64,000 nucleotides of DNA from Candidatus Zixiibacteriota bacterium (lineage in GTDB: Bacteria; Zixibacteria; MSB-5A5; GN15; JAAZOE01): assembly GCA_036480375.1 (NCBI GenBank), contig JAZGGI010000028.1, positions 62,001 to 126,000 on the forward strand. The letters are read 5' to 3'. Below the pieces are notes generated by a model. It searched no databases and was not told the DNA's origin. It saw nothing but the letters and a program-made list of their open reading frames with translations. A program made the position numbers and the translations under genes. Positions 1 through 64,000 of this stretch are shown here, piece by piece (the stretch's first letter is position 1; the number at the start of each line of letters is the position of its first letter).

Positions 1-374
1 CGATATGAAAATCCGAACGAGGTTCTCCGCCCGCCTCCAAAAGCCAAAATATATTCCTTGTGATCCGGCAGAAGACCGCCTTTGATAAATCTATAAGCAA
101 CTCCCATAGCCCGCGTGGTTGAAGCCACTCCCCAGTCTCTTATGATGCGATCTTCCCGATGGGAGAATAAATAAATAGCTCCCATTTGCCGGTTGCCCAA
201 AGCGGCGGGATTTGACCATATGGAATTTTGACCTGACGTCGATGCCACCGGTGAGTAGAAAAACAATTCACTCGGCAAGATAATTTCCTGACCGATACAA
301 ACCGAGGTGGTTGACAGACATATGAAAAATAAGATTAATAATATCCGTCCTTGGTAAGTCAGAATATTTTCCAT
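1..374 (-). CDS. Secreted outer-membrane beta-barrel-like protein, N-terminal part (runs off left edge)
   Basis: An open frame reads leftward from an ATG at 374-372 to the window edge, about 124 codons, so the C-terminus is missing. It begins with a signal peptide (basic start, hydrophobic stretch RILLILFFICLS, cleavage near SVCIGQ). An SNPAALGNRQMGA segment follows, typical of the first strand of PorV/PorQ-like barrels and of barrel domains in FCB outer-membrane proteins. Its ATG overlaps the upstream gene's stop (TGATG), so the two are probably translationally coupled. The family cannot be fixed from this fragment. Confidence 0.7.
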   Translation of the reverse strand, partial: MENILTYQGRILLILFFICLSTTSVCIGQEIILPSELFFYSPVASTSGQNSIWSNPAALGNRQMGAIYLFSHREDRIIRDWGVASTTRAMGVAYRFIKGGLLPDHKEYILAFGGGRRTSFGFSY

Positions 375-1441
375 CAATTTCCTCCCGCATGATGTTCGCT
401 ATCCGGACCGTTAATTATTATGTTGCCGTCCCCCTTGATTGACAACCGTGCTTCGGCTGCAGCTTCGCCGACATCAAATTCAAGCCGTTCATCGTACACC
501 AGGGTTGGTTCAAATAGAAACCCTTCCGCTTTGACAAAACTATCGGAGCCGAATTTGCATATAAAGGATGCATCGACCCTACCGGCAATACCCAAAACTA
601 TTTTACTATACCGATTGTTGACGCGAATTCTCCCAGAGGTAAGGGAATCCAATTCAAGAGCAATAGGCGCCGAAACGTTTTTCACCCGATTGCGATTTCC
701 GACCAATGATATCCTTTTTCCGCTTATCAAGCCATAACTGGTTCCGACATCTATACTCCCGATAAATGAATCAATTGATATTTCTCCGTTTTCATTTCGA
801 ATAAACGCGGTCTGTTGACCGGTTTTAATATTCTCGAGTTTTATTTTCTCATATTTATTTTTGGCTTTTAAATCGCCGCTGATATTCTTTAGAACTAACG
901 GGCGGTTGGAAACATTTATGTCTGTCAATCCATTGACCTTGTTTACGGTAACCTTACTGAGCGATTCGGAAACGACGAATTCCTCAAACGGCCCCACGGC
1001 TTCAATATCAAAATAGGCTGTATTAATCTCAATCTGACACCCGACGGGAACATCGATGCGCACGTCGAGACTGGCGGAATTATTACTCCCGGACCAGGGT
1101 GCGTCGGCCGGGGCTCTTAGCCAGATAGTTATGGCGGTTTTTTGGTTATCAATTTCAACTGATATAAGATCGGCGTAAGCGGCGGCTTCAGCTTCATTGG
1201 GGGTCTTCATTTTTTTCTGGTAACTAATGCGGAAGTTTTTTCCTCCAGCACCGAGATACAGATTACCGCTCAATGAATTCGCCGAATTTATAATTACCTT
1301 TTTCTCACCGGGGAAGATGACGGTTATCAATTGGGATTCTCCGGAGAAGATGCCGCCCTTTTGCCTTTTCAGGTTTTCGGCCGAGATTATTGAACCCAGC
1401 ATAAAACAAATAAAACCGACGGAAATTATGGATCGAATCAT
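374..1441 (-). CDS. Secreted DUF4097-like beta-solenoid protein
   Basis: A 355-residue protein with an N-terminal signal peptide (MIRSIISVGFICFMLGSIISA). The rest is almost entirely short beta-strands with repeated patterns such as VTVNKVNGLTDINVSNRPL and KNISGDLKAKNKYEKIKL. This layout matches the DUF4097 'putative adhesin' family, whose members fold as a beta-helix and whose function is mostly unknown. No catalytic motif is visible. It overlaps the upstream rRNA methyltransferase gene by 4 bp (ATGA) and the downstream barrel gene by 1 bp, so the three form one operon. An envelope location is inferred from the signal peptide. Confidence 0.7.
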   Translation of the reverse strand: MIRSIISVGFICFMLGSIISAENLKRQKGGIFSGESQLITVIFPGEKKVIINSANSLSGNLYLGAGGKNFRISYQKKMKTPNEAEAAAYADLISVEIDNQKTAITIWLRAPADAPWSGSNNSASLDVRIDVPVGCQIEINTAYFDIEAVGPFEEFVVSESLSKVTVNKVNGLTDINVSNRPLVLKNISGDLKAKNKYEKIKLENIKTGQQTAFIRNENGEISIDSFIGSIDVGTSYGLISGKRISLVGNRNRVKNVSAPIALELDSLTSGRIRVNNRYSKIVLGIAGRVDASFICKFGSDSFVKAEGFLFEPTLVYDERLEFDVGEAAAEARLSIKGDGNIIINGPDSEHHAGGN

Positions 1442-2229
1442 GATGACGTCCTTTCCGAATTATTCAGCCAGAACATTAAAGCCGTTCCGGCCATAGCGGC
1501 ATTTAGTGATTCAACATTTTTAGACATGGGAATCCTAACGGCATAATCAGCGTTATTTTCAAAAACGTCGTCCCCACCGACCGCTTCCGAACCGATAATT
1601 AAAGCCAGCTTTCCAGGAAGTGATTTTAGGTTATTCAGGTTTTCACCATTAATATCAGCTAATAACAACTTGTAACCGGATTCTTTTAACTTTTCCACAA
1701 TTAACTCAGGGGCAAGTTTTTCTATAAACGGCTGACTGAAACATGCGCCCATACTGGCCCGCATCGTCTTGGGATTATTAATTTCGACTGTTTTTGTGCT
1801 GGTAATTACCGGCGCCAAACCAAACGCCGCTGCCGATCTCATCAACGTCCCCAGATTACCAGGATCATTTATATTATCACACACAAGTAATCTACGCATC
1901 CCCCGATTCAAATGTTGCTCCAGATTATACTTTCGGGATTTAAATACTCCAACTATCCCCTGCGATGATTTGGTACTGACAATTCTTTCAATATCTTTAA
2001 CGCTTATATCATGGACCGCGATTTTATTTCGCTCAAATGATTTTACCAACTTCAGGCCTCGTTCGTTTAGGCGCGCGGCCGAGTAATATACTTTTTCGGG
2101 GTGATAATTTGATTTCTCGGCTTCTTCCAGAAGCCTCACTCCGTCACACAAAAACAAACCTTCGGCTTGGCGATATTTTTTTCTTTTCAACACTGTCAGC
2201 TTTTTTATTTCCGCATGAGATAATCTCAT
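1438..2229 (-). CDS. TrmH/SpoU-family RNA 2'-O-ribose methyltransferase
   Basis: A 263-residue SPOUT methyltransferase that uses S-adenosylmethionine to methylate a ribose 2'-OH in rRNA or tRNA. The three family motifs are present: NINDPGNLGTLMRS (residues 119-132, with the catalytic Arg), IIGSEAVG (211-218) and IPMSKNVESLNAAMAG (233-248), which form the knotted cofactor site. An N-terminal substrate-binding domain (about 1-100) with the EGLFLCDGVRLLEEA signature points to the RlmB/TsnR branch. An AAGGA lies about 10 nt before the ATG. The exact RNA target cannot be assigned. Confidence 0.9.
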   Translation of the reverse strand: MRLSHAEIKKLTVLKRKKYRQAEGLFLCDGVRLLEEAEKSNYHPEKVYYSAARLNERGLKLVKSFERNKIAVHDISVKDIERIVSTKSSQGIVGVFKSRKYNLEQHLNRGMRRLLVCDNINDPGNLGTLMRSAAAFGLAPVITSTKTVEINNPKTMRASMGACFSQPFIEKLAPELIVEKLKESGYKLLLADINGENLNNLKSLPGKLALIIGSEAVGGDDVFENNADYAVRIPMSKNVESLNAAMAGTALMFWLNNSERTSS

Positions 2230-2304
2230 TGCAAATAATCCTTGAATTTTGCTGGTAATAATGCCAACTTAACAAAAAGAATTATTTTTAGGTTTGGGGA
2301 GCAA

Positions 2305-4944
2305 GTGAAATCTACGGTCGGATTAATATTATTTTTCGCTTTGATGATATCGTCGTTAAGCGCCTATGCGTCTAACGCGATAATCGATGCAAGCCCGGAA
2401 GAAAATATCGATTCAGTTATTATCGTACGGGACACAATTATATCTTATAATCAAGACAAATTGCCCAAAAACCATTCTTTAAAAATAGGGCTTGCTCTTT
2501 CTGGAGGCGGAACGCGCGGAATCGCTCAGGTTGGTATCCTTAAGGCATTTGAAGAGGCGGGAATTAAGATTTCGTATATCGCCGGGACTTCTATTGGGAG
2601 CGTTATCGGTGGATTGTATGCATTAGGGTATTCTCCGAATGAAATCGAGAATTTTACCCGGTCCTTTGATTTTTCCACGCTATTTTCAGATTCTCGAGAG
2701 CGCAAATCAATGTTCTTCACTCAACGAGAGGAAAAGAAACGTTACTTATTTTCAGTCAGGTTCACAGGTGTCAAACCATATTTCCCGCAAGGATTCGCGG
2801 CCGGACAGAGACTGACTTCATTATTGACCGATCTGACAATTCGTGCCAATTATATATGCGGCGGAAATTTTGATAACCTGCGCATTCCTCTTCGGGTAAT
2901 CGCGACTGATATCGGGTCCGGAAAGGAAGTTGTTATCGGGAGCGGGAGTATGGCCGACGCGATGCGAGCATCGATAGCTTTTCCGCTGGCTTTTACAGCC
3001 GTAGATTTCGAAGATAAAAAATTAATGGACGGCGGTTTAGTCACGCCGATTCCGGTCGATGTCTGCCGTCGGATGGGCGCCGATTTTGTCATCGCCGTTA
3101 ATACCGCCTCGCGTTTGTTGCCCGCCGATGAAGTGATCAATCCGGTAGACGTCGCCAATCAAGTAACGACGATTATGCAGCAAGAATCATTATCGGAACA
3201 ATTGAGCCATGCCGATATGATCATCACTCCCGCACTGGCGGATATTGAAAATTATGATATGAGCTACCATGATAGCCTGATAACGATCGGATACAGCGCC
3301 GGGAGAGAAGCTCTGAGTGAAATCCAACAATATCTCAGGTATGAAAAGAATAATTCCATTATACCAATGTCAAACATTGAATCCGCTCGTGATGATAGCT
3401 TATTAGACCTAATTTCCCGGCAGTTTAATCGAAGCGACAAGACGAATTCCAATAATCATGAGTATTACGGAAATTTCGATCCGAAAATGTATTTCCACAA
3501 AATAGTTTTTTGGCCGGAAAAACAATCTGATTCGACAATAGTGAAATTCGACGGAATACCCAATCATAGCGCGTCTGCCATCACTTATGTGTTTTCCGGG
3601 AATTCAGTATTTTCCGATACTCTCTTAAACAGCTTTTTCCCTCACGATCTAAGAATACTCTCGATGAAAGAGGTTAAATCGGCCGCGTCATTGATTATTG
3701 ACGTTTATCGAGAATCCGGGTATGACCTGGCCTATATCAAGCATCTTATTTACGATCACGAAGCAAAAAAAATACTGGTGGAAATTGACGAAGGCCTGCT
3801 TCAATACGTCGATATTCGTGGGAATGAAAGAACCCGAAGCTGGATAATCAAGGCCAATTATATGTTGCGTCCGGGCGAGCCGTTTGATACTCACAAATCG
3901 GAACGGGGACTGGAAAATATTTACGCCACCGGATTTTTCGAACGGGTCAGTCTCGATATACGACCTTCTGATAAAGGTGTCCACCTAACGATAAATGTCA
4001 AAGAAAAGCCGTTTACTCAACTGCGCTTTGGCGCTCACTGGGATGATGAATTTCAATCGGAAATGTTTTCGGAACTACTCGATGATAATATCTTTGGAGC
4101 CGGAATTCAGGCTTTGACGCATGTGACGTTTTCTTCCCGGCGTAGTAAATACTTCTTATCCCTGAAAGCGGACCGATTATCAAAGACTCTTTTAACGGCC
4201 CAAACCAAGGGCTACTTTTCCCGTTTGAGGAGACGATTGTTCCAACCTGACGGAGCGCCTCAGGGTTACCGTATTGAAGACCGACTGGGAGGATCAATAT
4301 CGGCGGGTCAGCAAATTTCACGTCTGGGAACATTTACCTTTGAATATAAACTCGAAGATATTCGAACCGAGCATACGTTGACAGGTGTGGAGAATAATCA
4401 GGTATTATCTGTATTTGCGATTCGTTCTACCGTGGAGACCTACAACAAATTCCCCTATCCCGATTATGGCCATCGCCAGGAGTTTAATCTTGAATTTTCG
4501 GGCAAATGGCTCAGCGGCACATATGACGAATATACTAAAATGTATAGTTCCATTGAGGCTTACTGGCCGTGGGGTAAAGACCTGTGCTTTAATCCCAAAC
4601 TATCTCTGGGAATTTCAACGGCTGATCTTCCCGATATCGAAAAGTTTTACATCGGCGGTATGTATAATTTTTCAGGTTATCGAACTCACCAGTTAGTCGG
4701 CGATAAATTTTTCGCCGCCAATCTAAGATGGCGCTTGCATCTGCCTTATCGCCTATACTTATTTATTAATTTCGATTATGGCAATGTGTATGATGAATAT
4801 GAGCATATTAAAATGCGTGATTTTCTTAAAGGGTGGGGTATGGCGCTGTCGCTGGACACCATCCTGGGACCGTTTGAATTTGGTTACGGCAAGGCCGAAT
4901 ATCATCCTTATCGCATGTATCTAAATATCGGATTGAGATTCTAA
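2305..4944 (+). CDS. Patatin-like phospholipase with POTRA and BamA-like outer-membrane barrel
   Basis: I place the start at GTG 2305, behind GGGGAG, which gives 879 residues beginning with a clean signal peptide (MKSTVGLILFFALMISSLSAYA). A TTG at 2242 would add 21 residues and spoil it. The patatin domain (about 60-300) has the oxyanion loop GGGTRG, the nucleophile elbow GTSIG (Ser about 96) and the Asp of MDGGLVTP, so the Ser-Asp dyad is intact. POTRA-like segments follow (FSGNSVFSDT, VDIRGNERTRSW), and the C-terminal half is an Omp85-type barrel ending in Phe (YLNIGLRF). This is the PlpD/RssA-Omp85 architecture: a lipase delivered through its own barrel. Its stop is back to back with that of the converging ClC gene. 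Confidence 0.88.
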   Translation: MKSTVGLILFFALMISSLSAYASNAIIDASPEENIDSVIIVRDTIISYNQDKLPKNHSLKIGLALSGGGTRGIAQVGILKAFEEAGIKISYIAGTSIGSVIGGLYALGYSPNEIENFTRSFDFSTLFSDSRERKSMFFTQREEKKRYLFSVRFTGVKPYFPQGFAAGQRLTSLLTDLTIRANYICGGNFDNLRIPLRVIATDIGSGKEVVIGSGSMADAMRASIAFPLAFTAVDFEDKKLMDGGLVTPIPVDVCRRMGADFVIAVNTASRLLPADEVINPVDVANQVTTIMQQESLSEQLSHADMIITPALADIENYDMSYHDSLITIGYSAGREALSEIQQYLRYEKNNSIIPMSNIESARDDSLLDLISRQFNRSDKTNSNNHEYYGNFDPKMYFHKIVFWPEKQSDSTIVKFDGIPNHSASAITYVFSGNSVFSDTLLNSFFPHDLRILSMKEVKSAASLIIDVYRESGYDLAYIKHLIYDHEAKKILVEIDEGLLQYVDIRGNERTRSWIIKANYMLRPGEPFDTHKSERGLENIYATGFFERVSLDIRPSDKGVHLTINVKEKPFTQLRFGAHWDDEFQSEMFSELLDDNIFGAGIQALTHVTFSSRRSKYFLSLKADRLSKTLLTAQTKGYFSRLRRRLFQPDGAPQGYRIEDRLGGSISAGQQISRLGTFTFEYKLEDIRTEHTLTGVENNQVLSVFAIRSTVETYNKFPYPDYGHRQEFNLEFSGKWLSGTYDEYTKMYSSIEAYWPWGKDLCFNPKLSLGISTADLPDIEKFYIGGMYNFSGYRTHQLVGDKFFAANLRWRLHLPYRLYLFINFDYGNVYDEYEHIKMRDFLKGWGMALSLDTILGPFEFGYGKAEYHPYRMYLNIGLRF

Positions 4945-6702
4945 TTATTCATTGAATGATTCAATCAGGCGCTTATTATAAACGGTCATCATATCGTCGC
5001 GCCTGAGTACCGCTATTATATGACGGCTGTCGGGCGAATCAACAACCGGCACCAGCTGCAAATCCTGCATGCCGATTTTTTCGCGAACCCGTTCCAGGGT
5101 GTCATCCGGAGTAACGGTAATGATATCGGTATGGGCGATATCCTCGGCGATAATCAAATCATCCAGACCGCTCCTGGTCAACACGCTCCGTAAATCCTGA
5201 AGGGAAATAATTCCCTGGAGATGATTTTCATTATCGACGACCATATAGTATGTCTCGCGAGTCGATTCTATTTTGTGAATTATTTTATTGAGAGGCGTGG
5301 ACGGAAGCACCGTTTCGAATTTCCGATCCATGACTTCATAAACCTGCAGTGACCTTAAAATCATCAGATCTTTGCCGCCTTTGAGGAACACCCCCCGCGC
5401 CGCCAGCTTTATCGTATAGATCGAATATTGATAGAGATGTCGGCTGACCAAGGTTGAAAAAGTCACAGCCACCATCAGAGGCAGGATAATACGATAATCA
5501 CTGGTCATTTCAAAGATAATGAGAATGGCCGTAATCGGGGCGTGAGTCGTTCCACCCACCAGAGCCGCCATACCGACTAAAGCGTAGGCCCCCGACGAAC
5601 CGGTAACATCGGGAAAATAAGAGTGAACCATGCTGCCAAAAGCCCCTCCCAGCATTGCTCCCATAAATAATGACGGCGCGAAAATACCGCCGGAGTTACC
5701 TGACCCCAGAGTCAATGACGTTCCCAGGATTTTGAGGAAAATCAGGATAAACATCAACCAGAACGCCATCCGGCCGTATAAGGCCAGATTAATTGTATCG
5801 TAACCATCGGCGAATATCTGGGGATAAAAGATTCCGACCATTCCCAAAAGAAGTCCGCCAATAGCCGGTTTACTGATTTCCGGTATTTTTAGATTATCGA
5901 AAAATGTCTCCGACCAGCCCAATATCCGTGTAAAAATTACCGCGACAACTCCGGCCAATCCCCCAAGCAGGACATACATCGGCATTTCCCAGGCCGAAAC
6001 CAGTTCATAAGCCGGGACTTCAAAAGCGGGATGATTTCCCAGAGCCGAACGAGTAATAACCGATGCCAATACTGACGAGAGCAAAACCGGCGCAAAGGTT
6101 TTGATGGCAAAATCACCAAGGATGACTTCAAGCGAGAAAATTATCCCCGCGATTGGCGCGTTAAAAACCGATGATATTCCCGCGGCCGCTCCGCACCCTA
6201 CCAGAATTCTAACGCGGTTGCCCGACATTTTGAATATTCGTCCGATGGTTGAGCCGATAGCCGAACCTATCTGGATGATGGGACCCTCGCGACCGGCCGA
6301 ACCGCCTGAGCCGATACATATCGCCGATGCCAGCGCCTTAATCGCGGCCACCTGAGGCCTGATGATACCGCCTTTTCGAGCGACGGCGTCCATGACTTCG
6401 GGAACGCCATGGCCTTTGGCTTCTTTGGCGAAATAATATATTAATGGCCCGGCCAATAATCCACCCGCGGCGGGTATGGCGATTATCCACCATTTATAGC
6501 CGCCTTCGCCTGCGGTAAGAAATCCCGAAAGGACATCGGCCGAATATCCGAAGAATAATTCCCGAGCGAATTCAATCAGGGAAATAAATAAAAGAGCACC
6601 ATAGCCGGTTCCGGCGCCGACTAAGAGAGCCAGGATAATAAGTACATTAGTTTCGGACAGCTTTAGGCGCCGTCTCATTTTTCCGGAAAATATTCTATAC
6701 AT
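4945..6702 (-). CDS. ClC-family chloride channel/transporter with two CBS domains
   Basis: A 585-residue membrane protein with the ClC signatures GHGVP (98-102), GREGP (137-141, gating Glu139) and GNSGGIFAPSLF. Two cytoplasmic CBS domains follow (about 440-500 and 510-570; VMDRKFETVLPS and IITVTPDDTLERV), which usually bind adenine nucleotides. At the place of the E. coli proton glutamate (EE of IIEEMR) this protein has SLEVILG, that is Glu192 then Val193. The internal proton glutamate is therefore replaced by valine, as in ClC channels. This suggests uncoupled chloride flux or altered coupling, which is an inference. The gene stands alone, converging with the patatin gene. Confidence 0.92.
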   Translation of the reverse strand: MYRIFSGKMRRRLKLSETNVLIILALLVGAGTGYGALLFISLIEFARELFFGYSADVLSGFLTAGEGGYKWWIIAIPAAGGLLAGPLIYYFAKEAKGHGVPEVMDAVARKGGIIRPQVAAIKALASAICIGSGGSAGREGPIIQIGSAIGSTIGRIFKMSGNRVRILVGCGAAAGISSVFNAPIAGIIFSLEVILGDFAIKTFAPVLLSSVLASVITRSALGNHPAFEVPAYELVSAWEMPMYVLLGGLAGVVAVIFTRILGWSETFFDNLKIPEISKPAIGGLLLGMVGIFYPQIFADGYDTINLALYGRMAFWLMFILIFLKILGTSLTLGSGNSGGIFAPSLFMGAMLGGAFGSMVHSYFPDVTGSSGAYALVGMAALVGGTTHAPITAILIIFEMTSDYRIILPLMVAVTFSTLVSRHLYQYSIYTIKLAARGVFLKGGKDLMILRSLQVYEVMDRKFETVLPSTPLNKIIHKIESTRETYYMVVDNENHLQGIISLQDLRSVLTRSGLDDLIIAEDIAHTDIITVTPDDTLERVREKIGMQDLQLVPVVDSPDSRHIIAVLRRDDMMTVYNKRLIESFNE

Positions 6703-6888
6703 GATTTAGCTCCGCCCGGGCGCAAACAATCTATACAAAAATCATATCGACGCAAGTTATAATTTTTTAAATTAAATCCGCGCAAAACCCTCCAACTGAC
6801 GGTATCGGCTTGATTTCCCTTGACTTTGCAGGGTATCAAATTAAATTGCTGTCGTGAAAATATTCACGAATATGTCTGGAAAACAGCT

Positions 6889-8037
6889 ATGACAAAGAAT
6901 TATGACGCGATTATAATCGGAGCCGGAATAGCCGGATTAGCTACCGCGTTTAATCTTGCTAATAATAATTTCGGTGATATTCTTGTTCTTGAGAAGGAAA
7001 TGTTTATCGGCGCCGGAGCAACCGCCAAATGCGCCGGCGGAATCCGAGCTCAATTTTCATCGAAAGTCAATATAGAAATCTCAATGAAATCGATCGAGAT
7101 ATTTGAGAATTTCGACCATATAACCGACGAACCGACGTTATATGACCAGGTCGGATATATGTTTCTATTAACCGAAGAGTCAACGGTTGAACCATACTTG
7201 CGGGCGGCTGATTTGCAGCGATCTCTGGGGTTGAATATTGAAATACTGGATGCCGACGACGTAAAAAAATTAGCTCCGCCAGTTCTGACCGATGATATTA
7301 TCAAAGCAACTTTCCACGGCCGCGACGGCCTGGGCGATCCGCATGAATTTTTGCAGGGATATTTTCGAGCTTCCAAACGGCTGGGCGTTGAGATACTAAC
7401 CGAAACTCCCGTCACCGGAATAATAATCGAAAACGACAAAATTTGCGGGGTGAAAACATCTAACGGTAATTTTGGAGTCGCCGTCGTTATCAATGCTGCC
7501 GGTCCGTATTCCAAACTTATCGGCGATATGGCGGGAATAAAAATTCCGATTGAACCTATCAGGCGGCAAATCGTTACTTCCGGCGAACTTGATTTTATCC
7601 CGGCAACAATGCCGATGGTGGTCGATGTCTCTTCCGGTTTATATTGTCACAAAGAATCCAAGGGACTTTTGATGGGCTGGGCCGATAAAGATGTCGAGCC
7701 GGGATTCGATGAGTCGCAGGACCCCGATTATAACGACAACATCCTGATGAAAGCTCTCGATAGAATTCCACAGATGGAGACGGCCGAAGTCGCCAATAGC
7801 TGGGCAGGATTGTATGAGACGACTCCCGACCATCATGCTATCATCGGATTCCATAATCAGGTCGGGGGGTTTTTCACTATCGGCGGTTTTTCCGGGCACG
7901 GATTTATGCATGCCCCGGGTGCCGGATTAGTCGCCACGGAAATCATCTGCGGAAAAGAACCTTCGATTGATATCAGTCGGCTGGCTCCGGATCGATTTAT
8001 CAATGGCCCCGTCGAGGAGGAAATCAATATTATCTGA
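6889..8037 (+). CDS. FAD-dependent oxidoreductase, DAO family (sarcosine oxidase beta-like)
   Basis: I chose ATG 6889, which gives MTKNYDAIIIGAGIAGL, a dinucleotide-binding GxGxxG right at the N-terminus (382 residues). Upstream TTG codons would add a non-homologous tail. The protein has the DAO fold: Rossmann FAD site at the start, an E-K-E linker (VLEKEMFIGAGAT), a DG motif (HGRDGLGDPHEF) and the C-terminal GGFSGHGFMHAPGAG FAD loop. Relatives oxidise sarcosine, proline, glycine or similar secondary amines. The substrate here is unknown. GGA lies 8 nt before the start. It stands alone on the plus strand. Confidence 0.85.
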   Translation: MTKNYDAIIIGAGIAGLATAFNLANNNFGDILVLEKEMFIGAGATAKCAGGIRAQFSSKVNIEISMKSIEIFENFDHITDEPTLYDQVGYMFLLTEESTVEPYLRAADLQRSLGLNIEILDADDVKKLAPPVLTDDIIKATFHGRDGLGDPHEFLQGYFRASKRLGVEILTETPVTGIIIENDKICGVKTSNGNFGVAVVINAAGPYSKLIGDMAGIKIPIEPIRRQIVTSGELDFIPATMPMVVDVSSGLYCHKESKGLLMGWADKDVEPGFDESQDPDYNDNILMKALDRIPQMETAEVANSWAGLYETTPDHHAIIGFHNQVGGFFTIGGFSGHGFMHAPGAGLVATEIICGKEPSIDISRLAPDRFINGPVEEEINII

Positions 8038-8122
8038 GCAGGGCGGAAAATTTTTATAATTTCCACTTGGTACTCGCAGTTTTTTGTTGACGTTCAGTCA
8101 CTTATCGCTTTTTTGACAAATT

Positions 8123-8914
8123 ATGATTAAAGATTTGGGCAAACTTATCGTTATCGGTGTGGTATTATTTTTTGCCGGTTTCTTTTTGAAATCGGTTGGT
8201 GTCTCCGAAAGCACCGCTACCGGCGCCGAAGATCACCATATGACATTAAAACTTTCGGACGGATTGATTCTGCACGCCTGGCTTTCCGAGGCGATCGTTG
8301 ATACTACTAACAAGACAACCAAACCGGGATTGGCATTACTGCTCCCGATGATGTCGAAAACTTATAAATCTTATGCTCCGTTTACCGCAAAGATAAACGA
8401 ACTGGGTTACGCGACTCTTGCGTTTGATATGCGCGGACACGGACAATCAACCCAAGTAGGCGATAAAGAAATTTCATACTCAAGTATGGATAAATCCGAA
8501 TTTGCCAGGATGCCGTCCGATATTAATTCGTTCTTCAATGATTTCAAATCCAAACATCCAGATAGCTATAATTACGATGACGTAATCGTAATCGGCGCGT
8601 CGATAGGGGCCAATACCGCCGCGATACTCTTGAAAGAAAACTGGGTCAGCCGTTCGGTTTTATTATCGCCTGGAAAAGATTATCGAGGGCTTATACCTGG
8701 TGATGTCCTGCATCAGAAAGAACTGACCAAACCGATTTATATCGCCGCCGCCACCGATGATACCTATTCGTCCGAATCGAGCCAGTGGCTGTTTGATAAT
8801 TATAACGGACCAAAAGTATTCAAAAAATACCCCGGCCAGGATCACGGAACCGACATTCTGCATAACGTTCCCAACGCCGATAAAGAACTGTTGGAGTGGT
8901 TGAAGGGAAAGTAG
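8123..8914 (+). CDS. Membrane-anchored alpha/beta hydrolase
   Basis: A 263-residue protein with one N-terminal membrane anchor (LIVIGVVLFFAGFFL) followed by an alpha/beta hydrolase domain. The nucleophile elbow is GASIGA (Ser about 157), the acid is probably the Asp of AATDDTY, and the His is in GQDHGTDI, so a full Ser-Asp-His triad can be placed. The strand-loop AFDMRGHGQS is characteristic of esterase/lipase-type members. The catalytic domain should face the periplasm. No strong ribosome-binding site is visible before the ATG. The substrate is unknown. Confidence 0.8.
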   Translation: MIKDLGKLIVIGVVLFFAGFFLKSVGVSESTATGAEDHHMTLKLSDGLILHAWLSEAIVDTTNKTTKPGLALLLPMMSKTYKSYAPFTAKINELGYATLAFDMRGHGQSTQVGDKEISYSSMDKSEFARMPSDINSFFNDFKSKHPDSYNYDDVIVIGASIGANTAAILLKENWVSRSVLLSPGKDYRGLIPGDVLHQKELTKPIYIAAATDDTYSSESSQWLFDNYNGPKVFKKYPGQDHGTDILHNVPNADKELLEWLKGK

Positions 8915-9070
8915 TTCGGCGGCAATTGAATACGCATATACGATCCAACACATTCACATATTTTAATCTCCTAACCCTAAAAATTGAAATGACATTTGGT
9001 GCGCGGCAGATGTGGAAACTGCCGTCGAAAATGGGTTTGTTTCCTCAGATTAACGTTTTGGGTCATATCA

Positions 9071-9100
9071 ACAGGCGAAAGCCTGTTTTCAGCTGTCGCG
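9071..9100. repeat. Hairpin repeat, copy 1 (second copy 9187-9216)
   Basis: A perfect hairpin ACAGGC-GAAA-GCCTGT with a GNRA tetraloop is followed by TTTTCAGCTGTCGCG. A near-identical copy (one change) sits at 9187-9216. Two copies 116 bp apart in non-coding DNA suggest a short interspersed palindromic repeat rather than two terminators. Confidence 0.75.
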
Positions 9101-9340
9101 CGGCAAGGCATATCATTGCGACATAGTATAAGTTTCCCTAATACCTGACTCGCTTCACTCCTTTCGGAATTTCGCTCTCGAGAATGACAGGCGAAAGCCT
9201 GTTTCCAGCTGTCGCGTAGTCTAACTGATATTAGTGGCAAAAGTTTAGTCATTTATCTCTTTCTAGTTTTTCAGTAGGTCAGCATTCCGAGCAGAGACCC
9301 GAAAGGGTCGATGCGAGAAACCCGACAAAAGGCTGTATTT

Positions 9341-9380
9341 ATCATTGCGAGCGAGTGAAATGAGCGTGGCAATCTGTGGC
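9341..9380. repeat. Interspersed ATTGCGAG...GTGGCAATC repeat
   Basis: ATCATTGCGAGCGAGTGAAA followed by TGAGCGTGGCAATC resembles the widespread intergenic repeat in which ATTGCGA and its near complement TGGCAAT flank a variable GAGC core. Translated, it gives the familiar spurious HCE-type ORFs. The recognition comes from general experience of such repeats. Only this copy was spotted in the window. Confidence 0.5.
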
Positions 9381-9386
9381 TTAGAG

Positions 9387-9475
9387 TTATCCACATTTAC
9401 ATTTCTGAAAATTCCTCGTATGTGAATGTTTCCGTATGACTTACAGTGAATTGGGTTCGTTTTGTCCTTTTTCGT
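9387..9475. repeat. Dispersed ~88-bp intergenic repeat, left copy
   Basis: TTATCCACAT at 9387 to TCCTTTTTCGT at 9475 matches 43104-43191. The two are nearly identical over the last 35 bases (GAATTGGGTTCGTTTTGTCC and flanks) and diverged before that. On the minus strand both read KKDKTNPI, which produces spurious ORFs. Confidence 0.75.
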
Positions 9476-9702
9476 ACTTCGCAAAAGACTACTTTGCCAT
9501 TTATAATTATCGCTCTGTCGTAGACACATTTCATTCTATAAAAGCGGATGATTTCAGAAAATGCGTTGGATTTGTTGATTATTTGTAATCGTTTAAGCGG
9601 GATTCCGCCGGTCATGCAAAGTAAAATCAGCAGACAAACCCAAAAATCCCCACCCAATGGGTAGGATGCAAAGTTATCATTGATGTTCTCCGGCAGGCAT
9701 CA

Positions 9703-10329
9703 CTAAAGTGTCAAGGCTCCATTTGGGGACACCGACCAGATTCTCAAGTAGTGATCATCTGAAAGTTCCGAAGCGAGTTCCGTCCTAATTGTCATTTCCG
9801 TGATGTCTCCACAGCTTTCAATAAAAATCTTGCTCCTTTTTGCGAGCAACTGATCGTTAATTAGATGGCACTCTCCCCGCGATAAATAATAGATACTGCA
9901 AAGACCGTTTTGCTCATTTGAAAGGTACGAGTTCATTTCTTGGTCAGAAACATATACAAACAAGCGAACTAGTTTCCTATCTTCTTCTTGCGGCTTGAAA
10001 CATGCAAGCCTGGATAGATCCTTGATCAACCGTCCCGCCAGTTGCGTTCGATTAGCGTTCTGTCCCGACGGTATCTGACGGTAGTACTTGAATTCAATGA
10101 CATATTTATCCCCGTTATTTCCGGATATGTACGTGTCAACTTCTGCCCCTTCTATGGCGTTGTGAGGAAGCTCTAATACTACATTATGAGGTAATATTGT
10201 GGTCCTCTCCGTCAAAGCTGCGTAAAAAGTGTATCTAACTGAATCCTCAGTGGTGTATACTTTCATTGTAAACCGTTCATTCAACAGTTCTTCAAAACGT
10301 TCGAATGCTTTTATTAACATATTCTCCAT
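9703..10329 (-). CDS. PD-(D/E)XK nuclease-like protein
   Basis: A 208-residue cytoplasmic protein of no family I can name. It has a nuclease-type active-site pattern: an early acidic pair (Glu29-Asp30 in TTEDSVRYTFY), then EVD (63-65) and IEFKYYR (Glu79-x-Lys81), that is D-x13-E-x-K on adjacent strands. This is the layout of the PD-(D/E)XK superfamily, which includes restriction enzymes and DNA-repair nucleases. AAAGGA lies 5 nt before the ATG. It is alone between repeat blocks, with no methyltransferase or other defence partner beside it, so it may be an orphan defence or mobile-element gene. The fold is an inference from motifs. Confidence 0.65.
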   Translation of the reverse strand: MENMLIKAFERFEELLNERFTMKVYTTEDSVRYTFYAALTERTTILPHNVVLELPHNAIEGAEVDTYISGNNGDKYVIEFKYYRQIPSGQNANRTQLAGRLIKDLSRLACFKPQEEDRKLVRLFVYVSDQEMNSYLSNEQNGLCSIYYLSRGECHLINDQLLAKRSKIFIESCGDITEMTIRTELASELSDDHYLRIWSVSPNGALTL

Positions 10330-10441
10330 CTTTGTCCTTTCACTAATGGCCGGTCGCCCATTGTCCGGCCGGGTGCCGGACGCCTTAGACGTGGGAGTAG
10401 TTCAATCGGCTTTCAAGTTCGGTAATTTGTATTCTCCCGGT

Positions 10442-10565
10442 TCTATATCCCAAGAATCATCTATAAAAATTTTCCACCTAATGGGTGGGGTACAGTACCT
10501 ATGTTCCCGTCCGTTCAAATTTCTATCTCCCAAGAACCATCTATAAAAAATTTCCACCCAATGGG
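10442..10565. repeat. Pair of 44-bp direct repeats, 80 bp apart
   Basis: TCTATATCCCAAGAATCATC (10442) and TCTATCTCCCAAGAACCATC (10522) each run on through CTATAAAAA to CCACCYAATGGG, giving two 44-bp copies with a few changes. Each ends in a CCACC-YAAT-GGGTGG type hairpin, and a third hairpin relative lies near 9650. The 416-bp gap 10330-10745 otherwise holds only the MITE-like element. Confidence 0.7.
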
Positions 10566-10713
10566 CCTGTTGAAAAAACCTTGAAATGATCTTCAGCCTA
10601 AGGAATGGGGAGACATTTCGAATCGTAAGTTCTTGACACACAGCAGGTCACAATTTTGTTTTCACAAAATCAAGACCCGCCGCAACTCTTGGCAGTGGTT
10701 TTTCAACACGCCC
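10563..10713. mobile_element. MITE-like element with 17-bp terminal inverted repeats
   Basis: Left end GGGCCTGTTGAAAAAACC (10563-10580) and right end GGTTTTTCAACACGCCC (10697-10713) are inverted copies with one mismatch and one extra A, bounding 151 bp without a gene. TGTTGAAAAA ends are common in DDE transposons. An inner hairpin (ATTTTG...CAAAAT) lies near 10650. No target-site duplication is evident, so this may be an old insertion. Confidence 0.6.
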
Positions 10714-10745
10714 TGAAGACTTGGGGCACCCGGGATCAAATAATA

Positions 10746-11393
10746 TTAATCTTTCGGACAAGTTGATCTACAATCTTGAGCAAAGAACGAATTGTCTAAA
10801 TCAACATCTTCATACCAAAGAGATGTTATACCGACGAAGACACCTATCCCAAAACCGCCAAGCCATATTGCATTTTCAGAGTAATTAACATTTGCCAAAT
10901 CCAGTAAGAGCATACTGCCTATGGCAACTCCAAGGCTAGCAAGACCATTTTTGAGGAGATCTCTTTTCCCAATTTGAAGACGTTTTATTTCGCTCCTCGT
11001 TACCTCCATATAATGTTCGCGACGGCATATACTCAAGGATTCACTCGACAATGCTACGTAACGACCTTTAATCTTTCTTCCACTAATTGTCGTGATCTTT
11101 AATATATCCCTACATTGTACCACATATGTTCGCCATCTGCCCATTGATTGATTCGAACTGTTTTCTGATTTTGTTACCGTAGTCAAACCCAAATTTTGCC
11201 GCGGCATGACTTTTGGTACGAAACACTCTATAACGTTTACATTTTTATGATTTTTATTTATACCCGAATTTTTGTCTGCAATACATTGCCCCCAAGATAC
11301 ATTTGATATTGTGAGGGAAATGCAAAAGCAAATTAATAAGTAATTCCGCCCTATAGAGTTAACCACATTTCTCCCCCGCCATATGCTACGCAT
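10746..11393 (-). CDS. Hypothetical exported membrane protein
   Basis: A 215-residue protein I do not recognise. It has an N-terminal signal sequence (YLLICFCISLTISNVSWG) and a central stretch ILKITTISGRKIKGRYVA-SSESLSI that resembles the small beta-barrel 'V..G.....G.......I' segments of envelope proteins. Two hydrophobic segments near the C-terminus (LASLGVAIGSMLLLDLA and IWLGGFGIGVFVGITSLWY) could be membrane spans. The start is firm: a perfect AAAGGAGG lies 5 nt before the ATG. It stands alone in the accessory stretch. Function unknown. Confidence 0.65.
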   Translation of the reverse strand: MRSIWRGRNVVNSIGRNYLLICFCISLTISNVSWGQCIADKNSGINKNHKNVNVIECFVPKVMPRQNLGLTTVTKSENSSNQSMGRWRTYVVQCRDILKITTISGRKIKGRYVALSSESLSICRREHYMEVTRSEIKRLQIGKRDLLKNGLASLGVAIGSMLLLDLANVNYSENAIWLGGFGIGVFVGITSLWYEDVDLDNSFFAQDCRSTCPKD

Positions 11394-11470
11394 ACCTACC
11401 TCCTTTGCTAAACATTAGTTATTTATGCCTACTGGTGACCCATTGTTCCCGCAACATCAACTTTATTTAT

Positions 11471-11498
11471 GGCAAGAGCCTGTTGGGCTCCTTCCCTA
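11471..11498. repeat. GAGCC-tgtt-GGGCTC hairpin repeat, copy A
   Basis: GGCAAGAGCCTGTTGGGCTC then CTTCCCTA. The family recurs at 11869, 12688, 12792 and 43339. The GAGCCC...GGGCTC palindrome with a pyrimidine-rich tail could act as a terminator or processing hairpin. Confidence 0.65.
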
Positions 11499-11520
11499 TA
11501 ATTTTTATTCACTAACCTAC

Positions 11521-11757
11521 CTAATCAAGAACACTTCTTATCATGCTGGATATAATCCCGATTGAGAATAAAATCGAGCCGAGGTTGTGGAGGAGATATC
11601 CGCCGGAGCGGAACCATTCTTTTTTGCCGGAAAACGGTATGAATGAAAAACCATTGCGCCAACCAGGATGTTTATCGCTGTGTAGTGCTGCTGATATGAC
11701 AAGTACCAATAATCCCAGTATCATCCCGCCGGAAGTATAAAGTAATATCGTGTGCAT
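11521..11757 (-). CDS. Small two-span membrane protein
   Basis: 78 residues with two predicted membrane segments, LLYTSGGMILGLLVLVISAA near the start and LLHNLGSILFSIGIISSMI near the end. They are joined by a short basic loop with SDKHPGWRNGFSFIPFSGKKEW. AGGA lies 4 nt before the ATG. I do not recognise the family. The hydrophobic layout and ribosome-binding site support a real gene, but it could still be chance. Confidence 0.5.
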   Translation of the reverse strand: MHTILLYTSGGMILGLLVLVISAALHSDKHPGWRNGFSFIPFSGKKEWFRSGGYLLHNLGSILFSIGIISSMIRSVLD

Positions 11758-11794
11758 ATTTTCCTATCTTCAAAGCATCGCGCTTCGCGCGATT

Positions 11795-11848
11795 GTCAGG
11801 AGCGCAGGGCTCCTGACCTACTGTTATAAGTTGGCTCACGAGGCCAAC
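11795..11848. repeat. Tandem hairpins in repeat block
   Basis: Two adjacent perfect hairpins: GTCAGGAGC-GCAGG-GCTCCTGAC (11795-11817) and GTTGGC...GCCAAC (11830-11848). They lie upstream of the 78-aa gene among other palindromic repeats. Confidence 0.65.
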
Positions 11849-11868
11849 ACCAACTACTAATAATCTTC

Positions 11869-11955
11869 GGCAAGAACCTGTTGGGGTTTTTCCCTTCAAT
11901 ACTTCTCCGTCAGGTCACACCCGCCTTCGGCGTCCAAGACCTGACGGAACGAAGA
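11869..11955. repeat. 87-bp direct repeat flanking a lipoprotein gene, copy 1
   Basis: This 87-bp block is repeated at 12688-12774 with only two substitutions. It begins with the GGCAAGARCCYGTTGGGG hairpin motif, then contains CCGTCAGGTC...GACCTGACGG enclosing an inner CGCCTTCGGCG hairpin. The two copies lie just 3' and just 5' of the lipoprotein gene 11961-12647. Confidence 0.85.
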
Positions 11956-11960
11956 ACATT

Positions 11961-12647
11961 CTATTTCTTTCCATGAAAGAGGTATCCGATATTCACACTT
12001 GGGCAAAGAAAGTTGTTTCGTTTATCTTCATAAACATTAACCTGCTTTACCGATGATAATTCGAGATTTATTGTCAGATGATTTTTGACTAATATTGACG
12101 TCCCTATATTTGTAATTATTCCCCAGCCCCACTCTCTTTTTTCCCGGACTTGGGCTCGCACACCGAAAACGGGATTTACGGAAGCGTATAGATTAACTGA
12201 ATTGAATTTTGTAAACCAAAAACTAAACGGCATACCTGCCCCGCCGCCTTCCAAGCTCCCATCTCCAAATACCAACGCGGCCGTAGGCGAAATGCTTAAC
12301 TTATAATTTGGGGAATTTTTTACAATGGCCATTGTTCCAAATGAAAAGCCAAATCTATCGTCACGGCGGTTTTCCGATAAATCCTTCCAACCCTTAAATT
12401 GTAAAGAATAATGATCGCACAGCGCCATGCGAAAAGTTGCTTCACCACCAAAAGCTGTTTTTTCTTTGGTAACTTCGGGGCGCGTTTCGGGAAAGTATCC
12501 TACGCCGCCAAGAAATTGAGCTTGCTTCTGTGTCATTGGTCTTACCGGCAGGTTAATTGTCGGACTGTACACCAGGCTTGAAGTGCATCCCATTGATATC
12601 AAACTCGAAACGATGATAAGAAAGCTGAGAATCTGATTTAATTTCAT
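11961..12647 (-). CDS. Outer-membrane lipoprotein, beta-barrel-like
   Basis: I start at the second ATG (12647), 6 nt after GGGGA, giving 228 residues. The ATG two codons upstream has no room for a ribosome-binding site. The signal peptide ends in the lipobox ISMGC, so the mature N-terminal Cys should be lipidated. The rest alternates hydrophobic and polar residues in strand-length blocks (YSLQFKGW, FGFSFGTMAIV, LTINLELSSV) and ends in a strand (SVNIGYLFHGKK), like small outer-membrane barrels. No family recognised. The gene is bracketed by an 87-bp direct repeat. Confidence 0.65.
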   Translation of the reverse strand: MKLNQILSFLIIVSSLISMGCTSSLVYSPTINLPVRPMTQKQAQFLGGVGYFPETRPEVTKEKTAFGGEATFRMALCDHYSLQFKGWKDLSENRRDDRFGFSFGTMAIVKNSPNYKLSISPTAALVFGDGSLEGGGAGMPFSFWFTKFNSVNLYASVNPVFGVRAQVREKREWGWGIITNIGTSILVKNHLTINLELSSVKQVNVYEDKRNNFLCPSVNIGYLFHGKK

Positions 12648-12687
12648 TTTCATTCCCCTGGCAATAGTTAAAGGTTTTAAGTTTTAT

Positions 12688-12774
12688 GGCAAGAGCCCGT
12701 TGGGGTTTTTCCCTTCAATACTTCTCCGTCAGGTCACACCCGCCTTCGGCGTCCAAGACCTGACGGAACGAAGA
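12688..12774. repeat. 87-bp direct repeat, copy 2
   Basis: Second copy of 11869-11955, two substitutions apart. It lies 41 bp upstream of the lipoprotein start, so it may also influence that gene's leader. Confidence 0.85.
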
Positions 12775-12791
12775 GACCTCATTGACCATAT

Positions 12792-12819
12792 GGCAAGAGC
12801 CCGCTGGGCTCTTTCTCTA
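12792..12819. repeat. GAGCCC-gct-GGGCTC hairpin repeat, copy D
   Basis: GGCAAGAGCCCGCTGGGCTC then TTTCTC. A perfect GAGCCC/GGGCTC stem followed by a T-rich run, in the 312-bp non-coding gap 12654-12965. Confidence 0.65.
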
Positions 12820-12895
12820 CAATTCGAGAGAATCTCCCGCTAACTCTTTTATTAATATAAACAGTATATGATTTATTATTCGATTTCGCAAATAA

Positions 12896-12921
12896 AAAAT
12901 CCCCCGGATTCGGGGGATTTT
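12896..12921 (-). terminator. Rho-independent terminator of the mrp-nfu unit
   Basis: The stem AAAATCCCCCG with loop GATT and complement CGGGGGATTTT has an A-run on the plus strand, hence a T-run on the minus strand. It lies 45 bp downstream of the nfu stop. The symmetric T-run lets it work in both directions. Confidence 0.85.
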
Positions 12922-12965
12922 CTTGGGGCAAATTTCTATTTATTTCTACTTATTTCTATTTTTAT

Positions 12966-13559
12966 TTATGAAAAGTAAGGCGATACGCCGGCGGTGTGGT
13001 CGGTAACGTCAATGACATCGGTTACTTCGGGAGCATGCTCTTTGAGGATTTGTTCAATGCCGTAACGAAGCGTATAAGTCGCCGAAGCGCATCCCTGGCA
13101 CCCACCGCTCATCGTTAAGAATACGGTCGTGCCTTTGACATCAATCAATTCGACGCTGCCGCCGTGCGAGGCCAGACCGGGGTTGACCATCTCGTCAAAT
13201 ATCTTTTGGATCTTCTCTTTCAATTCCGGATTGGTCGGCTGCTCTTTGTTTAACTGCTCTTCGGAAATCAACTGACCGCCTTCGGCCAGCTTCTCGCGAA
13301 TAACGATCCCGATCTGTTTTCCGACGTCGGCCCAGTTGCCCTCGGGAGATTTGGCGATGGTGATAGAGTAGCCGGCGACCATGACTTCCATTACTCCCTC
13401 GATGGCAAACAGACTTTCGAGAAGCGGCGAGCCTTTGGCCATATCCTTGTTTTTGCAATTGGCCATGCCGTCATAAACCTGTCGGTCCACGAGGAATTTG
13501 CAGACATCGGGGTTCATCTGCGGTTCGGCCATGATTCTTATTTCGTTGGTGTCTCCCAT
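12966..13559 (-). CDS. Nfu-type Fe-S cluster scaffold/carrier
   Basis: 197 residues with two domains. An N-terminal Nfu_N domain (about 8-90; SPLLESLFAIEGVMEVMV and ITIAKSPEGNW) is followed by the C-terminal NifU domain (about 115-190) with the cluster-binding CxxC in SGGCQGCASATYTLRYGI. Nfu proteins hand assembled Fe-S clusters to target enzymes in the cytoplasm. GGGAGGTGGCTC leads into the ATG. It lies 30 bp downstream of mrp in the same orientation, and both proteins are cluster carriers, so they are presumably co-transcribed and share a role. Confidence 0.93.
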   Translation of the reverse strand: MGDTNEIRIMAEPQMNPDVCKFLVDRQVYDGMANCKNKDMAKGSPLLESLFAIEGVMEVMVAGYSITIAKSPEGNWADVGKQIGIVIREKLAEGGQLISEEQLNKEQPTNPELKEKIQKIFDEMVNPGLASHGGSVELIDVKGTTVFLTMSGGCQGCASATYTLRYGIEQILKEHAPEVTDVIDVTDHTAGVSPYFS

Positions 13560-13589
13560 GAGCCACCTCCCTATTCGAGGTATTTTTTC

Positions 13590-14732
13590 TTAAACATTAA
13601 ACGCCTTATCCGAGGCGTCTTTTTGTTTTATTTCCATCTGGTGCATTTTATCGAAACGATAGATACCGGTGTTGTGCCCGTCTGAAAAAGCAATCGAAAC
13701 GGCATAACGTCCGATCCGCTCAAACGCGCCGATTTTTATATCCAGCGGTATTGATTTTATATCAAGAGTTTTCTGGCCGGTATCTTCGCTGACACACAAA
13801 GCACAGCCGCAATTAGCCCTCAAATCAGAAGGAGTAAACTCGGCGATATGGCCGTCGGGCCAGGTGAAACTCAGATTTCCGTCATCGGTAATTTCGATCT
13901 TCTCCGGTTCATTGGCTTCGATGCCTTTAGCCATGATATCTATGAATTTCGAGGCGATGTTGATAAATTCTTTAGCGGCCGGGCTGTCGGCTGTATTGAG
14001 AAGCAGCGGCGTTCCGTTATCACCGGAGGCCATCAGTTCGGGATCGAGGGGTATTCCGCCCAGGAAATTTATATCCAGATCTTCAGCCAGTTTCCTGCCT
14101 CCGCCCTGTTTGAAAATGTCGGTTTTTTCGCCGCATTTGGGGCAGGTAAAGCCGCTCATATTTTCAATTATCCCCAAAATCGGGACATTGACATGACGAA
14201 ACATTTGGAGACCCTTTTGAGCAACTCCGAGAGCGACATGCTGAGGGGTAGTGACAATAATCACCCCCGATAGCGGAGCCTGCTGGGTCAGAGTAATCTG
14301 GACGTCGCCCGAGCCGGGAGGTAAATCGATAATCAGATAATCGAGATCTCCCCAGAGGACATTCCCCAAAAACTGCTGAATCATTTTCGATGCCATCGGT
14401 CCGCGCCAGATAACCGGCTGGCTGTCGTCGAGCAGTAAACCCAATGACATAAAAACCAAACCATGTTTTTCGAGCGGTAACAGATAATCACCTTTAACCT
14501 GGGGTTGTTGTTTGCCGACGCCCAGCATTTCCGGCTGGCTGGGGCCGTATATATCGGCGTCCATCAGGCCGACTTTGTATCCGGTTTTTTTGAGAGCCAT
14601 CGCGAAATTGGTCGATACCGTTGATTTGCCGACACCGCCTTTGCCACTGCCGATAGCGATTATATGATTAACCCGGGCCAGTCCCCGCGGGACTTCCCGA
14701 AATGAGCGTCGAGGTTTTTTATTTTCTACCAT
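13590..14732 (-). CDS. mrp: Mrp/NBP35 P-loop ATPase (Fe-S carrier) with C-terminal DUF971
   Basis: A 380-residue cytoplasmic Fe-S carrier. I start at ATG 14732, 8 nt after AGGA. The GTG two codons upstream is too close. The N-terminal half is an Mrp/ApbC deviant-Walker ATPase (GKGGVGKST, about 32-40; LIIDLPPGSGD). CPKCG (in GFTCPKCGEK) is the bridging cluster motif. A C-terminal DUF971 domain (about 280-365) carries a second CGCALC motif, so the polypeptide holds two cysteine pairs. The fusion of Mrp with DUF971 is known in several phyla. Nfu follows it in the operon. Confidence 0.93.
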   Translation of the reverse strand: MVENKKPRRSFREVPRGLARVNHIIAIGSGKGGVGKSTVSTNFAMALKKTGYKVGLMDADIYGPSQPEMLGVGKQQPQVKGDYLLPLEKHGLVFMSLGLLLDDSQPVIWRGPMASKMIQQFLGNVLWGDLDYLIIDLPPGSGDVQITLTQQAPLSGVIIVTTPQHVALGVAQKGLQMFRHVNVPILGIIENMSGFTCPKCGEKTDIFKQGGGRKLAEDLDINFLGGIPLDPELMASGDNGTPLLLNTADSPAAKEFINIASKFIDIMAKGIEANEPEKIEITDDGNLSFTWPDGHIAEFTPSDLRANCGCALCVSEDTGQKTLDIKSIPLDIKIGAFERIGRYAVSIAFSDGHNTGIYRFDKMHQMEIKQKDASDKAFNV

Positions 14733-14989
14733 AATCACTTTCCTGCTTTGTAAAAGTCAATTTTCAATTTATTTTTCTCCGCCTAAATACGCAACTTTAG
14801 CCAAAAAGGCAAGCTCCTCAGGCGATTATTGATATAACAATTTTGGCCCCGAGAAGTTCTCTAAAAAGATTAAATGTTTTCCCTTTACAATTTGAAATAA
14901 TGTATTTAATTCTAATATTGATGATTTTATCGAACGAAACCATCATCCTATATCTATTTGAAGGATAAAATCCGAGGAAGGAATTTAAC

Positions 14990-16633
14990 ATGAAAAACCC
15001 ATATCCTTTTTTACTGATTTGCCTGTTATTAACAGCAACTGCTTTTGCCGAGCCACCGAAAAACTTCACAACAAACCAAACCGCAATTATTGACAATACT
15101 ACCTTTATTGACGCCAATAAGATTTTAATGTTTGTAACCAATCATGGTAACATTGGGAGAGATCTTTCGGGTTATTTCGGGTATGATTACGGGACCTTTT
15201 TCCCGTATGACGGTAATCCTGATGACATCATCAATGGTAATCCGTCGGCTATCAGATCTCCTTTATATGCCGGCGGTTTATGGCTGGGCGGCGTGGATGC
15301 CTCGACCGGTGATACGGTGCTGGCGATTTCTGAATACGGCAGCGAATATGTTCCCGGACCGATGGACAATGGTACATTTATGGATGATCAATGGTATTAT
15401 CAAGTCTACAAATTATTTGGTGACTCTCTGGCATCTAACCCAAATCAGGACTATCTCGACTATATCAATTATGCCGATGAGCAAGGAGCTCCGCTTAACG
15501 ATAGCGATCAGCCTGAAATGATCGGCGATCAAATGTGCTGGGCCGTTTATAACGACGCTGACGCCGGCAAGCGCGGAGATGTGGATGGGGGTTTGACCGA
15601 CCCTATCGGAATCCAGGTAAAACAAACCGTATTCGCGTTTGATCAAATGGGGAGTTTGGGCAATACAATATTCTTAAGATTTCGCATTTATAACGAAGGC
15701 ACACGAAATTTGAATAATTTTTATATATCTATCTGGGCTGATCCTGATCTGGGCGGAGCCGGAGATGATTATGTCGGGTGCGACACGCTTAATGATATTG
15801 GTTTCTGCTATAATGCCGATGGTGATGACAACCACTATGCCCATACTCCACCGTGCCTGGGTATCAAGTTACTCCAAACTCCCTTGCGCCCCAGATTCAT
15901 CTCCGATCCTGATATTCCCGGACGGATGTGGGGGCAGACATACGCCGATTCAATCAACATTGGCATGGTATCATTTAATAAATATATCAACGGAACCGAT
16001 CCTGATAATTATAAAGAATCGTATTGGTACATGAACGGGCTCGATAAATTCGGGAATCCTTATCAATACAACAGCCAAACACTGCTCTATGTACATTCCG
16101 GTAATCCGGTTGCCGGTACCGGCGATCTCGATTTTTACCCTGCTGATCGCCGCTTCATGATGACGACCGGTCCTCTATCGTTTAATCCCGGTGATTCGAC
16201 GGAAATTATCGCTGCCTTAATAGTTGGCCAGGGTCCGGACAGATTGAATTCTATTTCGATTATGAAAAATATAGGCACCGTCGCACAGGATTTTTATGAT
16301 AATAATTTTGGAATTCCAACCGCAGTTGATGAAAATGTAAATTCGATGATTCCCGGACAATTCGCACTCAAACAGAATCAGCCAAATCCGTTTAATCCAG
16401 GGACAAATATTGAATTTTATCTTCCGCGAGCGGGATTTGTTGAAATGAAGATATACAACATACTTGGTGAATTGGTTGACGAACCGTTATCGAAACATTT
16501 GAACCCCGGCATACATAATGTTTATTGGGACGGAATTGATTCCAAGAACAAGCAATTGCCGTCGGGTATTTATTTTTATCAATTGAATTTCGGCAATGAA
16601 TCGCAAACGAAAAAAATGCTTTTGATGAAGTAA
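14990..16633 (+). CDS. Secreted protein with C-terminal FlgD/type IX-like sorting domain
   Basis: 547 residues with a signal peptide (PFLLICLLLTATAFA) and an ATG behind GGAAGG. The body (about 30-450) is rich in Gly, Asp, Asn and aromatic residues (YGTFFPYDGNPDDI, GRMWGQTYADS) and is typical of large extracellular proteins of FCB bacteria. I recognise no enzyme motif. The last 85 residues are a FlgD-like/type IX sorting domain: NQPNPFNPGTNIEF, then VEMKIYNILGE, LNPGIHNVYWDG, LPSGIYFYQL and a basic end. It is probably exported and anchored or released at the surface. A strong hairpin follows the stop. Confidence 0.8.
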   Translation: MKNPYPFLLICLLLTATAFAEPPKNFTTNQTAIIDNTTFIDANKILMFVTNHGNIGRDLSGYFGYDYGTFFPYDGNPDDIINGNPSAIRSPLYAGGLWLGGVDASTGDTVLAISEYGSEYVPGPMDNGTFMDDQWYYQVYKLFGDSLASNPNQDYLDYINYADEQGAPLNDSDQPEMIGDQMCWAVYNDADAGKRGDVDGGLTDPIGIQVKQTVFAFDQMGSLGNTIFLRFRIYNEGTRNLNNFYISIWADPDLGGAGDDYVGCDTLNDIGFCYNADGDDNHYAHTPPCLGIKLLQTPLRPRFISDPDIPGRMWGQTYADSINIGMVSFNKYINGTDPDNYKESYWYMNGLDKFGNPYQYNSQTLLYVHSGNPVAGTGDLDFYPADRRFMMTTGPLSFNPGDSTEIIAALIVGQGPDRLNSISIMKNIGTVAQDFYDNNFGIPTAVDENVNSMIPGQFALKQNQPNPFNPGTNIEFYLPRAGFVEMKIYNILGELVDEPLSKHLNPGIHNVYWDGIDSKNKQLPSGIYFYQLNFGNESQTKKMLLMK

Positions 16634-16642
16634 TATATTTTT

Positions 16643-16666
16643 GGAGGGGCGCATTTGCGCCCCTCC
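16643..16666 (+). terminator. GC-rich hairpin after the secreted-protein gene
   Basis: Perfect stem GGAGGGGCGCA-TT-TGCGCCCCTCC, 9 bp after the stop. It lacks a T-run on the plus strand, so it may be an RNA 3'-end protector or an interspersed palindrome rather than a classical terminator. Confidence 0.6.
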
Positions 16667-16779
16667 TATAATTCATTGACATTGGACTCATTTCGATATA
16701 CTCATAACAGGCAATCAGTATAGATTCTGTTATGCATCCTTGATGTATTCGGGCAAATTGAATATTAGGGGAGTTTGAA

Positions 16780-16917
16780 TTGAGATATATGATAGCGGTC
16801 ATTATCTGGTGTGCGCTAATATTCACTGCGGCTACGAGTCTGGCGGACGACGTCGTTTATTTGGTTAAGTATGTATTCAAAGACGGCGCTCCTCCCTTGG
16901 TTGGGTGTGCTAAGTAA
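16780..16917 (+). pseudogene. Collapsed secreted dockerin protein: signal peptide fused to half a dockerin repeat
   Basis: A 45-codon frame starts at TTG 16780, 6 nt after AGGGGAG. Residues 4-22 are a signal peptide (IAVIIWCALIFTAATSLA). It runs straight into DDVVYLVKYVFKDGAPP, the second half of the dockerin-like repeat that ends the 52806-54878 protein (GDAVFLINYVFKNGQVP). Everything normally between export signal and dockerin is missing, as if one internal deletion removed the body in frame. It may be a relic or, since the frame and ribosome site are intact, a tiny secreted peptide. Confidence 0.7.
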
Positions 16918-16982
16918 CGATTCGGTAACAAACCTCACTTGATATTTTATTTTTTGTTGGCGCACAGGACGTACGCCAACCA

Positions 16983-17040
16983 CGACAACTCAAGAGTTGT
17001 CGCTACAAAAATGATTCGGTGGCAACAACTCTCGAGTTGT
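16983..17040. repeat. ACAACTC...GAGTTGT palindromic repeat pair
   Basis: CGACAACTC-AA-GAGTTGTCG (16983-17002) and ACAACTC-TC-GAGTTGT (17025-17040) are two perfect hairpins sharing their stem sequence. They are part of the 536-bp gap 16634-17169, whose only other content is the dockerin relic and the hairpin at 16643. Confidence 0.7.
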
Positions 17041-17169
17041 CCTTGTGGTATGATTATTGCAATTACTAATGACTGATAGACTCCTTAGCGATTTTTTTTA
17101 ATTGCCCTCCCGCATATATTATTCGCACATTGAAATAACGAAAAAAACATTCAAAGCGGATGGAACTAT

Positions 17170-18564
17170 ATGGCGAAACTGACATTTCTGGGCGCGGCGG
17201 GGACTGTTACCGGATCGCGGCATCTCCTCGAAGTTGACGGCGCGCGCATGCTCATCGACTGCGGTATGTTTCAGGGCAAAAAAGAATATCGGATGAAAAA
17301 CTGGGAACCGTTCCCGGTCGATCCGGCTTCGATAGATAAAGTTCTCCTCACTCACGCCCACATCGACCACAGCGGTTATTTGCCCCGATTTGTCAAGGAG
17401 GGTTTTGTCGGGCAGGTGCATTGTACTCACGCCACCCGAGAACTGGTGCGGATACTCCTCAAAGACAGCGCTCATCTACAGGAAGAAGACGCCCGCTGGG
17501 CCAACAAAAAAGGATTTTCCAAACACAAACCGGCCTTGCCGCTTTTTGACCTCGACGATGCTAAACTGGCGATGAAACGGTTCAAACCGGTTCATTACGG
17601 CGATGCCGTTCCCTGCGGCGAAAACGGTCGTATAAAATTCCGCGACGCCGGACATTTACTGGGGTCATCGCTGGTCGATATTCGCGTCAAGAAAAACGGA
17701 CGGGCGCGGAAGATCCTGTTTTCCGGTGATTTGGGGCGAACCTCACGCCCGCTTCTGCGCGATCCGGTGCAGGTTTACAACGTCGATTATCTCGTTTTGG
17801 AATCGACTTACGGCGGCCGTCTGCATGAAAACGAACAGCCGTTTGAAGATCTGGCCGGAATCATAAACGAAAGCCGGGAACGGGGCGGCGTTCTTTTGAT
17901 CCCCGCCTTTTCGGTGGGACGTACGCAGACGATCTTATACGTTCTTCGCGAACTCGAGGAGCGCGGCTCCATTCCCGAAATGCCGGTATTTATCGATTCG
18001 CCAATGGCAATTGAGTCAACGACCGTCTTTGAGAAACGCATCGCCGATCTCGATCTCGAAAGCCGGCTTTTGACTATCCAGGGGAAAAATTTCATTCGCC
18101 CCCGCCATCTGCATCGATGCCGCACCCGGGTTAAATCAAAACAGATAAACGATATCAAAAATAACGCCATTATCATCTCTGCCAGCGGCATGGCCGTCGG
18201 CGGCAGAATTCTGCATCATCTCGTGCATCGCATGCCCAATCCGAATAACACGATATTGCTAATCGGCTACCAGGCCCAAGGAACCAGAGGAAGAAGCATT
18301 CAGGATGGCCATCCAACGATTAAAATTCACGGCCAAAAAATCCCTCTGAAGGCCAAAGTGGAAACGGTGACGGCTTTTTCGGGTCATGCCGATTATGAGG
18401 AAATATTGGCGTGGCTATTGGGATTCAACAGGCCCCCCGAAAAAGTGTTTTTGGTGCACGGCGAACCGGATTCGCAAAGACATATGGCTCAGGTCATCCG
18501 TCAGAAATTTAAATGGGATACCGCCATCGCCGAAGAAGGTCAGACGGTCGAGCTGGATATATAA
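17170..18564 (+). CDS. Metallo-beta-lactamase/beta-CASP nuclease (CPSF/YSH1-like)
   Basis: 464 residues, predicted cytoplasmic RNA-processing nuclease. The MBL zinc motif is THAHIDHSG (about 59-67) and the site is completed by His of DAGHLLGSS and Asp of FSGDLGR. The beta-CASP insert (about 180-380) has its motif A (ESTYGG), motif B (FSGHADYEE) and C (LVHGEPD), and a C-terminal RMMBL domain follows. This is the COG1236 group, related to the eukaryotic 3'-end processing factor CPSF73 and to RNase J, but shorter than RNase J. It is monocistronic with its own terminator. Confidence 0.9.
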   Translation: MAKLTFLGAAGTVTGSRHLLEVDGARMLIDCGMFQGKKEYRMKNWEPFPVDPASIDKVLLTHAHIDHSGYLPRFVKEGFVGQVHCTHATRELVRILLKDSAHLQEEDARWANKKGFSKHKPALPLFDLDDAKLAMKRFKPVHYGDAVPCGENGRIKFRDAGHLLGSSLVDIRVKKNGRARKILFSGDLGRTSRPLLRDPVQVYNVDYLVLESTYGGRLHENEQPFEDLAGIINESRERGGVLLIPAFSVGRTQTILYVLRELEERGSIPEMPVFIDSPMAIESTTVFEKRIADLDLESRLLTIQGKNFIRPRHLHRCRTRVKSKQINDIKNNAIIISASGMAVGGRILHHLVHRMPNPNNTILLIGYQAQGTRGRSIQDGHPTIKIHGQKIPLKAKVETVTAFSGHADYEEILAWLLGFNRPPEKVFLVHGEPDSQRHMAQVIRQKFKWDTAIAEEGQTVELDI

Positions 18565-18567
18565 AAA

Positions 18568-18594
18568 AAACCGAATCGCAATGATTCGGTTTTT
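18568..18594 (+). terminator. Rho-independent terminator
   Basis: ACCGAATC-GCAAT-GATTCGGT stem followed by TTTTT, immediately after the stop of the beta-CASP nuclease gene. Confidence 0.9.
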
Positions 18595-18621
18595 GCATTT
18601 GCAGAAATTATCCAATTATAT

Positions 18622-19578
18622 TCAATACTTATGGGGTAGGGGGATATCAAGATCCTTAAGATACGGTATTAGATCCAACTTGTTCAATTTGTCAAATGCT
18701 TTTTCATCATTTGGAAATTTCTTATTAACATATTCAACCAATTCAGTTAACTCATCTTCGGTAACGAAAATGAAATTGTCATCAATATCCTGAACCGTAT
18801 TACATGGAATAACAATATCTTCATCAGACAGTATTTTGTTTTTCTTTATTTGAAACTCAACTACTTTATCGGCATCATAATATGCATGACTGCCAATTCT
18901 ATCAGGATCGTTGGGCGCGTGCCAACCTTCCCAGCAGACTGCCATTGGAGTCATACGAAAGTGTTCGCTTTGCCGTTTATCCGAATAGAAAACTTCGATG
19001 TCCTGATGTTCGACAAGGTCGTAAATAATTGAACCTTTTCGTTTGTTTCGGTTTTCGGCTTTTTTGATCATCGCAATCGGGCCACAAACGACCTGGGCCA
19101 TAAATTGCAGATGGCCTTCGCCTACCATGTCATTGGCAAAAACAAGTTGGCGAAACAGCTCGATTTTAAAAGCTTCAGGGAAGACCTTATAATTTAATTC
19201 ACCAGCGATAACGACTAATTCGGGACCGAATCTCTTCATAAACTTTATTACGGGCAAATCCTTTTCCTGTTCAATACTGACTGGGTAATCCGCTCCCTCT
19301 ACAATACTGATTGGGTAATCCGTTTCAATTTCCGCCTTCAATCCTTCAGGAATAGGTGGAATGGCAACTACCATGCCATGGTTGAAGTTTTTATCGCGAC
19401 CCACAAAGCCCACTGGGAGTTTCCCTGAAGAAATCATTTCCAGGTCATACTGCCTCCGTACTGAACCATTGATAGAGTTCAGCCATTCAATTAATTTTTC
19501 TGAACTTTCCGTTTTCGATTCCATTATTCGATTTGTATGTCTGTGCCTGATGGCAATTCCGGTAATCATACTATCCAT
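18622..19578 (-). CDS. Unknown protein paired with a RelA/SpoT-like enzyme
   Basis: A 318-residue soluble protein that I do not recognise. It has no signal peptide or membrane span. Visible landmarks are GFVGRDKNFNHGMVVAIPP (about 57-75), a ten-residue tandem duplication from a 30-bp repeat (DYPISIVEGA then DYPVSIEQEK), a Trp/His-rich segment AVCWEGWHAPNDPDRIGSHA, and an acidic helical C-terminus (VTEDELTELVEYVNKKF). It starts 18 bp after the stop of the RelA/SpoT-like gene on the same strand, behind GAGGAG located inside that gene's end, so the two form an operon. Partner roles such as antitoxin or effector are possible but unproven. Confidence 0.75.
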   Translation of the reverse strand: MDSMITGIAIRHRHTNRIMESKTESSEKLIEWLNSINGSVRRQYDLEMISSGKLPVGFVGRDKNFNHGMVVAIPPIPEGLKAEIETDYPISIVEGADYPVSIEQEKDLPVIKFMKRFGPELVVIAGELNYKVFPEAFKIELFRQLVFANDMVGEGHLQFMAQVVCGPIAMIKKAENRNKRKGSIIYDLVEHQDIEVFYSDKRQSEHFRMTPMAVCWEGWHAPNDPDRIGSHAYYDADKVVEFQIKKNKILSDEDIVIPCNTVQDIDDNFIFVTEDELTELVEYVNKKFPNDEKAFDKLNKLDLIPYLKDLDIPLPHKY

Positions 19579-19596
19579 AAAGCAATATTCTCCTCA

Positions 19597-20670
19597 TCAA
19601 TCCTTATAAATTCTATTCCTCAATGTTCCAAAACGCTCATCTGATGATATTAAATCTTTGCTAATCTGTTCCATGTCTTTTCTTATTTCATCTGGTATCA
19701 CTTGCACTCCCGGCCATGAAACTCTTTTATAAACTATATCATGACTGAATTCGCTCCAGGCATTGGTTAACAATGAATGTACTTGTATTTCTGCTTTCAG
19801 AAATATATTCTCTTCCGATTCTTGAACCGGCATTGTGACGACAAAATGAAATCCATAATAACCTTCATTGGGTTTGTCAGTAAAATCCTTATCGCTGTCA
19901 GAAACAATTTCGTAATTATTATCATCCAGCCAACGTTTCAATTGATCCGCGCATTTTATTATGTCTTCCCGGCAAGCCACAATAATCCGTCCCCCAACCA
20001 AATCCTTTATATCATCATATAATGTATTTAGTATCGGTAGGTCTATTAATTTATTTAAAGTATCTTGATCGACCAATCGCGGCCAATTTGATTCTGAATT
20101 GAATTCACAATGTTTCCATGCCTTGTTAAATAGTTTTTTTTCAACACTCTCTTTTTTCTTCGCTCTAGTGTGAATACCTTTAATCGCATCAGCCGAAAGG
20201 GTCTGTAGCAATTGCATCTTTGCCTCTTTAAGAGAACTCTCTAATTCATCCGCGGCATTATTGTAACTCTGTTTATTATCGAGATATTTTTTTCTCATTT
20301 CAGAAACAGGGGTACCTTCTTCAATGCCACTGGATAAAAAACGCTGAAAATAATCGCCTTTTATATCGGCCTTTTCTTTTTTACTCAATTCACGCAACGT
20401 GGGTTGTATATTTTGATTTACCATTCCCTGCTCCCGAGCCTTCTTCGCCGCACAATGATTATACATTAGTTGAGAATTCCCGGTCAAGCATTTATGCGGC
20501 CCAGCCCCCAACATATCCGCCGGATTCTGCCTTTCCCTCGTTACCAATTCGGATTCAAAACCAACAGCGTGCGCCAATGTGTTCAGATTTTGAACGCCAT
20601 TATAGCTATAATCGACTTGGAAGTCAATGTATTTCAAGTCAGTTAATATGTAATATTGTTCAATTTCCAT
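19597..20670 (-). CDS. RelA/SpoT-domain nucleotidyltransferase with novel N-terminal region
   Basis: 357 residues. The C-terminal half (about 150-330) is a RelA/SpoT synthetase domain with the expected catalytic residues: R169-x-K171-x3-S175-x2-K178 (ATP site), D223 in KDLVGGRII, G270-Y271...H275 in GYYGFH and E294 in AEIQVHSL. There is no HD hydrolase or regulatory ACT/TGS domain. Residues 1-150 are not a known domain to me and end in a charged helix. Small synthetases make (p)ppGpp or, as ToxSAS toxins, pyrophosphorylate tRNA or make (p)ppApp. The product here is unknown. No clear ribosome site precedes the ATG. The partner gene is directly downstream. Confidence 0.85.
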   Translation of the reverse strand: MEIEQYYILTDLKYIDFQVDYSYNGVQNLNTLAHAVGFESELVTRERQNPADMLGAGPHKCLTGNSQLMYNHCAAKKAREQGMVNQNIQPTLRELSKKEKADIKGDYFQRFLSSGIEEGTPVSEMRKKYLDNKQSYNNAADELESSLKEAKMQLLQTLSADAIKGIHTRAKKKESVEKKLFNKAWKHCEFNSESNWPRLVDQDTLNKLIDLPILNTLYDDIKDLVGGRIIVACREDIIKCADQLKRWLDDNNYEIVSDSDKDFTDKPNEGYYGFHFVVTMPVQESEENIFLKAEIQVHSLLTNAWSEFSHDIVYKRVSWPGVQVIPDEIRKDMEQISKDLISSDERFGTLRNRIYKD

Positions 20671-20957
20671 ATTTGGTTTTTTAGATACCTATTTAATCTT
20701 TAGCCCGCCTTTAGTATGGCGCAATTTCGGTAACAACACCGGAATAGAAGTATTTTTGAAAATTACATTTTGTAAATTTATCAAAAGCAAGCTACCATAC
20801 AAGTATACCATCTAAACCCCGAAAAGTCAATATTTACGGGCATTCCAGGCGGGGTAACTATTTTACTGCCACGATTAAATAAAACCAGAAAGCAAATCCG
20901 AATAAGTAAATAGTATTCAGGTGTAAATTTCGGTTAGTCAGATCACATCGGCTAAAC

Positions 20958-21497
20958 CTACTTTTGTCCCGCTTTGATGTTGCCTTCGATTTTTAGAGTC
21001 TGGTTGCGGGTGTTGAGATAATCGCCGGAAATCGTTCCGTAGATTTTGGAACCGACCAACGAATCGACGACGACGCTGCCTCTCTGACACGTAAACAGGG
21101 TTTCTCCTATCCGATAATTCAAATTGCCGGTGATTTCGCATATTGCCTTATGTCCGATATTGTATTTTCCAACATTGATAGTATTCGGCAGAGTCACATA
21201 AAAACGCGCCGTCTCAGCCAGCCTCAGTTGAGCGACGCTGACCCCGCCTTTGCCAACACCGGTCGATTGTCCTTCAATAAACAAAACGGTGCTGTCGCTG
21301 GGGACGAGTTCAAATCCGCCATGCGTCAACGCGATCGACTTTCCTTTGGTATAAAAAGATGATTTGGTTGTGAACCGGACCGAAGTATTGTCATGTACTT
21401 CTTCGGAGACATAGAAATAAGTTTTCTTGCATGACAATAATGCGAAAAGAGATAAGAGAATTAGGATAATCCATAAATACTGATTTTTCTTTATCAT
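20958..21497 (-). CDS. Hypothetical lipoprotein
   Basis: 179 residues with a signal peptide ending in the lipobox FALLSC (Cys about 23). The rest is beta-rich (SVRFTTKSSFYTKG, YNIGHKAICEITGNLNYRIG) without recognised motifs. Its AGGTG ribosome site lies within the last codons of the GNAT gene upstream, and the ATG is 2 bp past that gene's stop, so it is the last gene of the serine palmitoyltransferase-like operon. A role in envelope lipid handling would fit but is only inferred. Confidence 0.7.
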   Translation of the reverse strand: MIKKNQYLWIILILLSLFALLSCKKTYFYVSEEVHDNTSVRFTTKSSFYTKGKSIALTHGGFELVPSDSTVLFIEGQSTGVGKGGVSVAQLRLAETARFYVTLPNTINVGKYNIGHKAICEITGNLNYRIGETLFTCQRGSVVVDSLVGSKIYGTISGDYLNTRNQTLKIEGNIKAGQK

Positions 21498-21499
21498 GA

Positions 21500-22645
21500 T
21501 TACACCTGCATACCGTAAATGCGATATTTTTTATAAAGCTCCCCGCCCATCAGTTCCCCGGCCCGAACCATGGCAAAATTGTCTTCCAAAACCCAGCTCA
21601 TCTCGCCGTATTTATAGCCTTTTTCATTGGCGACTTCGTATGTTTTCAGATACAGTAAAGTATCAATTCCACGTTTTTGATATTCCGGAATCAAACCCAA
21701 AGTTATGATGCGAACCGAATCCACCTTGTTTTTTACTTTGGTGTGCCAGAGAAGTTTCGCAAGCCCTAACGGAAACAAGCGGCCGTTGGCGTATTTCAAA
21801 GCTTGATTAATATCCGGCAAAGTCAGGATGAACCCAACCGCTTCGCCGTTGACTTCGGCGATAAATACAAGATCGGGATCGATAATTTGCTTCATATCTT
21901 TTGCGATATGCAGGAATTCATCTTTGGACAAGGGCACAAACCCCCAATTTTTGGCCCAGGCTTTATTATAAAGTTCGTTGATCAGTTCGACGTCCTTATT
22001 GAACCGTCGCATATTGATTATCCGCAGATCAATCCCCTCTCTGTCTCTCATCCGTTCAGCCATTTTTATAATGCGCGGGTCAAATTCTCGGTCGGCGTAT
22101 ATTTTGAACGCGAAAAGATCTTTGGCTTTGCGCAGTCCGAATTTTTCAGCGAAATCATTATAGTAGGGTTTATTATAAGTCATCATCACGACCGGAGGCA
22201 TATCATATCCTTCGATAAGCATCCCGACTTCATGATTAGTGGAAAAATTGCACGGACCGAGTATGGCATCCACACCCTCGGCTTTTAGCTTTATCAACGC
22301 GACTTTGAAAAGCAATTCGGCGACTTCGTAATCTTCGATGCAGTCAAAAAATCCGAAAAAACCGGTATTGACTTCGTGAAATTCATTATAGCTGTAATTA
22401 ACGCATATCGCGATGCGCCCGACGTATTTTGAATTTTTCCGAGCCAGAAACAGCCGGGTCTTGGCCGATCGGAAAAAAGGATTTTTACTTTTATTGAAAA
22501 AATCTTTGCGTTCGGTAATCAATGGCGGCACCCAGTTGGGATCATCGCGATAAATATCAAAGGGGACTTTGATAAACGCGTAGAGATCGGACGAATTCTC
22601 GACCTCCAATAAATCGATATTACCTTTGTTGGTTACCGTATCCAC
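21500..22645 (-). CDS. GNAT-superfamily N-acyltransferase next to serine palmitoyltransferase
   Basis: 381 residues, starting at GTG 22645 three bases after the upstream stop. The C-terminal half has GNAT features: FIAEVNGEAVGFILTLPD (beta4) and the acyl-CoA loop region ITLGLIPEYQKRGIDTLLY (about 305-323; Q/R-x-x-G). An N-terminal domain (RDDPNWVPPL, FFGFFDC, GPCNFSTNHEVG) is shared with a family of uncharacterised two-domain GNATs. Bacterial ceramide synthase was described as a GNAT-like acyltransferase encoded near serine palmitoyltransferase. By context this could N-acylate a long-chain base, which is an inference. Confidence 0.75.
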   Translation of the reverse strand: MDTVTNKGNIDLLEVENSSDLYAFIKVPFDIYRDDPNWVPPLITERKDFFNKSKNPFFRSAKTRLFLARKNSKYVGRIAICVNYSYNEFHEVNTGFFGFFDCIEDYEVAELLFKVALIKLKAEGVDAILGPCNFSTNHEVGMLIEGYDMPPVVMMTYNKPYYNDFAEKFGLRKAKDLFAFKIYADREFDPRIIKMAERMRDREGIDLRIINMRRFNKDVELINELYNKAWAKNWGFVPLSKDEFLHIAKDMKQIIDPDLVFIAEVNGEAVGFILTLPDINQALKYANGRLFPLGLAKLLWHTKVKNKVDSVRIITLGLIPEYQKRGIDTLLYLKTYEVANEKGYKYGEMSWVLEDNFAMVRAGELMGGELYKKYRIYGMQV

Positions 22646-22648
22646 GTT

Positions 22649-23875
22649 TTAGACAATGTTATATTTTTTCCCCAGCCGAGCAAAAGCATCCAGAACTCGA
22701 TCAAGTTGCTGGTCGGTGTGGGTCGCGGTGTAGCTTGTGCGAATCAGCGACATTTTGGGAGCGACCGCCGGAGGAACTATGGCGTTGGCGAAAATACCTT
22801 CATCGCTCAAATCTTTCCATAATTTGAAGCAGGTCATATCATCACCAATCATAATTGGCACTACCGGGGTTTGAGTATCGCCGATATTATATCCTAATTC
22901 TCGAAGTCCTTGATGCATTTTCCGCGTATTTTTCCACAGGTTTTCGCGCCGTTCCGGTTCGGTTTCGATTATATCCAGAGCGGCCAGGGCCGCGGCCGCC
23001 GCACCCGGGGGAATCGACGCCGAAAATATGAGTTCCCGCGCAAAATGTTTTACATAATGCAGTGTATCCTCATCACCGCAAATAAATCCTCCCAACGACG
23101 CGAATGATTTGGAGAAAGTGGCCATTATCAGATCAACCCGGTCGGAAAGGCCAAAATGTTCGGCCGTACCCCGGCCGCCGGATCCGAGGACGCCAATAGA
23201 ATGCGCGTCATCGACCATAACCCGGGCGCCGTAATTTTCCGCAATGTCACACATGCGCGGTAAATCGGCAATATCACCTTCCATCGAAAAGACACCGTCG
23301 GTTATAATTAAAATACCGCCCCGAAGTCCGTTGTTATACGCAATATCCAGAACTCGTTCCATATCGTCCATATCGTTATGGGCATATTTCATAATCTTGC
23401 CGTACGCCAAACGACAACCATCCACGATTGAAGCGTGATCGCTGCGATCAATTAGAATTATATCATCCCTGCCGACCAGACATGAAATAGTGCCCAAATT
23501 TGTCTGGAATCCGGTCGAAAAAACAAGCGCCGCCTCGCGATTCATAAATTTTGCCAAGCGCTCTTCCAGCTCAATATGCAGGTCGAGGGTGCCGTTTAAG
23601 AATCTTGAACCAGTGCATCCTGAACCGTATTTAAGAGTTGCATTGGCCGCCGCTTCCTTGACACGTGGGTCTCCTACCAATCCGAGATAATTATTAGACC
23701 CAATCATAATCATTTCTTTGCCGGCCACGACAACTTCATCGCCCAGAGCCGACGATATCGGGCGGAAATAGGGATAATAGCCAGTTGCCATAACCTCTTT
23801 GGCGACAGTCCATTCACGGCACTTTTGGAATAAATCATCCGCTTTGCGCGGAAGTTTTTTTGATTCTTGCTGCAA
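22649..23875 (-). CDS. spt: Serine palmitoyltransferase-like alpha-oxoamine synthase
   Basis: 408 residues, starting at TTG 23875 behind GAGGA. This is a PLP enzyme of the alpha-oxoamine synthase family: PLP lysine K256 in ATFSKSF, cofactor Asp222/His225 in VDDAHSIG, and stacking His147 in SDHASIVDG. Family choice: GYYPYFRPI near the N-terminus and SGCTGSRFLNGTLDLH (85-100) are, as I remember them, hallmarks of the Bacteroidetes-type serine palmitoyltransferases rather than of KBL (glycine C-acetyltransferase) or BioF. It would condense L-serine with a fatty acyl thioester to 3-ketodihydrosphingosine. A GNAT and a lipoprotein gene follow. Confidence 0.8.
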   Translation of the reverse strand: MQQESKKLPRKADDLFQKCREWTVAKEVMATGYYPYFRPISSALGDEVVVAGKEMIMIGSNNYLGLVGDPRVKEAAANATLKYGSGCTGSRFLNGTLDLHIELEERLAKFMNREAALVFSTGFQTNLGTISCLVGRDDIILIDRSDHASIVDGCRLAYGKIMKYAHNDMDDMERVLDIAYNNGLRGGILIITDGVFSMEGDIADLPRMCDIAENYGARVMVDDAHSIGVLGSGGRGTAEHFGLSDRVDLIMATFSKSFASLGGFICGDEDTLHYVKHFARELIFSASIPPGAAAAALAALDIIETEPERRENLWKNTRKMHQGLRELGYNIGDTQTPVVPIMIGDDMTCFKLWKDLSDEGIFANAIVPPAVAPKMSLIRTSYTATHTDQQLDRVLDAFARLGKKYNIV

Positions 23876-24050
23876 TGTTCCTCGCTTTGCTTATGACCAT
23901 CCAATAAACCCATACCAATAATGCTTGTCAAGACAAAATCCGGTAGTTTTAATACCTTCGGATTAACCTGATTGAGGTGATTCGGGTTTCGAAGTTTATT
24001 GAACGGCAAAACCTTATATTAAAAAAATTCGATAAACTATTATTTTTCTC

Positions 24051-24084
24051 TTGACATTTTTGTCAAATTTTGCTTTTTTATAAT
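24051..24084 (+). promoter_or_regulatory. Possible promoter (TTGACA / TATAAT)
   Basis: TTGACA at 24051 and a perfect TATAAT at 24079 lie in AT-rich DNA, but 22 bp apart, too long for a standard sigma70 spacer. The -10 may work with a weaker -35. It precedes two hairpins and pgsA. Confidence 0.4.
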
Positions 24085-24085
24085 T

Positions 24086-24166
24086 GCAACGGAAAGTGTT
24101 GCAGTAGTGGATTCTTCCTAACATCGTCATCCCAGACTGGTGCGCTCCGGTCTGGGATATTTTTTT
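24086..24166 (+). ncRNA. Candidate small RNA or attenuating leader upstream of pgsA
   Basis: Just after TATAAT comes GCAAC-GGAAAGT-GTTGC (24086-24102), then 26 nt, then a strong intrinsic terminator ATCCCAGAC...GTCTGGGAT plus TATTTTTTT (24129-24166). Together this looks like an ~80-nt transcript. Because the terminator is about 95 bp upstream of pgsA on the same strand, it could instead be an attenuator for the pgsA-recA genes. The 385-bp gap has no other content. Confidence 0.4.
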
Positions 24167-24260
24167 GTTTACATTTCGCAGATGTCCCAATCATATCAGG
24201 ATTCATAACTTGACAGCCCGATTATATTGCCTTACCTTTTTGCCCTGATAATGGAGGATA

Positions 24261-24848
24261 ATGAATACCCCAAATAAATTGACATTGGCACGCATAGTGT
24301 TATCACCGGTTTTTATGGTATTTTTCCTGATGGAAAATGTCTATTGCCGGGTTTTGTCTATGGTCATATTTATAGTTGCCGCATTAACCGACGTCTGGGA
24401 CGGCCATCTGGCCCGCAAATACAATATTACAACCGGGTTCGGCAAGTTCATGGATCCCCTGGCCGATAAAATTTTGACCTCTACGGCATTTGTTTCTTTT
24501 TTGGCGCTGGGGTATGTTAAAGCCTGGATGATTATGTTGATAATTATCAGAGAGTTTATAATCACCGGCCTGCGTTCGTTGGCAGCTTATCGAGGTATGA
24601 TCATCTCGCCGACTATGTCGGCCAAGTTCAAGACGGTTTTGCAGATGACAACCATTGTAACTATCCTGCTCTATATAAATCTGAAAACGGTGATGGAATC
24701 GGCGGGATATTCCGGCGGATTTTTCGATTCTCCCCTTGTTATACAGGTTTTTGACTGGATGATGCTGAGCACGACGGTCGTTACGGTTTTGACCGGTATC
24801 GACTACCTGATAAAAAACGGGTCAATCATAAAGGAGGTCTTGAAATAA
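24261..24848 (+). CDS. pgsA: CDP-diacylglycerol-glycerol-3-phosphate 3-phosphatidyltransferase
   Basis: 195-residue inner-membrane enzyme that makes phosphatidylglycerophosphate from CDP-diacylglycerol and sn-glycerol-3-phosphate, the committed step to phosphatidylglycerol and cardiolipin. The CDP-alcohol phosphotransferase motif D-G-x2-A-R-x8-G-x3-D-x3-D is complete (WDGHLARKY ... GFGKFMDPLADK, about 48-73). Four or more membrane spans follow. GGAGGA directly precedes the ATG. Its TAA overlaps the ATG of pgpA, which does the next step. Confidence 0.95.
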   Translation: MNTPNKLTLARIVLSPVFMVFFLMENVYCRVLSMVIFIVAALTDVWDGHLARKYNITTGFGKFMDPLADKILTSTAFVSFLALGYVKAWMIMLIIIREFIITGLRSLAAYRGMIISPTMSAKFKTVLQMTTIVTILLYINLKTVMESAGYSGGFFDSPLVIQVFDWMMLSTTVVTVLTGIDYLIKNGSIIKEVLK

Positions 24849-25315
24849 TGAATGGTCTGGTAAAGGCCATCGCGACCGGTCTGTACTCAGGATACTTTCC
24901 TGTCGTACCCGGAAGTATCGGGACGATTCCGGCCTGGATAATTGCCTGGTTTTGGCTGGGACAAAATCAGGTTTTGCTTTTAATAGCCGCAATTGTGACA
25001 ATAATTATATCGGTCTGGGCTTCAGGTCGAGCCGAAAAATTTTTCGGGCATGACGCCAAGAAAATAGTCATCGATGAGTGGGCCGGAATGTTTGTTTCGC
25101 TTATTTATTTGCCATATCGTATTGACGTTTATATCGCGGCTTTTATCCTGTTTAGATTTTATGATGTCATCAAACCGTATCCGTCGGGAAAATGCGAGTC
25201 ATTGCCCAGAGGCTGGGGTATAACGATGGATGATGTTTTCGCGGCGATATACGCAAATTTGACTTGTTGGCTGTGCATAATTATTTTAAGTCAGCTAAAC
25301 TGGCTGGGATTTTAA
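24848..25315 (+). CDS. pgpA: Phosphatidylglycerophosphatase A
   Basis: 155-residue membrane phosphatase that removes the phosphate from phosphatidylglycerophosphate to yield phosphatidylglycerol. Family marks are the N-terminal GYFPVVPGSIGT, the acidic KIVIDEWAGM segment (about 74-83) and FILFRFYDVIKPYP, followed by MDDVFA. Its AAGGAGGT ribosome site lies inside the end of pgsA and the genes overlap by one base, a clear two-enzyme unit. Confidence 0.93.
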   Translation: MNGLVKAIATGLYSGYFPVVPGSIGTIPAWIIAWFWLGQNQVLLLIAAIVTIIISVWASGRAEKFFGHDAKKIVIDEWAGMFVSLIYLPYRIDVYIAAFILFRFYDVIKPYPSGKCESLPRGWGITMDDVFAAIYANLTCWLCIIILSQLNWLGF

Positions 25316-25335
25316 TTAAAAATTCGAGAAGCAAA

Positions 25336-26577
25336 ATGGTTGTAGAAATAATAACAATCGGCGATGAACTTTTATACGGTTCGAGAATTGATACCAATTC
25401 GGCCTTTTTGGGACAGCGGCTTGATAGTATTGGATTGGACATCAAATATAAAAGCTCAACCGGCGATAAAATGGATCAATTGGTTGAAGCGATAAATCTG
25501 GGACTCCGGCGCGCCAATGTCGTCATCACAACCGGAGGGCTGGGCCCGACCGATGATGATATTACCAAAAAAGCGATCTGCAAAGTTTTTAAGCGAAACC
25601 TGATTTTTCATGAAGATATCCTGACCAGCCTTCAAAAAAGATTCGCCGACCGGGATTTGAAAATGCCGGCCATAAATCAAAATCAGGCTCTTTTACCTCA
25701 AGGCGCTCGCTTTCTCGCCAACAAAACCGGCTCCGCCCTCGGTATCGTCATCGAAGAACGCGGGAAATTTTTCTGCGCCATGCCCGGGGTTCCGATTGAA
25801 ATGCGCACGATGACCGATGAGGAATTGTTACCGATGCTTCAGGGCCAGATGGGTAATTTAATAATCAGGCGTCATCGCATGCGAACCACCGGCATCATAG
25901 AATCAGCCCTTGCCGAAAAAATCAGACCTGCCCTGAATTTCGCCGAAGGAGTTTCTCTGGCCTATCTTCCGTCATATAAGGGCGTTGATTTGTGTATTAA
26001 GGGCTCGGGTACAATCGCCGAAGAGGTCGAATCCGGAGTCAGGCTTCTCGCGGATGGTATTCGTGCCAGGGCGGACAAATATATATATACCGAAGACGAT
26101 CGCGAACTCGAAGAAGTCATCGGACAAATATTAACCGAAAAGGGAATGACTTTGGCGGTGGCTGAATCATGCACGGGAGGTCTATTGGGAGCTCGAATTA
26201 CGTCAGTTCCCGGTTCCTCTAATTATTTCCCGGGGGGAGTTATAGCCTACGCCAACGACGTCAAAATAAACAAGCTGGGAGTTCCACGCGATGTATTGGA
26301 GAGATTCGGCGCCGTTTCGGCCGAAACCGCTAAGGCAATGGCTTCGGGGCTTGTCAAATTATTTGGAGCCGATATGGGAGTATCAATAACCGGCATCGCA
26401 GGACCTGGCGGAGGAACCGAAGAAAAACCTGTCGGTACCGTTTTTATCGGCCTGGCCGCGGGCGAACGAGTGCATTATCGTAAATTTAACTTGAGCCTGG
26501 ATCGGGAAATTAATCGTGAGCGCGCCGTTGCGACGGCTTTAAATATGGTTCGAAAAGAGCTTTTGGGAATTGATTGA
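25336..26577 (+). CDS. cinA: CinA: nicotinamide-nucleotide amidase / damage-inducible protein
   Basis: 413 residues from ATG 25336 (MVVEIITIGDELLYG). A longer frame begins inside pgpA but lacks homology. The N-terminal half is a MoaB/MogA-like (COG1058) domain with GDELLYGSRIDTNS and TTGGLGPTDDDITKKA. The C-terminal domain (about 255-410) is the CinA deamidase with AESCTGGLLGARIT, whose Ser is the likely nucleophile, and GIAGPGGGTEEKPVGTV. It recycles nicotinamide mononucleotide by deamidation. The cinA-thpR-recA order is a common arrangement in bacteria. Confidence 0.93.
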   Translation: MVVEIITIGDELLYGSRIDTNSAFLGQRLDSIGLDIKYKSSTGDKMDQLVEAINLGLRRANVVITTGGLGPTDDDITKKAICKVFKRNLIFHEDILTSLQKRFADRDLKMPAINQNQALLPQGARFLANKTGSALGIVIEERGKFFCAMPGVPIEMRTMTDEELLPMLQGQMGNLIIRRHRMRTTGIIESALAEKIRPALNFAEGVSLAYLPSYKGVDLCIKGSGTIAEEVESGVRLLADGIRARADKYIYTEDDRELEEVIGQILTEKGMTLAVAESCTGGLLGARITSVPGSSNYFPGGVIAYANDVKINKLGVPRDVLERFGAVSAETAKAMASGLVKLFGADMGVSITGIAGPGGGTEEKPVGTVFIGLAAGERVHYRKFNLSLDREINRERAVATALNMVRKELLGID

Positions 26578-26657
26578 AATTTGTGATATACTTCAATCGC
26601 TTATTACTGTATTTTCTATGAAATTAAAAACTGGGAACTCAGGGAAGCAAAATACAA

Positions 26658-27215
26658 ATGTTGCGACTGTTTATAGCCCTGCATTTGCCGGGTCAAATTA
26701 AGGAGAAATTGGAAAAGGTTATTTCCGATTTGCGGCCCCTTGCCGATGGAATCAAGTGGGTTGAACCGAAAAATATGCATTTAACCCTCAAGTTTCTGGG
26801 CGATACGGAAGAGGAAATCGTTGAGGGGGTAGCAGGTGCGGTCATACGTGCCCTGACCGGGCGTAGAGTATTTGAAGTTAAATTAAGCGAGTGCGGGGGA
26901 TTTCCTAACCTAAAAAATCCGCGAGTAATCTGGGCGGGCATAGACGGAGCCGACCCGGCCGTTGAAATGGCAATGGCGATAAATAATGAATTGGCCAAAA
27001 TCGGCATCGAGAAAGACAAAAAGCGCCTGTCACCTCATTTAACTCTGGGACGTATCAAGAGAAGAAGTGACCTGTCGCGGCTTTCGAATTATCTGAGAAA
27101 CTTGTATTTTGATAGCGAAGCGGTTATATTGGATCGAGCGGCCCTGATAAAATCGACGTTAACTCCGCGCGGCCCGATTTATGAAAATTTAAGAGAATTT
27201 AAACTTGTACAATAA
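26658..27215 (+). CDS. thpR: RNA 2',3'-cyclic phosphodiesterase
   Basis: 185 residues of the 2H phosphoesterase (LigT/ThpR) family, with both catalytic H-x-T-x motifs: HLTLKFLG (about 45-52) and HLTLGRIK (about 126-133). It opens 2',3'-cyclic phosphates on RNA to 2'-phosphates, and some members ligate tRNA halves in vitro. AGGGAAG lies upstream of the ATG. It sits between cinA and recA, with 11 bp to recA. Confidence 0.92.
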
Positions 27216-27225
27216 GGGAAAGGTT

Positions 27226-28269
27226 ATGGCTATTCAACAACAAGACCAGAAAAAAGCTCTGGAAGCGGCCGTTAGCCAGATTGAAAAGCAATTTGGCAAA
27301 GGTTCGATTATGAAACTCGGCGGGGACGATGTCGCTGCCGGTATTGATATTATTCCCAGCGGTTCGCTGGGAGTGGACGCGGCCATGGGAGTCGGCGGAT
27401 ATCCCCGCGGGCGAGTCGTTGAGATTTACGGCCCTGAATCATCCGGTAAAACGACTCTGGCCCTGCATGCTATTGCCGAAGCGCAAAAAGAAGGAGGAAC
27501 AGCCGCCTTTATAGACGCCGAGCATGCCGTCGATCCGGCCTATTCCCGGGCTTTAGGCGTTGATCTCGACAATCTGCTAATATCTCAACCCGATACTGGC
27601 GAGCAGGCTCTCGAAATCGTCGAGACTCTCGTTCGTTCCGGAGCAGTCGATATTATCGTTATTGATTCGGTAGCGGCCCTGGTTCCGCGGGCTGAAATCG
27701 AAGGCGAAATGGGCGATTCTCACATGGGTCTTCAGGCACGATTAATGTCGCAGGCATTGAGAAAGCTTACCGGCGTCGTATCGAAATCGAGATGCTGCCT
27801 TATCTTTATCAATCAAATCAGGATGAAAATCGGAGTCATGTTCGGCAATCCGGAAACGACTACCGGAGGTCGGGCTTTGAAGTTCTACGCCTCTATCAGA
27901 CTTGATATCAGGAAAATAGCCACTATTAAAGACGGCGATTCCGTGGTCGGTAATCGGACCCGGGTGCGAGTGGTGAAAAACAAGGTCGCGCCGCCATTCC
28001 GCGAAGCCGAATTTGATATCACCTATGGAAAAGGCATCTCAACCGTCGGCGAGATCCTTGATATCGGCGTCCGGGAAGAAATTGTACAAAAATCGGGGGC
28101 ATGGTTTTCCTATGGTTCGGACCGTTTAGGACAGGGTCGCGAACGAGTCAAACAGTTTCTTGAAGACAATGCCGATATAAAGGATAAAATCGAGCACGAC
28201 GTTAAGGTAAAACTGGGACTGATCGGGGAGGATGAAGATTCCAGCGAAGAGGTGAAAAAGTCTGAGTAA
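27226..28269 (+). CDS. recA: RecA recombinase
   Basis: 347 residues from ATG 27226, behind AAGGGAAAGG. The frame extends 7 codons upstream, but [12 protein letters not shown] is the natural start. Walker A is GPESSGKT, and other RecA marks are [16 protein letters not shown], the L2-adjacent [20 protein letters not shown] and [11 protein letters not shown]. It ends with the usual acidic tail ([14 protein letters not shown]). It catalyses strand exchange and, in organisms with LexA, triggers LexA cleavage. No LexA-type box was identified upstream, and the gene seems to depend on the cinA-thpR transcript. A terminator follows. Confidence 0.98.
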
Positions 28270-28298
28270 CTCTAAGGAATCTCTCTCAAATGAATCAA

Positions 28299-28330
28299 GG
28301 CGAAATGCTAAAAAGCATTTCGCCCTTTCT
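28299..28330 (+). terminator. Rho-independent terminator after recA
   Basis: Perfect 11-bp stem GGCGAAATGCT-AAAA-AGCATTTCGCC followed by CTTTCTTT, 30 bp past the recA stop. It lies 43 bp from the 3' end of the converging pyrF. Confidence 0.92.
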
Positions 28331-28366
28331 TTATGTAAAAATTATCTGTCAGCTAAATAAGAATAA

Positions 28367-29188
28367 TTAAGAAATCGGTTTTTGGCGTAACTGGCTGATA
28401 TCACCGTTCAATTTTTCGACAACCGCGCGAGCCGCTTCGGCATAATCGGATTTTTCACTGGCATATAAAACCGAACGGGAGACGTTTATTATAGCTGGTT
28501 TTTTGAAATTGTCGGTTCCGCCCAAAACCGATTTTTCCAAATCACCGCCCTGTGCGCCAACTCCGGGGATTAGAAGCGGCATATCTTCGGCAATGCGGCG
28601 GACCTTGGTCAATTGTTCCGCGTAGGTAGCTCCCACGACCAACCCACAGTTATTATTTTTGTTCCACGACACCGTTTTTTCGGCCACATGCATATATAAC
28701 GGTCGGTTGCCGATTTCGAGTCTTTGAAAATCTCGCGCCCCCGAATTTGAGGTCAGGCATAGGATAAAGACGCCATTATTTTTATACCTGACAAAAGGAC
28801 GGATCGAATCATACCCCATATAAGGGTTGACCGTGGCCCAGTCGGCACCGTAAACTTCAAAGCAAGTCTTGGCGTAAAATTCGCCGGTATTTCCGATATC
28901 GCCTCTTTTACCATCGAGAATAATAACCGTATCATCAGGTATGCGATCACAGACCAGTTTGAGAAGCGATAATCCTTCGGGGCCCAGCGCCTCATAAAAA
29001 GCAAGATTGGGCTTATACGCCGCGACAATATCGGACGTGGCTTCTATAATATTAAGCGTAAACCGGGCCAGACTCTTGATACTTTCGTCACATCCTTCGG
29101 GGAGTTTGCGAGGATCAATATCAAGCCCGACACACAACATCGATTTGTTTTCTTCCACGCTGGACAACAGTTTTTTTAATGCAATCAT
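28367..29188 (-). CDS. pyrF: Orotidine 5'-phosphate decarboxylase (type 2)
   Basis: 273 residues. It catalyses the last step of UMP synthesis. The active-site lysine and aspartates are in LDGKRGDIGNT (about 91-101), the pattern of the longer type 2 enzymes (270 residues or so, against 230 for type 1). LCVGLDIDPRKLP near the start and PGVGAQGGD near the end are the other signatures. It starts 2 bp after pyrD, at the end of the pyrimidine block. Confidence 0.95.
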   Translation of the reverse strand: MIALKKLLSSVEENKSMLCVGLDIDPRKLPEGCDESIKSLARFTLNIIEATSDIVAAYKPNLAFYEALGPEGLSLLKLVCDRIPDDTVIILDGKRGDIGNTGEFYAKTCFEVYGADWATVNPYMGYDSIRPFVRYKNNGVFILCLTSNSGARDFQRLEIGNRPLYMHVAEKTVSWNKNNNCGLVVGATYAEQLTKVRRIAEDMPLLIPGVGAQGGDLEKSVLGGTDNFKKPAIINVSRSVLYASEKSDYAEAARAVVEKLNGDISQLRQKPIS

Positions 29189-29190
29189 TT

Positions 29191-30105
29191 TTATGTCCTG
29201 ACTTTGCCGATAATTTCTTTTAATGAATTTATTTTTTTCGATTTCAAATAACCGGATAAACCTTTGATGATTTTCATTGTCACATCCGGCTCAATAAAAT
29301 TGGCGGTTCCGATTTGAATCCCGGTCGCACCGGCCAGATGATATTCGACAGCATCTTCCCACGATGAAATTCCGCCAATTCCGATAATCGGGATATCAAC
29401 CGCCTGACTAACTTTGTAAACCATTGCGATGCCAACCGGCTTGATGGCCGGGCCGGATAAACCTCCGGTTGTATATGATAATCTCGGAAATCCGGTTTCT
29501 ATATCAATAGCCATCCCCACCAGCGTATTTATAAGAGATACGACTGCGGCGCCGCCGCCTTTCGCAGCCCTGGCAATGTCAGCGATTGAAGTGACATTGG
29601 GAGAAAGTTTGGCAATAATCGGTCGGCTGGAGACTTTGGAGATATCTCGGATCACTTTTTCGGTAGCTTTGGGATCGACTCCAAACGCCATGCCGCCCTC
29701 ATCAACGTTGGGACACGATAAGTTAATCTCGAGCATATCAAAGCCGCCCGCTTTTTCCAACCGGCGGCAGATTTCAACATATTCATCAAATGATGATCCG
29801 GCGACATTAACTATAATTTTGGTATTCAGCTTTTTGAGAAACGGTATTTTTTCATCAATGAATCTTTCGATGCCGACGTTGGCCAGTCCGATTGCATTTA
29901 ACATACCGGCGGCCGTTTCGCAGGTGCGCGGCGGAGGATGGCCCTGGCGTTCCTCCATCGTTATCGTTTTGGTGACGATTCCGCCCAGGGCATTGAGGTC
30001 GATTAGATTTTCGAATTCCTCACCGTAGCCGAACGTTCCCGACGCCACCATCACCGGATTTTTGAATTTTACGCCGGCTATTTCTATTTTCAAATTCGGC
30101 TTCAA
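29191..30105 (-). CDS. pyrD: Dihydroorotate dehydrogenase, class 1B catalytic subunit
   Basis: 304-residue FMN enzyme that oxidises dihydroorotate to orotate. The active-site base is the cysteine of EINLSCPNVDEGG, which marks class 1 enzymes. NPVMVASGTFGYG opens the barrel and IIGIGGISSWEDAVEY is the FMN phosphate site. The next gene upstream, overlapping by 4 bp, encodes the PyrK electron-transfer subunit, so this is the NAD-linked 1B heterotetramer. Confidence 0.96.
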   Translation of the reverse strand: MKPNLKIEIAGVKFKNPVMVASGTFGYGEEFENLIDLNALGGIVTKTITMEERQGHPPPRTCETAAGMLNAIGLANVGIERFIDEKIPFLKKLNTKIIVNVAGSSFDEYVEICRRLEKAGGFDMLEINLSCPNVDEGGMAFGVDPKATEKVIRDISKVSSRPIIAKLSPNVTSIADIARAAKGGGAAVVSLINTLVGMAIDIETGFPRLSYTTGGLSGPAIKPVGIAMVYKVSQAVDIPIIGIGGISSWEDAVEYHLAGATGIQIGTANFIEPDVTMKIIKGLSGYLKSKKINSLKEIIGKVRT

Positions 30106-30911
30106 ATCTTAACCTCGCCTATATTGAAGACCGGACCGTCATAACAAACCCGGACATACTTTTTGGGCCGGTCGAGACGTTCTTTTATACATCCCAGGCA
30201 AACCCCAATTCCGCACGGCATTGGTGCTTCCAATGATAATTGCCCTTTGTAACCGTGTTGTATTGCCAAATTTTGCAAGGCTTCAAGCATCGGCTCGGGC
30301 CCGCATCCGAAAAGCATGGTTTTATTTGTATCCAATTCAGGGAGTTTCGCCTTCAAGGCTTCCGTAATTAGCCCATGAAACCCGTAAGATCCGTCATCGG
30401 TGCAGGGGATAAATTCAACTCCCAGCCGCCGGAGAGAGGCAAGTTCGACCAGTTCATTATTGGTACGACCTCCGTATAAGAACATAATATTTTTGGAGGG
30501 GTATCCGCTGTTTAAGAGATATCGACAATAGAATAGCAATGGTGGCAGGCCGACTCCTCCGGCGACCATAACCAAATTTTTGTTCTTTCCCGGTTTATTA
30601 AAATGATTTCCCAGCGGGCCAATTAAATCAAGAGAATCGCCTTTACGCATATTTCCCAGAATCGATGTTCCTTTGCCGACGATTTTGTAAATAATATCCA
30701 GCCGACCGGTTGCTTTATCGAAATCGGCGACCGAAAAAGCCCGGCGAAAATACGGATCGTTGCCCGGGTCGACTTTGACGTGCACAAATTGACCCGGCAA
30801 AATCCTTTTTGATAATTTAAATCCTTCGACGGCGATTTTGAAATACGCGCCCGAAGAATTCAGCTTGCGATTGGAAACCACTCGGCATACCTGAGGAATG
30901 ATTTTTCTCAC
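30102..30911 (-). CDS. pyrK: Dihydroorotate dehydrogenase electron-transfer subunit
   Basis: 269 residues. A ferredoxin-reductase-like protein that carries FAD and one [2Fe-2S] cluster and passes electrons from the PyrD FMN to NAD+. The FAD site is RRAFSVAD (about 56-63), the NAD site begins LVMVAGGVGLPPLL, and the cluster ligands are CGIGVCLGC plus the Cys of VRVCYDGPVF. It overlaps pyrD and the upstream lipoprotein gene by 4 bp each (ATGA). Confidence 0.95.
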   Translation of the reverse strand: MRKIIPQVCRVVSNRKLNSSGAYFKIAVEGFKLSKRILPGQFVHVKVDPGNDPYFRRAFSVADFDKATGRLDIIYKIVGKGTSILGNMRKGDSLDLIGPLGNHFNKPGKNKNLVMVAGGVGLPPLLFYCRYLLNSGYPSKNIMFLYGGRTNNELVELASLRRLGVEFIPCTDDGSYGFHGLITEALKAKLPELDTNKTMLFGCGPEPMLEALQNLAIQHGYKGQLSLEAPMPCGIGVCLGCIKERLDRPKKYVRVCYDGPVFNIGEVKI

Positions 30912-33900
30912 TGTCTGTACTCCTGAGGTATCTCAACCTTACGTTTGTAATAAAACCAGGTGTCATACAATTCAGGAGGAATGCGGCCGTTGTCAAAAAT
31001 GGTGTTTTCTACGGTTTCCGTAATCCGTTCATTAAGCTCGGGTGACGTTGTCGGATTCATCAGGATCAATTCTTCCACCTTACCCATAAAATCGATTCTG
31101 ATTTGAAAATACAAATTGTCCTCAATCCTCGCCGCTACCGCTTCAAGAGGATATTCAAAGTGGACGTTTTCCGCCAGTAGGTATTCATTTGCCGGAGGTA
31201 ATTGCTTACCATCCTGACCGGTAATAAATTTCGATATAGCCTTTAGTTCCGGAGATAATGTGTCCGCCGGGTTCTGAGCTGCAAACGGCTGTTCATCGGC
31301 GGGTGGTGATTCTTCCGGCTTAACAGGATATTCAGCCTGTTTTCCTTTCTCCTGCAATTGCCGCGCGATTTCAGGCGAAGTATGAATCCTGTATTCCGAA
31401 CCGATGAATTTAGTATACTCCGATTGAGGGAATGAATCGACAAAAGCAGAATATAAGTCTATAAGCAGCGAATCACCGGGAGCGAAGTATTTATCATACG
31501 TCCAGAGGAGTAAATACCGGGCTTGAGTACCATATTCAGAGTAAGGAAAACTGTCAACGACATACTGATAGTAAAATCGGGCCGAATCTATCAACCCGAG
31601 AGCGTGATAATATGCTTCATCCCGAGGCACAGTATCGAGAGGCTGATCGCTGGTTCCAAAAATCCCAAAAGAATCCGCTTCTTGAGTCATTTCATTAAAA
31701 TTAATAAAGGCTGTACTATCGGAGCCGATTATATCTGACGCCAAAACATCCAGGCTATCTGAGATTGAATCATCGGAGTCCCGAATCCCAAGACTATCCG
31801 AGATGCCTTTATCGGATTCAATAATATTCAGACTATCCGCAGGTGTCTCATCTCCTTCTAAAACTGGCTTTTCTGCAAATAGACTGTCGTTAGGTTGCAA
31901 TAGGCTGTCTTCCCGGGCTTGCGCCGAATTCCGGCCTCGTAATCTGTCAAGATCATCTCGATCGTCACTTGGCAAGGATCTTCCCGGTTGAATTATGCTT
32001 TGCCCCGGCGGTTCAGAAAGCGGCAGTGAATCCTGTACAGTAAGACTATCCTGTATATCTAAACTTTGCTCTGGCAGTTCAGAAAGCGGCAGTGAATCCT
32101 GTTCAGTAAGGCTATCCTGTAGAGCTAAACTTTGCTCTGGCGGTTCAGAAAGCGGCAGTGAATCCTGTACAGTAAGACTATCCTGTATATCTAAACTTTG
32201 CTCTGGCAGTTCAGAAAGCGGAAGTGAATCCTGTTCAGTAAGGCTATCCTGTAGATCTAAACTTTGCTCTGGCGGTTCAGAAAGCGGCAGTGAATCCTGT
32301 TCAGTAAGGCTATCCTGTAGATCTAAACTTTGCTCTGGCAGTTCAGAAAGAGACAGCGAATCCTGTATAGTAAGACTATCCCCAGGAATCACGGATGAGT
32401 CCCCGGGCGTTGCCGTTTCACCTCTGGCCTGGCGCATCAAATCGGTCAGCCTGACCGCGTCTCCTGACTGCATTGTCGAATCAAACAGTTTTGTATTCGG
32501 CACAAAAACAGATGAAGCCGTATCGGAAGTTTCGCTTTCGACGATATCGCTATCTGTTGTCAAAGTATCGGAGGGGGTAATATCTTCATCATCATCTACG
32601 CTTGTAGTATCGACCGTACTGGTTGTGTCGATTGGTCGAGTAATCCTTTCTTCAAAGGGGAAGTACCAATCTTTGTCAAGATTTTGAAATTCCTCAAGAA
32701 AATTCTCCGCTTTGCGGTAGACTATTAAGGCATATCCGGTGTCGGCAATCGTTCCCGCCAAGCCCAATTTACCAATGACTATTTCAGCTTCATCAAAATG
32801 AGCATAATCGCTCAACACCAGGCGAATCAGGCTATCGGCTCCCGTGGTGTCAAACAAATCATTTTCATAGATATATGACATCGAAATCAAAGCTCGCGGG
32901 GCATGGCGTGAACCTGGGAATCGCTCCAACAGAGTGCGAAAGGCGCTAATAGCGGAGTCCGGTTTATCAAGATCATAATAATAGAGCTCCCCCAGCCTGA
33001 ATTGATTCTTACCCAGTATTTCCAGTTCGGACAAGTTTTCATCGGGGGCTTTGTCCTGATCCTGTCCCTCATCCCCCATATGCATATACTCTTCGAGCAG
33101 GACTAATTGCGACGCGCGCCTGGTGGCATCTGCATAGACCGACGATTGTCGTCTTTCGTCCCGAGCGTTGGTATAATAGGAGCGAGCCTTAACCAAATCC
33201 TCAAAGTCATATTGATATATGAGCGCCAATTCATAATAAGCAACCGCTGACGGCTCTTTGCCGGGATTTTCAAGAGTAATCTGCTCATAAGTATTAATAG
33301 CCGATTCAAGGTCTCCTTCCCACTCGTATCCTTCGGCCATTTTTAGTCGTATCGGAGCTAATGAATCATAGTACATCTCGTTATCCGCCAGAGATTCCAG
33401 TATTTGCAGACCGCCGGGTATGTCGAACAGGAAATAATCACATTCGGCGAGTTTGAATTGTATGCGATAATAGTCAAGGGTATCCGGGCTATAATCCAAG
33501 GCCTTGTCATAGTTTTCTCTGGCCGGTTTGAAATTATACTTCTCGAAATATCCGTCGCCCACATACATAAGGGCGTGTAACTTGTCTTTCTCTTCTCCCA
33601 GAGAATCGATTAGTGATTGAAAATACTGATTGGCAGTTTCAAAATCCTGCGCTTCAAAGTAATATTCTCCCAGAGCCCGGGCGGCGTCGGCTTTCATTTG
33701 CTTATCTTCGCTCTTCTCAAATATTTCTTCAAATATGACAATCGCCTCGGTTTCCTCCTTTAGCTTCAATTTGGCCTTCGCCAGAAGTACTCGAGCACGC
33801 GGGACAAACTCAGATTCAGGGTAATTGGCTAAGAGTTCCTTAAATTTCCTCGATGAGTCAGAGAATTCGCCCAAATAATAATAGGCGGTTCCAATAATAT

Positions 33901-34150
33901 ATAAAGCGTCGTCGACCCAGCTTGAAGTAGGGTGTTTTTCCAAAATCCTTGAAGCTTTGGTTATGGCAATATTGTATTTCTGTATTTCGCCGCCCCGGGC
34001 ATTATCACGGCCATCTTTTTTACGTGTTTTTTCGGCGGCATTGAAGTTTTTGCGGATGTTGTGAAAGGTGTTAAAATAAATGCTGGTGCAGGAGCTTAAA
34101 ATTACCGCGATAATAATCAAGTTTATTATTAATAGGGCTTTTCGATTCAC
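30908..34150 (-). CDS. Giant TPR lipoprotein with Ser/Gln/Asp repeat tract and TonB-like C-terminus
   Basis: 1080 residues, starting at GTG 34150. The signal peptide ends in the lipobox ILSSC (Cys about 21). Residues 40-500 are tetratricopeptide repeats of the BamD/YbgF kind (ALYIIGTAYYYLGEFSDSSRKF and similar). A low-complexity region (about 510-830) contains six 22-residue repeats. Another TPR pair follows, and the last 90 residues (DFMGKVEELILMNPTTSPELNERI...) resemble a TonB C-terminal domain. It probably sits on the outer membrane as an assembly scaffold. It overlaps pyrK by 4 bp, so it shares the pyrimidine transcript. Confidence 0.8.
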   Translation of the reverse strand: MNRKALLIINLIIIAVILSSCTSIYFNTFHNIRKNFNAAEKTRKKDGRDNARGGEIQKYNIAITKASRILEKHPTSSWVDDALYIIGTAYYYLGEFSDSSRKFKELLANYPESEFVPRARVLLAKAKLKLKEETEAIVIFEEIFEKSEDKQMKADAARALGEYYFEAQDFETANQYFQSLIDSLGEEKDKLHALMYVGDGYFEKYNFKPARENYDKALDYSPDTLDYYRIQFKLAECDYFLFDIPGGLQILESLADNEMYYDSLAPIRLKMAEGYEWEGDLESAINTYEQITLENPGKEPSAVAYYELALIYQYDFEDLVKARSYYTNARDERRQSSVYADATRRASQLVLLEEYMHMGDEGQDQDKAPDENLSELEILGKNQFRLGELYYYDLDKPDSAISAFRTLLERFPGSRHAPRALISMSYIYENDLFDTTGADSLIRLVLSDYAHFDEAEIVIGKLGLAGTIADTGYALIVYRKAENFLEEFQNLDKDWYFPFEERITRPIDTTSTVDTTSVDDDEDITPSDTLTTDSDIVESETSDTASSVFVPNTKLFDSTMQSGDAVRLTDLMRQARGETATPGDSSVIPGDSLTIQDSLSLSELPEQSLDLQDSLTEQDSLPLSEPPEQSLDLQDSLTEQDSLPLSELPEQSLDIQDSLTVQDSLPLSEPPEQSLALQDSLTEQDSLPLSELPEQSLDIQDSLTVQDSLPLSEPPGQSIIQPGRSLPSDDRDDLDRLRGRNSAQAREDSLLQPNDSLFAEKPVLEGDETPADSLNIIESDKGISDSLGIRDSDDSISDSLDVLASDIIGSDSTAFINFNEMTQEADSFGIFGTSDQPLDTVPRDEAYYHALGLIDSARFYYQYVVDSFPYSEYGTQARYLLLWTYDKYFAPGDSLLIDLYSAFVDSFPQSEYTKFIGSEYRIHTSPEIARQLQEKGKQAEYPVKPEESPPADEQPFAAQNPADTLSPELKAISKFITGQDGKQLPPANEYLLAENVHFEYPLEAVAARIEDNLYFQIRIDFMGKVEELILMNPTTSPELNERITETVENTIFDNGRIPPELYDTWFYYKRKVEIPQEYRQ
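31998..32393 (-). repeat. Six 66-bp tandem repeats inside the TPR lipoprotein gene
   Basis: Six copies of a 66-bp unit begin at 31998, 32064, 32130, 32196, 32262 and 32328. They encode DSLTxQDSLPLSExPEQSLxxQ. Copies alternate between SELPEQ and SEPPEQ, so the recent duplication unit was partly a 132-bp dimer. The tract is likely variable in length between strains. Confidence 0.92.
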
Positions 34151-34154
34151 CTGA

Positions 34155-35051
34155 TTACCTCAACTCCTGAATAAAACCGTTTTTCAGTCCAGCATTATAG
34201 AACATCTCAACGACCTTGTCAAATTCGGTTGCGGCGATTCTCTTCTTCAGGATATCATGTTCGGTCGCTCGATAGGCCGGGAAATATTGGCTCATCAAAC
34301 TGATATATATATCGGTGGAAATCTCATTGGCAAGAAAGTCAAAGATCTCTTTTGAGCCCGACAATCCGCCAGGCAAAACCAGATGCCTGATTAAAAGCCC
34401 GCGTTTCGCGATGCCGGAATCGTCAATTTCAAGATTGCCCACCTGCCGAAACATTTCCTTAATGGCGCTACGATTGATTTCTCTGTAATTAATCGCATTT
34501 GAACATTCGCGCGCGATTTCATTGTTATTGTACCGCATATCAGCCATATATATATCTATTATACCCTCGATCCTTTCAATCGTCTCCAATTTCTGATACC
34601 CTGAGCTATTGCAAACAATCGGGGTATTCAGGCCTCTTCGGCCTGCCAGTCCGAGAGCTTTGACAATATGACCGATAAAATGATCGGGTGTTACAAAATT
34701 AATATTATGCGCCCCTCGCTCCTGCAACGACATAATCTTTTCGGCCAGTTCTTCAATTTCCATTTCCGAACCGACCAATTGCTGACTGATGGGATAATTC
34801 TGGCAATATAAACATGACAGGCTGCATCCGGACAGGAATATAGTTCCGGAGCCGCAATTTCCGCTAATCGGAGGTTCTTCGCCAAAATGCAAATTACAGC
34901 TTGCGACACGTACTTTATCCGATGCGCCGCATTGTCCGTCGCTGGAAACGGTTCTGTCAACTCCGCATTCCTGGGGACATAATTCGCAGTTATCCAATTG
35001 CTCAAGAAGCGATTCGCCGATTTCAATTATTTTATCCAGGCTCTTTCTCAT
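34155..35051 (-). CDS. Radical SAM protein, PflX/COG1313-like activase
   Basis: 298 residues. The 4Fe-4S/SAM motif is CSLSCLYCQNY (Cys about 75, 79 and 82), preceded by an extra N-terminal cysteine set CELCPQECGV and GQCGAS. The GCSLSCLYCQN form and the layout fit the COG1313 (PflX) branch related to pyruvate formate-lyase activases. The target of PflX proteins is not known. It lies 4 bp upstream of the TPR lipoprotein gene and heads the unit that ends with pyrF. Confidence 0.85.
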   Translation of the reverse strand: MRKSLDKIIEIGESLLEQLDNCELCPQECGVDRTVSSDGQCGASDKVRVASCNLHFGEEPPISGNCGSGTIFLSGCSLSCLYCQNYPISQQLVGSEMEIEELAEKIMSLQERGAHNINFVTPDHFIGHIVKALGLAGRRGLNTPIVCNSSGYQKLETIERIEGIIDIYMADMRYNNNEIARECSNAINYREINRSAIKEMFRQVGNLEIDDSGIAKRGLLIRHLVLPGGLSGSKEIFDFLANEISTDIYISLMSQYFPAYRATEHDILKKRIAATEFDKVVEMFYNAGLKNGFIQELR

Positions 35052-35112
35052 AGGCCATAAAATAAATCAGATTATATAAACAAGCAAGCCCGGTCATTAA
35101 AGGACTCGCCCA

Positions 35113-35146
35113 AATAAAAAACCGGAGATGAGAATTATCTCCGGTT
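35113..35146 (-). terminator. Rho-independent terminator of the gmd-rmd-dehydrogenase unit
   Basis: The stem AACCGGAGAT...ATCTCCGGTT (35120-35146) is followed on the minus strand by TTTTTATTT. It sits 26 bp downstream of the nucleotide-sugar dehydrogenase stop. Confidence 0.9.
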
Positions 35147-35171
35147 GATCTATACAATCCGAAAAAAATCG

Positions 35172-36479
35172 CTATAATTTGTGAATCTTATTCTTACCTT
35201 TCGTGACATCTATCGTGGCATTACGGGTATCGAAAACCAATTGAGCGTTTTCGCAAATCCAGTCATAATCAAAATCTTTATGATCGGTCAATATAACCAC
35301 CAGATCGGCCTTTTTTAGCCTGGCCGGTGTGAGCTTGATCGATTTCATCTTATGAGCGTCCTGCTTTAATTCGGGGACGTAGGGATCATTGTAGCTCAGT
35401 TTCGCTCCCAGCCGATCGAGCAATTCAATTACATCGAGGGCCGGTGATTCGCGGATATCCTGAATGTTTTTCTTGTAGGCTACGCCCAGGACAAGAATCC
35501 GTGAGCCTTTCACTGATTTGCCACGATCGTTGAGAAGAGAAGTGATTCTCTCGACGACCCATTCGGGCATATGTGAATTTATATCGCCCGCCAATTCGAT
35601 AAAACGAGCGAAATAGTTGAGCGTTTTTAGTTTCCATGACAGATAATGAGGGTCAATTGGTATGCAATGGCCACCGAGTCCCGGCCCCGGATAGAACGGC
35701 ATAAATCCGAAAGGCTTAGTTGCGGCGGCATTGATTATTTCCCAGACGTCCATATTCAACCGATGGCACATCAGAGCGACTTCGTTTACCAGACCGATAT
35801 TGACCGATCGGAAAGTGTTTTCGAGGAGCTTAACCATTTCCGCGGCACGGGTCGATGATACCGGATAAATATTGGGAATAACCTGCTTATAACATTTTTG
35901 AGCGACCTGGGTGCATTTATTCGTAATACCTCCCACGACCCGGGGAGTATTTTTGGTTGTATAATGCGCATTTCCGGGATCGACTCTTTCCGGCGAAAAA
36001 GCCAGATAAAAATCGCGTCCCGCTTTGAGGCCGCTTTCCTCAAGTTTGGGTTTGATGACCTCATCGGTAGTCCCCGGATAGGTTGTCGATTCCAGAACCA
36101 CCAGCATATCTTTGTGCAGGTATTTTACGACCGCCTCACAGGCCGACAAAATATAGCTAATATCCGGGTCTTTGGTCTTTGATAACGGTGTCGGGACGCA
36201 TATAAAAACACAGTCCATTTTAGATAAATGGCTTTGATCAGTTGTGGCTTTCAGGAATTTGGAACTAATCAGCGGGGCTACGCGACTATCGGGGATATCG
36301 TCAATATCGGAATGGCCGCCTGTAATAAGTTTAACTTTGTTTTTGGAAATATCTATCCCGGTGACCTTATAACCGCTTTCGGCGAACTCAACCGCCAGCG
36401 GCAAACCGACATAACCAAGACCGATGATACCGATTCGGGCGCTTTTATCTTTGATTTTATCCAGAATTTTCTTCTTCAC
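35172..36479 (-). CDS. UDP-sugar 6-dehydrogenase (WbpA/TviB-like)
   Basis: 435 residues, start GTG 36479 behind GGGAG. An NAD-dependent dehydrogenase that oxidises C6 of a UDP-hexose or UDP-HexNAc to the uronate. The NAD site is GLGYVGLPLAVEFAESGY (about 20-37), the catalytic Cys is in GGHCIPIDPHYL, and the C-terminal UDP-binding domain contains VLGVAYKKNIQDIRESPAL. The GHCIPIDP form is more typical of UDP-GlcNAc/ManNAc dehydrogenases than of UDP-glucose ones. It is last in an operon with gmd and rmd, so a surface polysaccharide role is likely. Confidence 0.9.
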   Translation of the reverse strand: MKKKILDKIKDKSARIGIIGLGYVGLPLAVEFAESGYKVTGIDISKNKVKLITGGHSDIDDIPDSRVAPLISSKFLKATTDQSHLSKMDCVFICVPTPLSKTKDPDISYILSACEAVVKYLHKDMLVVLESTTYPGTTDEVIKPKLEESGLKAGRDFYLAFSPERVDPGNAHYTTKNTPRVVGGITNKCTQVAQKCYKQVIPNIYPVSSTRAAEMVKLLENTFRSVNIGLVNEVALMCHRLNMDVWEIINAAATKPFGFMPFYPGPGLGGHCIPIDPHYLSWKLKTLNYFARFIELAGDINSHMPEWVVERITSLLNDRGKSVKGSRILVLGVAYKKNIQDIRESPALDVIELLDRLGAKLSYNDPYVPELKQDAHKMKSIKLTPARLKKADLVVILTDHKDFDYDWICENAQLVFDTRNATIDVTKGKNKIHKL

Positions 36480-36489
36480 AAATACTCCC

Positions 36490-37446
36490 TTATCTGTTAA
36501 CCCTTTCCCGCCAATATTCCAGAGTGTCTTTCAGGGTCATCTTAAGCGGGATTTCAGGTTTCCAGCCAATTTCCTTTTTGACTTTATGATAGCTTCCCCG
36601 CAAAACCGGCAAATCGATTTTGCGAAATAGTTTTTTATCTTTTTTTATTCTTATCGGCTTATCTGATAGCTCTATCAGTTTTTTTAGCAAAACCCCGATT
36701 TGATAATCGCGGCCCGAACAAAGTTGATAGATTTCCCCCGATCGACCCTTCTCGGCAATCATACGGTACCCCCGGACTATATCGCGAACATCACTCAAAT
36801 CCCTGCGAGCCGACAAATTCCCTACGGTGATAATTCCATTTTTTCGAGAAATTTCCGCTTTTGCGATTTTTCTGCTAAAAGCGGGAATCGCAAAATCAGG
36901 CGTCTGCCCTGGTCCGGTATGATTAAAAGCCCGAACGATTATAATCGGCGCACCGAATTGACCGAAATAGATTGTGCTCAAGTATTCCCCGGCCACTTTG
37001 CTTTGGGCATAAGGGTTTATCGGATTGGGAATTTGGGTGGGCTTGAGCGGCAAATCATTCGGTTTGACCAACCCGTAAACATCCGATGAGCTGATAAAAA
37101 TTAGCCTTTTCAGCCATGATTTGTTCTTAATAGCTTCAAAGATATTAGTCGTTCCGATTACGTTGACTTTGAAAGTCTTTTCCGCCTCAATAAAAGACTT
37201 CCCGACCGAAGCCATCGCCGCCAAATGAAACAGATAATCGGGTTTTGCGCGGCTTAATATATCTTTGCATGATTTGGGATCAGTTATATCGAATCGATCG
37301 ATTATAATCTTGTGAGGGATATGTCTTAAGTTAACATCTGATTCCCCTGGCAGCGCCGCGCCTCGGACATAATACCCATGATTTAACAGCTCTTCGGCGA
37401 GCCAAGATCCTGCGAATCCGCAAATACCAGTGATATAGGCCTTAAT
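36490..37446 (-). CDS. rmd: GDP-6-deoxy-4-keto-D-mannose reductase-like SDR, ATT start
   Basis: 318 residues when read from ATT 37446. The first ATG (37224) would cut off the whole NAD-binding strand. From ATT the protein begins [21 protein letters not shown], which is exactly how this family begins. The Rossmann motif GxxGFxGS, the segment PDYLFHLAA, the Ser of ISSSDVYG and YAQSK (catalytic Tyr/Lys) are all present. The extended SDR reduces GDP-4-keto-6-deoxymannose to GDP-D-rhamnose. A GDP-fucose-type function is less likely by sequence. It overlaps the gmd stop. Confidence 0.85.
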
Positions 37447-38407
37447 TGCTCTTTCCTTTCAGGCGTTCGAGATCGGCGTCAACCATCATCTTGACCAGGC
37501 CTTTGAAATCTACTTCCGACTCCCAATCCAAATCCTTTTTGGCTTTGGAAGCGTCGCCGACGAGAAAATCGACTTCGGCCGGACGCATAAAGCGGGGATC
37601 TTTAACGACATATTTCTCCCAGTCAAGATCCACCGATGAAAACGCCTCCACCACAAAATCCTTAACCGAATGGGCCGAACCGGTCGCGATCACATAATCC
37701 AGGGCCGAATCCTGCTGAAGCATCAGCCACATAGCCTTAACATAATCACCGGCAAAACCCCAGTCCCGTTTGGCGTCCAGATTTCCCAGAGCCAGATTAT
37801 CGGCCAATCCCAATTTTATTCGGGCAACGCCGTCGGTAATTTTCCTCGTAACGAATTCCAGCCCCCGACGGGGTGATTCATGATTGAACAAAATCCCACT
37901 GGTGGCGTAAATGCCATAACTTTCACGATAATTGACAGTAATCCAGTGACCGTAAACTTTAGCGACACCGTAAGGCGAACGAGGATAGAGCGAGGTCGTT
38001 TCCGTCTGAGGCGTTTCGCGGACTTTGCCGAACATCTCCGATGAGGAAGCCTGGTAAAATCGTATGTTCTTATTCACCAACCTGATAGCCTCAAGAACCT
38101 TTGTCACTCCCAGAGCGTTAAATTCCCCGGTTAAAACCGGCTGGCTCCACGAAGTTGGGACAAATGATTGTGCCGCAAGATTATATACCTCGTCCGGCTT
38201 AATCTCTTCTATAACGCTGATAATCGATAATTGGTCCAGAAGGTCAGCCTGGTGAAGTTGTATTTTATTTTTGATATGATTGATTCGATCAAAAGATTCC
38301 GTTGATGCCCTTCGGACCATGCCGAAAACTTCATAGCCTTTTGAGAGCAACAGTTCGGCGAGATAGGAGCCGTCCTGTCCGGTAATTCCCGTAATAATCG
38401 CCCGCAT
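37442..38407 (-). CDS. gmd: GDP-mannose 4,6-dehydratase
   Basis: 321 residues from ATG 38407 ([16 protein letters not shown]). A TTG nine codons upstream is less likely. An NADP-dependent extended SDR that converts GDP-D-mannose to GDP-4-keto-6-deoxy-D-mannose. [12 protein letters not shown] is the cofactor site, and the catalytic Thr/Ser-Tyr-Lys are in [10 protein letters not shown] and [30 protein letters not shown] and [11 protein letters not shown] are Gmd-specific. It heads the gmd-rmd-dehydrogenase operon. Confidence 0.95.
37444..37458 (-). promoter_or_regulatory. Ribosome-binding site and ATT start codon of rmd
   Basis: Minus strand reads AAGGAAAGAGCA then ATT AAG GCC TAT. AAGGA is 7 nt from ATT. 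The in-frame TGA at 37461-37459 lies only five codons before ATT, and no ATG, GTG or TTG occurs between. The gmd stop TAA overlaps ATT, so termination of gmd may reload ribosomes here. Confidence 0.75.
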
Positions 38408-38600
38408 ATTTTTTATCCCTTCTTTGGATAACAAGTTAGATTTCGAATATAGGCTTATACTTATTTCGGGTCAAATGGTTTTCTATTAATCTATTTCGAA
38501 CAATTGATGCCTCAACCTTAGGATTTAGTAATATCTGTTTTTGCCGATAACTATTCTATCTAAAAAGGGATGGGGAATTTCCAAAAAGGATACCTTTTAC

Positions 38601-39344
38601 ATGGGCGTTGGGGCAAAAATACCTAACTTAAATCAGGTCACGGAAGAAGAACAAAAAACTTTGGAATTTGTATCGTTGTTCGCCCATGATCTTGAAGGAC
38701 CGTTGGCCGCGTTTAAGACAATCCTTCGCCTGTTGACAAAAGATAGATTTAATCCTTCCAAACTGACTCACCAAAATCTCTTATCCTCCTGTCAAATCGC
38801 TATGGGGCGAGCTGAGTCGATAATATATGATCTCATGTCCGCGGCTCGAGCCGGACAATCATATCTGGTAGCTAATAATGAACCGTGTAATCTCAATCAG
38901 GCTATACTTGACAGTTGCCGCATGAATCATCCCGCGGCCGAAGAAGATAAAATTGAAATACTGACGAACCTTGCCAAAAAAGATATCACTGTTATGGCCG
39001 ATCCCCATTTGTTAGATAGAATTCTGGATAATTTAATATATAATGCTATCCGCTATGCTCCGCCCAGAGGTCAAATTATAGTATCTGCCGAAGCCAATAA
39101 AAAAGAGGCTCGAGTATCGGTGGCCGATACGGGAGAGGGGTTCAAAGATTTAAATCCCGATGATCTGTTTACGGTTTTCAAACAGGCCGAATACAGGGGC
39201 AAGGGTTTGCATCGTGGCGTCGGTATCGGCCTCTATTTATGCCGACAGGCTGTGGAGATAATGGGCGGAAGTATAAAAGCTGAAAACGCAAAACAAAAGG
39301 GCGCTATATTCCGGTTTACTTTACCGGTCAACAAGGAGGGGTAA
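38601..39344 (+). CDS. Histidine kinase without membrane sensor
   Basis: 247 residues from ATG 38601, with AAAGGA 10 nt upstream. A TTG start at 38541 is possible. The dimerisation helix has the phospho-acceptor His in FAHDLEGPLAA (about 28-38). The ATPase domain has the N box DNLIYNAIRYAP, G1 VADTGEGF and G2 GVGIGLYLC. There is no transmembrane or PAS domain, so it is a soluble kinase that must receive its signal from a partner. Its TAA overlaps the ATG of cheV, so the pair is coupled. Confidence 0.88.
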   Translation: MGVGAKIPNLNQVTEEEQKTLEFVSLFAHDLEGPLAAFKTILRLLTKDRFNPSKLTHQNLLSSCQIAMGRAESIIYDLMSAARAGQSYLVANNEPCNLNQAILDSCRMNHPAAEEDKIEILTNLAKKDITVMADPHLLDRILDNLIYNAIRYAPPRGQIIVSAEANKKEARVSVADTGEGFKDLNPDDLFTVFKQAEYRGKGLHRGVGIGLYLCRQAVEIMGGSIKAENAKQKGAIFRFTLPVNKEG

Positions 39345-40351
39345 TGAAATTAGAAGCCGATTCATATTTGAAAAGCGGATCAAATGAAGTCCGCATTCTC
39401 GAATACCGCGTGGGGGATGCCTGCTTCGGAATCAACATTCTCAAAGTCAACAAGATCATTTCCAAAGTACAATTGAAAACGAAAACGCCGCATTCGCATC
39501 CCGCGGTAATGGGGATTTTTGAGGATAGCGGGCGTATCGTGCCGATTATTAATCTGGCCCGATTTTTGGGAATCGATGAAAAGGATGAAAATCGAAATCA
39601 GAAAATTATTGTAACCGAGTTCTTTGAGCAATCCAATGGTTTTCTTGTTGATCGGGTCGATTGGATTCATCATTTCAAATGGGAAGACGTCATTGACTCC
39701 GATGGCGTTATGAAAAACTTTGACCATCGCTATGTCACCGGCATGGTCAAACCGACTGAAGACCATATTGTTCTACTGCTCGACTATGAAACAATCATCC
39801 TTGATCTCTGTCCTGAACTTCATGTCGAGGAGAAGCTCAAGACCGCCGGGCTGGATATAAACGGTGAAGGTCGGAAAATCCTCGTCGCCGAAGATTCCTC
39901 TTCCGTGCGCGCCATGCTGGCGGCGGAATTCGAGGAATTTGGTTTTGAGGTCATCCCCGTTTCCGACGGCGTGGAGGCTCTCAATACGTTAAAACTCGAT
40001 TCTGAAATCGATTTAGTGATTTCTGACGTCGAAATGCCCCGGATGGACGGACTGGCATTGACCTGCGCCATTCGCGAAGGCAAGGCCAAGTGTCCTTCGA
40101 ATCTCCCCGTTGTCGTCTATTCTTCAATCGGTGATATTGGGATGAAGGCCCGGGCTGAATTTCTACAAGCCGACGCCCACGTCACTAAACTTAACGTTGA
40201 AGAGTTGATGACCCGAATCGGAGAACTTATCAAAGCCAAAGATGAGGGAACGCTGGGCACGAAAAAGACAATAGGAGACAAAACGACAAAGTCAAAAAAG
40301 AAAAAGAAAAGCTCCACGGAAGAAGAGATCGTGGTCGAACCGGTCGCATAA
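39344..40351 (+). CDS. cheV: CheV-type CheW-receiver fusion
   Basis: 335 residues. A CheW domain (about 15-165; VRILEYRVGDACFGINI, IPIINLARFLG) is followed by a CheY-like receiver (about 178-305) with acidic pocket AEDSS, phospho-acceptor Asp in VISDVEMPRMDG, switch residue in VVYSS and Lys in HVTKLN. The end is a lysine-rich tail (KSKKKKKSS). CheV proteins scaffold receptor-kinase arrays. Here it is coupled to a soluble histidine kinase with no chemoreceptor or CheA in view, so the kinase may be its phosphodonor. Confidence 0.9.
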   Translation: MKLEADSYLKSGSNEVRILEYRVGDACFGINILKVNKIISKVQLKTKTPHSHPAVMGIFEDSGRIVPIINLARFLGIDEKDENRNQKIIVTEFFEQSNGFLVDRVDWIHHFKWEDVIDSDGVMKNFDHRYVTGMVKPTEDHIVLLLDYETIILDLCPELHVEEKLKTAGLDINGEGRKILVAEDSSSVRAMLAAEFEEFGFEVIPVSDGVEALNTLKLDSEIDLVISDVEMPRMDGLALTCAIREGKAKCPSNLPVVVYSSIGDIGMKARAEFLQADAHVTKLNVEELMTRIGELIKAKDEGTLGTKKTIGDKTTKSKKKKKSSTEEEIVVEPVA

Positions 40352-40425
40352 CGCTCGAAAACTTTTGACTTTTTATAAATTTGCGCATAGATTGACTGAA
40401 CACATAGCCAAAGGACGGTCGATCT

Positions 40426-41034
40426 ATGCGCTTATTTTTCGCTAAATATTTCATGTCATGTATTCTCGCGATCATGGGTTTGATTCTCATATCCTGCTCT
40501 TCGCAAACCGATGATTTTCAAAAGGCTCCTTACGTCGCCGACGATAACCTTCTTGACGCGCCGGTAACTTATACTGAAATAAATCTCGATGTTTCCCCGC
40601 CTGACGGATGGACGGCAATGGATAATGCCAAACTCGATATGTTCCGTCGCATGCTGGGCGGGACCGAAATGTCGACCGAGTTTTATCCGGTTTATCCGTT
40701 GGCGGTTTATCAGGATTCAGTAACCGGCCTGATGATGTATGTTTCGATGATCGAGGAATCGGAAGCAACGCTCAAGGAAATATCCGAAAAGTACGAAGAT
40801 TTCCTGATGCCGAAGCTGAAAGGCTCCGGTGTCGATCGCCAGACTTACCTGATAAACGGAATGCAAATTTACCAATATCTGGTGCATTCCTCGCAGATTG
40901 TTAATTATAAAATACTGGGCGAAACGACCACCGGCGGGCGTTTTTTGATCGAGTATATCAGCGGCACGGCTATGTATTCCGGAATCGAACCGGCGATCAA
41001 AGCGTCGCTGGCGGCTCTGAAAACCTCTCAATAG
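40426..41034 (+). CDS. Hypothetical lipoprotein
   Basis: 202 residues with a signal peptide ending in lipobox LILISC (Cys about 24). No family recognised. The mature part is mixed alpha/beta, with LDVSPPDGWTAMD and MLGGTEMSTEFYPVYPLAVYQD, and reads as a compact domain of the kind seen in proteins that process envelope stress or secreted substrates. AAAGGA precedes the ATG by 10 nt. It is 10 bp upstream of the sirtuin gene and may be co-transcribed with it. Confidence 0.7.
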   Translation: MRLFFAKYFMSCILAIMGLILISCSSQTDDFQKAPYVADDNLLDAPVTYTEINLDVSPPDGWTAMDNAKLDMFRRMLGGTEMSTEFYPVYPLAVYQDSVTGLMMYVSMIEESEATLKEISEKYEDFLMPKLKGSGVDRQTYLINGMQIYQYLVHSSQIVNYKILGETTTGGRFLIEYISGTAMYSGIEPAIKASLAALKTSQ

Positions 41035-41044
41035 GAAGCGGTGT

Positions 41045-41779
41045 ATGATCGAGATTCCAACAGAATTAATCGAGCGGCTAAAAAAATCAATCAAGGTCGT
41101 CGTCTCGACCGGAGCCGGAGTCTCGGCCGAGTCGGGCGTCCCGACGTTCCGAGGCAAAGACGGCATCTGGAATAAGATGAGCGCCGAGGAACTTGCCTCA
41201 GTCGATGGATTCATGTCCAATCCCAATCTCGTCTGGGAATGGTATCAATATCGCCGCAATCTGATGGGCGAAGTCGAACCTAACGGGGGTCATTATGCCA
41301 TTGCCGAATTTGAAAATATCTTCGATGATTTTTCATTGATAACCCAAAATGTCGATGACCTGCATCGCCGGGCCGGGTCGTCTAAAATCTATGAACTGCA
41401 CGGCAACATCACCCGTAATAAATGTCTCGATTGCCAAAAAATGTATCATGATGAGATTAACCTCGATGTCGAGCTGCCTAAGTGTCAATGTGGCGGGTTT
41501 ATTCGTCCCGATGTCGTCTGGTTCGGCGAGATGCTGCCGCAGGACGTTTTGCGCTCGGCGTTCGAGGCGGCGGAAGCGGCCGAGGTTTTCTTTTCGGTCG
41601 GGACTTCGACCCTGGTTCAACCGGCGGCGTCATTGCCGTTTATCGCCAGGCGTTCGGGAGCGCTTGTTGTTGAAGTCAATATCGAGCCGACCGGTTTGAC
41701 TGAAATCGCCGATTTGTTCCTGCGCGGCCCATCTGGTGAAGTTCTACCGGAGATAGTCAGTCAGATTACAAATCAGTAG
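41045..41779 (+). CDS. cobB: NAD-dependent protein deacylase, sirtuin (class III-like)
   Basis: 244 residues. NAD site GAGVSAESGVPTFRG (23-37), QNVD (101-104), catalytic His119 in ELHGN, and zinc cysteines 127, 130, 147 and 149 (CLDC, CQC). The helix EWYQYRRNLM supplies Tyr67-x-x-Arg70, matching the Y-x-x-R pair that lets E. coli CobB and SIRT5 accept succinyl-lysine, so desuccinylation is plausible. AGGAAG lies 6 nt before the ATG. The last 97 bp plus flank are duplicated at 42974-43077. Confidence 0.93.
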   Translation: MIEIPTELIERLKKSIKVVVSTGAGVSAESGVPTFRGKDGIWNKMSAEELASVDGFMSNPNLVWEWYQYRRNLMGEVEPNGGHYAIAEFENIFDDFSLITQNVDDLHRRAGSSKIYELHGNITRNKCLDCQKMYHDEINLDVELPKCQCGGFIRPDVVWFGEMLPQDVLRSAFEAAEAAEVFFSVGTSTLVQPAASLPFIARRSGALVVEVNIEPTGLTEIADLFLRGPSGEVLPEIVSQITNQ

Positions 41780-41786
41780 TTGTATG
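41683..41786 (+). repeat. 104-bp duplication of the sirtuin 3' end, copy 1 (within cobB)
   Basis: Matches 42974-43077 over exactly 104 bp, from CGAGCCRACCGG through the stop to TTRTATG, with about 9-10 substitutions. The two copies bracket 1.2 kb holding the DUF1295-like gene. Confidence 0.9.
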
Positions 41787-41787
41787 A

Positions 41788-41949
41788 CTCCCGGAAAACG
41801 GGTTAAACGGAATAGATGTTGAAGCCTTGGTATCATTAGTTAAAGATCAGGAAATAGTCGGAACGCTTACGTATCCTAATGGGAAAGAGACGCAGATAGT
41901 GTACGAGGTTGTTCGTCAAAGAGAGAATCAGAAAGGAAATGGACAATAG
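41788..41949 (+). pseudogene. 5'-truncated coding fragment
   Basis: An open frame of 53 codons without a plausible start reads LPENGLNGIDVEALVSLVKD... TLTYPNGKETQIVYEVVRQ and ends at TAG 41949. Regular protein-like composition suggests the tail of a gene brought in with the adjacent acquired DNA. Family not recognised. From 41950 to 42183 I see nothing else. Confidence 0.45.
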
Positions 41950-42183
41950 TGGAGAATAGAAAAAGGTTTTCAGTAGAGTAAACGCCAATCGACGAACATG
42001 GAAACGACCATTGGTATGCGGTTATGGCACCAATGGAGCTGGAAAACAGAGATATTGGAGATAGAACAAGAATAATATCGAAACAAAATCCGGGGCTTTG
42101 ATAGGCATGGTCCTTTTGTACTTTCAATCCCTTCATGGTTATCTTGGCAGTGACTGAGAAGCCCGGGTAGTGGAGAAATTATT

Positions 42184-42870
42184 ATGGCATTCAAAGATGA
42201 ACACGCACCATCGACACTCATGAAACTCTTACTATCTGCAGGCATTCTGATGGGAACTCTGATCCCGGCACTGCTGATGTCCGGGCATGGAAATTTTCTG
42301 ATTCAACTTTTGAAACTCCAAAAGCTTGAGGGAAACACCTATCGGCAGATACTCATTGTGTCTTGTTCGCTAATCTATCTATTCCGGTTTGTGATATGCA
42401 TGTTTGTTTTCTTCAAACGTAAAATAGGCTGGATCGAGGGCATTCTGGTTTCATTCCTGTTCTTCATGATGTTTTACCTCTTCAATACTGCCGCGGGAAG
42501 TCATTTCGAACCGATTGGATTGATCGATATTGCCGGTATCTTCCTGTACGTGACAGGCTCCTATATCAACACACTCGCGGACTATCAACGGTATGCCTGG
42601 AAGAGAAATACCGAAAACAAAGGACGGCTCTATACTGAAGGACTGTTTAAGTACTCTATGCACATAAACTACTTTGGGGACAGCATCATGTACATCGGAT
42701 TGGCAATGATTACCCTAGAGTATGTATGTCTCTTTGTATCTATTATCATCATACTGAATTTTGTTTTCCTGCAGATTCCAATGCTGGACAAGCACCTCAG
42801 CAAGAAGTACCCAGACGAGTTTGGCGAGTTCGCGAAACAGACTAAGAAGTTCATTCCATTTGTCTATTGA
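42184..42870 (+). CDS. DUF1295 / steroid 5-alpha-reductase-like membrane protein
   Basis: 228 residues with about six membrane spans. The C-terminal half has the isoprenylcysteine-methyltransferase/DUF1295 pattern: DYQRYAWKRN, GLFKYSMHINYFGDSI (normally GLWxYSRHPNYFGE) and the end LSKKYPDEFGEFAKQTKKFIPFVY. Relatives are reductases or methyltransferases acting on lipids. The substrate here is unknown. GGAG lies 8 nt before the ATG and a good terminator follows. It lies between two copies of the sirtuin 3' end and so probably arrived by transfer. Confidence 0.8.
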   Translation: MAFKDEHAPSTLMKLLLSAGILMGTLIPALLMSGHGNFLIQLLKLQKLEGNTYRQILIVSCSLIYLFRFVICMFVFFKRKIGWIEGILVSFLFFMMFYLFNTAAGSHFEPIGLIDIAGIFLYVTGSYINTLADYQRYAWKRNTENKGRLYTEGLFKYSMHINYFGDSIMYIGLAMITLEYVCLFVSIIIILNFVFLQIPMLDKHLSKKYPDEFGEFAKQTKKFIPFVY

Positions 42871-42888
42871 TTAGGTGATATGAGATGA

Positions 42889-42915
42889 AAGGCCGACCAA
42901 CATCGGCCTTTTTTA
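42889..42915 (+). terminator. Rho-independent terminator
   Basis: AAGGCCGA-CCAACA-TCGGCCTT followed by TTTT, 19 bp after the DUF1295-like gene. Confidence 0.92.
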
Positions 42916-42973
42916 TTGACAGACAGAACGCCCCTATATCCTCTTTACGATTATGGCCGCCCCTTCAGCCATG

Positions 42974-43077
42974 CGAGCCAACCGGTTTGACTGAAATCGC
43001 CAATTTGTTTCTGCGCGGCCCATCGGGTGAGATTCTGCCGGAGATAGTTAGTCAGATTACAAATCAGTAGTTATATG
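42974..43077 (+). pseudogene. Duplicate 3' end of the sirtuin gene
   Basis: The final 32 codons of a cobB-like gene (EPTGLTEIANLFLRGPSG... QITNQ, stop at 43070) with no 5' part. Compared with intact cobB there are two amino-acid changes, D to N and V to I, and the remaining changes are silent. It therefore diverged under selection in another genome or lineage before it came to lie here. Confidence 0.85.
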
Positions 43078-43103
43078 CCTCCTTTTGTTGCGCATATAAA
43101 AAG

Positions 43104-43191
43104 TTATCCACATCATTTTTCATAAAATTCCTTGTATATTTATGTGGCTAATCCTGTTACAGCGAATTGGGTTCGTTTTGTCCTTTTTCGT
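43104..43191. repeat. Dispersed ~88-bp intergenic repeat, right copy
   Basis: Second copy of 9387-9475, from TTATCCACAT to TCCTTTTTCGT. Part of the 43078-43583 gap, which contains no gene. Confidence 0.75.
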
Positions 43192-43338
43192 TATTGTCTT
43201 TTTGGCTCCTTTTATTTTGTGGCATATATGATGCCTCTCCCGGTTAGAGATATACTTATTTTCAATTAAAGGGTAGGCGTAAGAATCAATGGTGAATTTG
43301 TTGGGGAATTGAAAATATTTTGTGGGAAAAGAGTTGTA

Positions 43339-43370
43339 GGGCAGGAGCCCGTTGGGCTTCATTCCTTGTA
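43339..43370. repeat. GAGCCC-gtt-GGGCTT hairpin repeat, copy E
   Basis: GGGCAGGAGCCCGTTGGGCT then TCATTCCTTGTA. Fifth member of the family found at 11471, 11869, 12688 and 12792, showing the repeat is dispersed over more than 30 kb. Confidence 0.65.
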
Positions 43371-43380
43371 TCTTAAATCC

Positions 43381-43583
43381 GGATAGTTGTTATATTAGGA
43401 CGAATCGGGATGATTCTGATCCTTCCCTGAGGCATAAAGCCTGTTTTGTAGATAAGAACTCCCGATCCGTTCACAGGATTGCCAAACTCCGGATGGTATC
43501 TGAGGCGTTCCGCGTATACATAACAGCTTACATTGACAAGGTTGGAGGTTGGCTTCCACCACAATGTAATACCGGAGGATGTT
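43381..43583 (+). other. Possible IS110 left end with bridge-RNA region
   Basis: About 200 bp without a gene lie directly before the IS110 transposase fragment. IS110 elements carry their guide (bridge) RNA in this position. I could not identify its loops, so this is only a positional inference. Confidence 0.3.
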
Positions 43584-43736
43584 ATGCGCAAGCCAGGATT
43601 TTATGTCGGTATTGATGTTGGAGCCAAAGAATTGTGGGCCGCGACGAATGGGCGTAAACCGCGGCCTTTCGTAGGTACCCAATTCGTTCCTAAAACGATA
43701 TCACGTTATTCGGGGTTTTATATAGGAGTATATTGA
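43584..43736 (+). pseudogene. IS110-family transposase, N-terminal fragment
   Basis: A 50-codon frame behind GGAGG begins MRKPGFYVGIDVGAKELWAA, the start of the DEDD RuvC-like domain of IS110 transposases (YVGIDVSK...; first catalytic Asp in GIDV). After about 30 codons the similarity stops and the frame ends in VGTQFVPKTISRYSGFYIGVY. The remaining 300 or so residues, including the serine domain, are missing. It is a dead remnant. Confidence 0.65.
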
Positions 43737-43809
43737 TTTACAAAGGCAGTGGAGAAGGCATTTACCCCAATCTGATTTGTAATTTATTGTATTGTAATGG
43801 TTTATCATG

Positions 43810-43830
43810 GCGGAGGAGGTAGGATTCGAA
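43810..43830. repeat. att-like 21-bp copy of the tRNA-Ser 3' end
   Basis: Identical to 46026-46046 inside tRNA-Ser (acceptor stem and T-arm side). Marks the distal end of the islet. Confidence 0.85.
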
Positions 43831-43864
43831 GAAGGCCATTTCGTCTAACTTCTTGGCAGTCCAT

Positions 43865-43979
43865 GAATTACGCGTAATTCACTGGGTCAACATAGGTTAA
43901 GTTACTTCAAGTTGCGTCAAGTTAGTGCAAGTTACTAGGCACTTGCGTGAAGTTCCCGGTTAGAAAATGGTTAGAAAAT
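43865..43979. repeat. Palindrome and phased tandem repeats next to the att copy
   Basis: Perfect palindrome GAATTACGCGTAATTC (43865-43880). Then four exactly adjacent 10-mers of form AAGTTNNNNN (43899-43938: ACTTC, GCGTC, AGTGC, ACTAG after AAGTT). Then two adjacent 11-mers GGTTAGAAAAT (43958-43979). Repeats with helical-turn spacing beside an att core look like recombinase arm sites or a regulator's operators. Confidence 0.75.
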
Positions 43980-44253
43980 TCGGCGCAATCAGGGGCGTTC
44001 AAATCAGTGTCGGTACTGGCCTTCTTTTCATTGCAACAGCAACTTAACTTTGTTCATTCAAGATAATAGCGGCGATCAGAAGATTATGATTCTTTATGAC
44101 TTGTGAAATAGAAATGTATCTCTTAGATTTCAACCGAATTTGTCTGAATGCTTTTGAAGAAATGTAGTGTGCTACGATAGCCGCTTATGTTTTATTGGGA
44201 ATTAATAGGCGGATAGGCAATAACCCAATTATTGCAATGAAAGGTTCTTCATC

Positions 44254-45945
44254 ATGAAATTCCTTCCTTCCCAAATTCTCTATTTTACTCGAAGCAGAAC
44301 AACTAAGAGGAACTTCAAACTTCTATTCAAGTTCCTTTTGGCGTTGACAGTGCTGGTGGTGATATACAGCATTTTGTTTCATTTCATAATGCTTCTTGAA
44401 GAAAAGGAGTTTAGCTGGATTACAGGTTTCTATTGGACGCTCACTGTGATGTCCACGCTTGGTTTCGGTGATATCACCTTTGCGAGTGATTTAGGCAAGG
44501 CTTTTTCGATGCTTGTACTCATGTCCGGCATTATTTTTCTTCTCGTCATGTTGCCCTTTACCTTCATTCAATTTTTTTATGCTCCATGGCTTGAAGCCCA
44601 ATCAAGGGCTAGAACTCCACGGGAATTGCCGGAAAGCACAACAGGACATGTGATACTGACAAACTATGATCCCATAACCATAAACCTCGTAGGAAAATTA
44701 AAGAAATATAATTATGAATATGCTATTATCGTCACTGATTTGAAACGTGCGTTAGAACTTTATGATTTAAATTTCAAGGTTGTCGTAGGAGACCTGGGTG
44801 ACCCGGAAACATATAAACGTCTCCGCGTACAAAATGCCGCCATGCTGGTTGCCAACAACGATGATATGGTCAACACAAATATATCCTTTACGGTCAGGGA
44901 GATATCTAAAGAAGTACCCATCATTACTAATGCAGATGCGGATGATTCCATTGATATTCTGCAGCTTGCCGGCAGCACTTATGTCTTTCAGTTTATGAAG
45001 ATGCTTGGTGAATCCCTGGCGCGAAGAACACTCGGAATGAGTATGGGGGCAAATGTTATCGGAAGATTCGATAAACTTCTCATCGCCGAAGCATCTGCCA
45101 TGCGAACGCCGCTTGAGGGAAAAACTCTCATTGAAAGCAATCTGCGAGAAAATACTGGCGTAACAGTCGTCGGGCTTTGGGAGAGAGGCCGATTCAAAAT
45201 TCCACGACCACAGACTCGAATCAATTCCACAACTGTGCTCGTGCTTGCCGGTTCGGCCGAACAGCTCAAAAAATATGACGAGGTCTTTTCGGTTTACCGT
45301 TCTTATCACACCACTGGTGCCCCTGTTCTCATACTGGGTGGTGGTCGTGTCGGACAGGCAGCAGCACAGATACTGGAAGATCGAAAAATTGTTTATAAAG
45401 TTGTCGAGAAGAATCCGACACTCATTCAAAATAATAACTACATTCAAGGAAATGCTGCCGATCTTGATACCTTGAGTCGGGCCGGAATACGGGAAGCTCC
45501 ATCTGTCATTATTACCACTCATGATGACTCCATGAATATTTATCTCACTATCTATTGCCGTAAACTGCGATCCGATATTCAGATTGTCAGCAGGGCAAAT
45601 CTGGACCGAAATATTTCCAAACTGCACAGTGCTGGAGCGGACCTAGTCATGTCACATGCTTCCATGGGAGCAAATACCATAATTAATCTTCTAAAACCCA
45701 ATAAAATACTGATGGTTGCAGAGGGACTAAATGTCTTCCGTGCGTTGGTACACTCGTCCCTTGTGGGCAAATCTCTTGCTGAAAGTCATATCCGTAAACA
45801 AACGGGCTGCAGCGTGATAGCTATTGGCAGGGAAAATGAATTGAATATCAATCCCGAACCCTCGATTCTTCTTGGGAAACATGATGAAATGGTCTTGATT
45901 GGGACGAGCGATGCGGAAAAACGTCTTATGGACATCTATCAATAA
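44254..45945 (+). CDS. K+ channel with two RCK (TrkA-N/TrkA-C) domains
   Basis: 563 residues. Two membrane helices surround a pore loop with selectivity filter TLGFGD (68-73) in place of the usual TVGYGD. Residues 130-340 form a first RCK unit whose nucleotide motif is degenerate (HVILTNYDPI lacks GxGxxG). Residues 355-560 form a second with a canonical GGGRVG (about 362). So one half probably keeps nucleotide or ligand binding while the other is structural. AAAGG precedes the ATG by 9 nt. It is the only gene in the tRNA-Ser islet and was probably acquired. Confidence 0.88.
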   Translation: MKFLPSQILYFTRSRTTKRNFKLLFKFLLALTVLVVIYSILFHFIMLLEEKEFSWITGFYWTLTVMSTLGFGDITFASDLGKAFSMLVLMSGIIFLLVMLPFTFIQFFYAPWLEAQSRARTPRELPESTTGHVILTNYDPITINLVGKLKKYNYEYAIIVTDLKRALELYDLNFKVVVGDLGDPETYKRLRVQNAAMLVANNDDMVNTNISFTVREISKEVPIITNADADDSIDILQLAGSTYVFQFMKMLGESLARRTLGMSMGANVIGRFDKLLIAEASAMRTPLEGKTLIESNLRENTGVTVVGLWERGRFKIPRPQTRINSTTVLVLAGSAEQLKKYDEVFSVYRSYHTTGAPVLILGGGRVGQAAAQILEDRKIVYKVVEKNPTLIQNNNYIQGNAADLDTLSRAGIREAPSVIITTHDDSMNIYLTIYCRKLRSDIQIVSRANLDRNISKLHSAGADLVMSHASMGANTIINLLKPNKILMVAEGLNVFRALVHSSLVGKSLAESHIRKQTGCSVIAIGRENELNINPEPSILLGKHDEMVLIGTSDAEKRLMDIYQ

Positions 45946-46026
45946 CCGGGGAAACCCTGCCTTACTGAGAAGTGATTTCTCGTAAGCTATTACCCTGTCG
46001 CACGTTATGCCGTTAGAAAATCAAAG

Positions 46027-46111
46027 CGGAGGAGGTAGGATTCGAACCCACGGTACCTTGCGGTACAACGGTTTTCAAGACCGCCGCTTTCGACCTCTCA
46101 GCCACTCCTCC
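46027..46111 (-). tRNA. tRNA-Ser (anticodon TGA)
   Basis: Minus strand: acceptor GGAGGAG pairs with CTCCTCC, discriminator G, D-arm GTGGCTGAGAGGTCGAAAGC, anticodon loop CTTGAAA (TGA), long variable arm GTACCGCAAGGTAC typical of class II tRNAs, and T-arm GTGGGTTCGAATCCTAC. CCA is not encoded. It reads UCA and other UCN codons. Its 3' end is duplicated at 43810-43830. Confidence 0.96.
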
Positions 46112-46121
46112 GTCGCATCCA

Positions 46122-46150
46122 ATAATCGCCAAAATTTTTGGTGAAGTCAA
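46122..46150 (-). promoter_or_regulatory. sigma70-type promoter of tRNA-Ser
   Basis: Minus strand TTGACT (46150-46145), 17-bp spacer, GATTAT (46127-46122), with the tRNA 5' end 10 nt further on. The -35 matches 5 of 6 bases of the E. coli consensus and the -10 matches 4 of 6. Confidence 0.7.
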
Positions 46151-46158
46151 GCCAAAAT

Positions 46159-46188
46159 AAAATCGGCGCCCATCCCGTCGCCGATTTT
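46159..46188 (-). terminator. Rho-independent terminator downstream of the PerM-family gene
   Basis: Stem AAAATCGGCG...CGCCGATTTT with a minus-strand tail ATTTTG. It lies between the 46413 stop and the tRNA promoter and would insulate the tRNA. Confidence 0.75.
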
Positions 46189-46412
46189 GACTATCCATAA
46201 TTTGGTTAATCGGCAAATACCTACCATGTTATCGGAGGCATGCTATTTAGTTCCGCATTCTCGCAATCTATTTTATGTTCGGAATTTTATGCCTGACAAT
46301 TAGCTATGGCCGGTGACAGACATATTTTTGACGATAAAAATATATCAATATTGCACGAAATTTGTCGAGATTGTGCCGCGTCGAAACAGGATTATTTTGA
46401 ATATGTCGGGAC

Positions 46413-47486
46413 TTATTCCTCGGCCATATCTCCTGATGTATGGTTCGAGTAACGGGATGATAGAGTATCCAGACGCCCCGCGAGAACGTCGGCAAAGGGA
46501 GCAGTGTATTCAAATCTACTGAGGACGATTTTAATAACCGCCGCGATAGGCGTGGCCAAAAACATCCCGACAACTCCCCATATCATACCAAAGAATATGA
46601 GAAATAACAGTATCACGGCCGGATGCAAATCGAGAGATTCACCCATTAATTTCGGCTGGACAATATTGCCCATCGCGAATTGAATCAGAGCCGGGATGAT
46701 AATGGCCAGGATTTTAGCCGGTATCGATAATTCGGGGCTTAATAGGGCCACGGGAATGGGCAACAGCGTAGCTATAATCGACCCGATATTGGGAATGAAA
46801 TTCAGTAAAAATGCGAGAAGTCCAAATATCCAGGCGAACTCAACTCCGAGTATTGACAGCGTCGCTCCAACCAGAAATCCGGTTCCACCCGAAACCAGGG
46901 CCATATTCAGAATATATTTCTTTACTCGACTTTCTACTTCATTTAGAATTCCGCCGGCTCGAGGATGAGAATTCTTTTGACCAATTATCAGAAACATCGT
47001 GAATATTACGACCAGAATACCGTTGGATAATATACTCATCACGCCACTGAGAGTGCTCGATAGCAAACCCGTCACAGTATCGGGGGGGATAATATCCAAA
47101 ACCGATTCGGAGAGTTCCTCCGGGGCGATTCCAAATTGCTGCAGGGGTAAAATCGAGATTATATCATTCATCAACTCCTGAATTCTCACTTGATAAACGT
47201 CTGACCGTTCCTTGATTTCTCCGGCCGATGATGTTACCAACAGACCCAGAAGCGCGAGGATCAACAGGCCGATTAGTATTGTAGTAATTATCGCCAGCCA
47301 GCGTGGTAGTTTGAGTCTGCGGCATTGTATGTCAATTACGGGCGTCAGGCAGAATGTGAAAAACACCGCCAACACAAAGGGAATGAAGACCAGTTTAAGC
47401 CAGAATAATGCCGCTCCCGCCACGGCGACCGTTATTATTATCAAGCACAGCGTTTGAATTCTCTGTTGAAATGGAGTAGCCGACAT
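46413..47486 (-). CDS. AI-2E/PerM-family membrane transporter
   Basis: 357 residues from ATG 47486 (MSATPFQQRIQ). A longer frame has no extra homology. About eight membrane spans in the family's two-block pattern: a hydrophobic pair at the start (ITVAVAGAALFWLKLVFIPF), a soluble coiled middle (KERSDVYQVRIQELMNDI), and the signature FLLNFIPNIGSIIATLLPIPVALL near the C-terminus. The family includes TqsA (autoinducer-2 exporter) and sodium/proton antiporters, so the substrate cannot be told. GAGAGGGG lies 10 nt upstream. Confidence 0.85.
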   Translation of the reverse strand: MSATPFQQRIQTLCLIIITVAVAGAALFWLKLVFIPFVLAVFFTFCLTPVIDIQCRRLKLPRWLAIITTILIGLLILALLGLLVTSSAGEIKERSDVYQVRIQELMNDIISILPLQQFGIAPEELSESVLDIIPPDTVTGLLSSTLSGVMSILSNGILVVIFTMFLIIGQKNSHPRAGGILNEVESRVKKYILNMALVSGGTGFLVGATLSILGVEFAWIFGLLAFLLNFIPNIGSIIATLLPIPVALLSPELSIPAKILAIIIPALIQFAMGNIVQPKLMGESLDLHPAVILLFLIFFGMIWGVVGMFLATPIAAVIKIVLSRFEYTAPFADVLAGRLDTLSSRYSNHTSGDMAEE

Positions 47487-47570
47487 AATCTCAAAACCCC
47501 TCTCGCCAAATTTATTAAAATATGCCAATTGCCTGATATTATTTCAACTAAAATCAATCGCGATTTTAAT

Positions 47571-48810
47571 CTATCGCCCCGAAGTTCCTCCGTAAATTCC
47601 TAAATCAGACGGAGAACCGTCGGTGTCGGTTATTTCTTTGTATCCGGCATCGATGGCCGGAGAACCGGGCTGAAGATGAAAATCACCGTCGCCGACGAAC
47701 ATCGGATCAATCGAAATATTGCCATCTTTACCGGTAAGATCAGGCATATCTTTTGTATTACCCGCTTCATTGTTCCAGATGAGATTATTATAAAAATCCC
47801 AGTTGCCGAGATTACCATAGTTCCAAACTCCGACGCACGGACAAACCCATTCTTCGCGCCAGCCGTTCGATTATATTATTAACAAATTTACCCCGGCATT
47901 CCTGCGACCAAGGAGCCACTCCACAATTTCCGTTATGATAAACCACATTATTAGTGGCATCCATGTATGATTCTCCGGTTCCGATAATACCCCAGCCAAG
48001 ATTGTCATAGACGAGATTATTATGAGCCATTACCGTCGAAGTCCCGAATGAACCGATTCCTTTCCAGAACTCAGATATTTGATTGCGGATAGCCAGGCAA
48101 TGCGCGTCCCAGGTGACTCCGATTCCGGCTCCTCGGCCTTTTTTAATAATACAATCTTTTATGACCGCTGAAGCTCCACGGTAGAGCGCCATACCGTCCC
48201 AACCATTGTTAATAATTTCAGAATTGCTGATGAAGATCTCGGCTCCTTCGCGTCCGAAAACGCCACCGATACCGACTACAACGCTGTCTATGCGGTGGTC
48301 ATTGTCGGATAAAGCGCAGTTGGTGATATCAACTTTACTATTCCGCACGACTACAGCGGCATCGGTCGCGGCCCCGTCAACATCTCGCTTGCCACCGGTG
48401 ACTTTGAGATTTAACAGAGAAGATCGGCCCGAATTTTCAAAATAGACTCCGTATCCGGCGCCGGAAATTAATATGGTTGAGTCTTTACCGCGTCCGATTA
48501 TCGTAACTGCCTTATCTTTTATAACGAATCCGGTGGAAGCGTTGACTTCGGTTTGATGCTCCGAACAATTTCCGCACAGGCTTTCAATAAATTCCTGCGG
48601 AACGCTAAAATATATTCCCGCTTCCAGCCATAAGGTATCGTTGTTTTCGCACGAATTAATGGCGTTTTGTAAGGCTGAATGGTCGGTTCCCGTTGAATCC
48701 CCGGCTGAGTATTGGGAAAGTGATTTATCAGCTTTGACAATTGTATGCGAGTTTTTTTCGCAGCCAATAATAATAATAGCCAGAAGTAATATCGTGAGCA
48801 GCTTACGCAT
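47571..48810 (-). pseudogene. Secreted right-handed beta-helix lipoprotein, frameshifted
   Basis: The first frame (48810 to 47812, 332 codons) has a lipobox signal peptide (LLLAIIIIGC) and beta-helix rungs (AVVVRNSKVDITNCALS, NSEIINNGWDGMALYRG). Near 47870, after KFVNNIIE, it falls into an out-of-frame tail (RLARRMGLSVRR). The shifted frame continues the helix perfectly: NGWREEWVCPCVGVWNYGNL ... DFYNNLIWNNEAGN, then the family ending GSPAIDAG...DLGIYGG, stop at 47571. One extra base explains it. It is either a real mutation, a sequencing error or programmed frameshifting. Confidence 0.85.
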
Positions 48811-48897
48811 AGAACTCTCCTTATTTGGAAATTCTATTTATATGTTAAAACTCTACTTTCTGCTTTAGTCAGCGGTAAAAGAACACTGTTAGATAGA

Positions 48898-49431
48898 TTA
48901 ATCACTGATGACCTTTATCGGATTTTTCTTTAGGATTAGCTTAAATCGCTCATCAAATCTACCTTTCGAGCATTTACCGCACGAAGCCATCCGCAACCGC
49001 CTTGTGCGCGGATATTCGGTATGACACCGGGGGCAGATATATAGATATTTCGGCTTGCGTCTCAAATCGGGATGTTCGGTCGCTCGAATAGAAGCTCCGA
49101 TTTGCTGCGCAAATCGCTTAAACGATGCGTCGTGCTTGGGGTATAAAATATGAATCATTTCATGCTTAAGGGTATCATACACTTCATCGGGGAAAATCTG
49201 GTGGTATTTTTCAGAAATGCGTATCTCTTTCAAATTGGAAAAATATGCTCCGGCAGCCAGCATGCGTGTTGAATATTTTATTTTGATGGCCAGCAGTTTT
49301 CCTCCAAAATACTGGCGGTTATAAATTTCAAACATTTTTTCGAGATCCGTGATTTCAGGCAACTCGGTCTTTGTCTTCTCCAGTAAAGCGTCGAAGATAT
49401 CAAAATTGGTTGGAGACGCGCTTTTTTTCAT
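48898..49431 (-). CDS. SprT-like zinc metalloprotease
   Basis: 177 residues. A SprT domain with HEMIH (His90, Glu91, His94) and a third His about 100 in LYPKHDASFKRF, followed by a zinc ribbon with CPRC and CGKC (about 133-153). Eukaryotic relatives (Spartan) degrade DNA-protein crosslinks. Bacterial SprT function is poorly known. No clear ribosome site is present, but a 28-codon ORF ends 20 bp upstream, so translation could be coupled. Confidence 0.9.
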   Translation of the reverse strand: MKKSASPTNFDIFDALLEKTKTELPEITDLEKMFEIYNRQYFGGKLLAIKIKYSTRMLAAGAYFSNLKEIRISEKYHQIFPDEVYDTLKHEMIHILYPKHDASFKRFAQQIGASIRATEHPDLRRKPKYLYICPRCHTEYPRTRRLRMASCGKCSKGRFDERFKLILKKNPIKVISD

Positions 49432-49451
49432 AATATCGATTAGGTTATTGG

Positions 49452-49538
49452 CTACTCCGGTTTATTCAATATATCGATATTCGCAGGACAATATGCGAGA
49501 ACTGTCAGGTATAATAAAAAAAGCGTAGATTTGAACAT
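49452..49538 (-). CDS. Possible 28-residue secreted or membrane peptide
   Basis: ATG 49538 stands 5 nt behind GGGGAGG, the strongest ribosome site nearby, and the frame closes at TAG 49452. The peptide is a short hydrophobic helix with a basic start (MFKSTLFLLYLTVLAYC) and a polar tail (PANIDILNKPE). The cysteine is not in a proper lipobox. It directly precedes the SprT-like gene and may be a leader peptide. Confidence 0.45.
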   Translation of the reverse strand: MFKSTLFLLYLTVLAYCPANIDILNKPE

Positions 49539-49670
49539 ATACACCTCCCCATAAATGGCAAATTAAGAGTACCCATTATCCGTTTATAAATCAAGATTTA
49601 TATCATTTTCGTATTTCGATTGACACCGGGTAAACAATAAAATATATTCGACTTTTTGAAAGGAAGTCTT

Positions 49671-51899
49671 ATGCCGGACCCCGTTGTCACTCCGGAATTA
49701 GTCGCCGAACACGGTCTCAACAAGGAAGAGCACCAAAAAATCAAGGAAATTCTGGGCCGCGAGCCGAATTTCACCGAACTCGGCATATTTTCTGTAATGT
49801 GGTCGGAGCATTGTTCATATAAAAATTCAATCAAACTGCTCAAAACTCTTCCCCGCGACGGCAAACATTTGCTGACCAAAGCCGGAGAAGAAAACGCCGG
49901 AGCTGTTGATATCGGGAATAATCTGGCGGTCGTGTTTAAGATAGAATCTCATAATCATCCTTCGGCGGTCGAGCCTTATCAGGGCGCCGCAACAGGTGTA
50001 GGCGGGATTTTACGCGATATCTTTACGATGGGGGCACGGCCAATAGCGACGTTGGATTCTCTTCGATTTGGCTCGCTGGAAAACGACCGGGTCCGTTATC
50101 TGGTTGACGGCGTCGTGCGAGGCATCGGAGATTATGGAAACTCTTTCGGCGTACCAACCGTGGGCGGAGAGGTTTATTTCGACGAGGCCTATACCGGTAA
50201 TCCATTAGTAAACCCTATGGCGGTGGGATTAATCAAAGCCAACGGCATCGTTTCCGCAACAACCGGCGGGCCGGACAACAATGTTATGATAGTCGGCTCT
50301 TCTACCGGGCGTGACGGTATCCATGGAGCAACCTTTGCTTCGGCGGAACTAACCGAGGAAAACGAAGCCAAAAGACCAGCGGTTCAGATCGGCGATCCCT
50401 TTACCGAGAAATTACTTCTTGAAGCCACTCTTGAGATTATCAAGGAAGACCTTGTTGTTGGAATTCAGGATATGGGCGCCGCCGGAATAACCTGCTGTTC
50501 GTCGGAAATGTCGGCCAAGGGTAAAACCGGAATTGAAATTGATCTCAAGGACGTGCCGCTCCGCGAAGAAGGCATGACGCCTTATGAAATTTTATTGTCC
50601 GAATCACAGGAACGAATGATGGTTGTGGCCAAACCGGGATGCGAAGAAAAAATAATGGAGATTTTCGATAAATGGGATCTTCATTCAAAAATAATCGGCA
50701 AGACAACTGATGATGGTATCTTCCGAGTTACTCTCAACGGCAAAGTAGTCTCCGAAATTCCGTCGGAATATCTCGCTTTGGGAGGTAAAACACCGGAATA
50801 CACTCGCGAATCCAAAAAGCCTGACTATATCGATGAATTATCGCAATTGGATACAGATAGCCTTCCCGTCGAAATGAATTGGAATGAGGTTCTTATCAAG
50901 CTTTTGGCGGCGCCTAATATCAGCGATAAAAGCTGGGTGTTTGAGCAATATGACTCAACGATCCGGACCAATACCGTCGTCGGCCCGGGCAGCGATGCCG
51001 CCGTTCTGCGCATCCGTAAAACAAATAAGGCGCTGGCTATGACAACTGATTGTAATGGCCGGTATTGCTATATGAATCCGAAGCGGGGAGCAATGCACGC
51101 TGTCGCTGAAGCCGCGCGCAATATCGCCTGCTCCGGCGGAAAGGGCTGCGCCATTACCAATTGTTTGAATTTCGGCAACCCCTATGATCCGGAAATATAT
51201 TATGGTTTTTCCGGAGCGGTTGAAGGGATGGGAGAAGCCTGCCGCGTATTCGACACTCCGGTAACCGGCGGTAATGTCAGCTTCTATAATGAAGACCCGG
51301 AGCGAGCCGTGTATCCTTCACCGGTTATCGGCATGATCGGTATCGTTGATGACCTTTCACATATAACGACGATGTGGTTCAAAGACGAGGGCGATGAAAT
51401 ATTCCTCCTCGGGGAGAATACCAATGAGCTGGGAGCATCCGAATACCTGTCTGTAATTCATAATATGAAGCGCGGCGAGGTGCCCGATATTAATTTGGCG
51501 AAAGAAAAGAATCTGCATAATGCTGTTTTGGAGATGATAAAATCCGGAATGGTAAAATCGGCGCATGATTGTTCCATGGGGGGGCTCGCCATAGCCCTGG
51601 CCGAAGCGACTATCGGTGATAAAGAGAATATGATGGGGGCACAAATTTCTATCGATATAAATAATTTGCGTTCTGATGCCATTTTGTTTGGCGAAGCGGC
51701 CTCGCGGATTGTAATCTCATGCCCTCCGGGAAATGAAGATAAGATAAAATCAATGGCTGATAAGTTTGAGACTTCTATTCAAAAAATTGGAGTTGTGGGT
51801 GGGAAAAAACTCATTTTAAATGAATTGATCGATGTTTCGCTGTCCGATATGACCGACGCCTATTACAATAGCCTGCCTGAGTTGGTGGAACGAGTTTAA
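49671..51899 (+). CDS. purL: Phosphoribosylformylglycinamidine synthase subunit PurL
   Basis: 742 residues from ATG 49671 ([11 protein letters not shown]), behind AAAGGAAG. The frame's first codon five residues earlier lacks a site. This is the small-type PurL that works with PurS and PurQ to convert FGAR to FGAM with ATP and glutamine-derived ammonia. Signatures: [11 protein letters not shown] (active His), [31 protein letters not shown], and in the second half [13 protein letters not shown] and [15 protein letters not shown]. purS and purQ are not in view. Confidence 0.97.
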
Positions 51900-51942
51900 C
51901 GATTGGATTTTGCATTCATAATCAAATACTGTATATTTATTG

Positions 51943-52668
51943 ATGGCCATTTATTTTCTATCCGACGCTCATCTTGGATCCGACGATGCCAAAAGCGAAA
52001 AAGTAAAACTTGAAAAGCTCTTTGCTTTTCTTGATATGGTCAAAGAGACCGGCGAAAAGTTGTATATCCTGGGAGATCTTTTCGATTTCTGGTTTGAATA
52101 TAAACATGCTATTCCCAAACAACATCTGAAGGCCGTATATAAATTGGCCGCGCTCGTCGAAAGCGGCATTCCAATACATTATATCACCGGCAATCATGAT
52201 TTCTGGCTGGGCGGTTTTCTGGAAAATGAGGTTGGGGTTAACATTCATCGGGATAGTTATGAGGCAACGGAACAAGGATTAAAATTGCTATTGATTCACG
52301 GTGATGGTTTATCTCCCGCCGACTGGAAATACCGCGTTTTTGTCAGGTCAATACTCAGAAACAGGCTTGCTATCGCATTATATAGATTGGTCCCTCCCGA
52401 CTGGGGCATTCCGTTTGCCAAAGCAATGTCATCGTCGTCAAGAAATCACACAGCCGGTCGGGAAAATAAATTTCTCAAAGATTATGAAGATTACGCTCGA
52501 AAAAAATTGAATGAAGATTATAACGCGATTATAATCGGACACACTCATCATCCTGAGTTCAAACAATTTGAAAACGGAATTTATATGAACACCGGCGATT
52601 TTTATAAAAACTTCAGTTATGGCAAACTGGAATACGGCCAACTATCACTTAGTTTTTTTGAAAAATAA
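51943..52668 (+). CDS. lpxH: UDP-2,3-diacylglucosamine pyrophosphatase (LpxH-like)
   Basis: 241 residues from ATG 51943. A TTG just before it is in frame. A calcineurin-like phosphoesterase with metal ligands in SDAHLGSDD (Asp8, His10), LGDLFDFW, TGNHDFW, IHGDGLSPADW and GHTHHPEF. LpxH splits UDP-2,3-diacylglucosamine to lipid X in lipid A synthesis, which points to a Gram-negative envelope. The LpxH-specific insert (about 130-175) is present. No good ribosome site is visible. It lies 43 bp after purL. Confidence 0.88.
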   Translation: MAIYFLSDAHLGSDDAKSEKVKLEKLFAFLDMVKETGEKLYILGDLFDFWFEYKHAIPKQHLKAVYKLAALVESGIPIHYITGNHDFWLGGFLENEVGVNIHRDSYEATEQGLKLLLIHGDGLSPADWKYRVFVRSILRNRLAIALYRLVPPDWGIPFAKAMSSSSRNHTAGRENKFLKDYEDYARKKLNEDYNAIIIGHTHHPEFKQFENGIYMNTGDFYKNFSYGKLEYGQLSLSFFEK

Positions 52669-52805
52669 TCATTAATTATTATTTCCTTGACAATATTTTT
52701 ATAATTGAGTACTATACCAGTGGGAAGGTATTTCGCATCTTACATCGCATATAGAATTAATATTGATTTACTACAAACTTCTTGCGGGGCTTTGGGGAGG
52801 TAATT

Positions 52806-54878
52806 ATGAGAACTCATTTTTCACAAATTATCCGGGTTGCGGTTATTTTAAGCGCATTAGTGTTTGTATTAAACATGGCGACACTTGCGCAATCCGCATC
52901 AGAGGAATTGGAACTCCGTGATCTTAGATTTCAAAGCCTGACCACTATTGGATTAACTATAACGCATGGGAATTATGCTTATTGCGCTACTGGTTATGGT
53001 TTGTTAATTCTTGATATTGAAGAAGTGTCTAATCCCAAAGTAAATTCGGCACTTTATATACCGGCTTTAGTGGGTCCGCATGACATTGAAACAAACGGTC
53101 AACATCTTTTTATTATTGGATCTGATGATGTGTTTGTAATTAATATTTCCAATCCTGCCGTTCCTTTTTTGGAATCCACTTTTAACCCCCATGGGTATAT
53201 TGGATTTGCCAAAGGCTCAATATTGGGCAACTTTTTATTGGTGTATGGCAGTGATGATATTGAAAAATGTTTTTTTGTCATTGACATTAGTAATCCTGAT
53301 TCATTATTTATTGAAACCAAATATGTAGTTGAAAGCACTATTCGTGATCTTATCGTATCTGATACTCTCGCATTCGTCACTGAAAAATCAAAGTTGGAGG
53401 TTTTTAATATCAGCGACCCAACCGCTCCTTATCCTGTGGGGGAATGCCTTGATTTACAGCACGTAACCACTTACTCCAAGCATATTTTCGCTATCAAGGA
53501 TACTACCATCTATGTTGTTTACAACGATACCCTGAAAATCCTGAATGCTAATTCGCCGGAAAATCCCTGTCCCATTGCAATAATTGATATATTCGACGGT
53601 GTTATAAATATTATAATCAATGGATCAATGCTCTTCGTGTATGAACTTGAAAACCATACAACTCATGTTTACAATATTGAAGATCCGTTGAACTCTCAAT
53701 TCGTATGCAAATTGGAAGGCTTATATATTTCATTATTTCATAACGAGAATCCAATAAGCATAGGCGGGACATTCAAGATATTGGATATTTCAGACATTGA
53801 AAATCCTGAGATAATAGGCAGTTATCAGACTACTTATACTATGCAGGATATCAAAGTCTCCGGAGATTTTGCTTATATTGCCGGCGATCATTTCCTATCC
53901 TTTGATGTATCCTATCCAAGATATCCCTATCCCAAATTGATAGGAGGTTTATATCTTGACGGCGCGGCTGTAATTGAAATCGTTGACCCCTATGCTTATA
54001 CTATCGATAATAATGGTACCTTAAAGATTGTAGATATTAATGATCCGGCGGCACTGGAATTGGCAGGGACTCTCGAAAATATTGGTACATATTGCACCGA
54101 TATTGGCATTTATGGCGATCATGCATATATTACGGCAAATTTGGATGGCATTCAAATTATCAATATCTCTGACCCATCCGCACCATTTATCGAAGGCAAT
54201 TATGATTTGCAGCATTCACAGGCAATTGATATCTCGGGTCATTATGCGTATGTCGATAATTTATATATTCTGGATTTATCGGCTCCGCTAAATCCAATTC
54301 TGAGCGGTAATTGCTATGTGCAATTTAATGTTATGGATATAGAAGTGATTGGAGATTATGCTTATGCCGCTATCGCCAATGTTGAACCCTATAACGGATA
54401 TATGGGAATTATTAATGTTGCCGATCCTACCGCTCCATTTGTAGAGACATATATTGAGACATCTACTGAAGGGAAAAATATTGCGGCCGCTGATGGGTTT
54501 GCATATTATATGGACTTTGACGGAATACATGCTTTTGATGTTTCCAATCCAGCAGAACCCGAACTATTCGGCCAGAAATCAGCGGTTTATAACGTCGCAA
54601 TTGATGCTAAAGATAGTTATTTATTTGCGCTATCCTCTTGGGGATTTGGGATGTCTGACGTAAATAGGCCTAATGATTTCTCCTGCGCCGACGCCAATAA
54701 TGACGGTACCACAAATATCGGAGATGCGGTTTTTCTCATAAATTATATATTCAAGGGCGGAGACACACCCAGTAACTGTGATGCCAATTGTGATGAGGGG
54801 TGCAACGTCGGTGACGCTGTATTTCTCATAAATTACGTATTTAAAAATGGACAGGTACCCTGTGAATATTGTAATTAG
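52806..54878 (+). CDS. Secreted LVIVD-repeat protein with dockerin-like C-terminus
   Basis: 690 residues, ATG behind GGGGAGG. The signal peptide (residues 5-28) ends near ATLAQS. Residues 40-620 are LVIVD-type beta-propeller repeats, each with a 'D/N-I-S-N/D-P-x-x-P' turn (VINISNPAVPF, NISDPTAPY, DVSNPAEPEL). The last 60 residues are a dockerin-like pair, DANNDGTTNIGDAVFLINYIF and DANCDEGCNVGDAVFLINYVFK (split here around the motif), with calcium-loop Asp/Asn positions. The module probably attaches the protein to a surface partner. No enzyme motif seen. Confidence 0.85.
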   Translation: MRTHFSQIIRVAVILSALVFVLNMATLAQSASEELELRDLRFQSLTTIGLTITHGNYAYCATGYGLLILDIEEVSNPKVNSALYIPALVGPHDIETNGQHLFIIGSDDVFVINISNPAVPFLESTFNPHGYIGFAKGSILGNFLLVYGSDDIEKCFFVIDISNPDSLFIETKYVVESTIRDLIVSDTLAFVTEKSKLEVFNISDPTAPYPVGECLDLQHVTTYSKHIFAIKDTTIYVVYNDTLKILNANSPENPCPIAIIDIFDGVINIIINGSMLFVYELENHTTHVYNIEDPLNSQFVCKLEGLYISLFHNENPISIGGTFKILDISDIENPEIIGSYQTTYTMQDIKVSGDFAYIAGDHFLSFDVSYPRYPYPKLIGGLYLDGAAVIEIVDPYAYTIDNNGTLKIVDINDPAALELAGTLENIGTYCTDIGIYGDHAYITANLDGIQIINISDPSAPFIEGNYDLQHSQAIDISGHYAYVDNLYILDLSAPLNPILSGNCYVQFNVMDIEVIGDYAYAAIANVEPYNGYMGIINVADPTAPFVETYIETSTEGKNIAAADGFAYYMDFDGIHAFDVSNPAEPELFGQKSAVYNVAIDAKDSYLFALSSWGFGMSDVNRPNDFSCADANNDGTTNIGDAVFLINYIFKGGDTPSNCDANCDEGCNVGDAVFLINYVFKNGQVPCEYCN

Positions 54879-54939
54879 ATGAATACCCAAACCTTTTTCA
54901 AGCTATTGATTGATCACATTTATCCCAAAAAATAAACCT

Positions 54940-54968
54940 CGCCGGAATGGGGGGAAACCACTCCGGCG
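54940..54968. terminator. Hairpin between LVIVD gene and ftsZ
   Basis: CGCCGGAATGG...CCACTCCGGCG, 11-bp stem with one mismatch, between the convergent LVIVD and ftsZ genes. No long T-run, so termination strength is uncertain. Confidence 0.5.
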
Positions 54969-55079
54969 GGTCCTGTAAAAAGAATAAGAAGGATTATTTC
55001 AATTGCCCTGTTATTGGACATTTTTCTATCGCATTCCACCCCGAAAGGTGGCGCGGCATAAATTTCTATTACTATATCC

Positions 55080-56288
55080 TTAATTTTCATCAAATGGTTC
55101 GGCCAATTCCTCCTCTATCTCATCCATTTTTTTTCGCAAATATGCCGGTACCTCATAATTATCATTAGCCGTAAAGACCACTGCCCGTTTGGGATCACCG
55201 TTGCCATTGGAAGACGGGGGAGCTTTTTTGGCCGGAGTCGCAGGCGCTTCATGTTTGATGACATTACCGAATAAGTCGGTCGGCGCCTGTTCTTCCCGCG
55301 GTTCCTCAAGCTCTTCCCGCATAGATGTACCCTGGCCGAATCCGGTCGCGATTACCGTCACGCGAATAGTATCTTTTAGATTTTGGTCGATGACGGCCCC
55401 GATAATAATATTGGCATCCGCGCCGGCGGCATCATATATCCTGGAGGTAGCGTCATTGACGTCAAACAGGGTCATATCCGGTCCGCCGGAAACATTCACC
55501 AGAACGCCCTTCGCGCCGGCGATAGAAATATTTTCCAGTAGCGGCGATGATATGGCGTCGTGAGCGGCAATCGACGCTTTGTTTTCGCCGGTAGCTTCCC
55601 CGGTACCCATTAGGGCATCGCCCATTTCCAGCATCACCGTTCTGACATCGGCAAAGTCACAGTTGATGAGTCCGGCGACGGTAATCAAATCGGAGATGCC
55701 TTTGGTCGCCTGATAAAGAACATCATCGGCGATACCGAAGGCATCAGTCAAAAGTGTGTTTTTATCGGCGATGGCGAGAAGTCTTTGATTAGGTATCGTA
55801 ATCAAAGTATCGACATGCTTGCGCAATTCTTCCAGACCATCGTCGGCTCGTGAAATTCGCTTTTTGCCTTCGAAATCAAACGGTTTGGTGACAATCGCCA
55901 CCGTCAGGGCGCTCTGCGATTTGGCCAGTTTGGCTACCGAGGGAGCGGCTCCGGTTCCGGTTCCGCCGCCCATTCCCGCGGTAACGAAAACCATATCGGC
56001 TCCACCAAGAGCGGCCGCGACTTCATCAGCATCTTCCTCAATTGATTTTTTTCCGATTTCCGGGTTGGCTCCCGCGCCCAATCCCTTGGTAACGCGCTTG
56101 CCGATTTGGATCCTGGCGGCGGCGGAATTTTGCTCCAAAACCTGCGCGTCGGTGTTAATGGCGATGAATTCAACTCCCGAAAGTCCATTGTCAATCATGC
56201 GATTGACCGCGTTTCCGCCCGCTCCCCCAACGCCGACAACTTTCAGCGCCGCGTGCATTACTTGTTCGTCTTCAAACTCAAAGGGCAT
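55080..56288 (-). CDS. ftsZ: Cell division GTPase FtsZ
   Basis: 402 residues, ATG behind GAGGAGG. The tubulin-family GTPase that forms the Z ring. G-box [13 protein letters not shown] (19-31), tubulin signature [12 protein letters not shown] (105-116), and T7 loop [12 protein letters not shown] variable linker (about 320-370, rich in Pro, Ala and Lys) leads to the conserved C-terminal peptide [10 protein letters not shown] that binds FtsA and ZipA-like anchors. An extra acidic tail ([14 protein letters not shown]) extends beyond it. Last gene of the dcw cluster. Confidence 0.98.
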
Positions 56289-56330
56289 GACATCCTCCTC
56301 TTGAGATTTTATCCTACTTATTCTTTTTTA

Positions 56331-57545
56331 TCAAAAATGTTCGTTGAACCATTTTTCAATTTTCTTAAACAGGCCGTGAGTCTTGCTTTTGCGCGCGACT
56401 TCATGGCCATGCTTCATCCCGTATAAAATCAAACCCACTCCGGTGGCATGAATCGGCGAGTTGACCATATCGGTCATTCCGTCAAATCCCTTAGGGTATC
56501 CGATCTTGACGGGCATATCAAAAATTTGCTCCGCCAACTCTTCGGTGCCTGGCAAGAGCGACGCCCCTCCCGTTAAGACAATACCGGCCGCCAAAGAATC
56601 GGGGAAATTTGATTTCCTGACTTCCCGCATCGTCATGGTCAATATTTCCTCCATACGCGGTCCGATAATTGACGCCAGGACATTTCTTGAAATCTCTCGC
56701 GCGGCGCGACTGCCCACACCGGGAACCGTAATCATGTCATTGGCGTCTACCAGAGAAGGCATAGCGGCTCCGAATCTCTTTTTAATTTCTTCCGCATGCT
56801 CAATCGGCGTGCGCAAGCCGATGGCGATATCGTTGGTTACGTTTTTTCCGCCCAGGGGAACGGTTGATGTATGTCTTATGGAATTGTCATAGTAAACAGC
56901 GATATCGGACGTTCCTCCACCGATATCAATGACGGCAACACCGAGTTCTTTTTCTTCATCGGTAAGAATAGCGTAACTTGACGCTAAAGATTCCAGCACC
57001 AGGGCTTCCGCTTCCTGTTCACAGCGTCCGATAGCGCGGTAGATATTTCTAATGGCAGTGGCCGCCGCGGTAATTATATGAACCTCGGCTTCGAGCCGCA
57101 CACCCGACATTCCGATGGGAACTTTTATGCCGCTCTGTTCATCGATAATGAAATCCTGCGGAATAACATGGACAATTTCGCGGTCGGCCGGGATAGCGAC
57201 CGCTCGGGCAGCATCAATAACGCGCTCAATATCGGTTTCGGTAATTTCATTGTCGCTCCGGGAAACGGCGATAACGCCGTGCGAATTTATCGAGCGAATG
57301 TGATCGCCGGAAATTCCGGCCAGAACCGATTCGACGTTGACACCTGCCATCAACTCCGCATCGGTTATCGCCTTGGATATCGATCGCACCGTCTTTTCCA
57401 GATCCACTACTACTCCTCGCCGCATTCCGTCGGATGGAACCATTCCCATTCCGACCAGCCGCGGAGTTTCCTCACCTGATTCGACTTCGGCGATGAGGGC
57501 CGATATTTTGGTGGTTCCGATATCGAGTCCTACTATGGTCCGCAC
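56331..57545 (-). CDS. ftsA: Cell division protein FtsA
   Basis: 404 residues, start GTG 57545 behind GGAAGG. An actin-like ATPase that tethers FtsZ to the membrane: VGLDIGTTKISALIAEV (phosphate 1), IDIGGGTSDIAVY (phosphate 2) and VLTGGASLLPG (adenosine motif). The 1C domain lies between about 85 and 165. The C-terminal amphipathic helix is LFKKIEKWFNEHF. It is 42 bp upstream of ftsZ. Confidence 0.97.
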   Translation of the reverse strand: MRTIVGLDIGTTKISALIAEVESGEETPRLVGMGMVPSDGMRRGVVVDLEKTVRSISKAITDAELMAGVNVESVLAGISGDHIRSINSHGVIAVSRSDNEITETDIERVIDAARAVAIPADREIVHVIPQDFIIDEQSGIKVPIGMSGVRLEAEVHIITAAATAIRNIYRAIGRCEQEAEALVLESLASSYAILTDEEKELGVAVIDIGGGTSDIAVYYDNSIRHTSTVPLGGKNVTNDIAIGLRTPIEHAEEIKKRFGAAMPSLVDANDMITVPGVGSRAAREISRNVLASIIGPRMEEILTMTMREVRKSNFPDSLAAGIVLTGGASLLPGTEELAEQIFDMPVKIGYPKGFDGMTDMVNSPIHATGVGLILYGMKHGHEVARKSKTHGLFKKIEKWFNEHF

Positions 57546-57565
57546 TTATGACTTCCTTCCTCTTC

Positions 57566-58270
57566 TCATTTCCTAATAACCACTCCCGCATACTGGAGAT
57601 TAAACTGACCGCCTTGAAGACCTAATCTGGTCTCGCGAAACAAGTGCATTTTATAGAGCTGAGCCGCGAAATCTCTTGAAATTGCCAAATACGATTCATG
57701 GCCGGTAGTCAGAAATATTTCGAGATAAATCTTCGATGAGAAATCTATTTCAGCAATCCGGGCAAATAGCTCCGGTAAGTTTTCTTTGATTTCTTCCAGG
57801 CCCCGGATAACATCGGCAATTCTAAAATCATCGGGGTGAGTAAATAGGCGCGGACTATTCAAGCCTGTAATGACCGGCACATCCTTTGATACCCAATCGG
57901 TATCATAAGGTATTACACGGCAGAATTTATCAATGCCATGTAGATCTTCGGAGGCTAAAATGGCCAGCGGCGTAAAGCGATTAACTTCAGCATAGATTCC
58001 TGAAGGCAAATCATAATTAAGGGCTATATTATGGATGCCGTCGCATGCCATAATAGTATCGGTCAGTATATCCTTATTTAATCTGAAGATATTTGTCTCA
58101 TCGGGAAAATTTTCTAATTTAGAATTTAGCTCATCCGCTCTGGGGCCTGAATATTCAATGCTTTTCCAGGCGAATACGGACGAAATATTGGCGAAGAGAA
58201 TCGTTCCTCCGATTACCAAGGTGATTAGCAAACAAATCCAATATTTTTTTCGAATTCCCAGAAACATCAC
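57566..58270 (-). CDS. ftsQ: Cell division protein FtsQ/DivIB
   Basis: 234 residues. A short cytoplasmic start, one membrane span (WICLLITLVIGGTILFA), a POTRA-like domain (about 35-105; SIEYSGPRADELNSKL) and a beta domain (LEIFLTTGHESYLAI). Sequence similarity to FtsQ is weak, as usual for this family. Position between murC and ftsA and the topology make the call. It overlaps murC by 4 bp. Confidence 0.85.
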   Translation of the reverse strand: MMFLGIRKKYWICLLITLVIGGTILFANISSVFAWKSIEYSGPRADELNSKLENFPDETNIFRLNKDILTDTIMACDGIHNIALNYDLPSGIYAEVNRFTPLAILASEDLHGIDKFCRVIPYDTDWVSKDVPVITGLNSPRLFTHPDDFRIADVIRGLEEIKENLPELFARIAEIDFSSKIYLEIFLTTGHESYLAISRDFAAQLYKMHLFRETRLGLQGGQFNLQYAGVVIRK

Positions 58271-59649
58271 AAACCCAGTTTTTTGAGCAATTTTTCGTTA
58301 ATGCGGAAGATATCTCCCGCGCCCATTGTGATGATTACATCCCCCGGCTCGGATAAATCAGCGGCGATGTCTATCGCGTTTTCTTTGAGTCCGACGTATC
58401 TGATGTTTTTATAACCAATAGAATGAGCGAATTCCGCGATCATCTTGGCACTTATTCCCGGCAAAGGTTTTTCCCGAGCGGGATAGATATCAACTACCAA
58501 AGCGACGTCGGCGCTGTGTAAGGCCTCAGCGAATTGACGATAGAAATCGCGCGTACGGCTGAACAAATGCGGCTGGAAAATGGCGATCGTTTTTCTTGGA
58601 GATGATGAAACCGATTCGCGCAGTCCGCTTAAGGTGGCTTTGACTTCGCTGGGATGATGAGCGTAATCATCAATAACGGTTACATCATTAACTTCGCCTA
58701 TAACCTCAAAACGGCGTCCCACTCCCTTGAATGACCGGAGCCCCTCATCGATTGATTCAAGGGATATCTCCAATTCGAGAGCGGCCACAGTTGCCGCGAG
58801 AGCATTGGCAATATTAAACCAGCCCGGTATATTGAGAGAAAACCGACCCTTGCTTTCGTCTCTGACAATAAGCTCGAAACTTGAACCGTGACCCGAAAAT
58901 TCAATATTATCGGCATAAATATCGGCCTGGGGGCTAAACCCAAAAGTGATAATTGGGCGTTTAATATTATCGCGAATACGCAGAACATTTCCATCCGATT
59001 CGGGTATAATGACGGAGCCGTAAAAGGGAACACGATTGACGTATTCCGTAAATGAATTCAGTAAGTCTTCGATCCCGTCATAACAATCGAGATGATCTTC
59101 TTCGATATTGGTGATTACAGCTATCGAAGGATACATTTTCAAAAAAGAGCGATCATATTCATCCGCTTCAGCGACCATAATCTCGCCCTGCCCAAGCTGG
59201 CCGCCTGAATCAAGTTCGACGGCGCGTCCGCCTACGAGTATGGTCGGGTCCATTCCGGCGGTTACCAGAATTTTGCCAAGCATGGCGGTGGTTGTCGTCT
59301 TGCCGTGACTGCCCGCGATTCCGATGGAGAATTTGAGGCGCATCAATTCGCCCAGCATTTCAGCTCTCTTAATAACCGGTATACCTTTTGCAAGCGCCGC
59401 GACAACTTCTGGATTTGATTCGTCCACCGCGGAAGATATGACGACCAAATCCACGCCGTCCACTTGAGAAGCGCTATGGCCGCTATAAATTGGCATATTA
59501 AGCGATTCAAGATGCTCGGTGACTTCCGAAGGCGAAATATCGGAACCCGATATCTGATAACCCAGATTGTGTAATATCTTGGCCATACCCGACATACCCG
59601 CGCCGCCAATTCCCACGAAGTGGAGTCTTTTGTATTTCGAAAAAATCAT
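58267..59649 (-). CDS. murC: UDP-N-acetylmuramate-L-alanine ligase
   Basis: 460 residues from ATG 59649 (MIFSKYKRLHFVGIGGAGM). The longer frame overlaps murG and is not homologous. It adds L-Ala to UDP-MurNAc using ATP: VGIGGAGMSGMAKIL (UDP site), AGSHGKTTTTAMLG (P-loop), NIEEDHLDCYDG, and the C-terminal DDYAHHPSEVKATL. It sits between murG and ftsQ. No murB or ddl gene follows it. Confidence 0.96.
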   Translation of the reverse strand: MIFSKYKRLHFVGIGGAGMSGMAKILHNLGYQISGSDISPSEVTEHLESLNMPIYSGHSASQVDGVDLVVISSAVDESNPEVVAALAKGIPVIKRAEMLGELMRLKFSIGIAGSHGKTTTTAMLGKILVTAGMDPTILVGGRAVELDSGGQLGQGEIMVAEADEYDRSFLKMYPSIAVITNIEEDHLDCYDGIEDLLNSFTEYVNRVPFYGSVIIPESDGNVLRIRDNIKRPIITFGFSPQADIYADNIEFSGHGSSFELIVRDESKGRFSLNIPGWFNIANALAATVAALELEISLESIDEGLRSFKGVGRRFEVIGEVNDVTVIDDYAHHPSEVKATLSGLRESVSSSPRKTIAIFQPHLFSRTRDFYRQFAEALHSADVALVVDIYPAREKPLPGISAKMIAEFAHSIGYKNIRYVGLKENAIDIAADLSEPGDVIITMGAGDIFRINEKLLKKLGL

Positions 59650-59677
59650 ATTTGCCCGCCTAAACTCTTTCGGTGTT

Positions 59678-60796
59678 TCAACCCTGGTGATAGTCGCCAA
59701 GCTTTTCTCCTTTATTCTGAACCAAATCCGCAATATGAAGAGCTATCTTCCGGGCCGTATCCACATTCCCCAGTTCCAATGACGCCGATTTCATTTTTTC
59801 ATATTTATCCGATGCCAAAATTGTCATGGCTTTCTGTAGCGGATTGACAGTGTCAATGTCCTTGTCAGCGATAACTTCGGCCGCGCCCGCTTTTTTGATT
59901 TCCCGGGCGTTATAGTCTTGATGATTGGCCGTCGCGTAAGGATAGGGAATCAGTATAGCCGGAATGCCGCAGGCTGTTAATTCGGCAATAGTCAGCGCTC
60001 CGGCCCGAGCGATAGCGATATCGGCGGCGGCATAAACGAGTTCCATATCTTTTGAAAACGGGAAGAGGGAGACGACAAAATCCTTTTTGTCCAGTCGCTC
60101 AGTTACATCCTTGTAATCCCCCTCCCCGCATTGCCATAATAATTGAACCGAATCATCGAGGAATTTCAATCCATCGAGTACGGCATAATTAATCTTCCGC
60201 GCTCCTTGTGAACCGCCCAGGATCAAAATTGTTTTTCGCCCCCGTCTTAATCCAAATTTTTCATACGCCAGGTTTTTGTCGCCGGAATTAATTGAGGAAC
60301 GGACCGGATTACCGAGAAGCATCCGATTCGCCCGTTTCGGTAAATATTCCTCCGCTTTCCGGTAAGCCAGGTAAATCATATTGGTATGGGATGCCAATTT
60401 GCGCGTTACCAAACCGGGGAAACTGTTTTGCTCTTGAATGACACAGAGGATTTTTTTCATTGAGGCCGCGATAATCGGCGGTCCCGCTACATACCCTCCG
60501 GTACCGACTACTATGTCAGGTTTGAAACGACGCAATATTTTTATTGATTGAATCACAGTCCACGCCACCCTGAAAGGAAATATCAACAGATTAAGAGAAA
60601 CTTTTCGAGGCAGGCCGCGCATTGAAATCAGAGATAATGGATATCCCAGTTTTTCCCTCATGCGATATTCGATACCGTATCTGGTTCCCACAAATTCAAT
60701 CTCGTTATTTTTATTAAGGCGTTTAATTTCTTCGGCAATGGCCAGAGCCGGAAACAGATGGCCGCCCGTTCCTCCTCCCGCAAATAATACTCTCAT
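59678..60796 (-). CDS. murG: UDP-GlcNAc:lipid I N-acetylglucosaminyltransferase
   Basis: 372 residues. A membrane-associated GT-B enzyme that makes lipid II. GGGTGGHLFPALAIAEEI (8-25) is the first G-loop, GGYVAGPPI the second, GGSQGARKIN the third, and IARAGALTIAELTACGIPAILIPYPYA binds UDP-GlcNAc. It overlaps ftsW by 4 bp and precedes murC by 28 bp. Confidence 0.97.
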   Translation of the reverse strand: MRVLFAGGGTGGHLFPALAIAEEIKRLNKNNEIEFVGTRYGIEYRMREKLGYPLSLISMRGLPRKVSLNLLIFPFRVAWTVIQSIKILRRFKPDIVVGTGGYVAGPPIIAASMKKILCVIQEQNSFPGLVTRKLASHTNMIYLAYRKAEEYLPKRANRMLLGNPVRSSINSGDKNLAYEKFGLRRGRKTILILGGSQGARKINYAVLDGLKFLDDSVQLLWQCGEGDYKDVTERLDKKDFVVSLFPFSKDMELVYAAADIAIARAGALTIAELTACGIPAILIPYPYATANHQDYNAREIKKAGAAEVIADKDIDTVNPLQKAMTILASDKYEKMKSASLELGNVDTARKIALHIADLVQNKGEKLGDYHQG

Positions 60797-61914
60797 CTAA
60801 CCCTCCTCACCTGCCAGCGGGATAAATTGAGGAGGAGTCCTACGGCCGCTGCTGATACAATTAATGAAGACCCTCCAAAACTGAGAAACGGCAACGGTAA
60901 TCCAGTCGTCGGAATCAAACCCAGAACAACCGCGATGTTGATGCAGATATTAATCGCCAAACAAAGAATCAATCCGGATGCCAGAAGGTATCGGAATTTA
61001 TCCGGCTGACCGGAGGCAATTCGGAAACCTCGCCAGATTACCGTAAAGAACAATCCCAGAGTAATGGTCAATCCCAAAAGACCAAGCTCTTCCCCGATTG
61101 AGGCAAAGATGAAATCGGTATGCGGTTCCGGCAGGAAAAACTGCTTGAAAATTCCATTTCCCAGCCCGGTCCCCAGAATACCTCCATTGGCGATTGATAA
61201 AACCGATTGTTTGACCTGATGCGGAGCCTGCATTGGATCGGCCATCCAATCGAGAAAATCAAGGACCCGTCCTTTTTTATATCCGGCGATAAATACAAGG
61301 AGATAAACCGCAACGGCTGATCCTCCTATGGCAATGGCCAGATGATTTAACCTCGCTCCGGCCAGAAATAAAAGAATAATGACTGTCGTTCCCAAAACCA
61401 GAACCGAACCAAGATCAGGCTCAAAGACTATCAAAAGCGCTCCCGCCAGTAGAATCGGACCGTAGGGCCACACATATAGTTTGAGATTGTCGAGTGAACG
61501 CCCTTTTTGCGATAACGAGTGGGCCAGGTAAAATAGAGTCATATACTTGAAAATTTCCGACGGCTGGAATGTGAAAAAGCCCATCGACAACCAGCGGTGC
61601 GTACCTCGTATCGGCGGAGTGAAATAGACGATTATCAATAGGGTAAAGGCCAAAATTAATCCCGGGAATATCAGTTTTCTTGTTTTTTCAAGATCGATTT
61701 TAATTGCCAGATACATGACAATGTAAGCCAACACCAGATATACAATTTGGCGTTTCAGGAAAAAAGCATGGCTCGAGAATTTTCGCCCTTCTTCGGTCAT
61801 GGCATTTTGCGCGATAGCGCTTGAAGATGAATAAACCATGACGCTGCCAAGTAGAATTAAAAGAGAGACTGATAAAAGCAGCCAATGATCGATCTTTTGT
61901 TCTTTAGGCTTCAA
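60793..61914 (-). CDS. ftsW: SEDS glycosyltransferase FtsW
   Basis: 373 residues, start TTG 61914. Ten membrane spans of the SEDS family that polymerises lipid II at the septum: RGTHRWLSMGFFTFQPSEIFK (with the loop's Arg, Trp and Gln), FEPDLGSVLVL (catalytic Asp region), and near the end GLIPTTGLPLPFLSFGGSSL. The start lies 11 bp inside murD. Context in the dcw cluster favours FtsW over RodA. Confidence 0.95.
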   Translation of the reverse strand: MKPKEQKIDHWLLLSVSLLILLGSVMVYSSSSAIAQNAMTEEGRKFSSHAFFLKRQIVYLVLAYIVMYLAIKIDLEKTRKLIFPGLILAFTLLIIVYFTPPIRGTHRWLSMGFFTFQPSEIFKYMTLFYLAHSLSQKGRSLDNLKLYVWPYGPILLAGALLIVFEPDLGSVLVLGTTVIILLFLAGARLNHLAIAIGGSAVAVYLLVFIAGYKKGRVLDFLDWMADPMQAPHQVKQSVLSIANGGILGTGLGNGIFKQFFLPEPHTDFIFASIGEELGLLGLTITLGLFFTVIWRGFRIASGQPDKFRYLLASGLILCLAINICINIAVVLGLIPTTGLPLPFLSFGGSSLIVSAAAVGLLLNLSRWQVRRVR

Positions 61915-63310
61915 CAGCGGTTCCCTTACCTTTACCGTTTTTTAATTTCATTACCAGTTTCTTAAAATCTTCGCCGCGCTGTTCAAAGTTACGGTACATA
62001 TCGAAGCTGGCGCATCCGGGCGAAAGAAGGACCGTATCTCCGGGGTGCGACAGGTCGAATGATTTTCGCACGGCGTCAGCCATTGAATCAGCCATGACCG
62101 CCGGAAAATGACGGCCCAGTTGATCAAATATTTTTTCCCGGGCTTCGCCAAGAAGAATCAAATGATTGACTTTACCCTCCGCGTAAGGCAGGAGACGAAT
62201 AAAATCGCCCTCTTTATCGCGCCCTCCGGCGATAAGATTAATATTTCCGGGAATAGACTGCAGGGCGACAACAACGGCATCAACATTAGTGCCTTTGGAA
62301 TCGTTTATAAACGAAACTCCCCCGATGGTATTGACATATTCGAGGCGATGCTCGACTCCGGAAAATCTCTCGAGAACGGAAGCGATTACATCGGTATCAA
62401 TACCGCATATCAGCGCCGCGGCTGCGGCCGCCGAGGCATTGGATAAATTATGCGGGCCGGGGATTCCGATTTTGTCGGAGACCATAATATCGTATTCTCT
62501 GCCGGCCAACTTCCCGAACAGTCTCTTCCCCCTCTGGGAGACACCATCCGGGAGTTGGCCGATACTGGTGCTATCCTGGATTGAATATTTAATGACACGG
62601 CCTTGGTATGGAAAAGGCCGCCGCGAAATTTCATTATCGTCGGCATTGAGCACGGCATAATGTTCGGCCGTTTGGTTTTCGAATATTTTGTATTTGGCGG
62701 CGCAGTAATTATCAAATGATTTGTATCGATCGAGATGATCGGGTGTCAGGTTTAACAGAATGCCAACGTATGGCGCGAATTGCTCAATCCGATCCAATTG
62801 GAATGAAGAAATTTCAATGACTGCCAAGCCATCATCAGGTACATCCCGCGCAATTTGTGAAAACGGGGTTCCGATATTTCCTCCTACCGCCGTTGGTATT
62901 CCCGAGGCTTTGCATATTTCTCCCAGCAATGTCGTTGTCGTAGTCTTGCCGTTGGAGCCGGTTATTGCCAGAACTCTCCCCCGACAAACCCAGTAAGCCA
63001 ACTCAATTTCCGAAAGAATCGGAATTCCGGCACTCGATGCCTTTTGAAGGATATCAATCGTACCCGATACACCGGGCGAACATATCAGATAATCGCTTTC
63101 GAGTAATTTTTCGCTATGTCCGCCGTATTCAAACGCGATGCTATCTTTTTCGAGAATTGCGATTTCCTCAGACAAATCCTTTTCCGGCATGACGTCCGAA
63201 ACCAGCGGTAGACCACCCAGTTGCTTAACTAATTTCGCGGCGGCAATTCCCGACCGGGCCATGCCGATTATGCCGACTTTTCTTCCTTGTATGCGATCAA
63301 TTCTGTTCAT
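61904..63310 (-). CDS. murD: UDP-N-acetylmuramoylalanine-D-glutamate ligase
   Basis: 468 residues from ATG 63310 ([21 protein letters not shown]), which overlaps the mraY stop as ATGA. It adds D-Glu to UDP-MurNAc-L-Ala: [14 protein letters not shown] (P-loop), [26 protein letters not shown], and the C-terminal [18 protein letters not shown] with the substrate-binding Ser and Phe. In a tight mraY-murD-ftsW chain. Confidence 0.97.
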
Positions 63311-64000
63311 CGTATTTTCAATGTACTTAGGGTTAAGAGTGCACATATAGCGCCTATTATCCAAAACCGGACGACAATTTTTGATTCATCCCATCCTAAT
63401 AATTCAAAGTGATGATGCAACGGAGCCATTTTGAAGATTCGCTTGCCTCTTAGTCGATAAGACATTACCTGAATTATGACCGACAGCGCTTCGGCCACGA
63501 ATACTCCTCCAACGATAACAAGCAAAAGTTCTTTCTTAATTAAGAGCGCGATGGCTCCCAAAGCTCCCCCCAACGCTAACGCTCCGGTATCACCCATGAA
63601 TACCTGGGCGGGGTGAGAATTAAACCACAAGAATCCCAACGAGGCGCCGATTACAGCAGCGCAATAAACCGCTAATTCTCCGGAACCGGGCATATACTCA
63701 ATAGCCAGATAGGAGGAATAGTCCGCGCGTCCGGCCAGGTAGGTCAATCCGGCGAAAGCGATAAAGCAAAATGCCGAAAGCCCTATTGCCAAACCATCAA
63801 GACCATCGGATAGGTTTACCGCGTTAGATGTACCGGTAATGACCACGATTATAAACGGAACGTAGAGAATGCCCAAATTAAGAATATAGTTTTTGAAAAA
63901 CGGTATATTAGTATGGGTGCTAAACTCACCGCTGGGCGGGAAATAATATAACAGCAGACCAAATAACAGACCGCAGCCAATTTGACCGATCATTTTCTTG
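63307..64000 (-). CDS. mraY: Phospho-MurNAc-pentapeptide transferase, C-terminal part (runs off right edge)
   Basis: About 230 codons of a roughly 360-residue membrane enzyme. The ATG at 63993 is internal and the gene starts outside the window. It transfers phospho-MurNAc-pentapeptide to undecaprenyl phosphate to make lipid I. Catalytic signatures are [13 protein letters not shown] (metal Asp), [12 protein letters not shown] and the [11 protein letters not shown] histidine triad. It is followed by murD with a 4-bp overlap. Confidence 0.96.

What the first reader, a model, noticed from the sequence alone, without database searches (positions are those of the whole stretch)
16780..16917. Signal peptide joined directly to half a dockerin repeat
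A clean ribosome site, TTG start, signal peptide and then the last half of a dockerin-like module make a 45-residue frame with nothing between. It fits an in-frame collapse of a large secreted protein. It may also be a minimal exported peptide able to occupy the dockerin's partner.
Basis: seen in the sequence. Interest (0 to 1): 0.55.

Follow-up and report, generated by a model that had tools for sequence, protein, structure and literature searches.

The report
Broken dockerin gene end behind signal
A short frame that starts with a believable export signal and ends with the last bit of a dockerin docking module is most likely the leftover of a lost secreted-protein gene lying where the chromosome was rearranged, not a working mini-dockerin.

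Summary
Window 16780-16917 is a 45-codon TTG frame with a ribosome site, a signal-peptide-like start, and residues 23-44 homologous to the second half of the SECOND dockerin repeat (E 8e-9 among 1922 window frames). That is about a third of a dockerin: the calcium loop and the whole first repeat are absent. The genome (relatives titled Candidatus Zixiibacteriota) has 98 Pfam dockerin matches and also other orphan dockerin ends that cannot be genes. In two family relatives the upstream secreted protein is followed by other genes and no dockerin trace, so the frame sits at a synteny breakpoint, next to two REP-type palindromes. 3 of 6 orphan ends noticed have such a palindrome within about 70 bases; 0 of 98 dockerin matches do within 200. 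Best reading: a dead remnant, the 5' end and last half-repeat of a dockerin-tailed secreted-protein gene (or of two genes) welded in a rearrangement scar. Promoter-like site, ribosome site and signal peptide survive, so a peptide may still be made, but it lacks what dockerins need to fold and bind. Side result: true mini-dockerins (signal plus complete dockerin) do exist, in a gene pair shared by two genera.

The parts
14990..16633 (+). 547-aa secreted protein with C-terminal sorting-type domain; left side of the breakpoint
   Evidence: Por_Secre_tail 9.9e-07, CHU_C 1.6e-06; co-linear with Mrp in G001, homologues in G001 and G003
16632..16677 (+). inverted repeat / terminator-type hairpin behind the secreted-protein gene
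   Evidence: arms 16632-16653 and 16656-16677
16676..16702 (+). promoter-like site TTGACA-15-TATACT
   Evidence: only match of TTGACAN{15,19}TATACT in the window, 0.01 expected; the standard scan (spacing 16-18) found none here
16768..16773 (+). ribosome-binding site GGGGAG, 6 bases before the TTG
   Evidence: read from sequence
16780..16845 (+). signal-peptide-like codons, residues 1-22 (MRYMIAVIIWCALIFTAATSLA)
   Evidence: rule-based scan and shuffles
16846..16917 (+). dockerin repeat-2 helix and tail (DDVVYLVKYVFKDGAPPLVGCAK) and stop
   Evidence: profile E 8e-9; own-genome matches to residues 22-44
16887..16958 (+). dockerin end plus 3' non-coding stretch shared with the orphan dockerin end on contig C13
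   Evidence: local score 56, maximum of 2000 shuffles 37; model R1 finds only these two places in the genome
16984..17001 (.). REP-type palindrome GACAACTCAAGAGTTGTC
   Evidence: C28:78984-79001
17024..17041 (.). second REP-type palindrome AACAACTCTCGAGTTGTC
   Evidence: C28:79024-79041
16634..17169 (.). synteny breakpoint interval: in G001 and G003 the secreted protein is followed by a 275-283-aa minus-strand gene and then a 298-299-aa frame (my reading: PurF) instead
17170..18564 (+). beta-CASP / RMMBL nuclease; right side of the breakpoint
   Evidence: Beta-Casp 7.7e-34; its upstream neighbours differ in the relatives inspected

Best explanation
It is a dead remnant. The 5' end of a secreted-protein gene (promoter-like site, ribosome site, signal peptide) is joined in frame to the last half-repeat of a dockerin-tailed protein, inside a rearrangement scar marked by REP-type palindromes. 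I think the more likely route is a deletion inside one dockerin-tailed gene that lay there; the less likely is a join of two genes (first rival). Shown: the homology, its exact extent, the synteny break, the palindromes, other dead dockerin ends in the genome. Inferred: the deletion itself, its order relative to the rearrangement, and that any peptide made is non-functional.
For: Dockerin homology stops exactly at the last calcium-loop aspartate (profile positions 13-32 of 33). 98 Pfam dockerin matches in the genome, all those over the cut-off in frames of 126 aa or more. Other orphan ends: C24:65280, C48:66540, C26:112348, C13 tail, C22 decayed repeat. In G001 and G003 the secreted protein is followed by another gene and no dockerin trace. 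REP palindromes within about 70 bases of 3 of 6 orphan ends, against 0 of 98 dockerin matches within 200. A signal-like start at a random junction is rare by my rule (5.5e-5), so the 5' end is probably a true one. An idle 45-codon frame stays open easily: 36-65% of simulated copies at 5% divergence.
Against: No intact parent of either half was found: residues 1-21 and the 5' flank have no convincing homologue in the genome. All expression parts look intact, which a long-dead gene need not keep. A promoter-like site rare by chance ends 77 bases upstream of the TTG. The nearest relatives compared are other genera, so the age of the join is unknown, and one-gene collapse is not separated from a two-gene join.
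Confidence: 0.6

Rival explanations
1. A chimera: the rearrangement joined the start of an unrelated secreted-protein gene to the 3' end of a dockerin gene. No dockerin gene ever collapsed here; two fragments met. It is still a dead remnant.
For: The interval is a synteny breakpoint. C48 shows a dockerin end run into a different frame beside a gene fragment with an HTH_32 match, so such welds happen. The 5' part has no dockerin-gene homologue.
Against: It needs an in-frame join within a residue or two of the signal cleavage point by luck; so does the deletion, so this does not decide.
Confidence: 0.27
2. A selected micro-gene: a secreted 23-residue peptide consisting of the cohesin-contact helix of repeat 2, acting as a decoy or regulator.
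For: Promoter-like site, ribosome site, signal peptide and stop are intact. By my mapping onto the numbering in PMC4728124 the mature peptide holds contact positions 12, 18, 19, 22 and 23. Cohesin-like matches exist in the genome, 10.
Against: No calcium loop and no partner helix. PMC8063739 (passages) reports that binding in its complex needs residues from both helices. The C-terminal cysteine has lost the loop cysteine seen in many sister repeats. No fusion of this kind among the matches listed for 146 genomes.
Confidence: 0.05
3. A mobile unit: a dockerin 3' end captured by a REP composite element and copied around, cut back to different lengths at its 5' side.
For: Window and C13 share dockerin end, stop and non-coding stretch in register up to a REP palindrome; 3 of 6 orphan ends are beside REPs; a Y1 transposase gene lies beside the C26 orphan.
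Against: Only two copies of the joint module in the genome and none convincing in 40 relatives (best E 0.07). Most of the 54 REP sites have no dockerin end.
Confidence: 0.07
4. Chance resemblance in non-coding DNA.
For: No trace at the orthologous place in G001 and G003; Pfam does not call it.
Against: Profile E 8e-9 in the window; best own-genome dockerin-type match E 2.3e-4, and 86 own-genome matches besides itself up to E 10.
Confidence: 0.01

Closest known systems
Dockerin type I (Pfam PF00404)
   Same: Residues 23-44 match helix and tail of the second repeat of this genome's own dockerins.
   Different: No first repeat, no calcium loop, below Pfam detection.
Truncated bacterial pseudogenes / gene remnants in intergenic DNA
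   Same: Partial domain at a synteny break, several similar dead ends in one genome.
   Different: This one keeps start, signal peptide and stop in one open frame.
Signal-plus-dockerin mini-proteins of this clade (C24:102689-103012 and G004 C256)
   Same: Exported frame whose only module is dockerin.
   Different: Those have both repeats and calcium loops, score above Pfam's cut-off, and stand before a homologous partner gene in two genera.
Single-repeat dockerin Clocl_2271 of Clostridium clariflavum (PMC4582956, passages read)
   Same: A dockerin reduced to one repeat.
   Different: A whole repeat at the N-terminus; a legend seen there mentions a computational fusion of Clocl_2272 and Clocl_2271.

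Membership tests
Dockerin type I (PF00404) | Score above Pfam's curated cut-off | tested here: not met
   No Dockerin_1 match
Dockerin type I (PF00404) | Two F-hand repeats | tested here: not met
   Profile positions 13-32 of 33 of one repeat only
Dockerin type I (PF00404) | Calcium ligands at loop positions 1, 3, 5, 9, 12 (positions as in PMC4582956) | tested here: not met
   Only position 12 (Asp) present in the frame
Dockerin type I (PF00404) | Binds a cohesin | not testable with these tools
   10 cohesin-family matches in the genome; binding untested
Gene remnant (pseudogene) | Partial homology to an intact family with essential parts missing | tested here: met
Gene remnant (pseudogene) | Intact orthologue at the same place in a relative | tested here: not met
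   G001 and G003 have other genes behind the secreted protein and no dockerin trace; breakpoint instead
Gene remnant (pseudogene) | No purifying selection on the frame | not testable with these tools
   No homologue of the whole fusion seen in the rows listed for 146 genomes
Sec-exported peptide | Charged n-region, hydrophobic core, small residues before cleavage (rule recalled, not from a call) | tested here: met
   Home-made rule, 11 in the window against 1.0 per shuffle; not SignalP

The most novel reading that the evidence does not exclude
A REP-linked rearrangement made a new micro-gene: promoter, ribosome site and signal peptide now export just the cohesin-contact helix of a dockerin, a decoy peptide that competes for the many dockerin partners of this cell.
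Probability: 0.05. Interest if true: 0.6.

Novelty: new member of a known kind. Interest (0 to 1): 0.2.

Why it matters
It shows how a dockerin-rich genome sheds dockerin genes: ends are left at rearrangement scars, some beside REP palindromes, and one of them happens to be an open, exportable frame. If such frames were ever used, they would be raw material for new secreted peptides. The true mini-dockerins found on the way are the better lead on dockerins that stand alone.

Tried and rejected
Chance similarity: rejected. A full-length protein at the same place in relatives: the upstream flank of the nuclease was inspected in 7 of the 26 relatives that matched it (with the own locus), and 41 nuclease loci from named genomes were scanned with the dockerin profile (several have short upstream flanks): 3 of 41 hold a dockerin frame at E 1e-4, all in frames of 391-827 aa, none a short orphan next to the nuclease. 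Mini-dockerins in relatives: short frames were checked at seven places. Five are cut by contig ends (L137, L139, L141, L142, L143); two (L136 in G002, L138 in G116) are internal orphan ends that I read as remnants, L138 with the frame closed just upstream. A frameshifted earlier dockerin part hidden in the signal-peptide DNA: looked at by eye only, no convincing case. DNA relatives of the 5' flank: none convincing in the genome (the only hit there is the terminator palindrome with itself). The module R1 in 40 relatives: best E 0.07, taken as nothing. Structure prediction was not run: the mature peptide would be 23 residues.

The orphan census is incomplete: the C22 case was met by accident and is missing. 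One search used five orphan ends (window, C13, C26, C24, C48), and the Fisher comparison printed (p 5.7e-5) used 3 of 5; with C22, whose nearest REP is hundreds of bases away, it is 3 of 6 against 0 of 98, about 1.1e-4 by hand. Distances for the 98 dockerin matches run from the end of the Pfam match, not from the stop codon. The 3' part of the window-C13 similarity beyond about 16960 resembles the REP composite elements on C16 and C23, so only 16887-16958 is counted; the coding part alone is not strong (6 of 2000 shuffles as good), the non-coding part alone 1 of 2000, both together 0 of 2000.

Full report
What is there. Window 16780-16917 encodes 45 residues from a TTG: MRYMIAVIIWCALIFTAATSLA followed by DDVVYLVKYVFKDGAPPLVGCAK (M for the TTG start). 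A GGGGAG ends 6 bases before the start. Just behind the terminator-type hairpin of the upstream gene (16632-16677) lies TTGACA-15-TATACT (16676-16702), the only match of that pattern in the window, 0.01 expected. A looser form, TTGACAN{15,19}TATAMT, has 2 matches against 0.06 expected. The standard scan with spacing 16-18 found no promoter in 16600-17200, and a 15-base spacing is short, so this is a hint only. My signal-peptide rule finds 11 starts with a ribosome site in the window's six frames, this one among them, and on average 1.0 in ten dinucleotide shuffles. From that, a signal-like start ending near a given random junction has a chance of about 5e-5. The rule is home-made and lenient about the exact cleavage point; the SLA|DD reading is mine.

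The dockerin part. Pfam does not see it: this place is absent from the 98 own-genome Dockerin_1 matches and the scan of the frame finds no dockerin. A profile of 20 second repeats taken from the same genome does: E 8e-9 among 1922 frames of the window, positions 13-32 of 33. The only stronger frame in the window is a 703-aa protein at 52767-54875 with two repeats. In the genome-wide protein search the frame finds itself and 86 other matches up to E 10, mostly repeat ends of dockerins aligned to residues 22-44. So the module is reduced to the last helix and tail. By the ligand positions given in PMC4582956 (passages; 1, 3, 5, 9, 12) only the aspartate at 12 is left. By the contact positions in PMC4728124 (passages; 11, 12, 18, 19, 22, 23, a numbering that I map by the conserved aspartate) the mature peptide would keep 12, 18, 19, 22 and 23. 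In PMC8063739 (passages) binding needs residues from both helices. Lytle and Wu 1998, on both dockerin subdomains, I saw only as a title in a reference list (PMC4617052). The tail cysteine, in many sister repeats accompanied by a cysteine in the loop (one search list), is alone here.

Dead dockerin ends are common in this genome. Of the 87 matches, four lie in frames under 60 residues: this one, C24:65280 (44), C48:66540 (54) and C26:112348 (41). C24 has lost loop residues and has no signal peptide in its frame. C48 runs out of another frame beside a fragment with an HTH_32 match. C26 stands behind a Y1 transposase gene (Y1_Tnp 4.9e-08). A fifth, on C22, is a decayed repeat closed by stops; it was found by accident, so the list is not complete. 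A sixth, on C13, keeps only the tail of about nine codons, but shares with the window the tail, the stop and 40 bases behind it in register (score 56, best of 2000 shuffles 37); a sequence model of that stretch finds only these two places in the genome.

REP-type palindromes. GACAACTCTCGAGTTGTC with up to two mismatches occurs at 54 distinct sites, and the control pattern read backwards at none. Two sites lie 67 and 107 bases behind the stop of our frame. Three of the six orphan ends have one within about 70 bases, and 0 of 98 dockerin matches within 200 (1 of 98 within 500). Whether the palindromes help to break genes or merely collect in dead DNA is not decided.

The place. The Mrp gene and the secreted protein stand together in G001 as in the window (Mrp 79% and secreted protein 46% identical). 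In G001 and G003 the secreted protein is followed, about 100 bases on, by a minus-strand gene of 275-283 residues and then a plus-strand frame that I read as PurF; there is no dockerin trace there (best E 0.72), and neither gene of G001 has a match in the 64-kb window. The nuclease stands on other contigs in these relatives and has other neighbours in those inspected. So 16634-17169 is a breakpoint, and the frame fills it.

How it most likely arose. A dockerin-tailed secreted-protein gene at the scar lost everything between signal peptide and last half-repeat; or the scar joined two genes. The in-frame join alone does not choose. The parent need not have been large: C24:102689-103012 encodes 108 residues that are signal plus complete dockerin. 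That the frame is still open says little: 36-65% of simulated idle copies stay open at 5% divergence and 16-41% at 10% (lower figures with indels).

Mini-dockerins. Complete ones exist: the C24 protein and a 109-residue one in G004 (Dockerin_1 2.5e-10), alike in sequence and each directly before a homologous 575-aa dockerin protein (55% identical over residues 16-574). These two are the only matches over nearly the whole 575-aa protein in the rows listed for 60 genomes (cut at E 1e-20). No signal-plus-half-repeat fusion like the window's was seen in the rows listed for 146 genomes (the list was cut, and seven short frames from it were checked).

Print. Searches for dockerin with Zixibacteria (0 papers), dockerin with truncated, signal peptide and pseudogene (2 papers, unrelated by title), and searches showed no description of such a frame in their listings; the library lacks most subscription journals. 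The organism name rests on the titles of named relatives (nearest, 68% in the nuclease, Candidatus Zixiibacteriota) and is an inference for the window.

Verdict. A correct observation of an ordinary thing: a remnant at a rearrangement scar. Remnant readings together (one-gene collapse 0.6, two-gene join 0.27) carry most of the weight. The micro-gene reading is not excluded but has little for it.

Noticed in passing
L217 (G000 C24:100000-104500), minus strand; G004 C256:1993-4143 (L215, L220): A gene pair in two genera: a signal-plus-complete-dockerin mini-protein (108-109 aa) directly before a 575-aa secreted dockerin protein. Stand-alone exported dockerins deserve their own look.
   Followed up: partly
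L101 (G000 C26:109500-114500): Y1 (IS200-like) transposase gene followed by an orphan dockerin repeat end and a REP palindrome.
   Followed up: partly
L103 (G000 C48:63500-70500), around C48:66540: Dockerin end in one open frame with DNA that on the other strand encodes a fragment with an HTH_32 match; the junction has the same ADD(A/V)VYL start as the window's frame.
   Followed up: partly
L100 (C16:83.8-84.1 kb) and L104 (C23:3.7-4.0 kb): Composite REP elements: palindromes of two types (GACAACTC.. and GACAACCC..) with a conserved spacer containing ATGATTGGGTGA and CGCTACA ends.
   Followed up: no
L218 (G000 C47:58500-60500): A 217-aa frame with a complete dockerin right behind the signal-like start and further sequence after it: an N-terminal dockerin.
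   Followed up: no
window 34194-34222, minus strand: Perfect TTGACA-17-TATAAT promoter-like site, one of two such matches in the window against 0.06 expected.
   Followed up: no
window 16703-16734: Short inverted repeat CATAACAG..CTGTTATG between the promoter-like site and the ribosome site of the frame (read by eye).
   Followed up: no
own genome and 39 or more relatives: Cohesin-family matches in 40 of 40 genomes tallied (39 over the cut-off), 10 matches in the own genome, so dockerin partners are plausible across this clade.
   Followed up: no

Follow-up and report, generated by a model that had tools for sequence, protein, structure and literature searches.

A RelA/SpoT-type synthetase and a partner of unmatched family in Candidatus Zixiibacteriota: probably a toxin-antitoxin-like module of a type not yet described

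Relatives within the RelA/SpoT family are makers of alarm nucleotides or disablers of tRNA. A free-standing member of this family that is encoded directly ahead of a second protein raises the question of whether the two genes form a unit and, if so, what that unit does. Such a pair lies in the window analysed here, a stretch of 64,000 nucleotides from Candidatus Zixiibacteriota bacterium (GCA_036480375.1, contig JAZGGI010000028.1, positions 62,001 to 126,000). On the minus strand of the window, an open reading frame of 357 codons (19597–20670) is followed downstream by one of 318 codons (18622–19578), with a gap of 18 bp (Table 1). This is the two-gene cassette reported in a preliminary description made from the sequence alone, which also placed the pair between unrelated genes; the flanks in the window are indeed unrelated. 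On the upstream side are lipoprotein-like and acyltransferase-like genes and, farther away, pgsA, cinA and recA. On the other side is a convergent metallo-beta-lactamase gene, with a strong terminator-like hairpin between it and the partner gene, and upstream of the metallo-beta-lactamase gene lie mrp- and nifU-like genes; these gene names were read from translations. An Rfam search gave no match. The pair is likely to have its own promoter and terminator, as judged from sequence signals.

Table 1. Features of the synthetase–partner locus (window coordinates).
Feature	Position	Strand	Basis
RelA/SpoT-type synthetase, probable CDS of 275 aa from M83 of the long ORF	19597..20424	-	SD-like GGGAG, G045 alignment, PF04607
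In-frame upstream extension, codons 1-82; translation doubtful, possibly host-gene debris	20425..20670	-	no SD, GC3, no homologues
RelA_SpoT catalytic core	19723..20025	-	PF04607 aa 216-316, E 2.6e-9
Partner, 318 aa, family not matched; motif RQxEHFRxxPMAVxWExWHxPNxPxR	18622..19578	-	database searches, G045 alignment
SD-like GAGGAG of the partner, within the 18-bp gap 19579-19596	19590..19595	-	sequence
Sigma-70-like promoter TTGACC-18-TATAAT, 11/12 matches, just upstream of M83	20458..20487	-	consensus match only
Alternative sigma-70-like promoter TTGACT-17-TATAAT, 11/12 matches	20599..20627	-	consensus match
Alternative sigma-70-like promoter TTGACT-17-TATACT	20802..20830	-	consensus match
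Terminator-like hairpin, stem 12 bp, T-rich on both strands	18566..18594	-	sequence

The enzyme belongs to the RelA/SpoT synthetase superfamily, with a PF04607 match of 37.8 bits against a Pfam cut-off of 27. Searches of Pfam and NCBIfam revealed no hydrolase or regulatory domain. The catalytic residues R169, K171, S175, D223, Y271, H275 and E294 are present and are invariant in the homologue from a second genome, G045; the preliminary description was correct on both points. In the toxic synthetase FaRel2, the ATP-binding donor residues are R64, K66, S70, K74, D90, G93, R95, E145 and Q147 (PMC11782079). The equivalents in the window synthetase are R169, K171, S175, K179, D223, G226, R228, E294 and Q296, and the single loss from the donor site is that of FaRel2 R77, which is replaced by N182. 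The tyrosine and histidine of the G-loop are retained. The host genome encodes a separate long RSH-type protein of 730 aa, its best RelA_SpoT match, which means that the cassette enzyme need not fill a housekeeping alarmone role.

The enzyme had been described as a protein of 357 aa with an unrecognised N-terminal region of 150 aa, a claim that holds for the length of the open reading frame but probably not for the protein. Among the twelve possible starts within the first 140 codons, codon 83 (ATG at 20424) is the sole one preceded by a Shine-Dalgarno-like sequence at proper spacing (GGGAG, 20435–20431). The TTGACC-18-TATAAT promoter match ends some 34 bases before this codon, in the alignment the G045 homologue begins near it, and GC3 is 0.49 in codons 1–82 versus 0.31 in the rest of the frame (Fisher p 0.004). 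Taken together, these features indicate that the synthetase is probably about 275 aa long rather than 357 aa, and that codons 1–82 may be untranslated. Those codons have no counterpart in G045 and no homologue in the 134 genomes searched. However, their frame is open and coding-like by host codon usage, which counts against the untranslated reading. If the enzyme has 275 aa, the N-terminal region without a family would shrink to about 80 residues, some of them belonging to the ordinary helical segment that leads to R169.

The DNA around this upstream extension has further resemblances. A 47-bp stretch (window 20815–20858) is 83% identical to the interior of an amidohydrolase gene from a related genome (G067, L126). 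It is probably debris of a host gene beside the cassette, and on that basis the stretch upstream may be where remnants of host genes have accumulated. Codons 10–80 (window 20431–20643) resemble the N-terminal part of cysteine desulfurase, with an E value of 0.06 against PDB and 25% identity over 72 aa (E 0.014) to the copy encoded in the same genome. The likeness is weak, was absent from a second tblastn and from NCBIfam, and is unproven; it could reflect chance or a remnant.

Whether the two genes belong together was addressed by their distribution. Among 385 genomes, the partner was found by profile search in two, the source genome and G045, and the synthetase clade in three, namely these two and G050. 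G045 is a member of the same order from another family, and it carries both genes with order and orientation kept; in both partner-bearing genomes the gene immediately upstream of the partner is a synthetase of this clade. Identity between the window and G045 is 37% for the partner and 34–38% for the synthetase. The flanks in G045 are wholly different: there the pair sits between an acyl-CoA dehydrogenase gene and an oxidoreductase gene. A TTGACA-17-TATACT match lies upstream of the G045 pair, and its partner gene probably starts at a CTG codon some 10 nt past the synthetase stop, immediately preceded by an SD-like GGGAG. The third clade member (L015, G050:C65, 84–713) is broken, with a contig end no more than 87 bases away. 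The small contig that holds it also carries a DNA methyltransferase gene.

The partner was detected in none of six genomes of the same family by profile search; in those with a readable flank the block from recA to the lipoprotein gene is syntenic and the pair is missing. A survey of co-occurrence, as suggested in the preliminary description, found the pair adjacent in the window and in G045, no solitary synthetase of the clade in the neighbourhoods that were readable (not that of the G050 copy, at a contig end), and no partner elsewhere. The other phylum synthetases (G013, G065, G066, G105, G106 and G112) fall outside the clade and lack such a partner, and the search in another phylum covered five genomes only. 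Phage and plasmid matches of the synthetase are distant RelQ-like or other small alarmone synthetase (SAS) enzymes. Pattern scans of GTDB and IMG/VR returned no relatives, a result of little weight because G045 was missed as well.

Complete examples of the pair thus number two, both in one order. Since the adjacent pair recurs in a second genome, its occurrence is more than chance, and the pair is a real unit. Its sporadic presence in different contexts is as expected of an accessory cassette. The recurrence at an unrelated place in another genome suggests that the pair is probably a toxin-antitoxin-like module, and probably one of a type not yet described. It could be argued that the pair is instead a decaying genomic passenger with no present function, given that it is very rare, that the copy in G050 is broken where its contig ends, and that the upstream DNA seems to hold gene debris such as the 47-bp amidohydrolase-like stretch. 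We consider this very unlikely, as both reading frames are intact with codon usage of coding type, and the catalytic residues and the motifs of the partner are conserved with G045.

The relationship of the enzyme to known synthetases bears on what the module would do. Phylogenetic analysis of 23 synthetases grouped the enzymes of the window, G045 and G050 in one clade (support 98/97) that excludes both CapRel, which was the sole confirmed toxSAS reference, and the RelQ-type enzymes. The deeper placement of the clade is weakly supported (72/66) and involves several long branches. The clade has a specific insertion before the catalytic aspartate that none of the other 20 enzymes in the comparison has, and it lacks the arginine after the ExQ motif (EIQVHS, ELQIQT and EIQVHT versus EIQIRT) that is present in 19 of those 20. 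The nearest solved structures are of RelQ/RelP type (6fgk, YwaC, E 5.5e-10; also 2be3), and the best NCBIfam match is RelQ (YjbM, E 8e-17), although the NF053588 score of 61.7 bits is far below the 320-bit cut-off and does not make the enzyme a member of that equivalog. In these single-sequence comparisons RelQ/RelP enzymes are the nearest, but weakly.

Together with the retained tyrosine and histidine of the G-loop, the RelQ/RelP likeness favors a non-toxic accessory small alarmone synthetase that would produce (p)ppGpp under stress, with the partner regulating it or acting downstream. The catalytic motifs are the same as those of RelQ (YjbM) and RelP (YwaC). Unlike these enzymes, however, the window synthetase has the insertion, lacks the near-universal arginine, is paired with a protein of unmatched family and lies outside the RelQ-type clade. 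Constant coupling to a single partner and sporadic distribution are also more typical of accessory modules, and a non-toxic role is rather unlikely.

The partner offers few clues. As had been claimed, it is of unmatched family: searches of Pfam, NCBIfam, PADLOC, PHROGs, PDB, plasmids and phages gave no match, the only PHROG match being at noise level (E 0.2). Three blocks are conserved with G045, GPExxxxAGELN, CGPxxMIxK and the longer motif in Table 1. By sequence, the partner shows none of the features known from toxSAS antitoxins, having no YXXY motif and no match to pZFD, PanA or Tis1-like domains in Pfam or PDB, and it is unrelated to CapRel. Single-sequence structure predictions were uninformative (mean pLDDT 39.0 and 33.8). 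A PLD-like fold, prompted by an HF motif, was considered for the partner and found no support in hhalign comparisons with PLDc_2 proteins. The partner gene contains an imperfect 30-nt tandem duplication (19250–19317) encoding a repeated DYP(I/V)SI that is absent in G045.

With the synthase gene first, and a large partner whose conserved polar/aromatic motif could form a binding site, the two proteins might be partners in signalling, with a nucleotide messenger made by the synthetase and the partner as both its receptor and its effector. This is quite unlikely, as the partner has no recognisable effector domain, and we know of no RelA-type messenger system of such a kind.

Comparison with toxSAS systems (FaRel2-ATfaRel2, PhRel, PhRel2-PanA, FaRel and split CapRel) brings out several likenesses: a free-standing synthetase with no hydrolase domain, retained donor-site residues, a bicistronic arrangement with a second protein, and accessory distribution. 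Unlike the known systems, the window clade shows no phylogenetic link to toxSAS enzymes in the tree, with CapRel as sole confirmed reference, and sequence comparison of its partner gave no match to pZFD/YXXY, PanA (DUF4065) or Tis1. The synthetase core and a GYxGxH variant of the G-loop (GYYGFH and GYSGIH) are shared with CapRel of Salmonella phage SJ46. However, CapRel is a fused defence protein, whereas the window system consists of two genes, and the two are separate in the tree. The window enzyme matches PADLOC PDC-S33, a model on which CapRel scores 7e-87, over core residues 219–306 only; the full-length match that would include the C-terminal pseudo-zinc-finger antitoxin part was not found. 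Membership of the ToxSAS or CapRel systems, which the preliminary description had raised, is therefore not supported by these comparisons, whereas its view that the architecture is unlike known systems agrees with the lack of a match to any catalogued system. A defence-island setting, which it had proposed to check, was not found: no defence island surrounds the pair, and the adjoining genes are housekeeping genes in both the window and G045.

We propose, at about an even chance of being right, that the pair is a toxSAS-like two-gene accessory module in which the synthetase halts growth and the partner keeps the enzyme off and probably senses a trigger. The synthetase would act as a pyrophosphotransferase that moves pyrophosphate from ATP to a nucleotide or to the 3' end of tRNA. 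By analogy with toxSAS, the co-translated partner would bind the synthetase and hold it inactive, and pyrophosphorylation by the released enzyme would halt growth; toxicity, acceptor and inhibition are all taken from that analogy. The partner probably senses the trigger, which might be, for example, a phage component. The basis for the module is that the donor-site and G-loop residues are intact, pairing and gene order are conserved, and distribution is sporadic. Against it, no supported grouping joins the clade to CapRel or RelQ, the partner matches no known antitoxin family or structure and is large for an antitoxin, there is no defence island, and complete examples number only two. More tentatively, the pair may be an undescribed toxSAS-type module, with a divergent synthetase with altered acceptor-site features, a new partner family distinct from pZFD, PanA and Tis1, and possibly a new acceptor substrate.

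Other synthetase arrangements were noticed during the searches. A different pair consists of a RelA/SpoT synthetase gene that shares 4 bp with the gene of an NA37 nucleoid-associated-like protein (PF04245), at L119 (G236:C92, 3305–5307) and at L096 on an Ochrobactrum quorumnocens plasmid (1194–3277); the two NA37-like partners are 23% identical (E 1e-24). The G236 pair adjoins Shedu (SduA_C) and an AbiEii-like AAA ATPase. Judged by these gene contexts, the NA37-like pair may be a separate defence-linked synthetase system. An unusual fusion is encoded on Rhizobium rhizogenes plasmid pC6.5d (L046, 3581–7513): a protein of 1310 aa, annotated as a member of the poly-gamma-glutamate hydrolase family, is RelA/SpoT-like close to its N-terminus, with 38% identity in a match covering 26% of the query.

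Known toxSAS enzymes are reportedly neutralised via the donor site by pZFD-type domains or via the acceptor site by Tis1-like domains, according to the target that is modified (PMC11782079). The generality of this rule could be tested on a synthetase clade whose partner family is unrelated, and the clade and its partner could reveal a new mode of control for pyrophosphotransferases. It would also extend such modules to a sparsely sampled phylum.

Follow-up and report, generated by a model that had tools for sequence, protein, structure and literature searches.

How does a segment of 2.2 kb that carries a single gene and no recombinase come to lie between two copies of the 3′ end of a tRNA gene? 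The question is raised by positions 43810 to 46046 of the 64-kb stretch of DNA analyzed here (the window), from a Candidatus Zixiibacteriota genome (the host genome, G000). A first-pass annotation had described the segment as an islet bounded by a 21-bp duplication of the tRNA-Ser 3′ end, with phased repeats and a palindrome between the copies, and had proposed that it either borrows an integrase or is the stripped remnant of an element.

Attachment cores and putative arms of the islet

ARAGORN placed an intact tRNA-Ser(TGA) gene at 46026 to 46111 on the minus strand. The 21 nt of its 3′ end (46026 to 46046, the proximal attachment core; GCGGAGGAGGTAGGATTCGAA on the plus strand) are repeated exactly on the plus strand at 43810 to 43830, the distal core, within a 27-nt match of 93% identity. 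The longest match to the tRNA elsewhere in the window was 21 nt, whereas 60 Markov-1 controls averaged 11.1 and did not exceed 13. The duplication is therefore as first reported, and it is far above chance. Direct repeats of the attL/attR type are thus present at the tRNA 3′ end in the correct orientation, and since the intact gene lies at one end of the islet and the displaced 3′ fragment at the other, the arrangement fits integration into a tRNA gene.

Next to the distal core, within the islet, lies a block of ∼150 bp (43831 to 43980, plus strand), the putative distal attachment arm, which ends in two 11-bp GTTAGAAAAT repeats. Its components are a palindrome, AAGTT repeats phased at 10 bp, and the unit GGTTAGAAAAT in two copies. 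The phased repeats occupy 43896 to 43955 (plus strand), with Tandem Repeats Finder (TRF) locating a period of 10 at 43899 to 43935, and their phasing is alike in other copies of the block. The 11-bp unit GGTTAGAAAAT occurs twice at 43958 to 43979 (plus strand) as an arm-type pair, a motif also present upstream of the start codons of one integrase clade; the arm role of the repeats is assigned from their position and from that clade. In the palindrome TGAATTACGCGTAATTCA (43864 to 43881), pairing was symmetric in 74% of cells, compared with 19 to 42% when the sequence was slid, and covariation was weak. A conserved hairpin function was considered and rejected, nothing beyond the symmetry supporting one. 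The phased repeats and palindrome of the first-pass annotation were thus recovered. For the short spacer that follows (43981 to 44030), no relatives were found among the loci compared.

The proximal end is shorter. A third GTTAGAAAAT copy (46012 to 46021, plus strand) abuts the core, in the position held by the innermost arm site of integrase-bearing elements. Across the window GTTAGAAAAT occurs only three times, all within the islet and on one strand, the other two copies lying in the distal block. The sequence from 45954 to 46011 has weak similarity to the proximal end of a related islet in genome G025 (shuffle z score of 5.2 with the arm and 2.8 without it) and may be a remnant of a proximal element end. 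Two features of integrase-bearing elements, the outer pair of proximal arms and the conserved TGTCAATAACTTATTG stretch, are absent from the islet. From its sequence, the islet is best read as cargo between two cores, with the distal arm complete and the proximal arm reduced. The missing outer arm pair favors impaired mobility, and because the TGTCAATAACTTATTG stretch is missing as well, the islet may no longer serve as a substrate.

Other features of interest lie in the left flank. The 3′ end of sir2 and a few bases downstream are duplicated (41683 to 41791 and 42974 to 43082; 109 bp, ∼91% identical) around a DUF1295 gene (42184 to 42870), a second small islet-like structure that adjoins the first and is without a recombinase. 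Approximately 100 bp are apparently common, in inverted orientation, to ∼43070 to 43240 and G000:C8:7935-8080, and possibly represent a dispersed repeat of the genome. A short ORF start at 43584 to 43736 (MRKPGFYVGIDVGAKELW...) resembles by eye the 5′ fragment of an IS110-type transposase and had no Pfam match.

A K+ channel gene as sole cargo

No integrase or transfer gene was identified inside the islet. The only ORF between the cores, and the single one with a database match (44254 to 45945, plus strand), encodes a K+ channel of 563 amino acids with two RCK (TrkA_N/TrkA_C) units; its Pfam matches comprise Ion_trans_2, two TrkA_N, and two TrkA_C stretches, in agreement with the original description of one channel gene and no recombinase. 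The protein is a nearly full-length relative of PDB entries 4gx0/4gx5 (E value, 2e-120 over residues 9 to 557), presumably GsuK, the RCK K+ channel of Geobacter sulfurreducens. The cargo gene differs from GsuK in lying on a tRNA islet and in being common to separate phyla.

The cargo unit (44031 to 45953, plus strand) stops about 70 nt short of the proximal core and also occurs at unrelated loci of other genomes. Homology covers 44031 to 44124 and 44192 to 45915 in genome G002 and 44190 to 45953 in G032, and in Desulfobacterales it is confined to the ORF and about 15 bp. Across Zixibacteria and Desulfobacterales it spans the ORF and about 15 to 200 bp, with unrelated flanks. Several genera of Zixibacteria, as well as Desulfobacterales from a different phylum, have relatives sharing 80 to 91% amino acid identity (L141-L171); many of these lie at contig ends, where individual copies are possibly mis-binned. 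The neighboring AI-2E gene is only 68 to 82% identical within the family. On these comparisons, the K+ gene appears to be a gene-sized unit transferred between phyla (about 90% identity in Desulfobacterales).

This behavior raises the alternative that the K+ gene arrived later and independently, as a self-moving, gene-sized unit that inserted into what was left of an old tRNA element, in which case the att repeats would be uninformative on how the gene traveled. The narrow extent of the shared homology is consistent with such an arrival, as is the position of the gene in G001, G002, G032, and G036, where it is not beside tRNA-Ser(TGA). However, in G092, from another family, an ortholog of 73% identity lies beside tRNA-Ser(TGA), between a partial arm block and a second block with a proximal end. 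Because the gene is found in that setting twice, its association with the cassette is recurrent, although it travels by other routes too. A separate arrival is judged possible but somewhat improbable.

Related cassettes, islands, and integrases

A search of 133 genomes of the class with the arm block, the core being left out of the query, identified a match of 83% identity in G025 (C49:22330-22471; E value, 1.2e-34) and lower ones in G031, G051, G024, G066, and others. The block adjoins tRNA-Ser-like 3′ ends in G025, G051, G031, G024, G066, G012, and further genomes, and the order of core followed by distal block is the same as at 43810 in G025, G024, G051, and others. Nearly every copy inspected was preceded by a tRNA-Ser-type 3′ end even though the query held no core, and duplication of a tRNA fragment therefore fails as an explanation. 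Plain duplication with no integrative element does have precedents, since ∼90-bp duplications of tRNA-Ser 3′ ends exist, for example at the tRNA-Ser(CGA) gene of the host. Nevertheless, a conserved arm block follows the duplicated end here. Copies of it also accompany tRNA-derived ends elsewhere, and in G024 one marks the distal boundary of an island that has an integrase and lies at the same tRNA gene; plain duplication is considered highly improbable. Looking for the repeat block beside att copies in other genomes was a check proposed in the first-pass annotation, which had also named simple tandem duplication as the arrangement that would count against it; the recurrence of the att and arm module with different cargo excludes that scenario.

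The ∼90-bp units begin with a tRNA-Ser-like 3′ end followed by a variant ...ACATATAGAAC, and were observed at L036 8373-8464 (G000:C33), L126 59-240, L127, and L027; one of this type directly adjoins the tRNA-Ser(CGA) gene of the host. In G051, five dispersed copies of the arm block were identified (82 to 90% identity; L113-L117). None had a detected tRNA-Ser beside it or an integrase less than 100 kb away, and no second end was located for them.

Integrase-less relatives of the islet were also identified. At tRNA-Ser(TGA) in G025 lies a 3.8-kb islet that lacks an integrase; it shares the distal block but carries two unrelated genes, one of which has adhesin-like repeats. Its proximal end differs from the integrase-bearing type and matches that of G092 (77% over 86 bp; E value, 8e-10) across families, which hints at a nonautonomous lineage with these two genomes as its clear members. 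The proximal end in the window may belong to the same type, a weak assignment.

In G024, an integrase gene (C5:151073-152206) lies directly at the tRNA 3′ end, with GTTAGAAATTCGTTAGAAA overlapping or abutting its start codon, and a block with core lies 56.5 kb from tRNA-Ser(TGA), at C5:207336-207502. The island has GTTAGAAA arms at both ends and shares with the islet the distal block and the innermost proximal arm but not the outer proximal arm pair. Inside the island, at 186919, there is another block, whose core is degenerate, so that the region is probably composite. Within C5:151-207 kb (L183-L185), genes adjacent to the integrase resemble by eye a DNA methyltransferase and a Vsr-like endonuclease, which suggests a defense region. 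In G046, a block with a tRNA-Ser-type core is located ∼51 kb from tRNA-Ser(CGA) on one contig, and an integrase of the same clade lies beside the tRNA.

All tested integrases with GTTAGAAA pairs at the start codon form one clade (support, 100/100), whereas most other tested integrases with a recognizable pair carry TGTGCCA-type pairs. Members of the GTTAGAAA-arm clade neighbor tRNA-Ser(TGA), (CGA), and (GGA) genes and in one case tRNA-Gln, and in most of them the left end runs from an arm pair through the conserved TGTCAATAACTTATTG stretch to a single GTTAGAAAAT 4 to 6 nt from the core. In G001, G036, G057, G026, G041, and G034, frames resembling by eye the C termini of serine recombinases end at tRNA-Ser(TGA), apparently a hot spot shared by two recombinase families.

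The islet (43810 to 46046) has no integrase of its own beside the attachment site, the nearest matching one being on contig C8 of the host genome. This is the one intact integrase of the GTTAGAAA clade in the host (G000:C8:57480-58616), on a contig other than that of the islet; along its entire length it is 62% identical to the G024 enzyme, and the catalytic motifs R, HxLRH, GH, and Y are present. Its neighbors are a hydrolase gene and type IV pilus genes. An arm pair lies upstream, and no island and no recognizable tRNA-Ser core or distal block were found around it; thus, it is a solitary integrase with matching arms. Judging from sequence, the enzyme could act on the islet in trans. No relatives of it were found in viral contigs. 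A candidate att repeat for it at C8:7935 was rejected, as it lies in sequence resembling a dispersed repeat.

Arm pairs are widespread. The host genome gave 15 matches to the arm-pair pattern, compared with 0 for a reversed-pattern control, and 75 of the 133 genomes of the class carry such pairs. A contig scan for an att copy, a gap, and an arm pair gave no match. Most of the host arm-pair matches come from a second family of cassettes, in which the core derives from tRNA-Met and the blocks differ from those of the tRNA-Ser family. Contig C44 has six of them within 12.6 kb, separated by cargo; others lie near contig ends, and a tRNA-Met is located on C18. These integrase-less cassettes with GTTAGAAA arm pairs occur in tandem at G000 C44:38900-51962 (L206, L207) and were also observed on C18, C15, C8, and C34; their cargo measures 1.4 to 8 kb, a decayed integrase fragment lies at C44:38923-39066, and such sites form the ends of several contigs. 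Attributing the tRNA-Met arrays to the C8 integrase was considered and not adopted, because the blocks differ and the integrases beside such arms in G001 and G081 fall outside the C8 clade.

A further proposal is that of a split system in Zixibacteria, in which the fixed, solitary C8 integrase would act in trans on single-gene, integrase-less cassettes that make up a nonautonomous lineage; this is regarded as rather unlikely. If true, the cassettes would have a conserved proximal end of their own, as G025 and G092 do, while sharing the distal arm block, the logic would be integron-like, with tRNA-derived cores and arm-type sites replacing attC, and the dispersed blocks of G051 and the tandem tRNA-Met array of the host would be further products.

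Origin of the islet and its known counterparts

The reading preferred here, with a probability of roughly 0.8, is that the islet arose by site-specific integration, as a CIME-like, two-ended, integrase-less cassette of a family of tRNA-Ser-targeting tyrosine-integrase islands found in Ca. Zixiibacteriota. The att duplication, the conserved arm module, the matching integrase clade with its arms, and the lack of an integrase in the islet are the observations from which we infer that the GTTAGAAA-arm clade made the insertion. An integrase of this clade, which would bind the arms on the evidence of their position and of the clade itself, would have inserted a circular element by recombination at the tRNA-Ser(TGA) 3′ end; the tRNA-end copy of the element would have restored the gene, leaving the displaced 21-nt end to mark the far boundary. 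The K+ channel segment appears to fill the place held in relatives by the integrase and the outer arm pair, so that the innermost proximal arm site and the core would be all that is left of that end. Any present movement would need an integrase in trans, most plausibly the C8 enzyme if it can still act on the islet. Both options of the first-pass annotation, a borrowed integrase and a stripped remnant, have an integrase-less site-specific insertion in common, and this shared part is borne out by the recurrence of the block beside tRNA-Ser-derived att copies.

The empty site that the annotation had hoped to see in relatives did not appear in clean form, because the 3′ side of the tRNA carries a different insertion in each genome compared. 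Genomes of the same family keep synteny on the 5′ side (SprT, purL, and partly AI-2E), and the left flank of the window has no counterpart beside their tRNA; sir2 is present in these genomes but on other contigs.

Whether the islet still moves is more evenly balanced. There is about an even chance that a full island at this site lost its integrase and outer proximal arms by internal deletion and that nothing moves what is left. The islet does lack the outer arm pair as well as the leader region of the integrase, and other decayed pieces are common: the same tRNA adjoins a broken integrase in G038, and cores have degenerated in both G024 and G092. On the other hand, the islet retains both cores intact together with the distal arm and the innermost proximal arm, an intact matching integrase is present in the genome, and the proximal end common to the integrase-less G025 and G092 elements hints that nonautonomous forms spread as such.

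Under the preferred reading of site-specific integration, an uncultured phylum carries a tRNA-Ser island family in which sequence comparison can match the ends, the integrase clade, and the arm sites, and an orphan 2.2-kb islet becomes a testable substrate with a named candidate helper gene. As this one-gene element carries a K+ channel exchanged between phyla at about 90% identity, it suggests that potassium or osmotic traits spread through sediment communities one gene at a time.

Some known types of element were considered and set aside. The islet has no repressor, primase, or packaging gene, only the K+ channel, and so is not a phage satellite of the PICI type. Its core is a tRNA-Ser 3′ end with arm repeats, and its palindrome is without firm covariation, which do not fit an integron gene cassette. 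With no integrase of its own at the attachment site, it is not an autonomous tyrosine-integrase island.

Closer counterparts are found among elements that lack an integrase. CIMEs are integrase-less elements that retain attL and attR (PMC5704250), and the islet resembles them in having both sites at the 3′ end of a tRNA, in lacking integrase and transfer genes, and in being arranged like integrase-bearing relatives; it differs in that its matching integrase is solitary and elsewhere rather than in an adjacent element, so that any mobilization would be in trans. Of the ssrA islands of Dehalococcoides, 15 lack an integration module and have been proposed to be cis-mobilizable (PMC3146451). They too are bounded by copies of an RNA-gene 3′ end but use a serine recombinase and tmRNA, whereas the islet family uses tyrosine integrases, tRNA-Ser, and a conserved arm block. 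In the additive flexible genomic islands of Alteromonas and Methylophilaceae, cassettes are added at a tRNA with repeated 3′ ends between them, and the portions of these accounts consulted, unlike the islet, mention no arm-type sites or separate integrase (PMC4119200, PMC10872708). Tycheposons have been described as large elements that carry cargo, lie at tRNA genes, and have a tyrosine recombinase (PMC10872708); the islet shares with them the tRNA-associated cargo and the link to a tyrosine recombinase and is set apart from that description by its one gene and lack of a recombinase. The islet thus works like CIMEs, ssrA islands, and additive islands and is of a kind already known, a borrowed-integrase or stripped genomic islet, of which it is a well-supported new example distinguished by a solitary matching integrase elsewhere in the genome.
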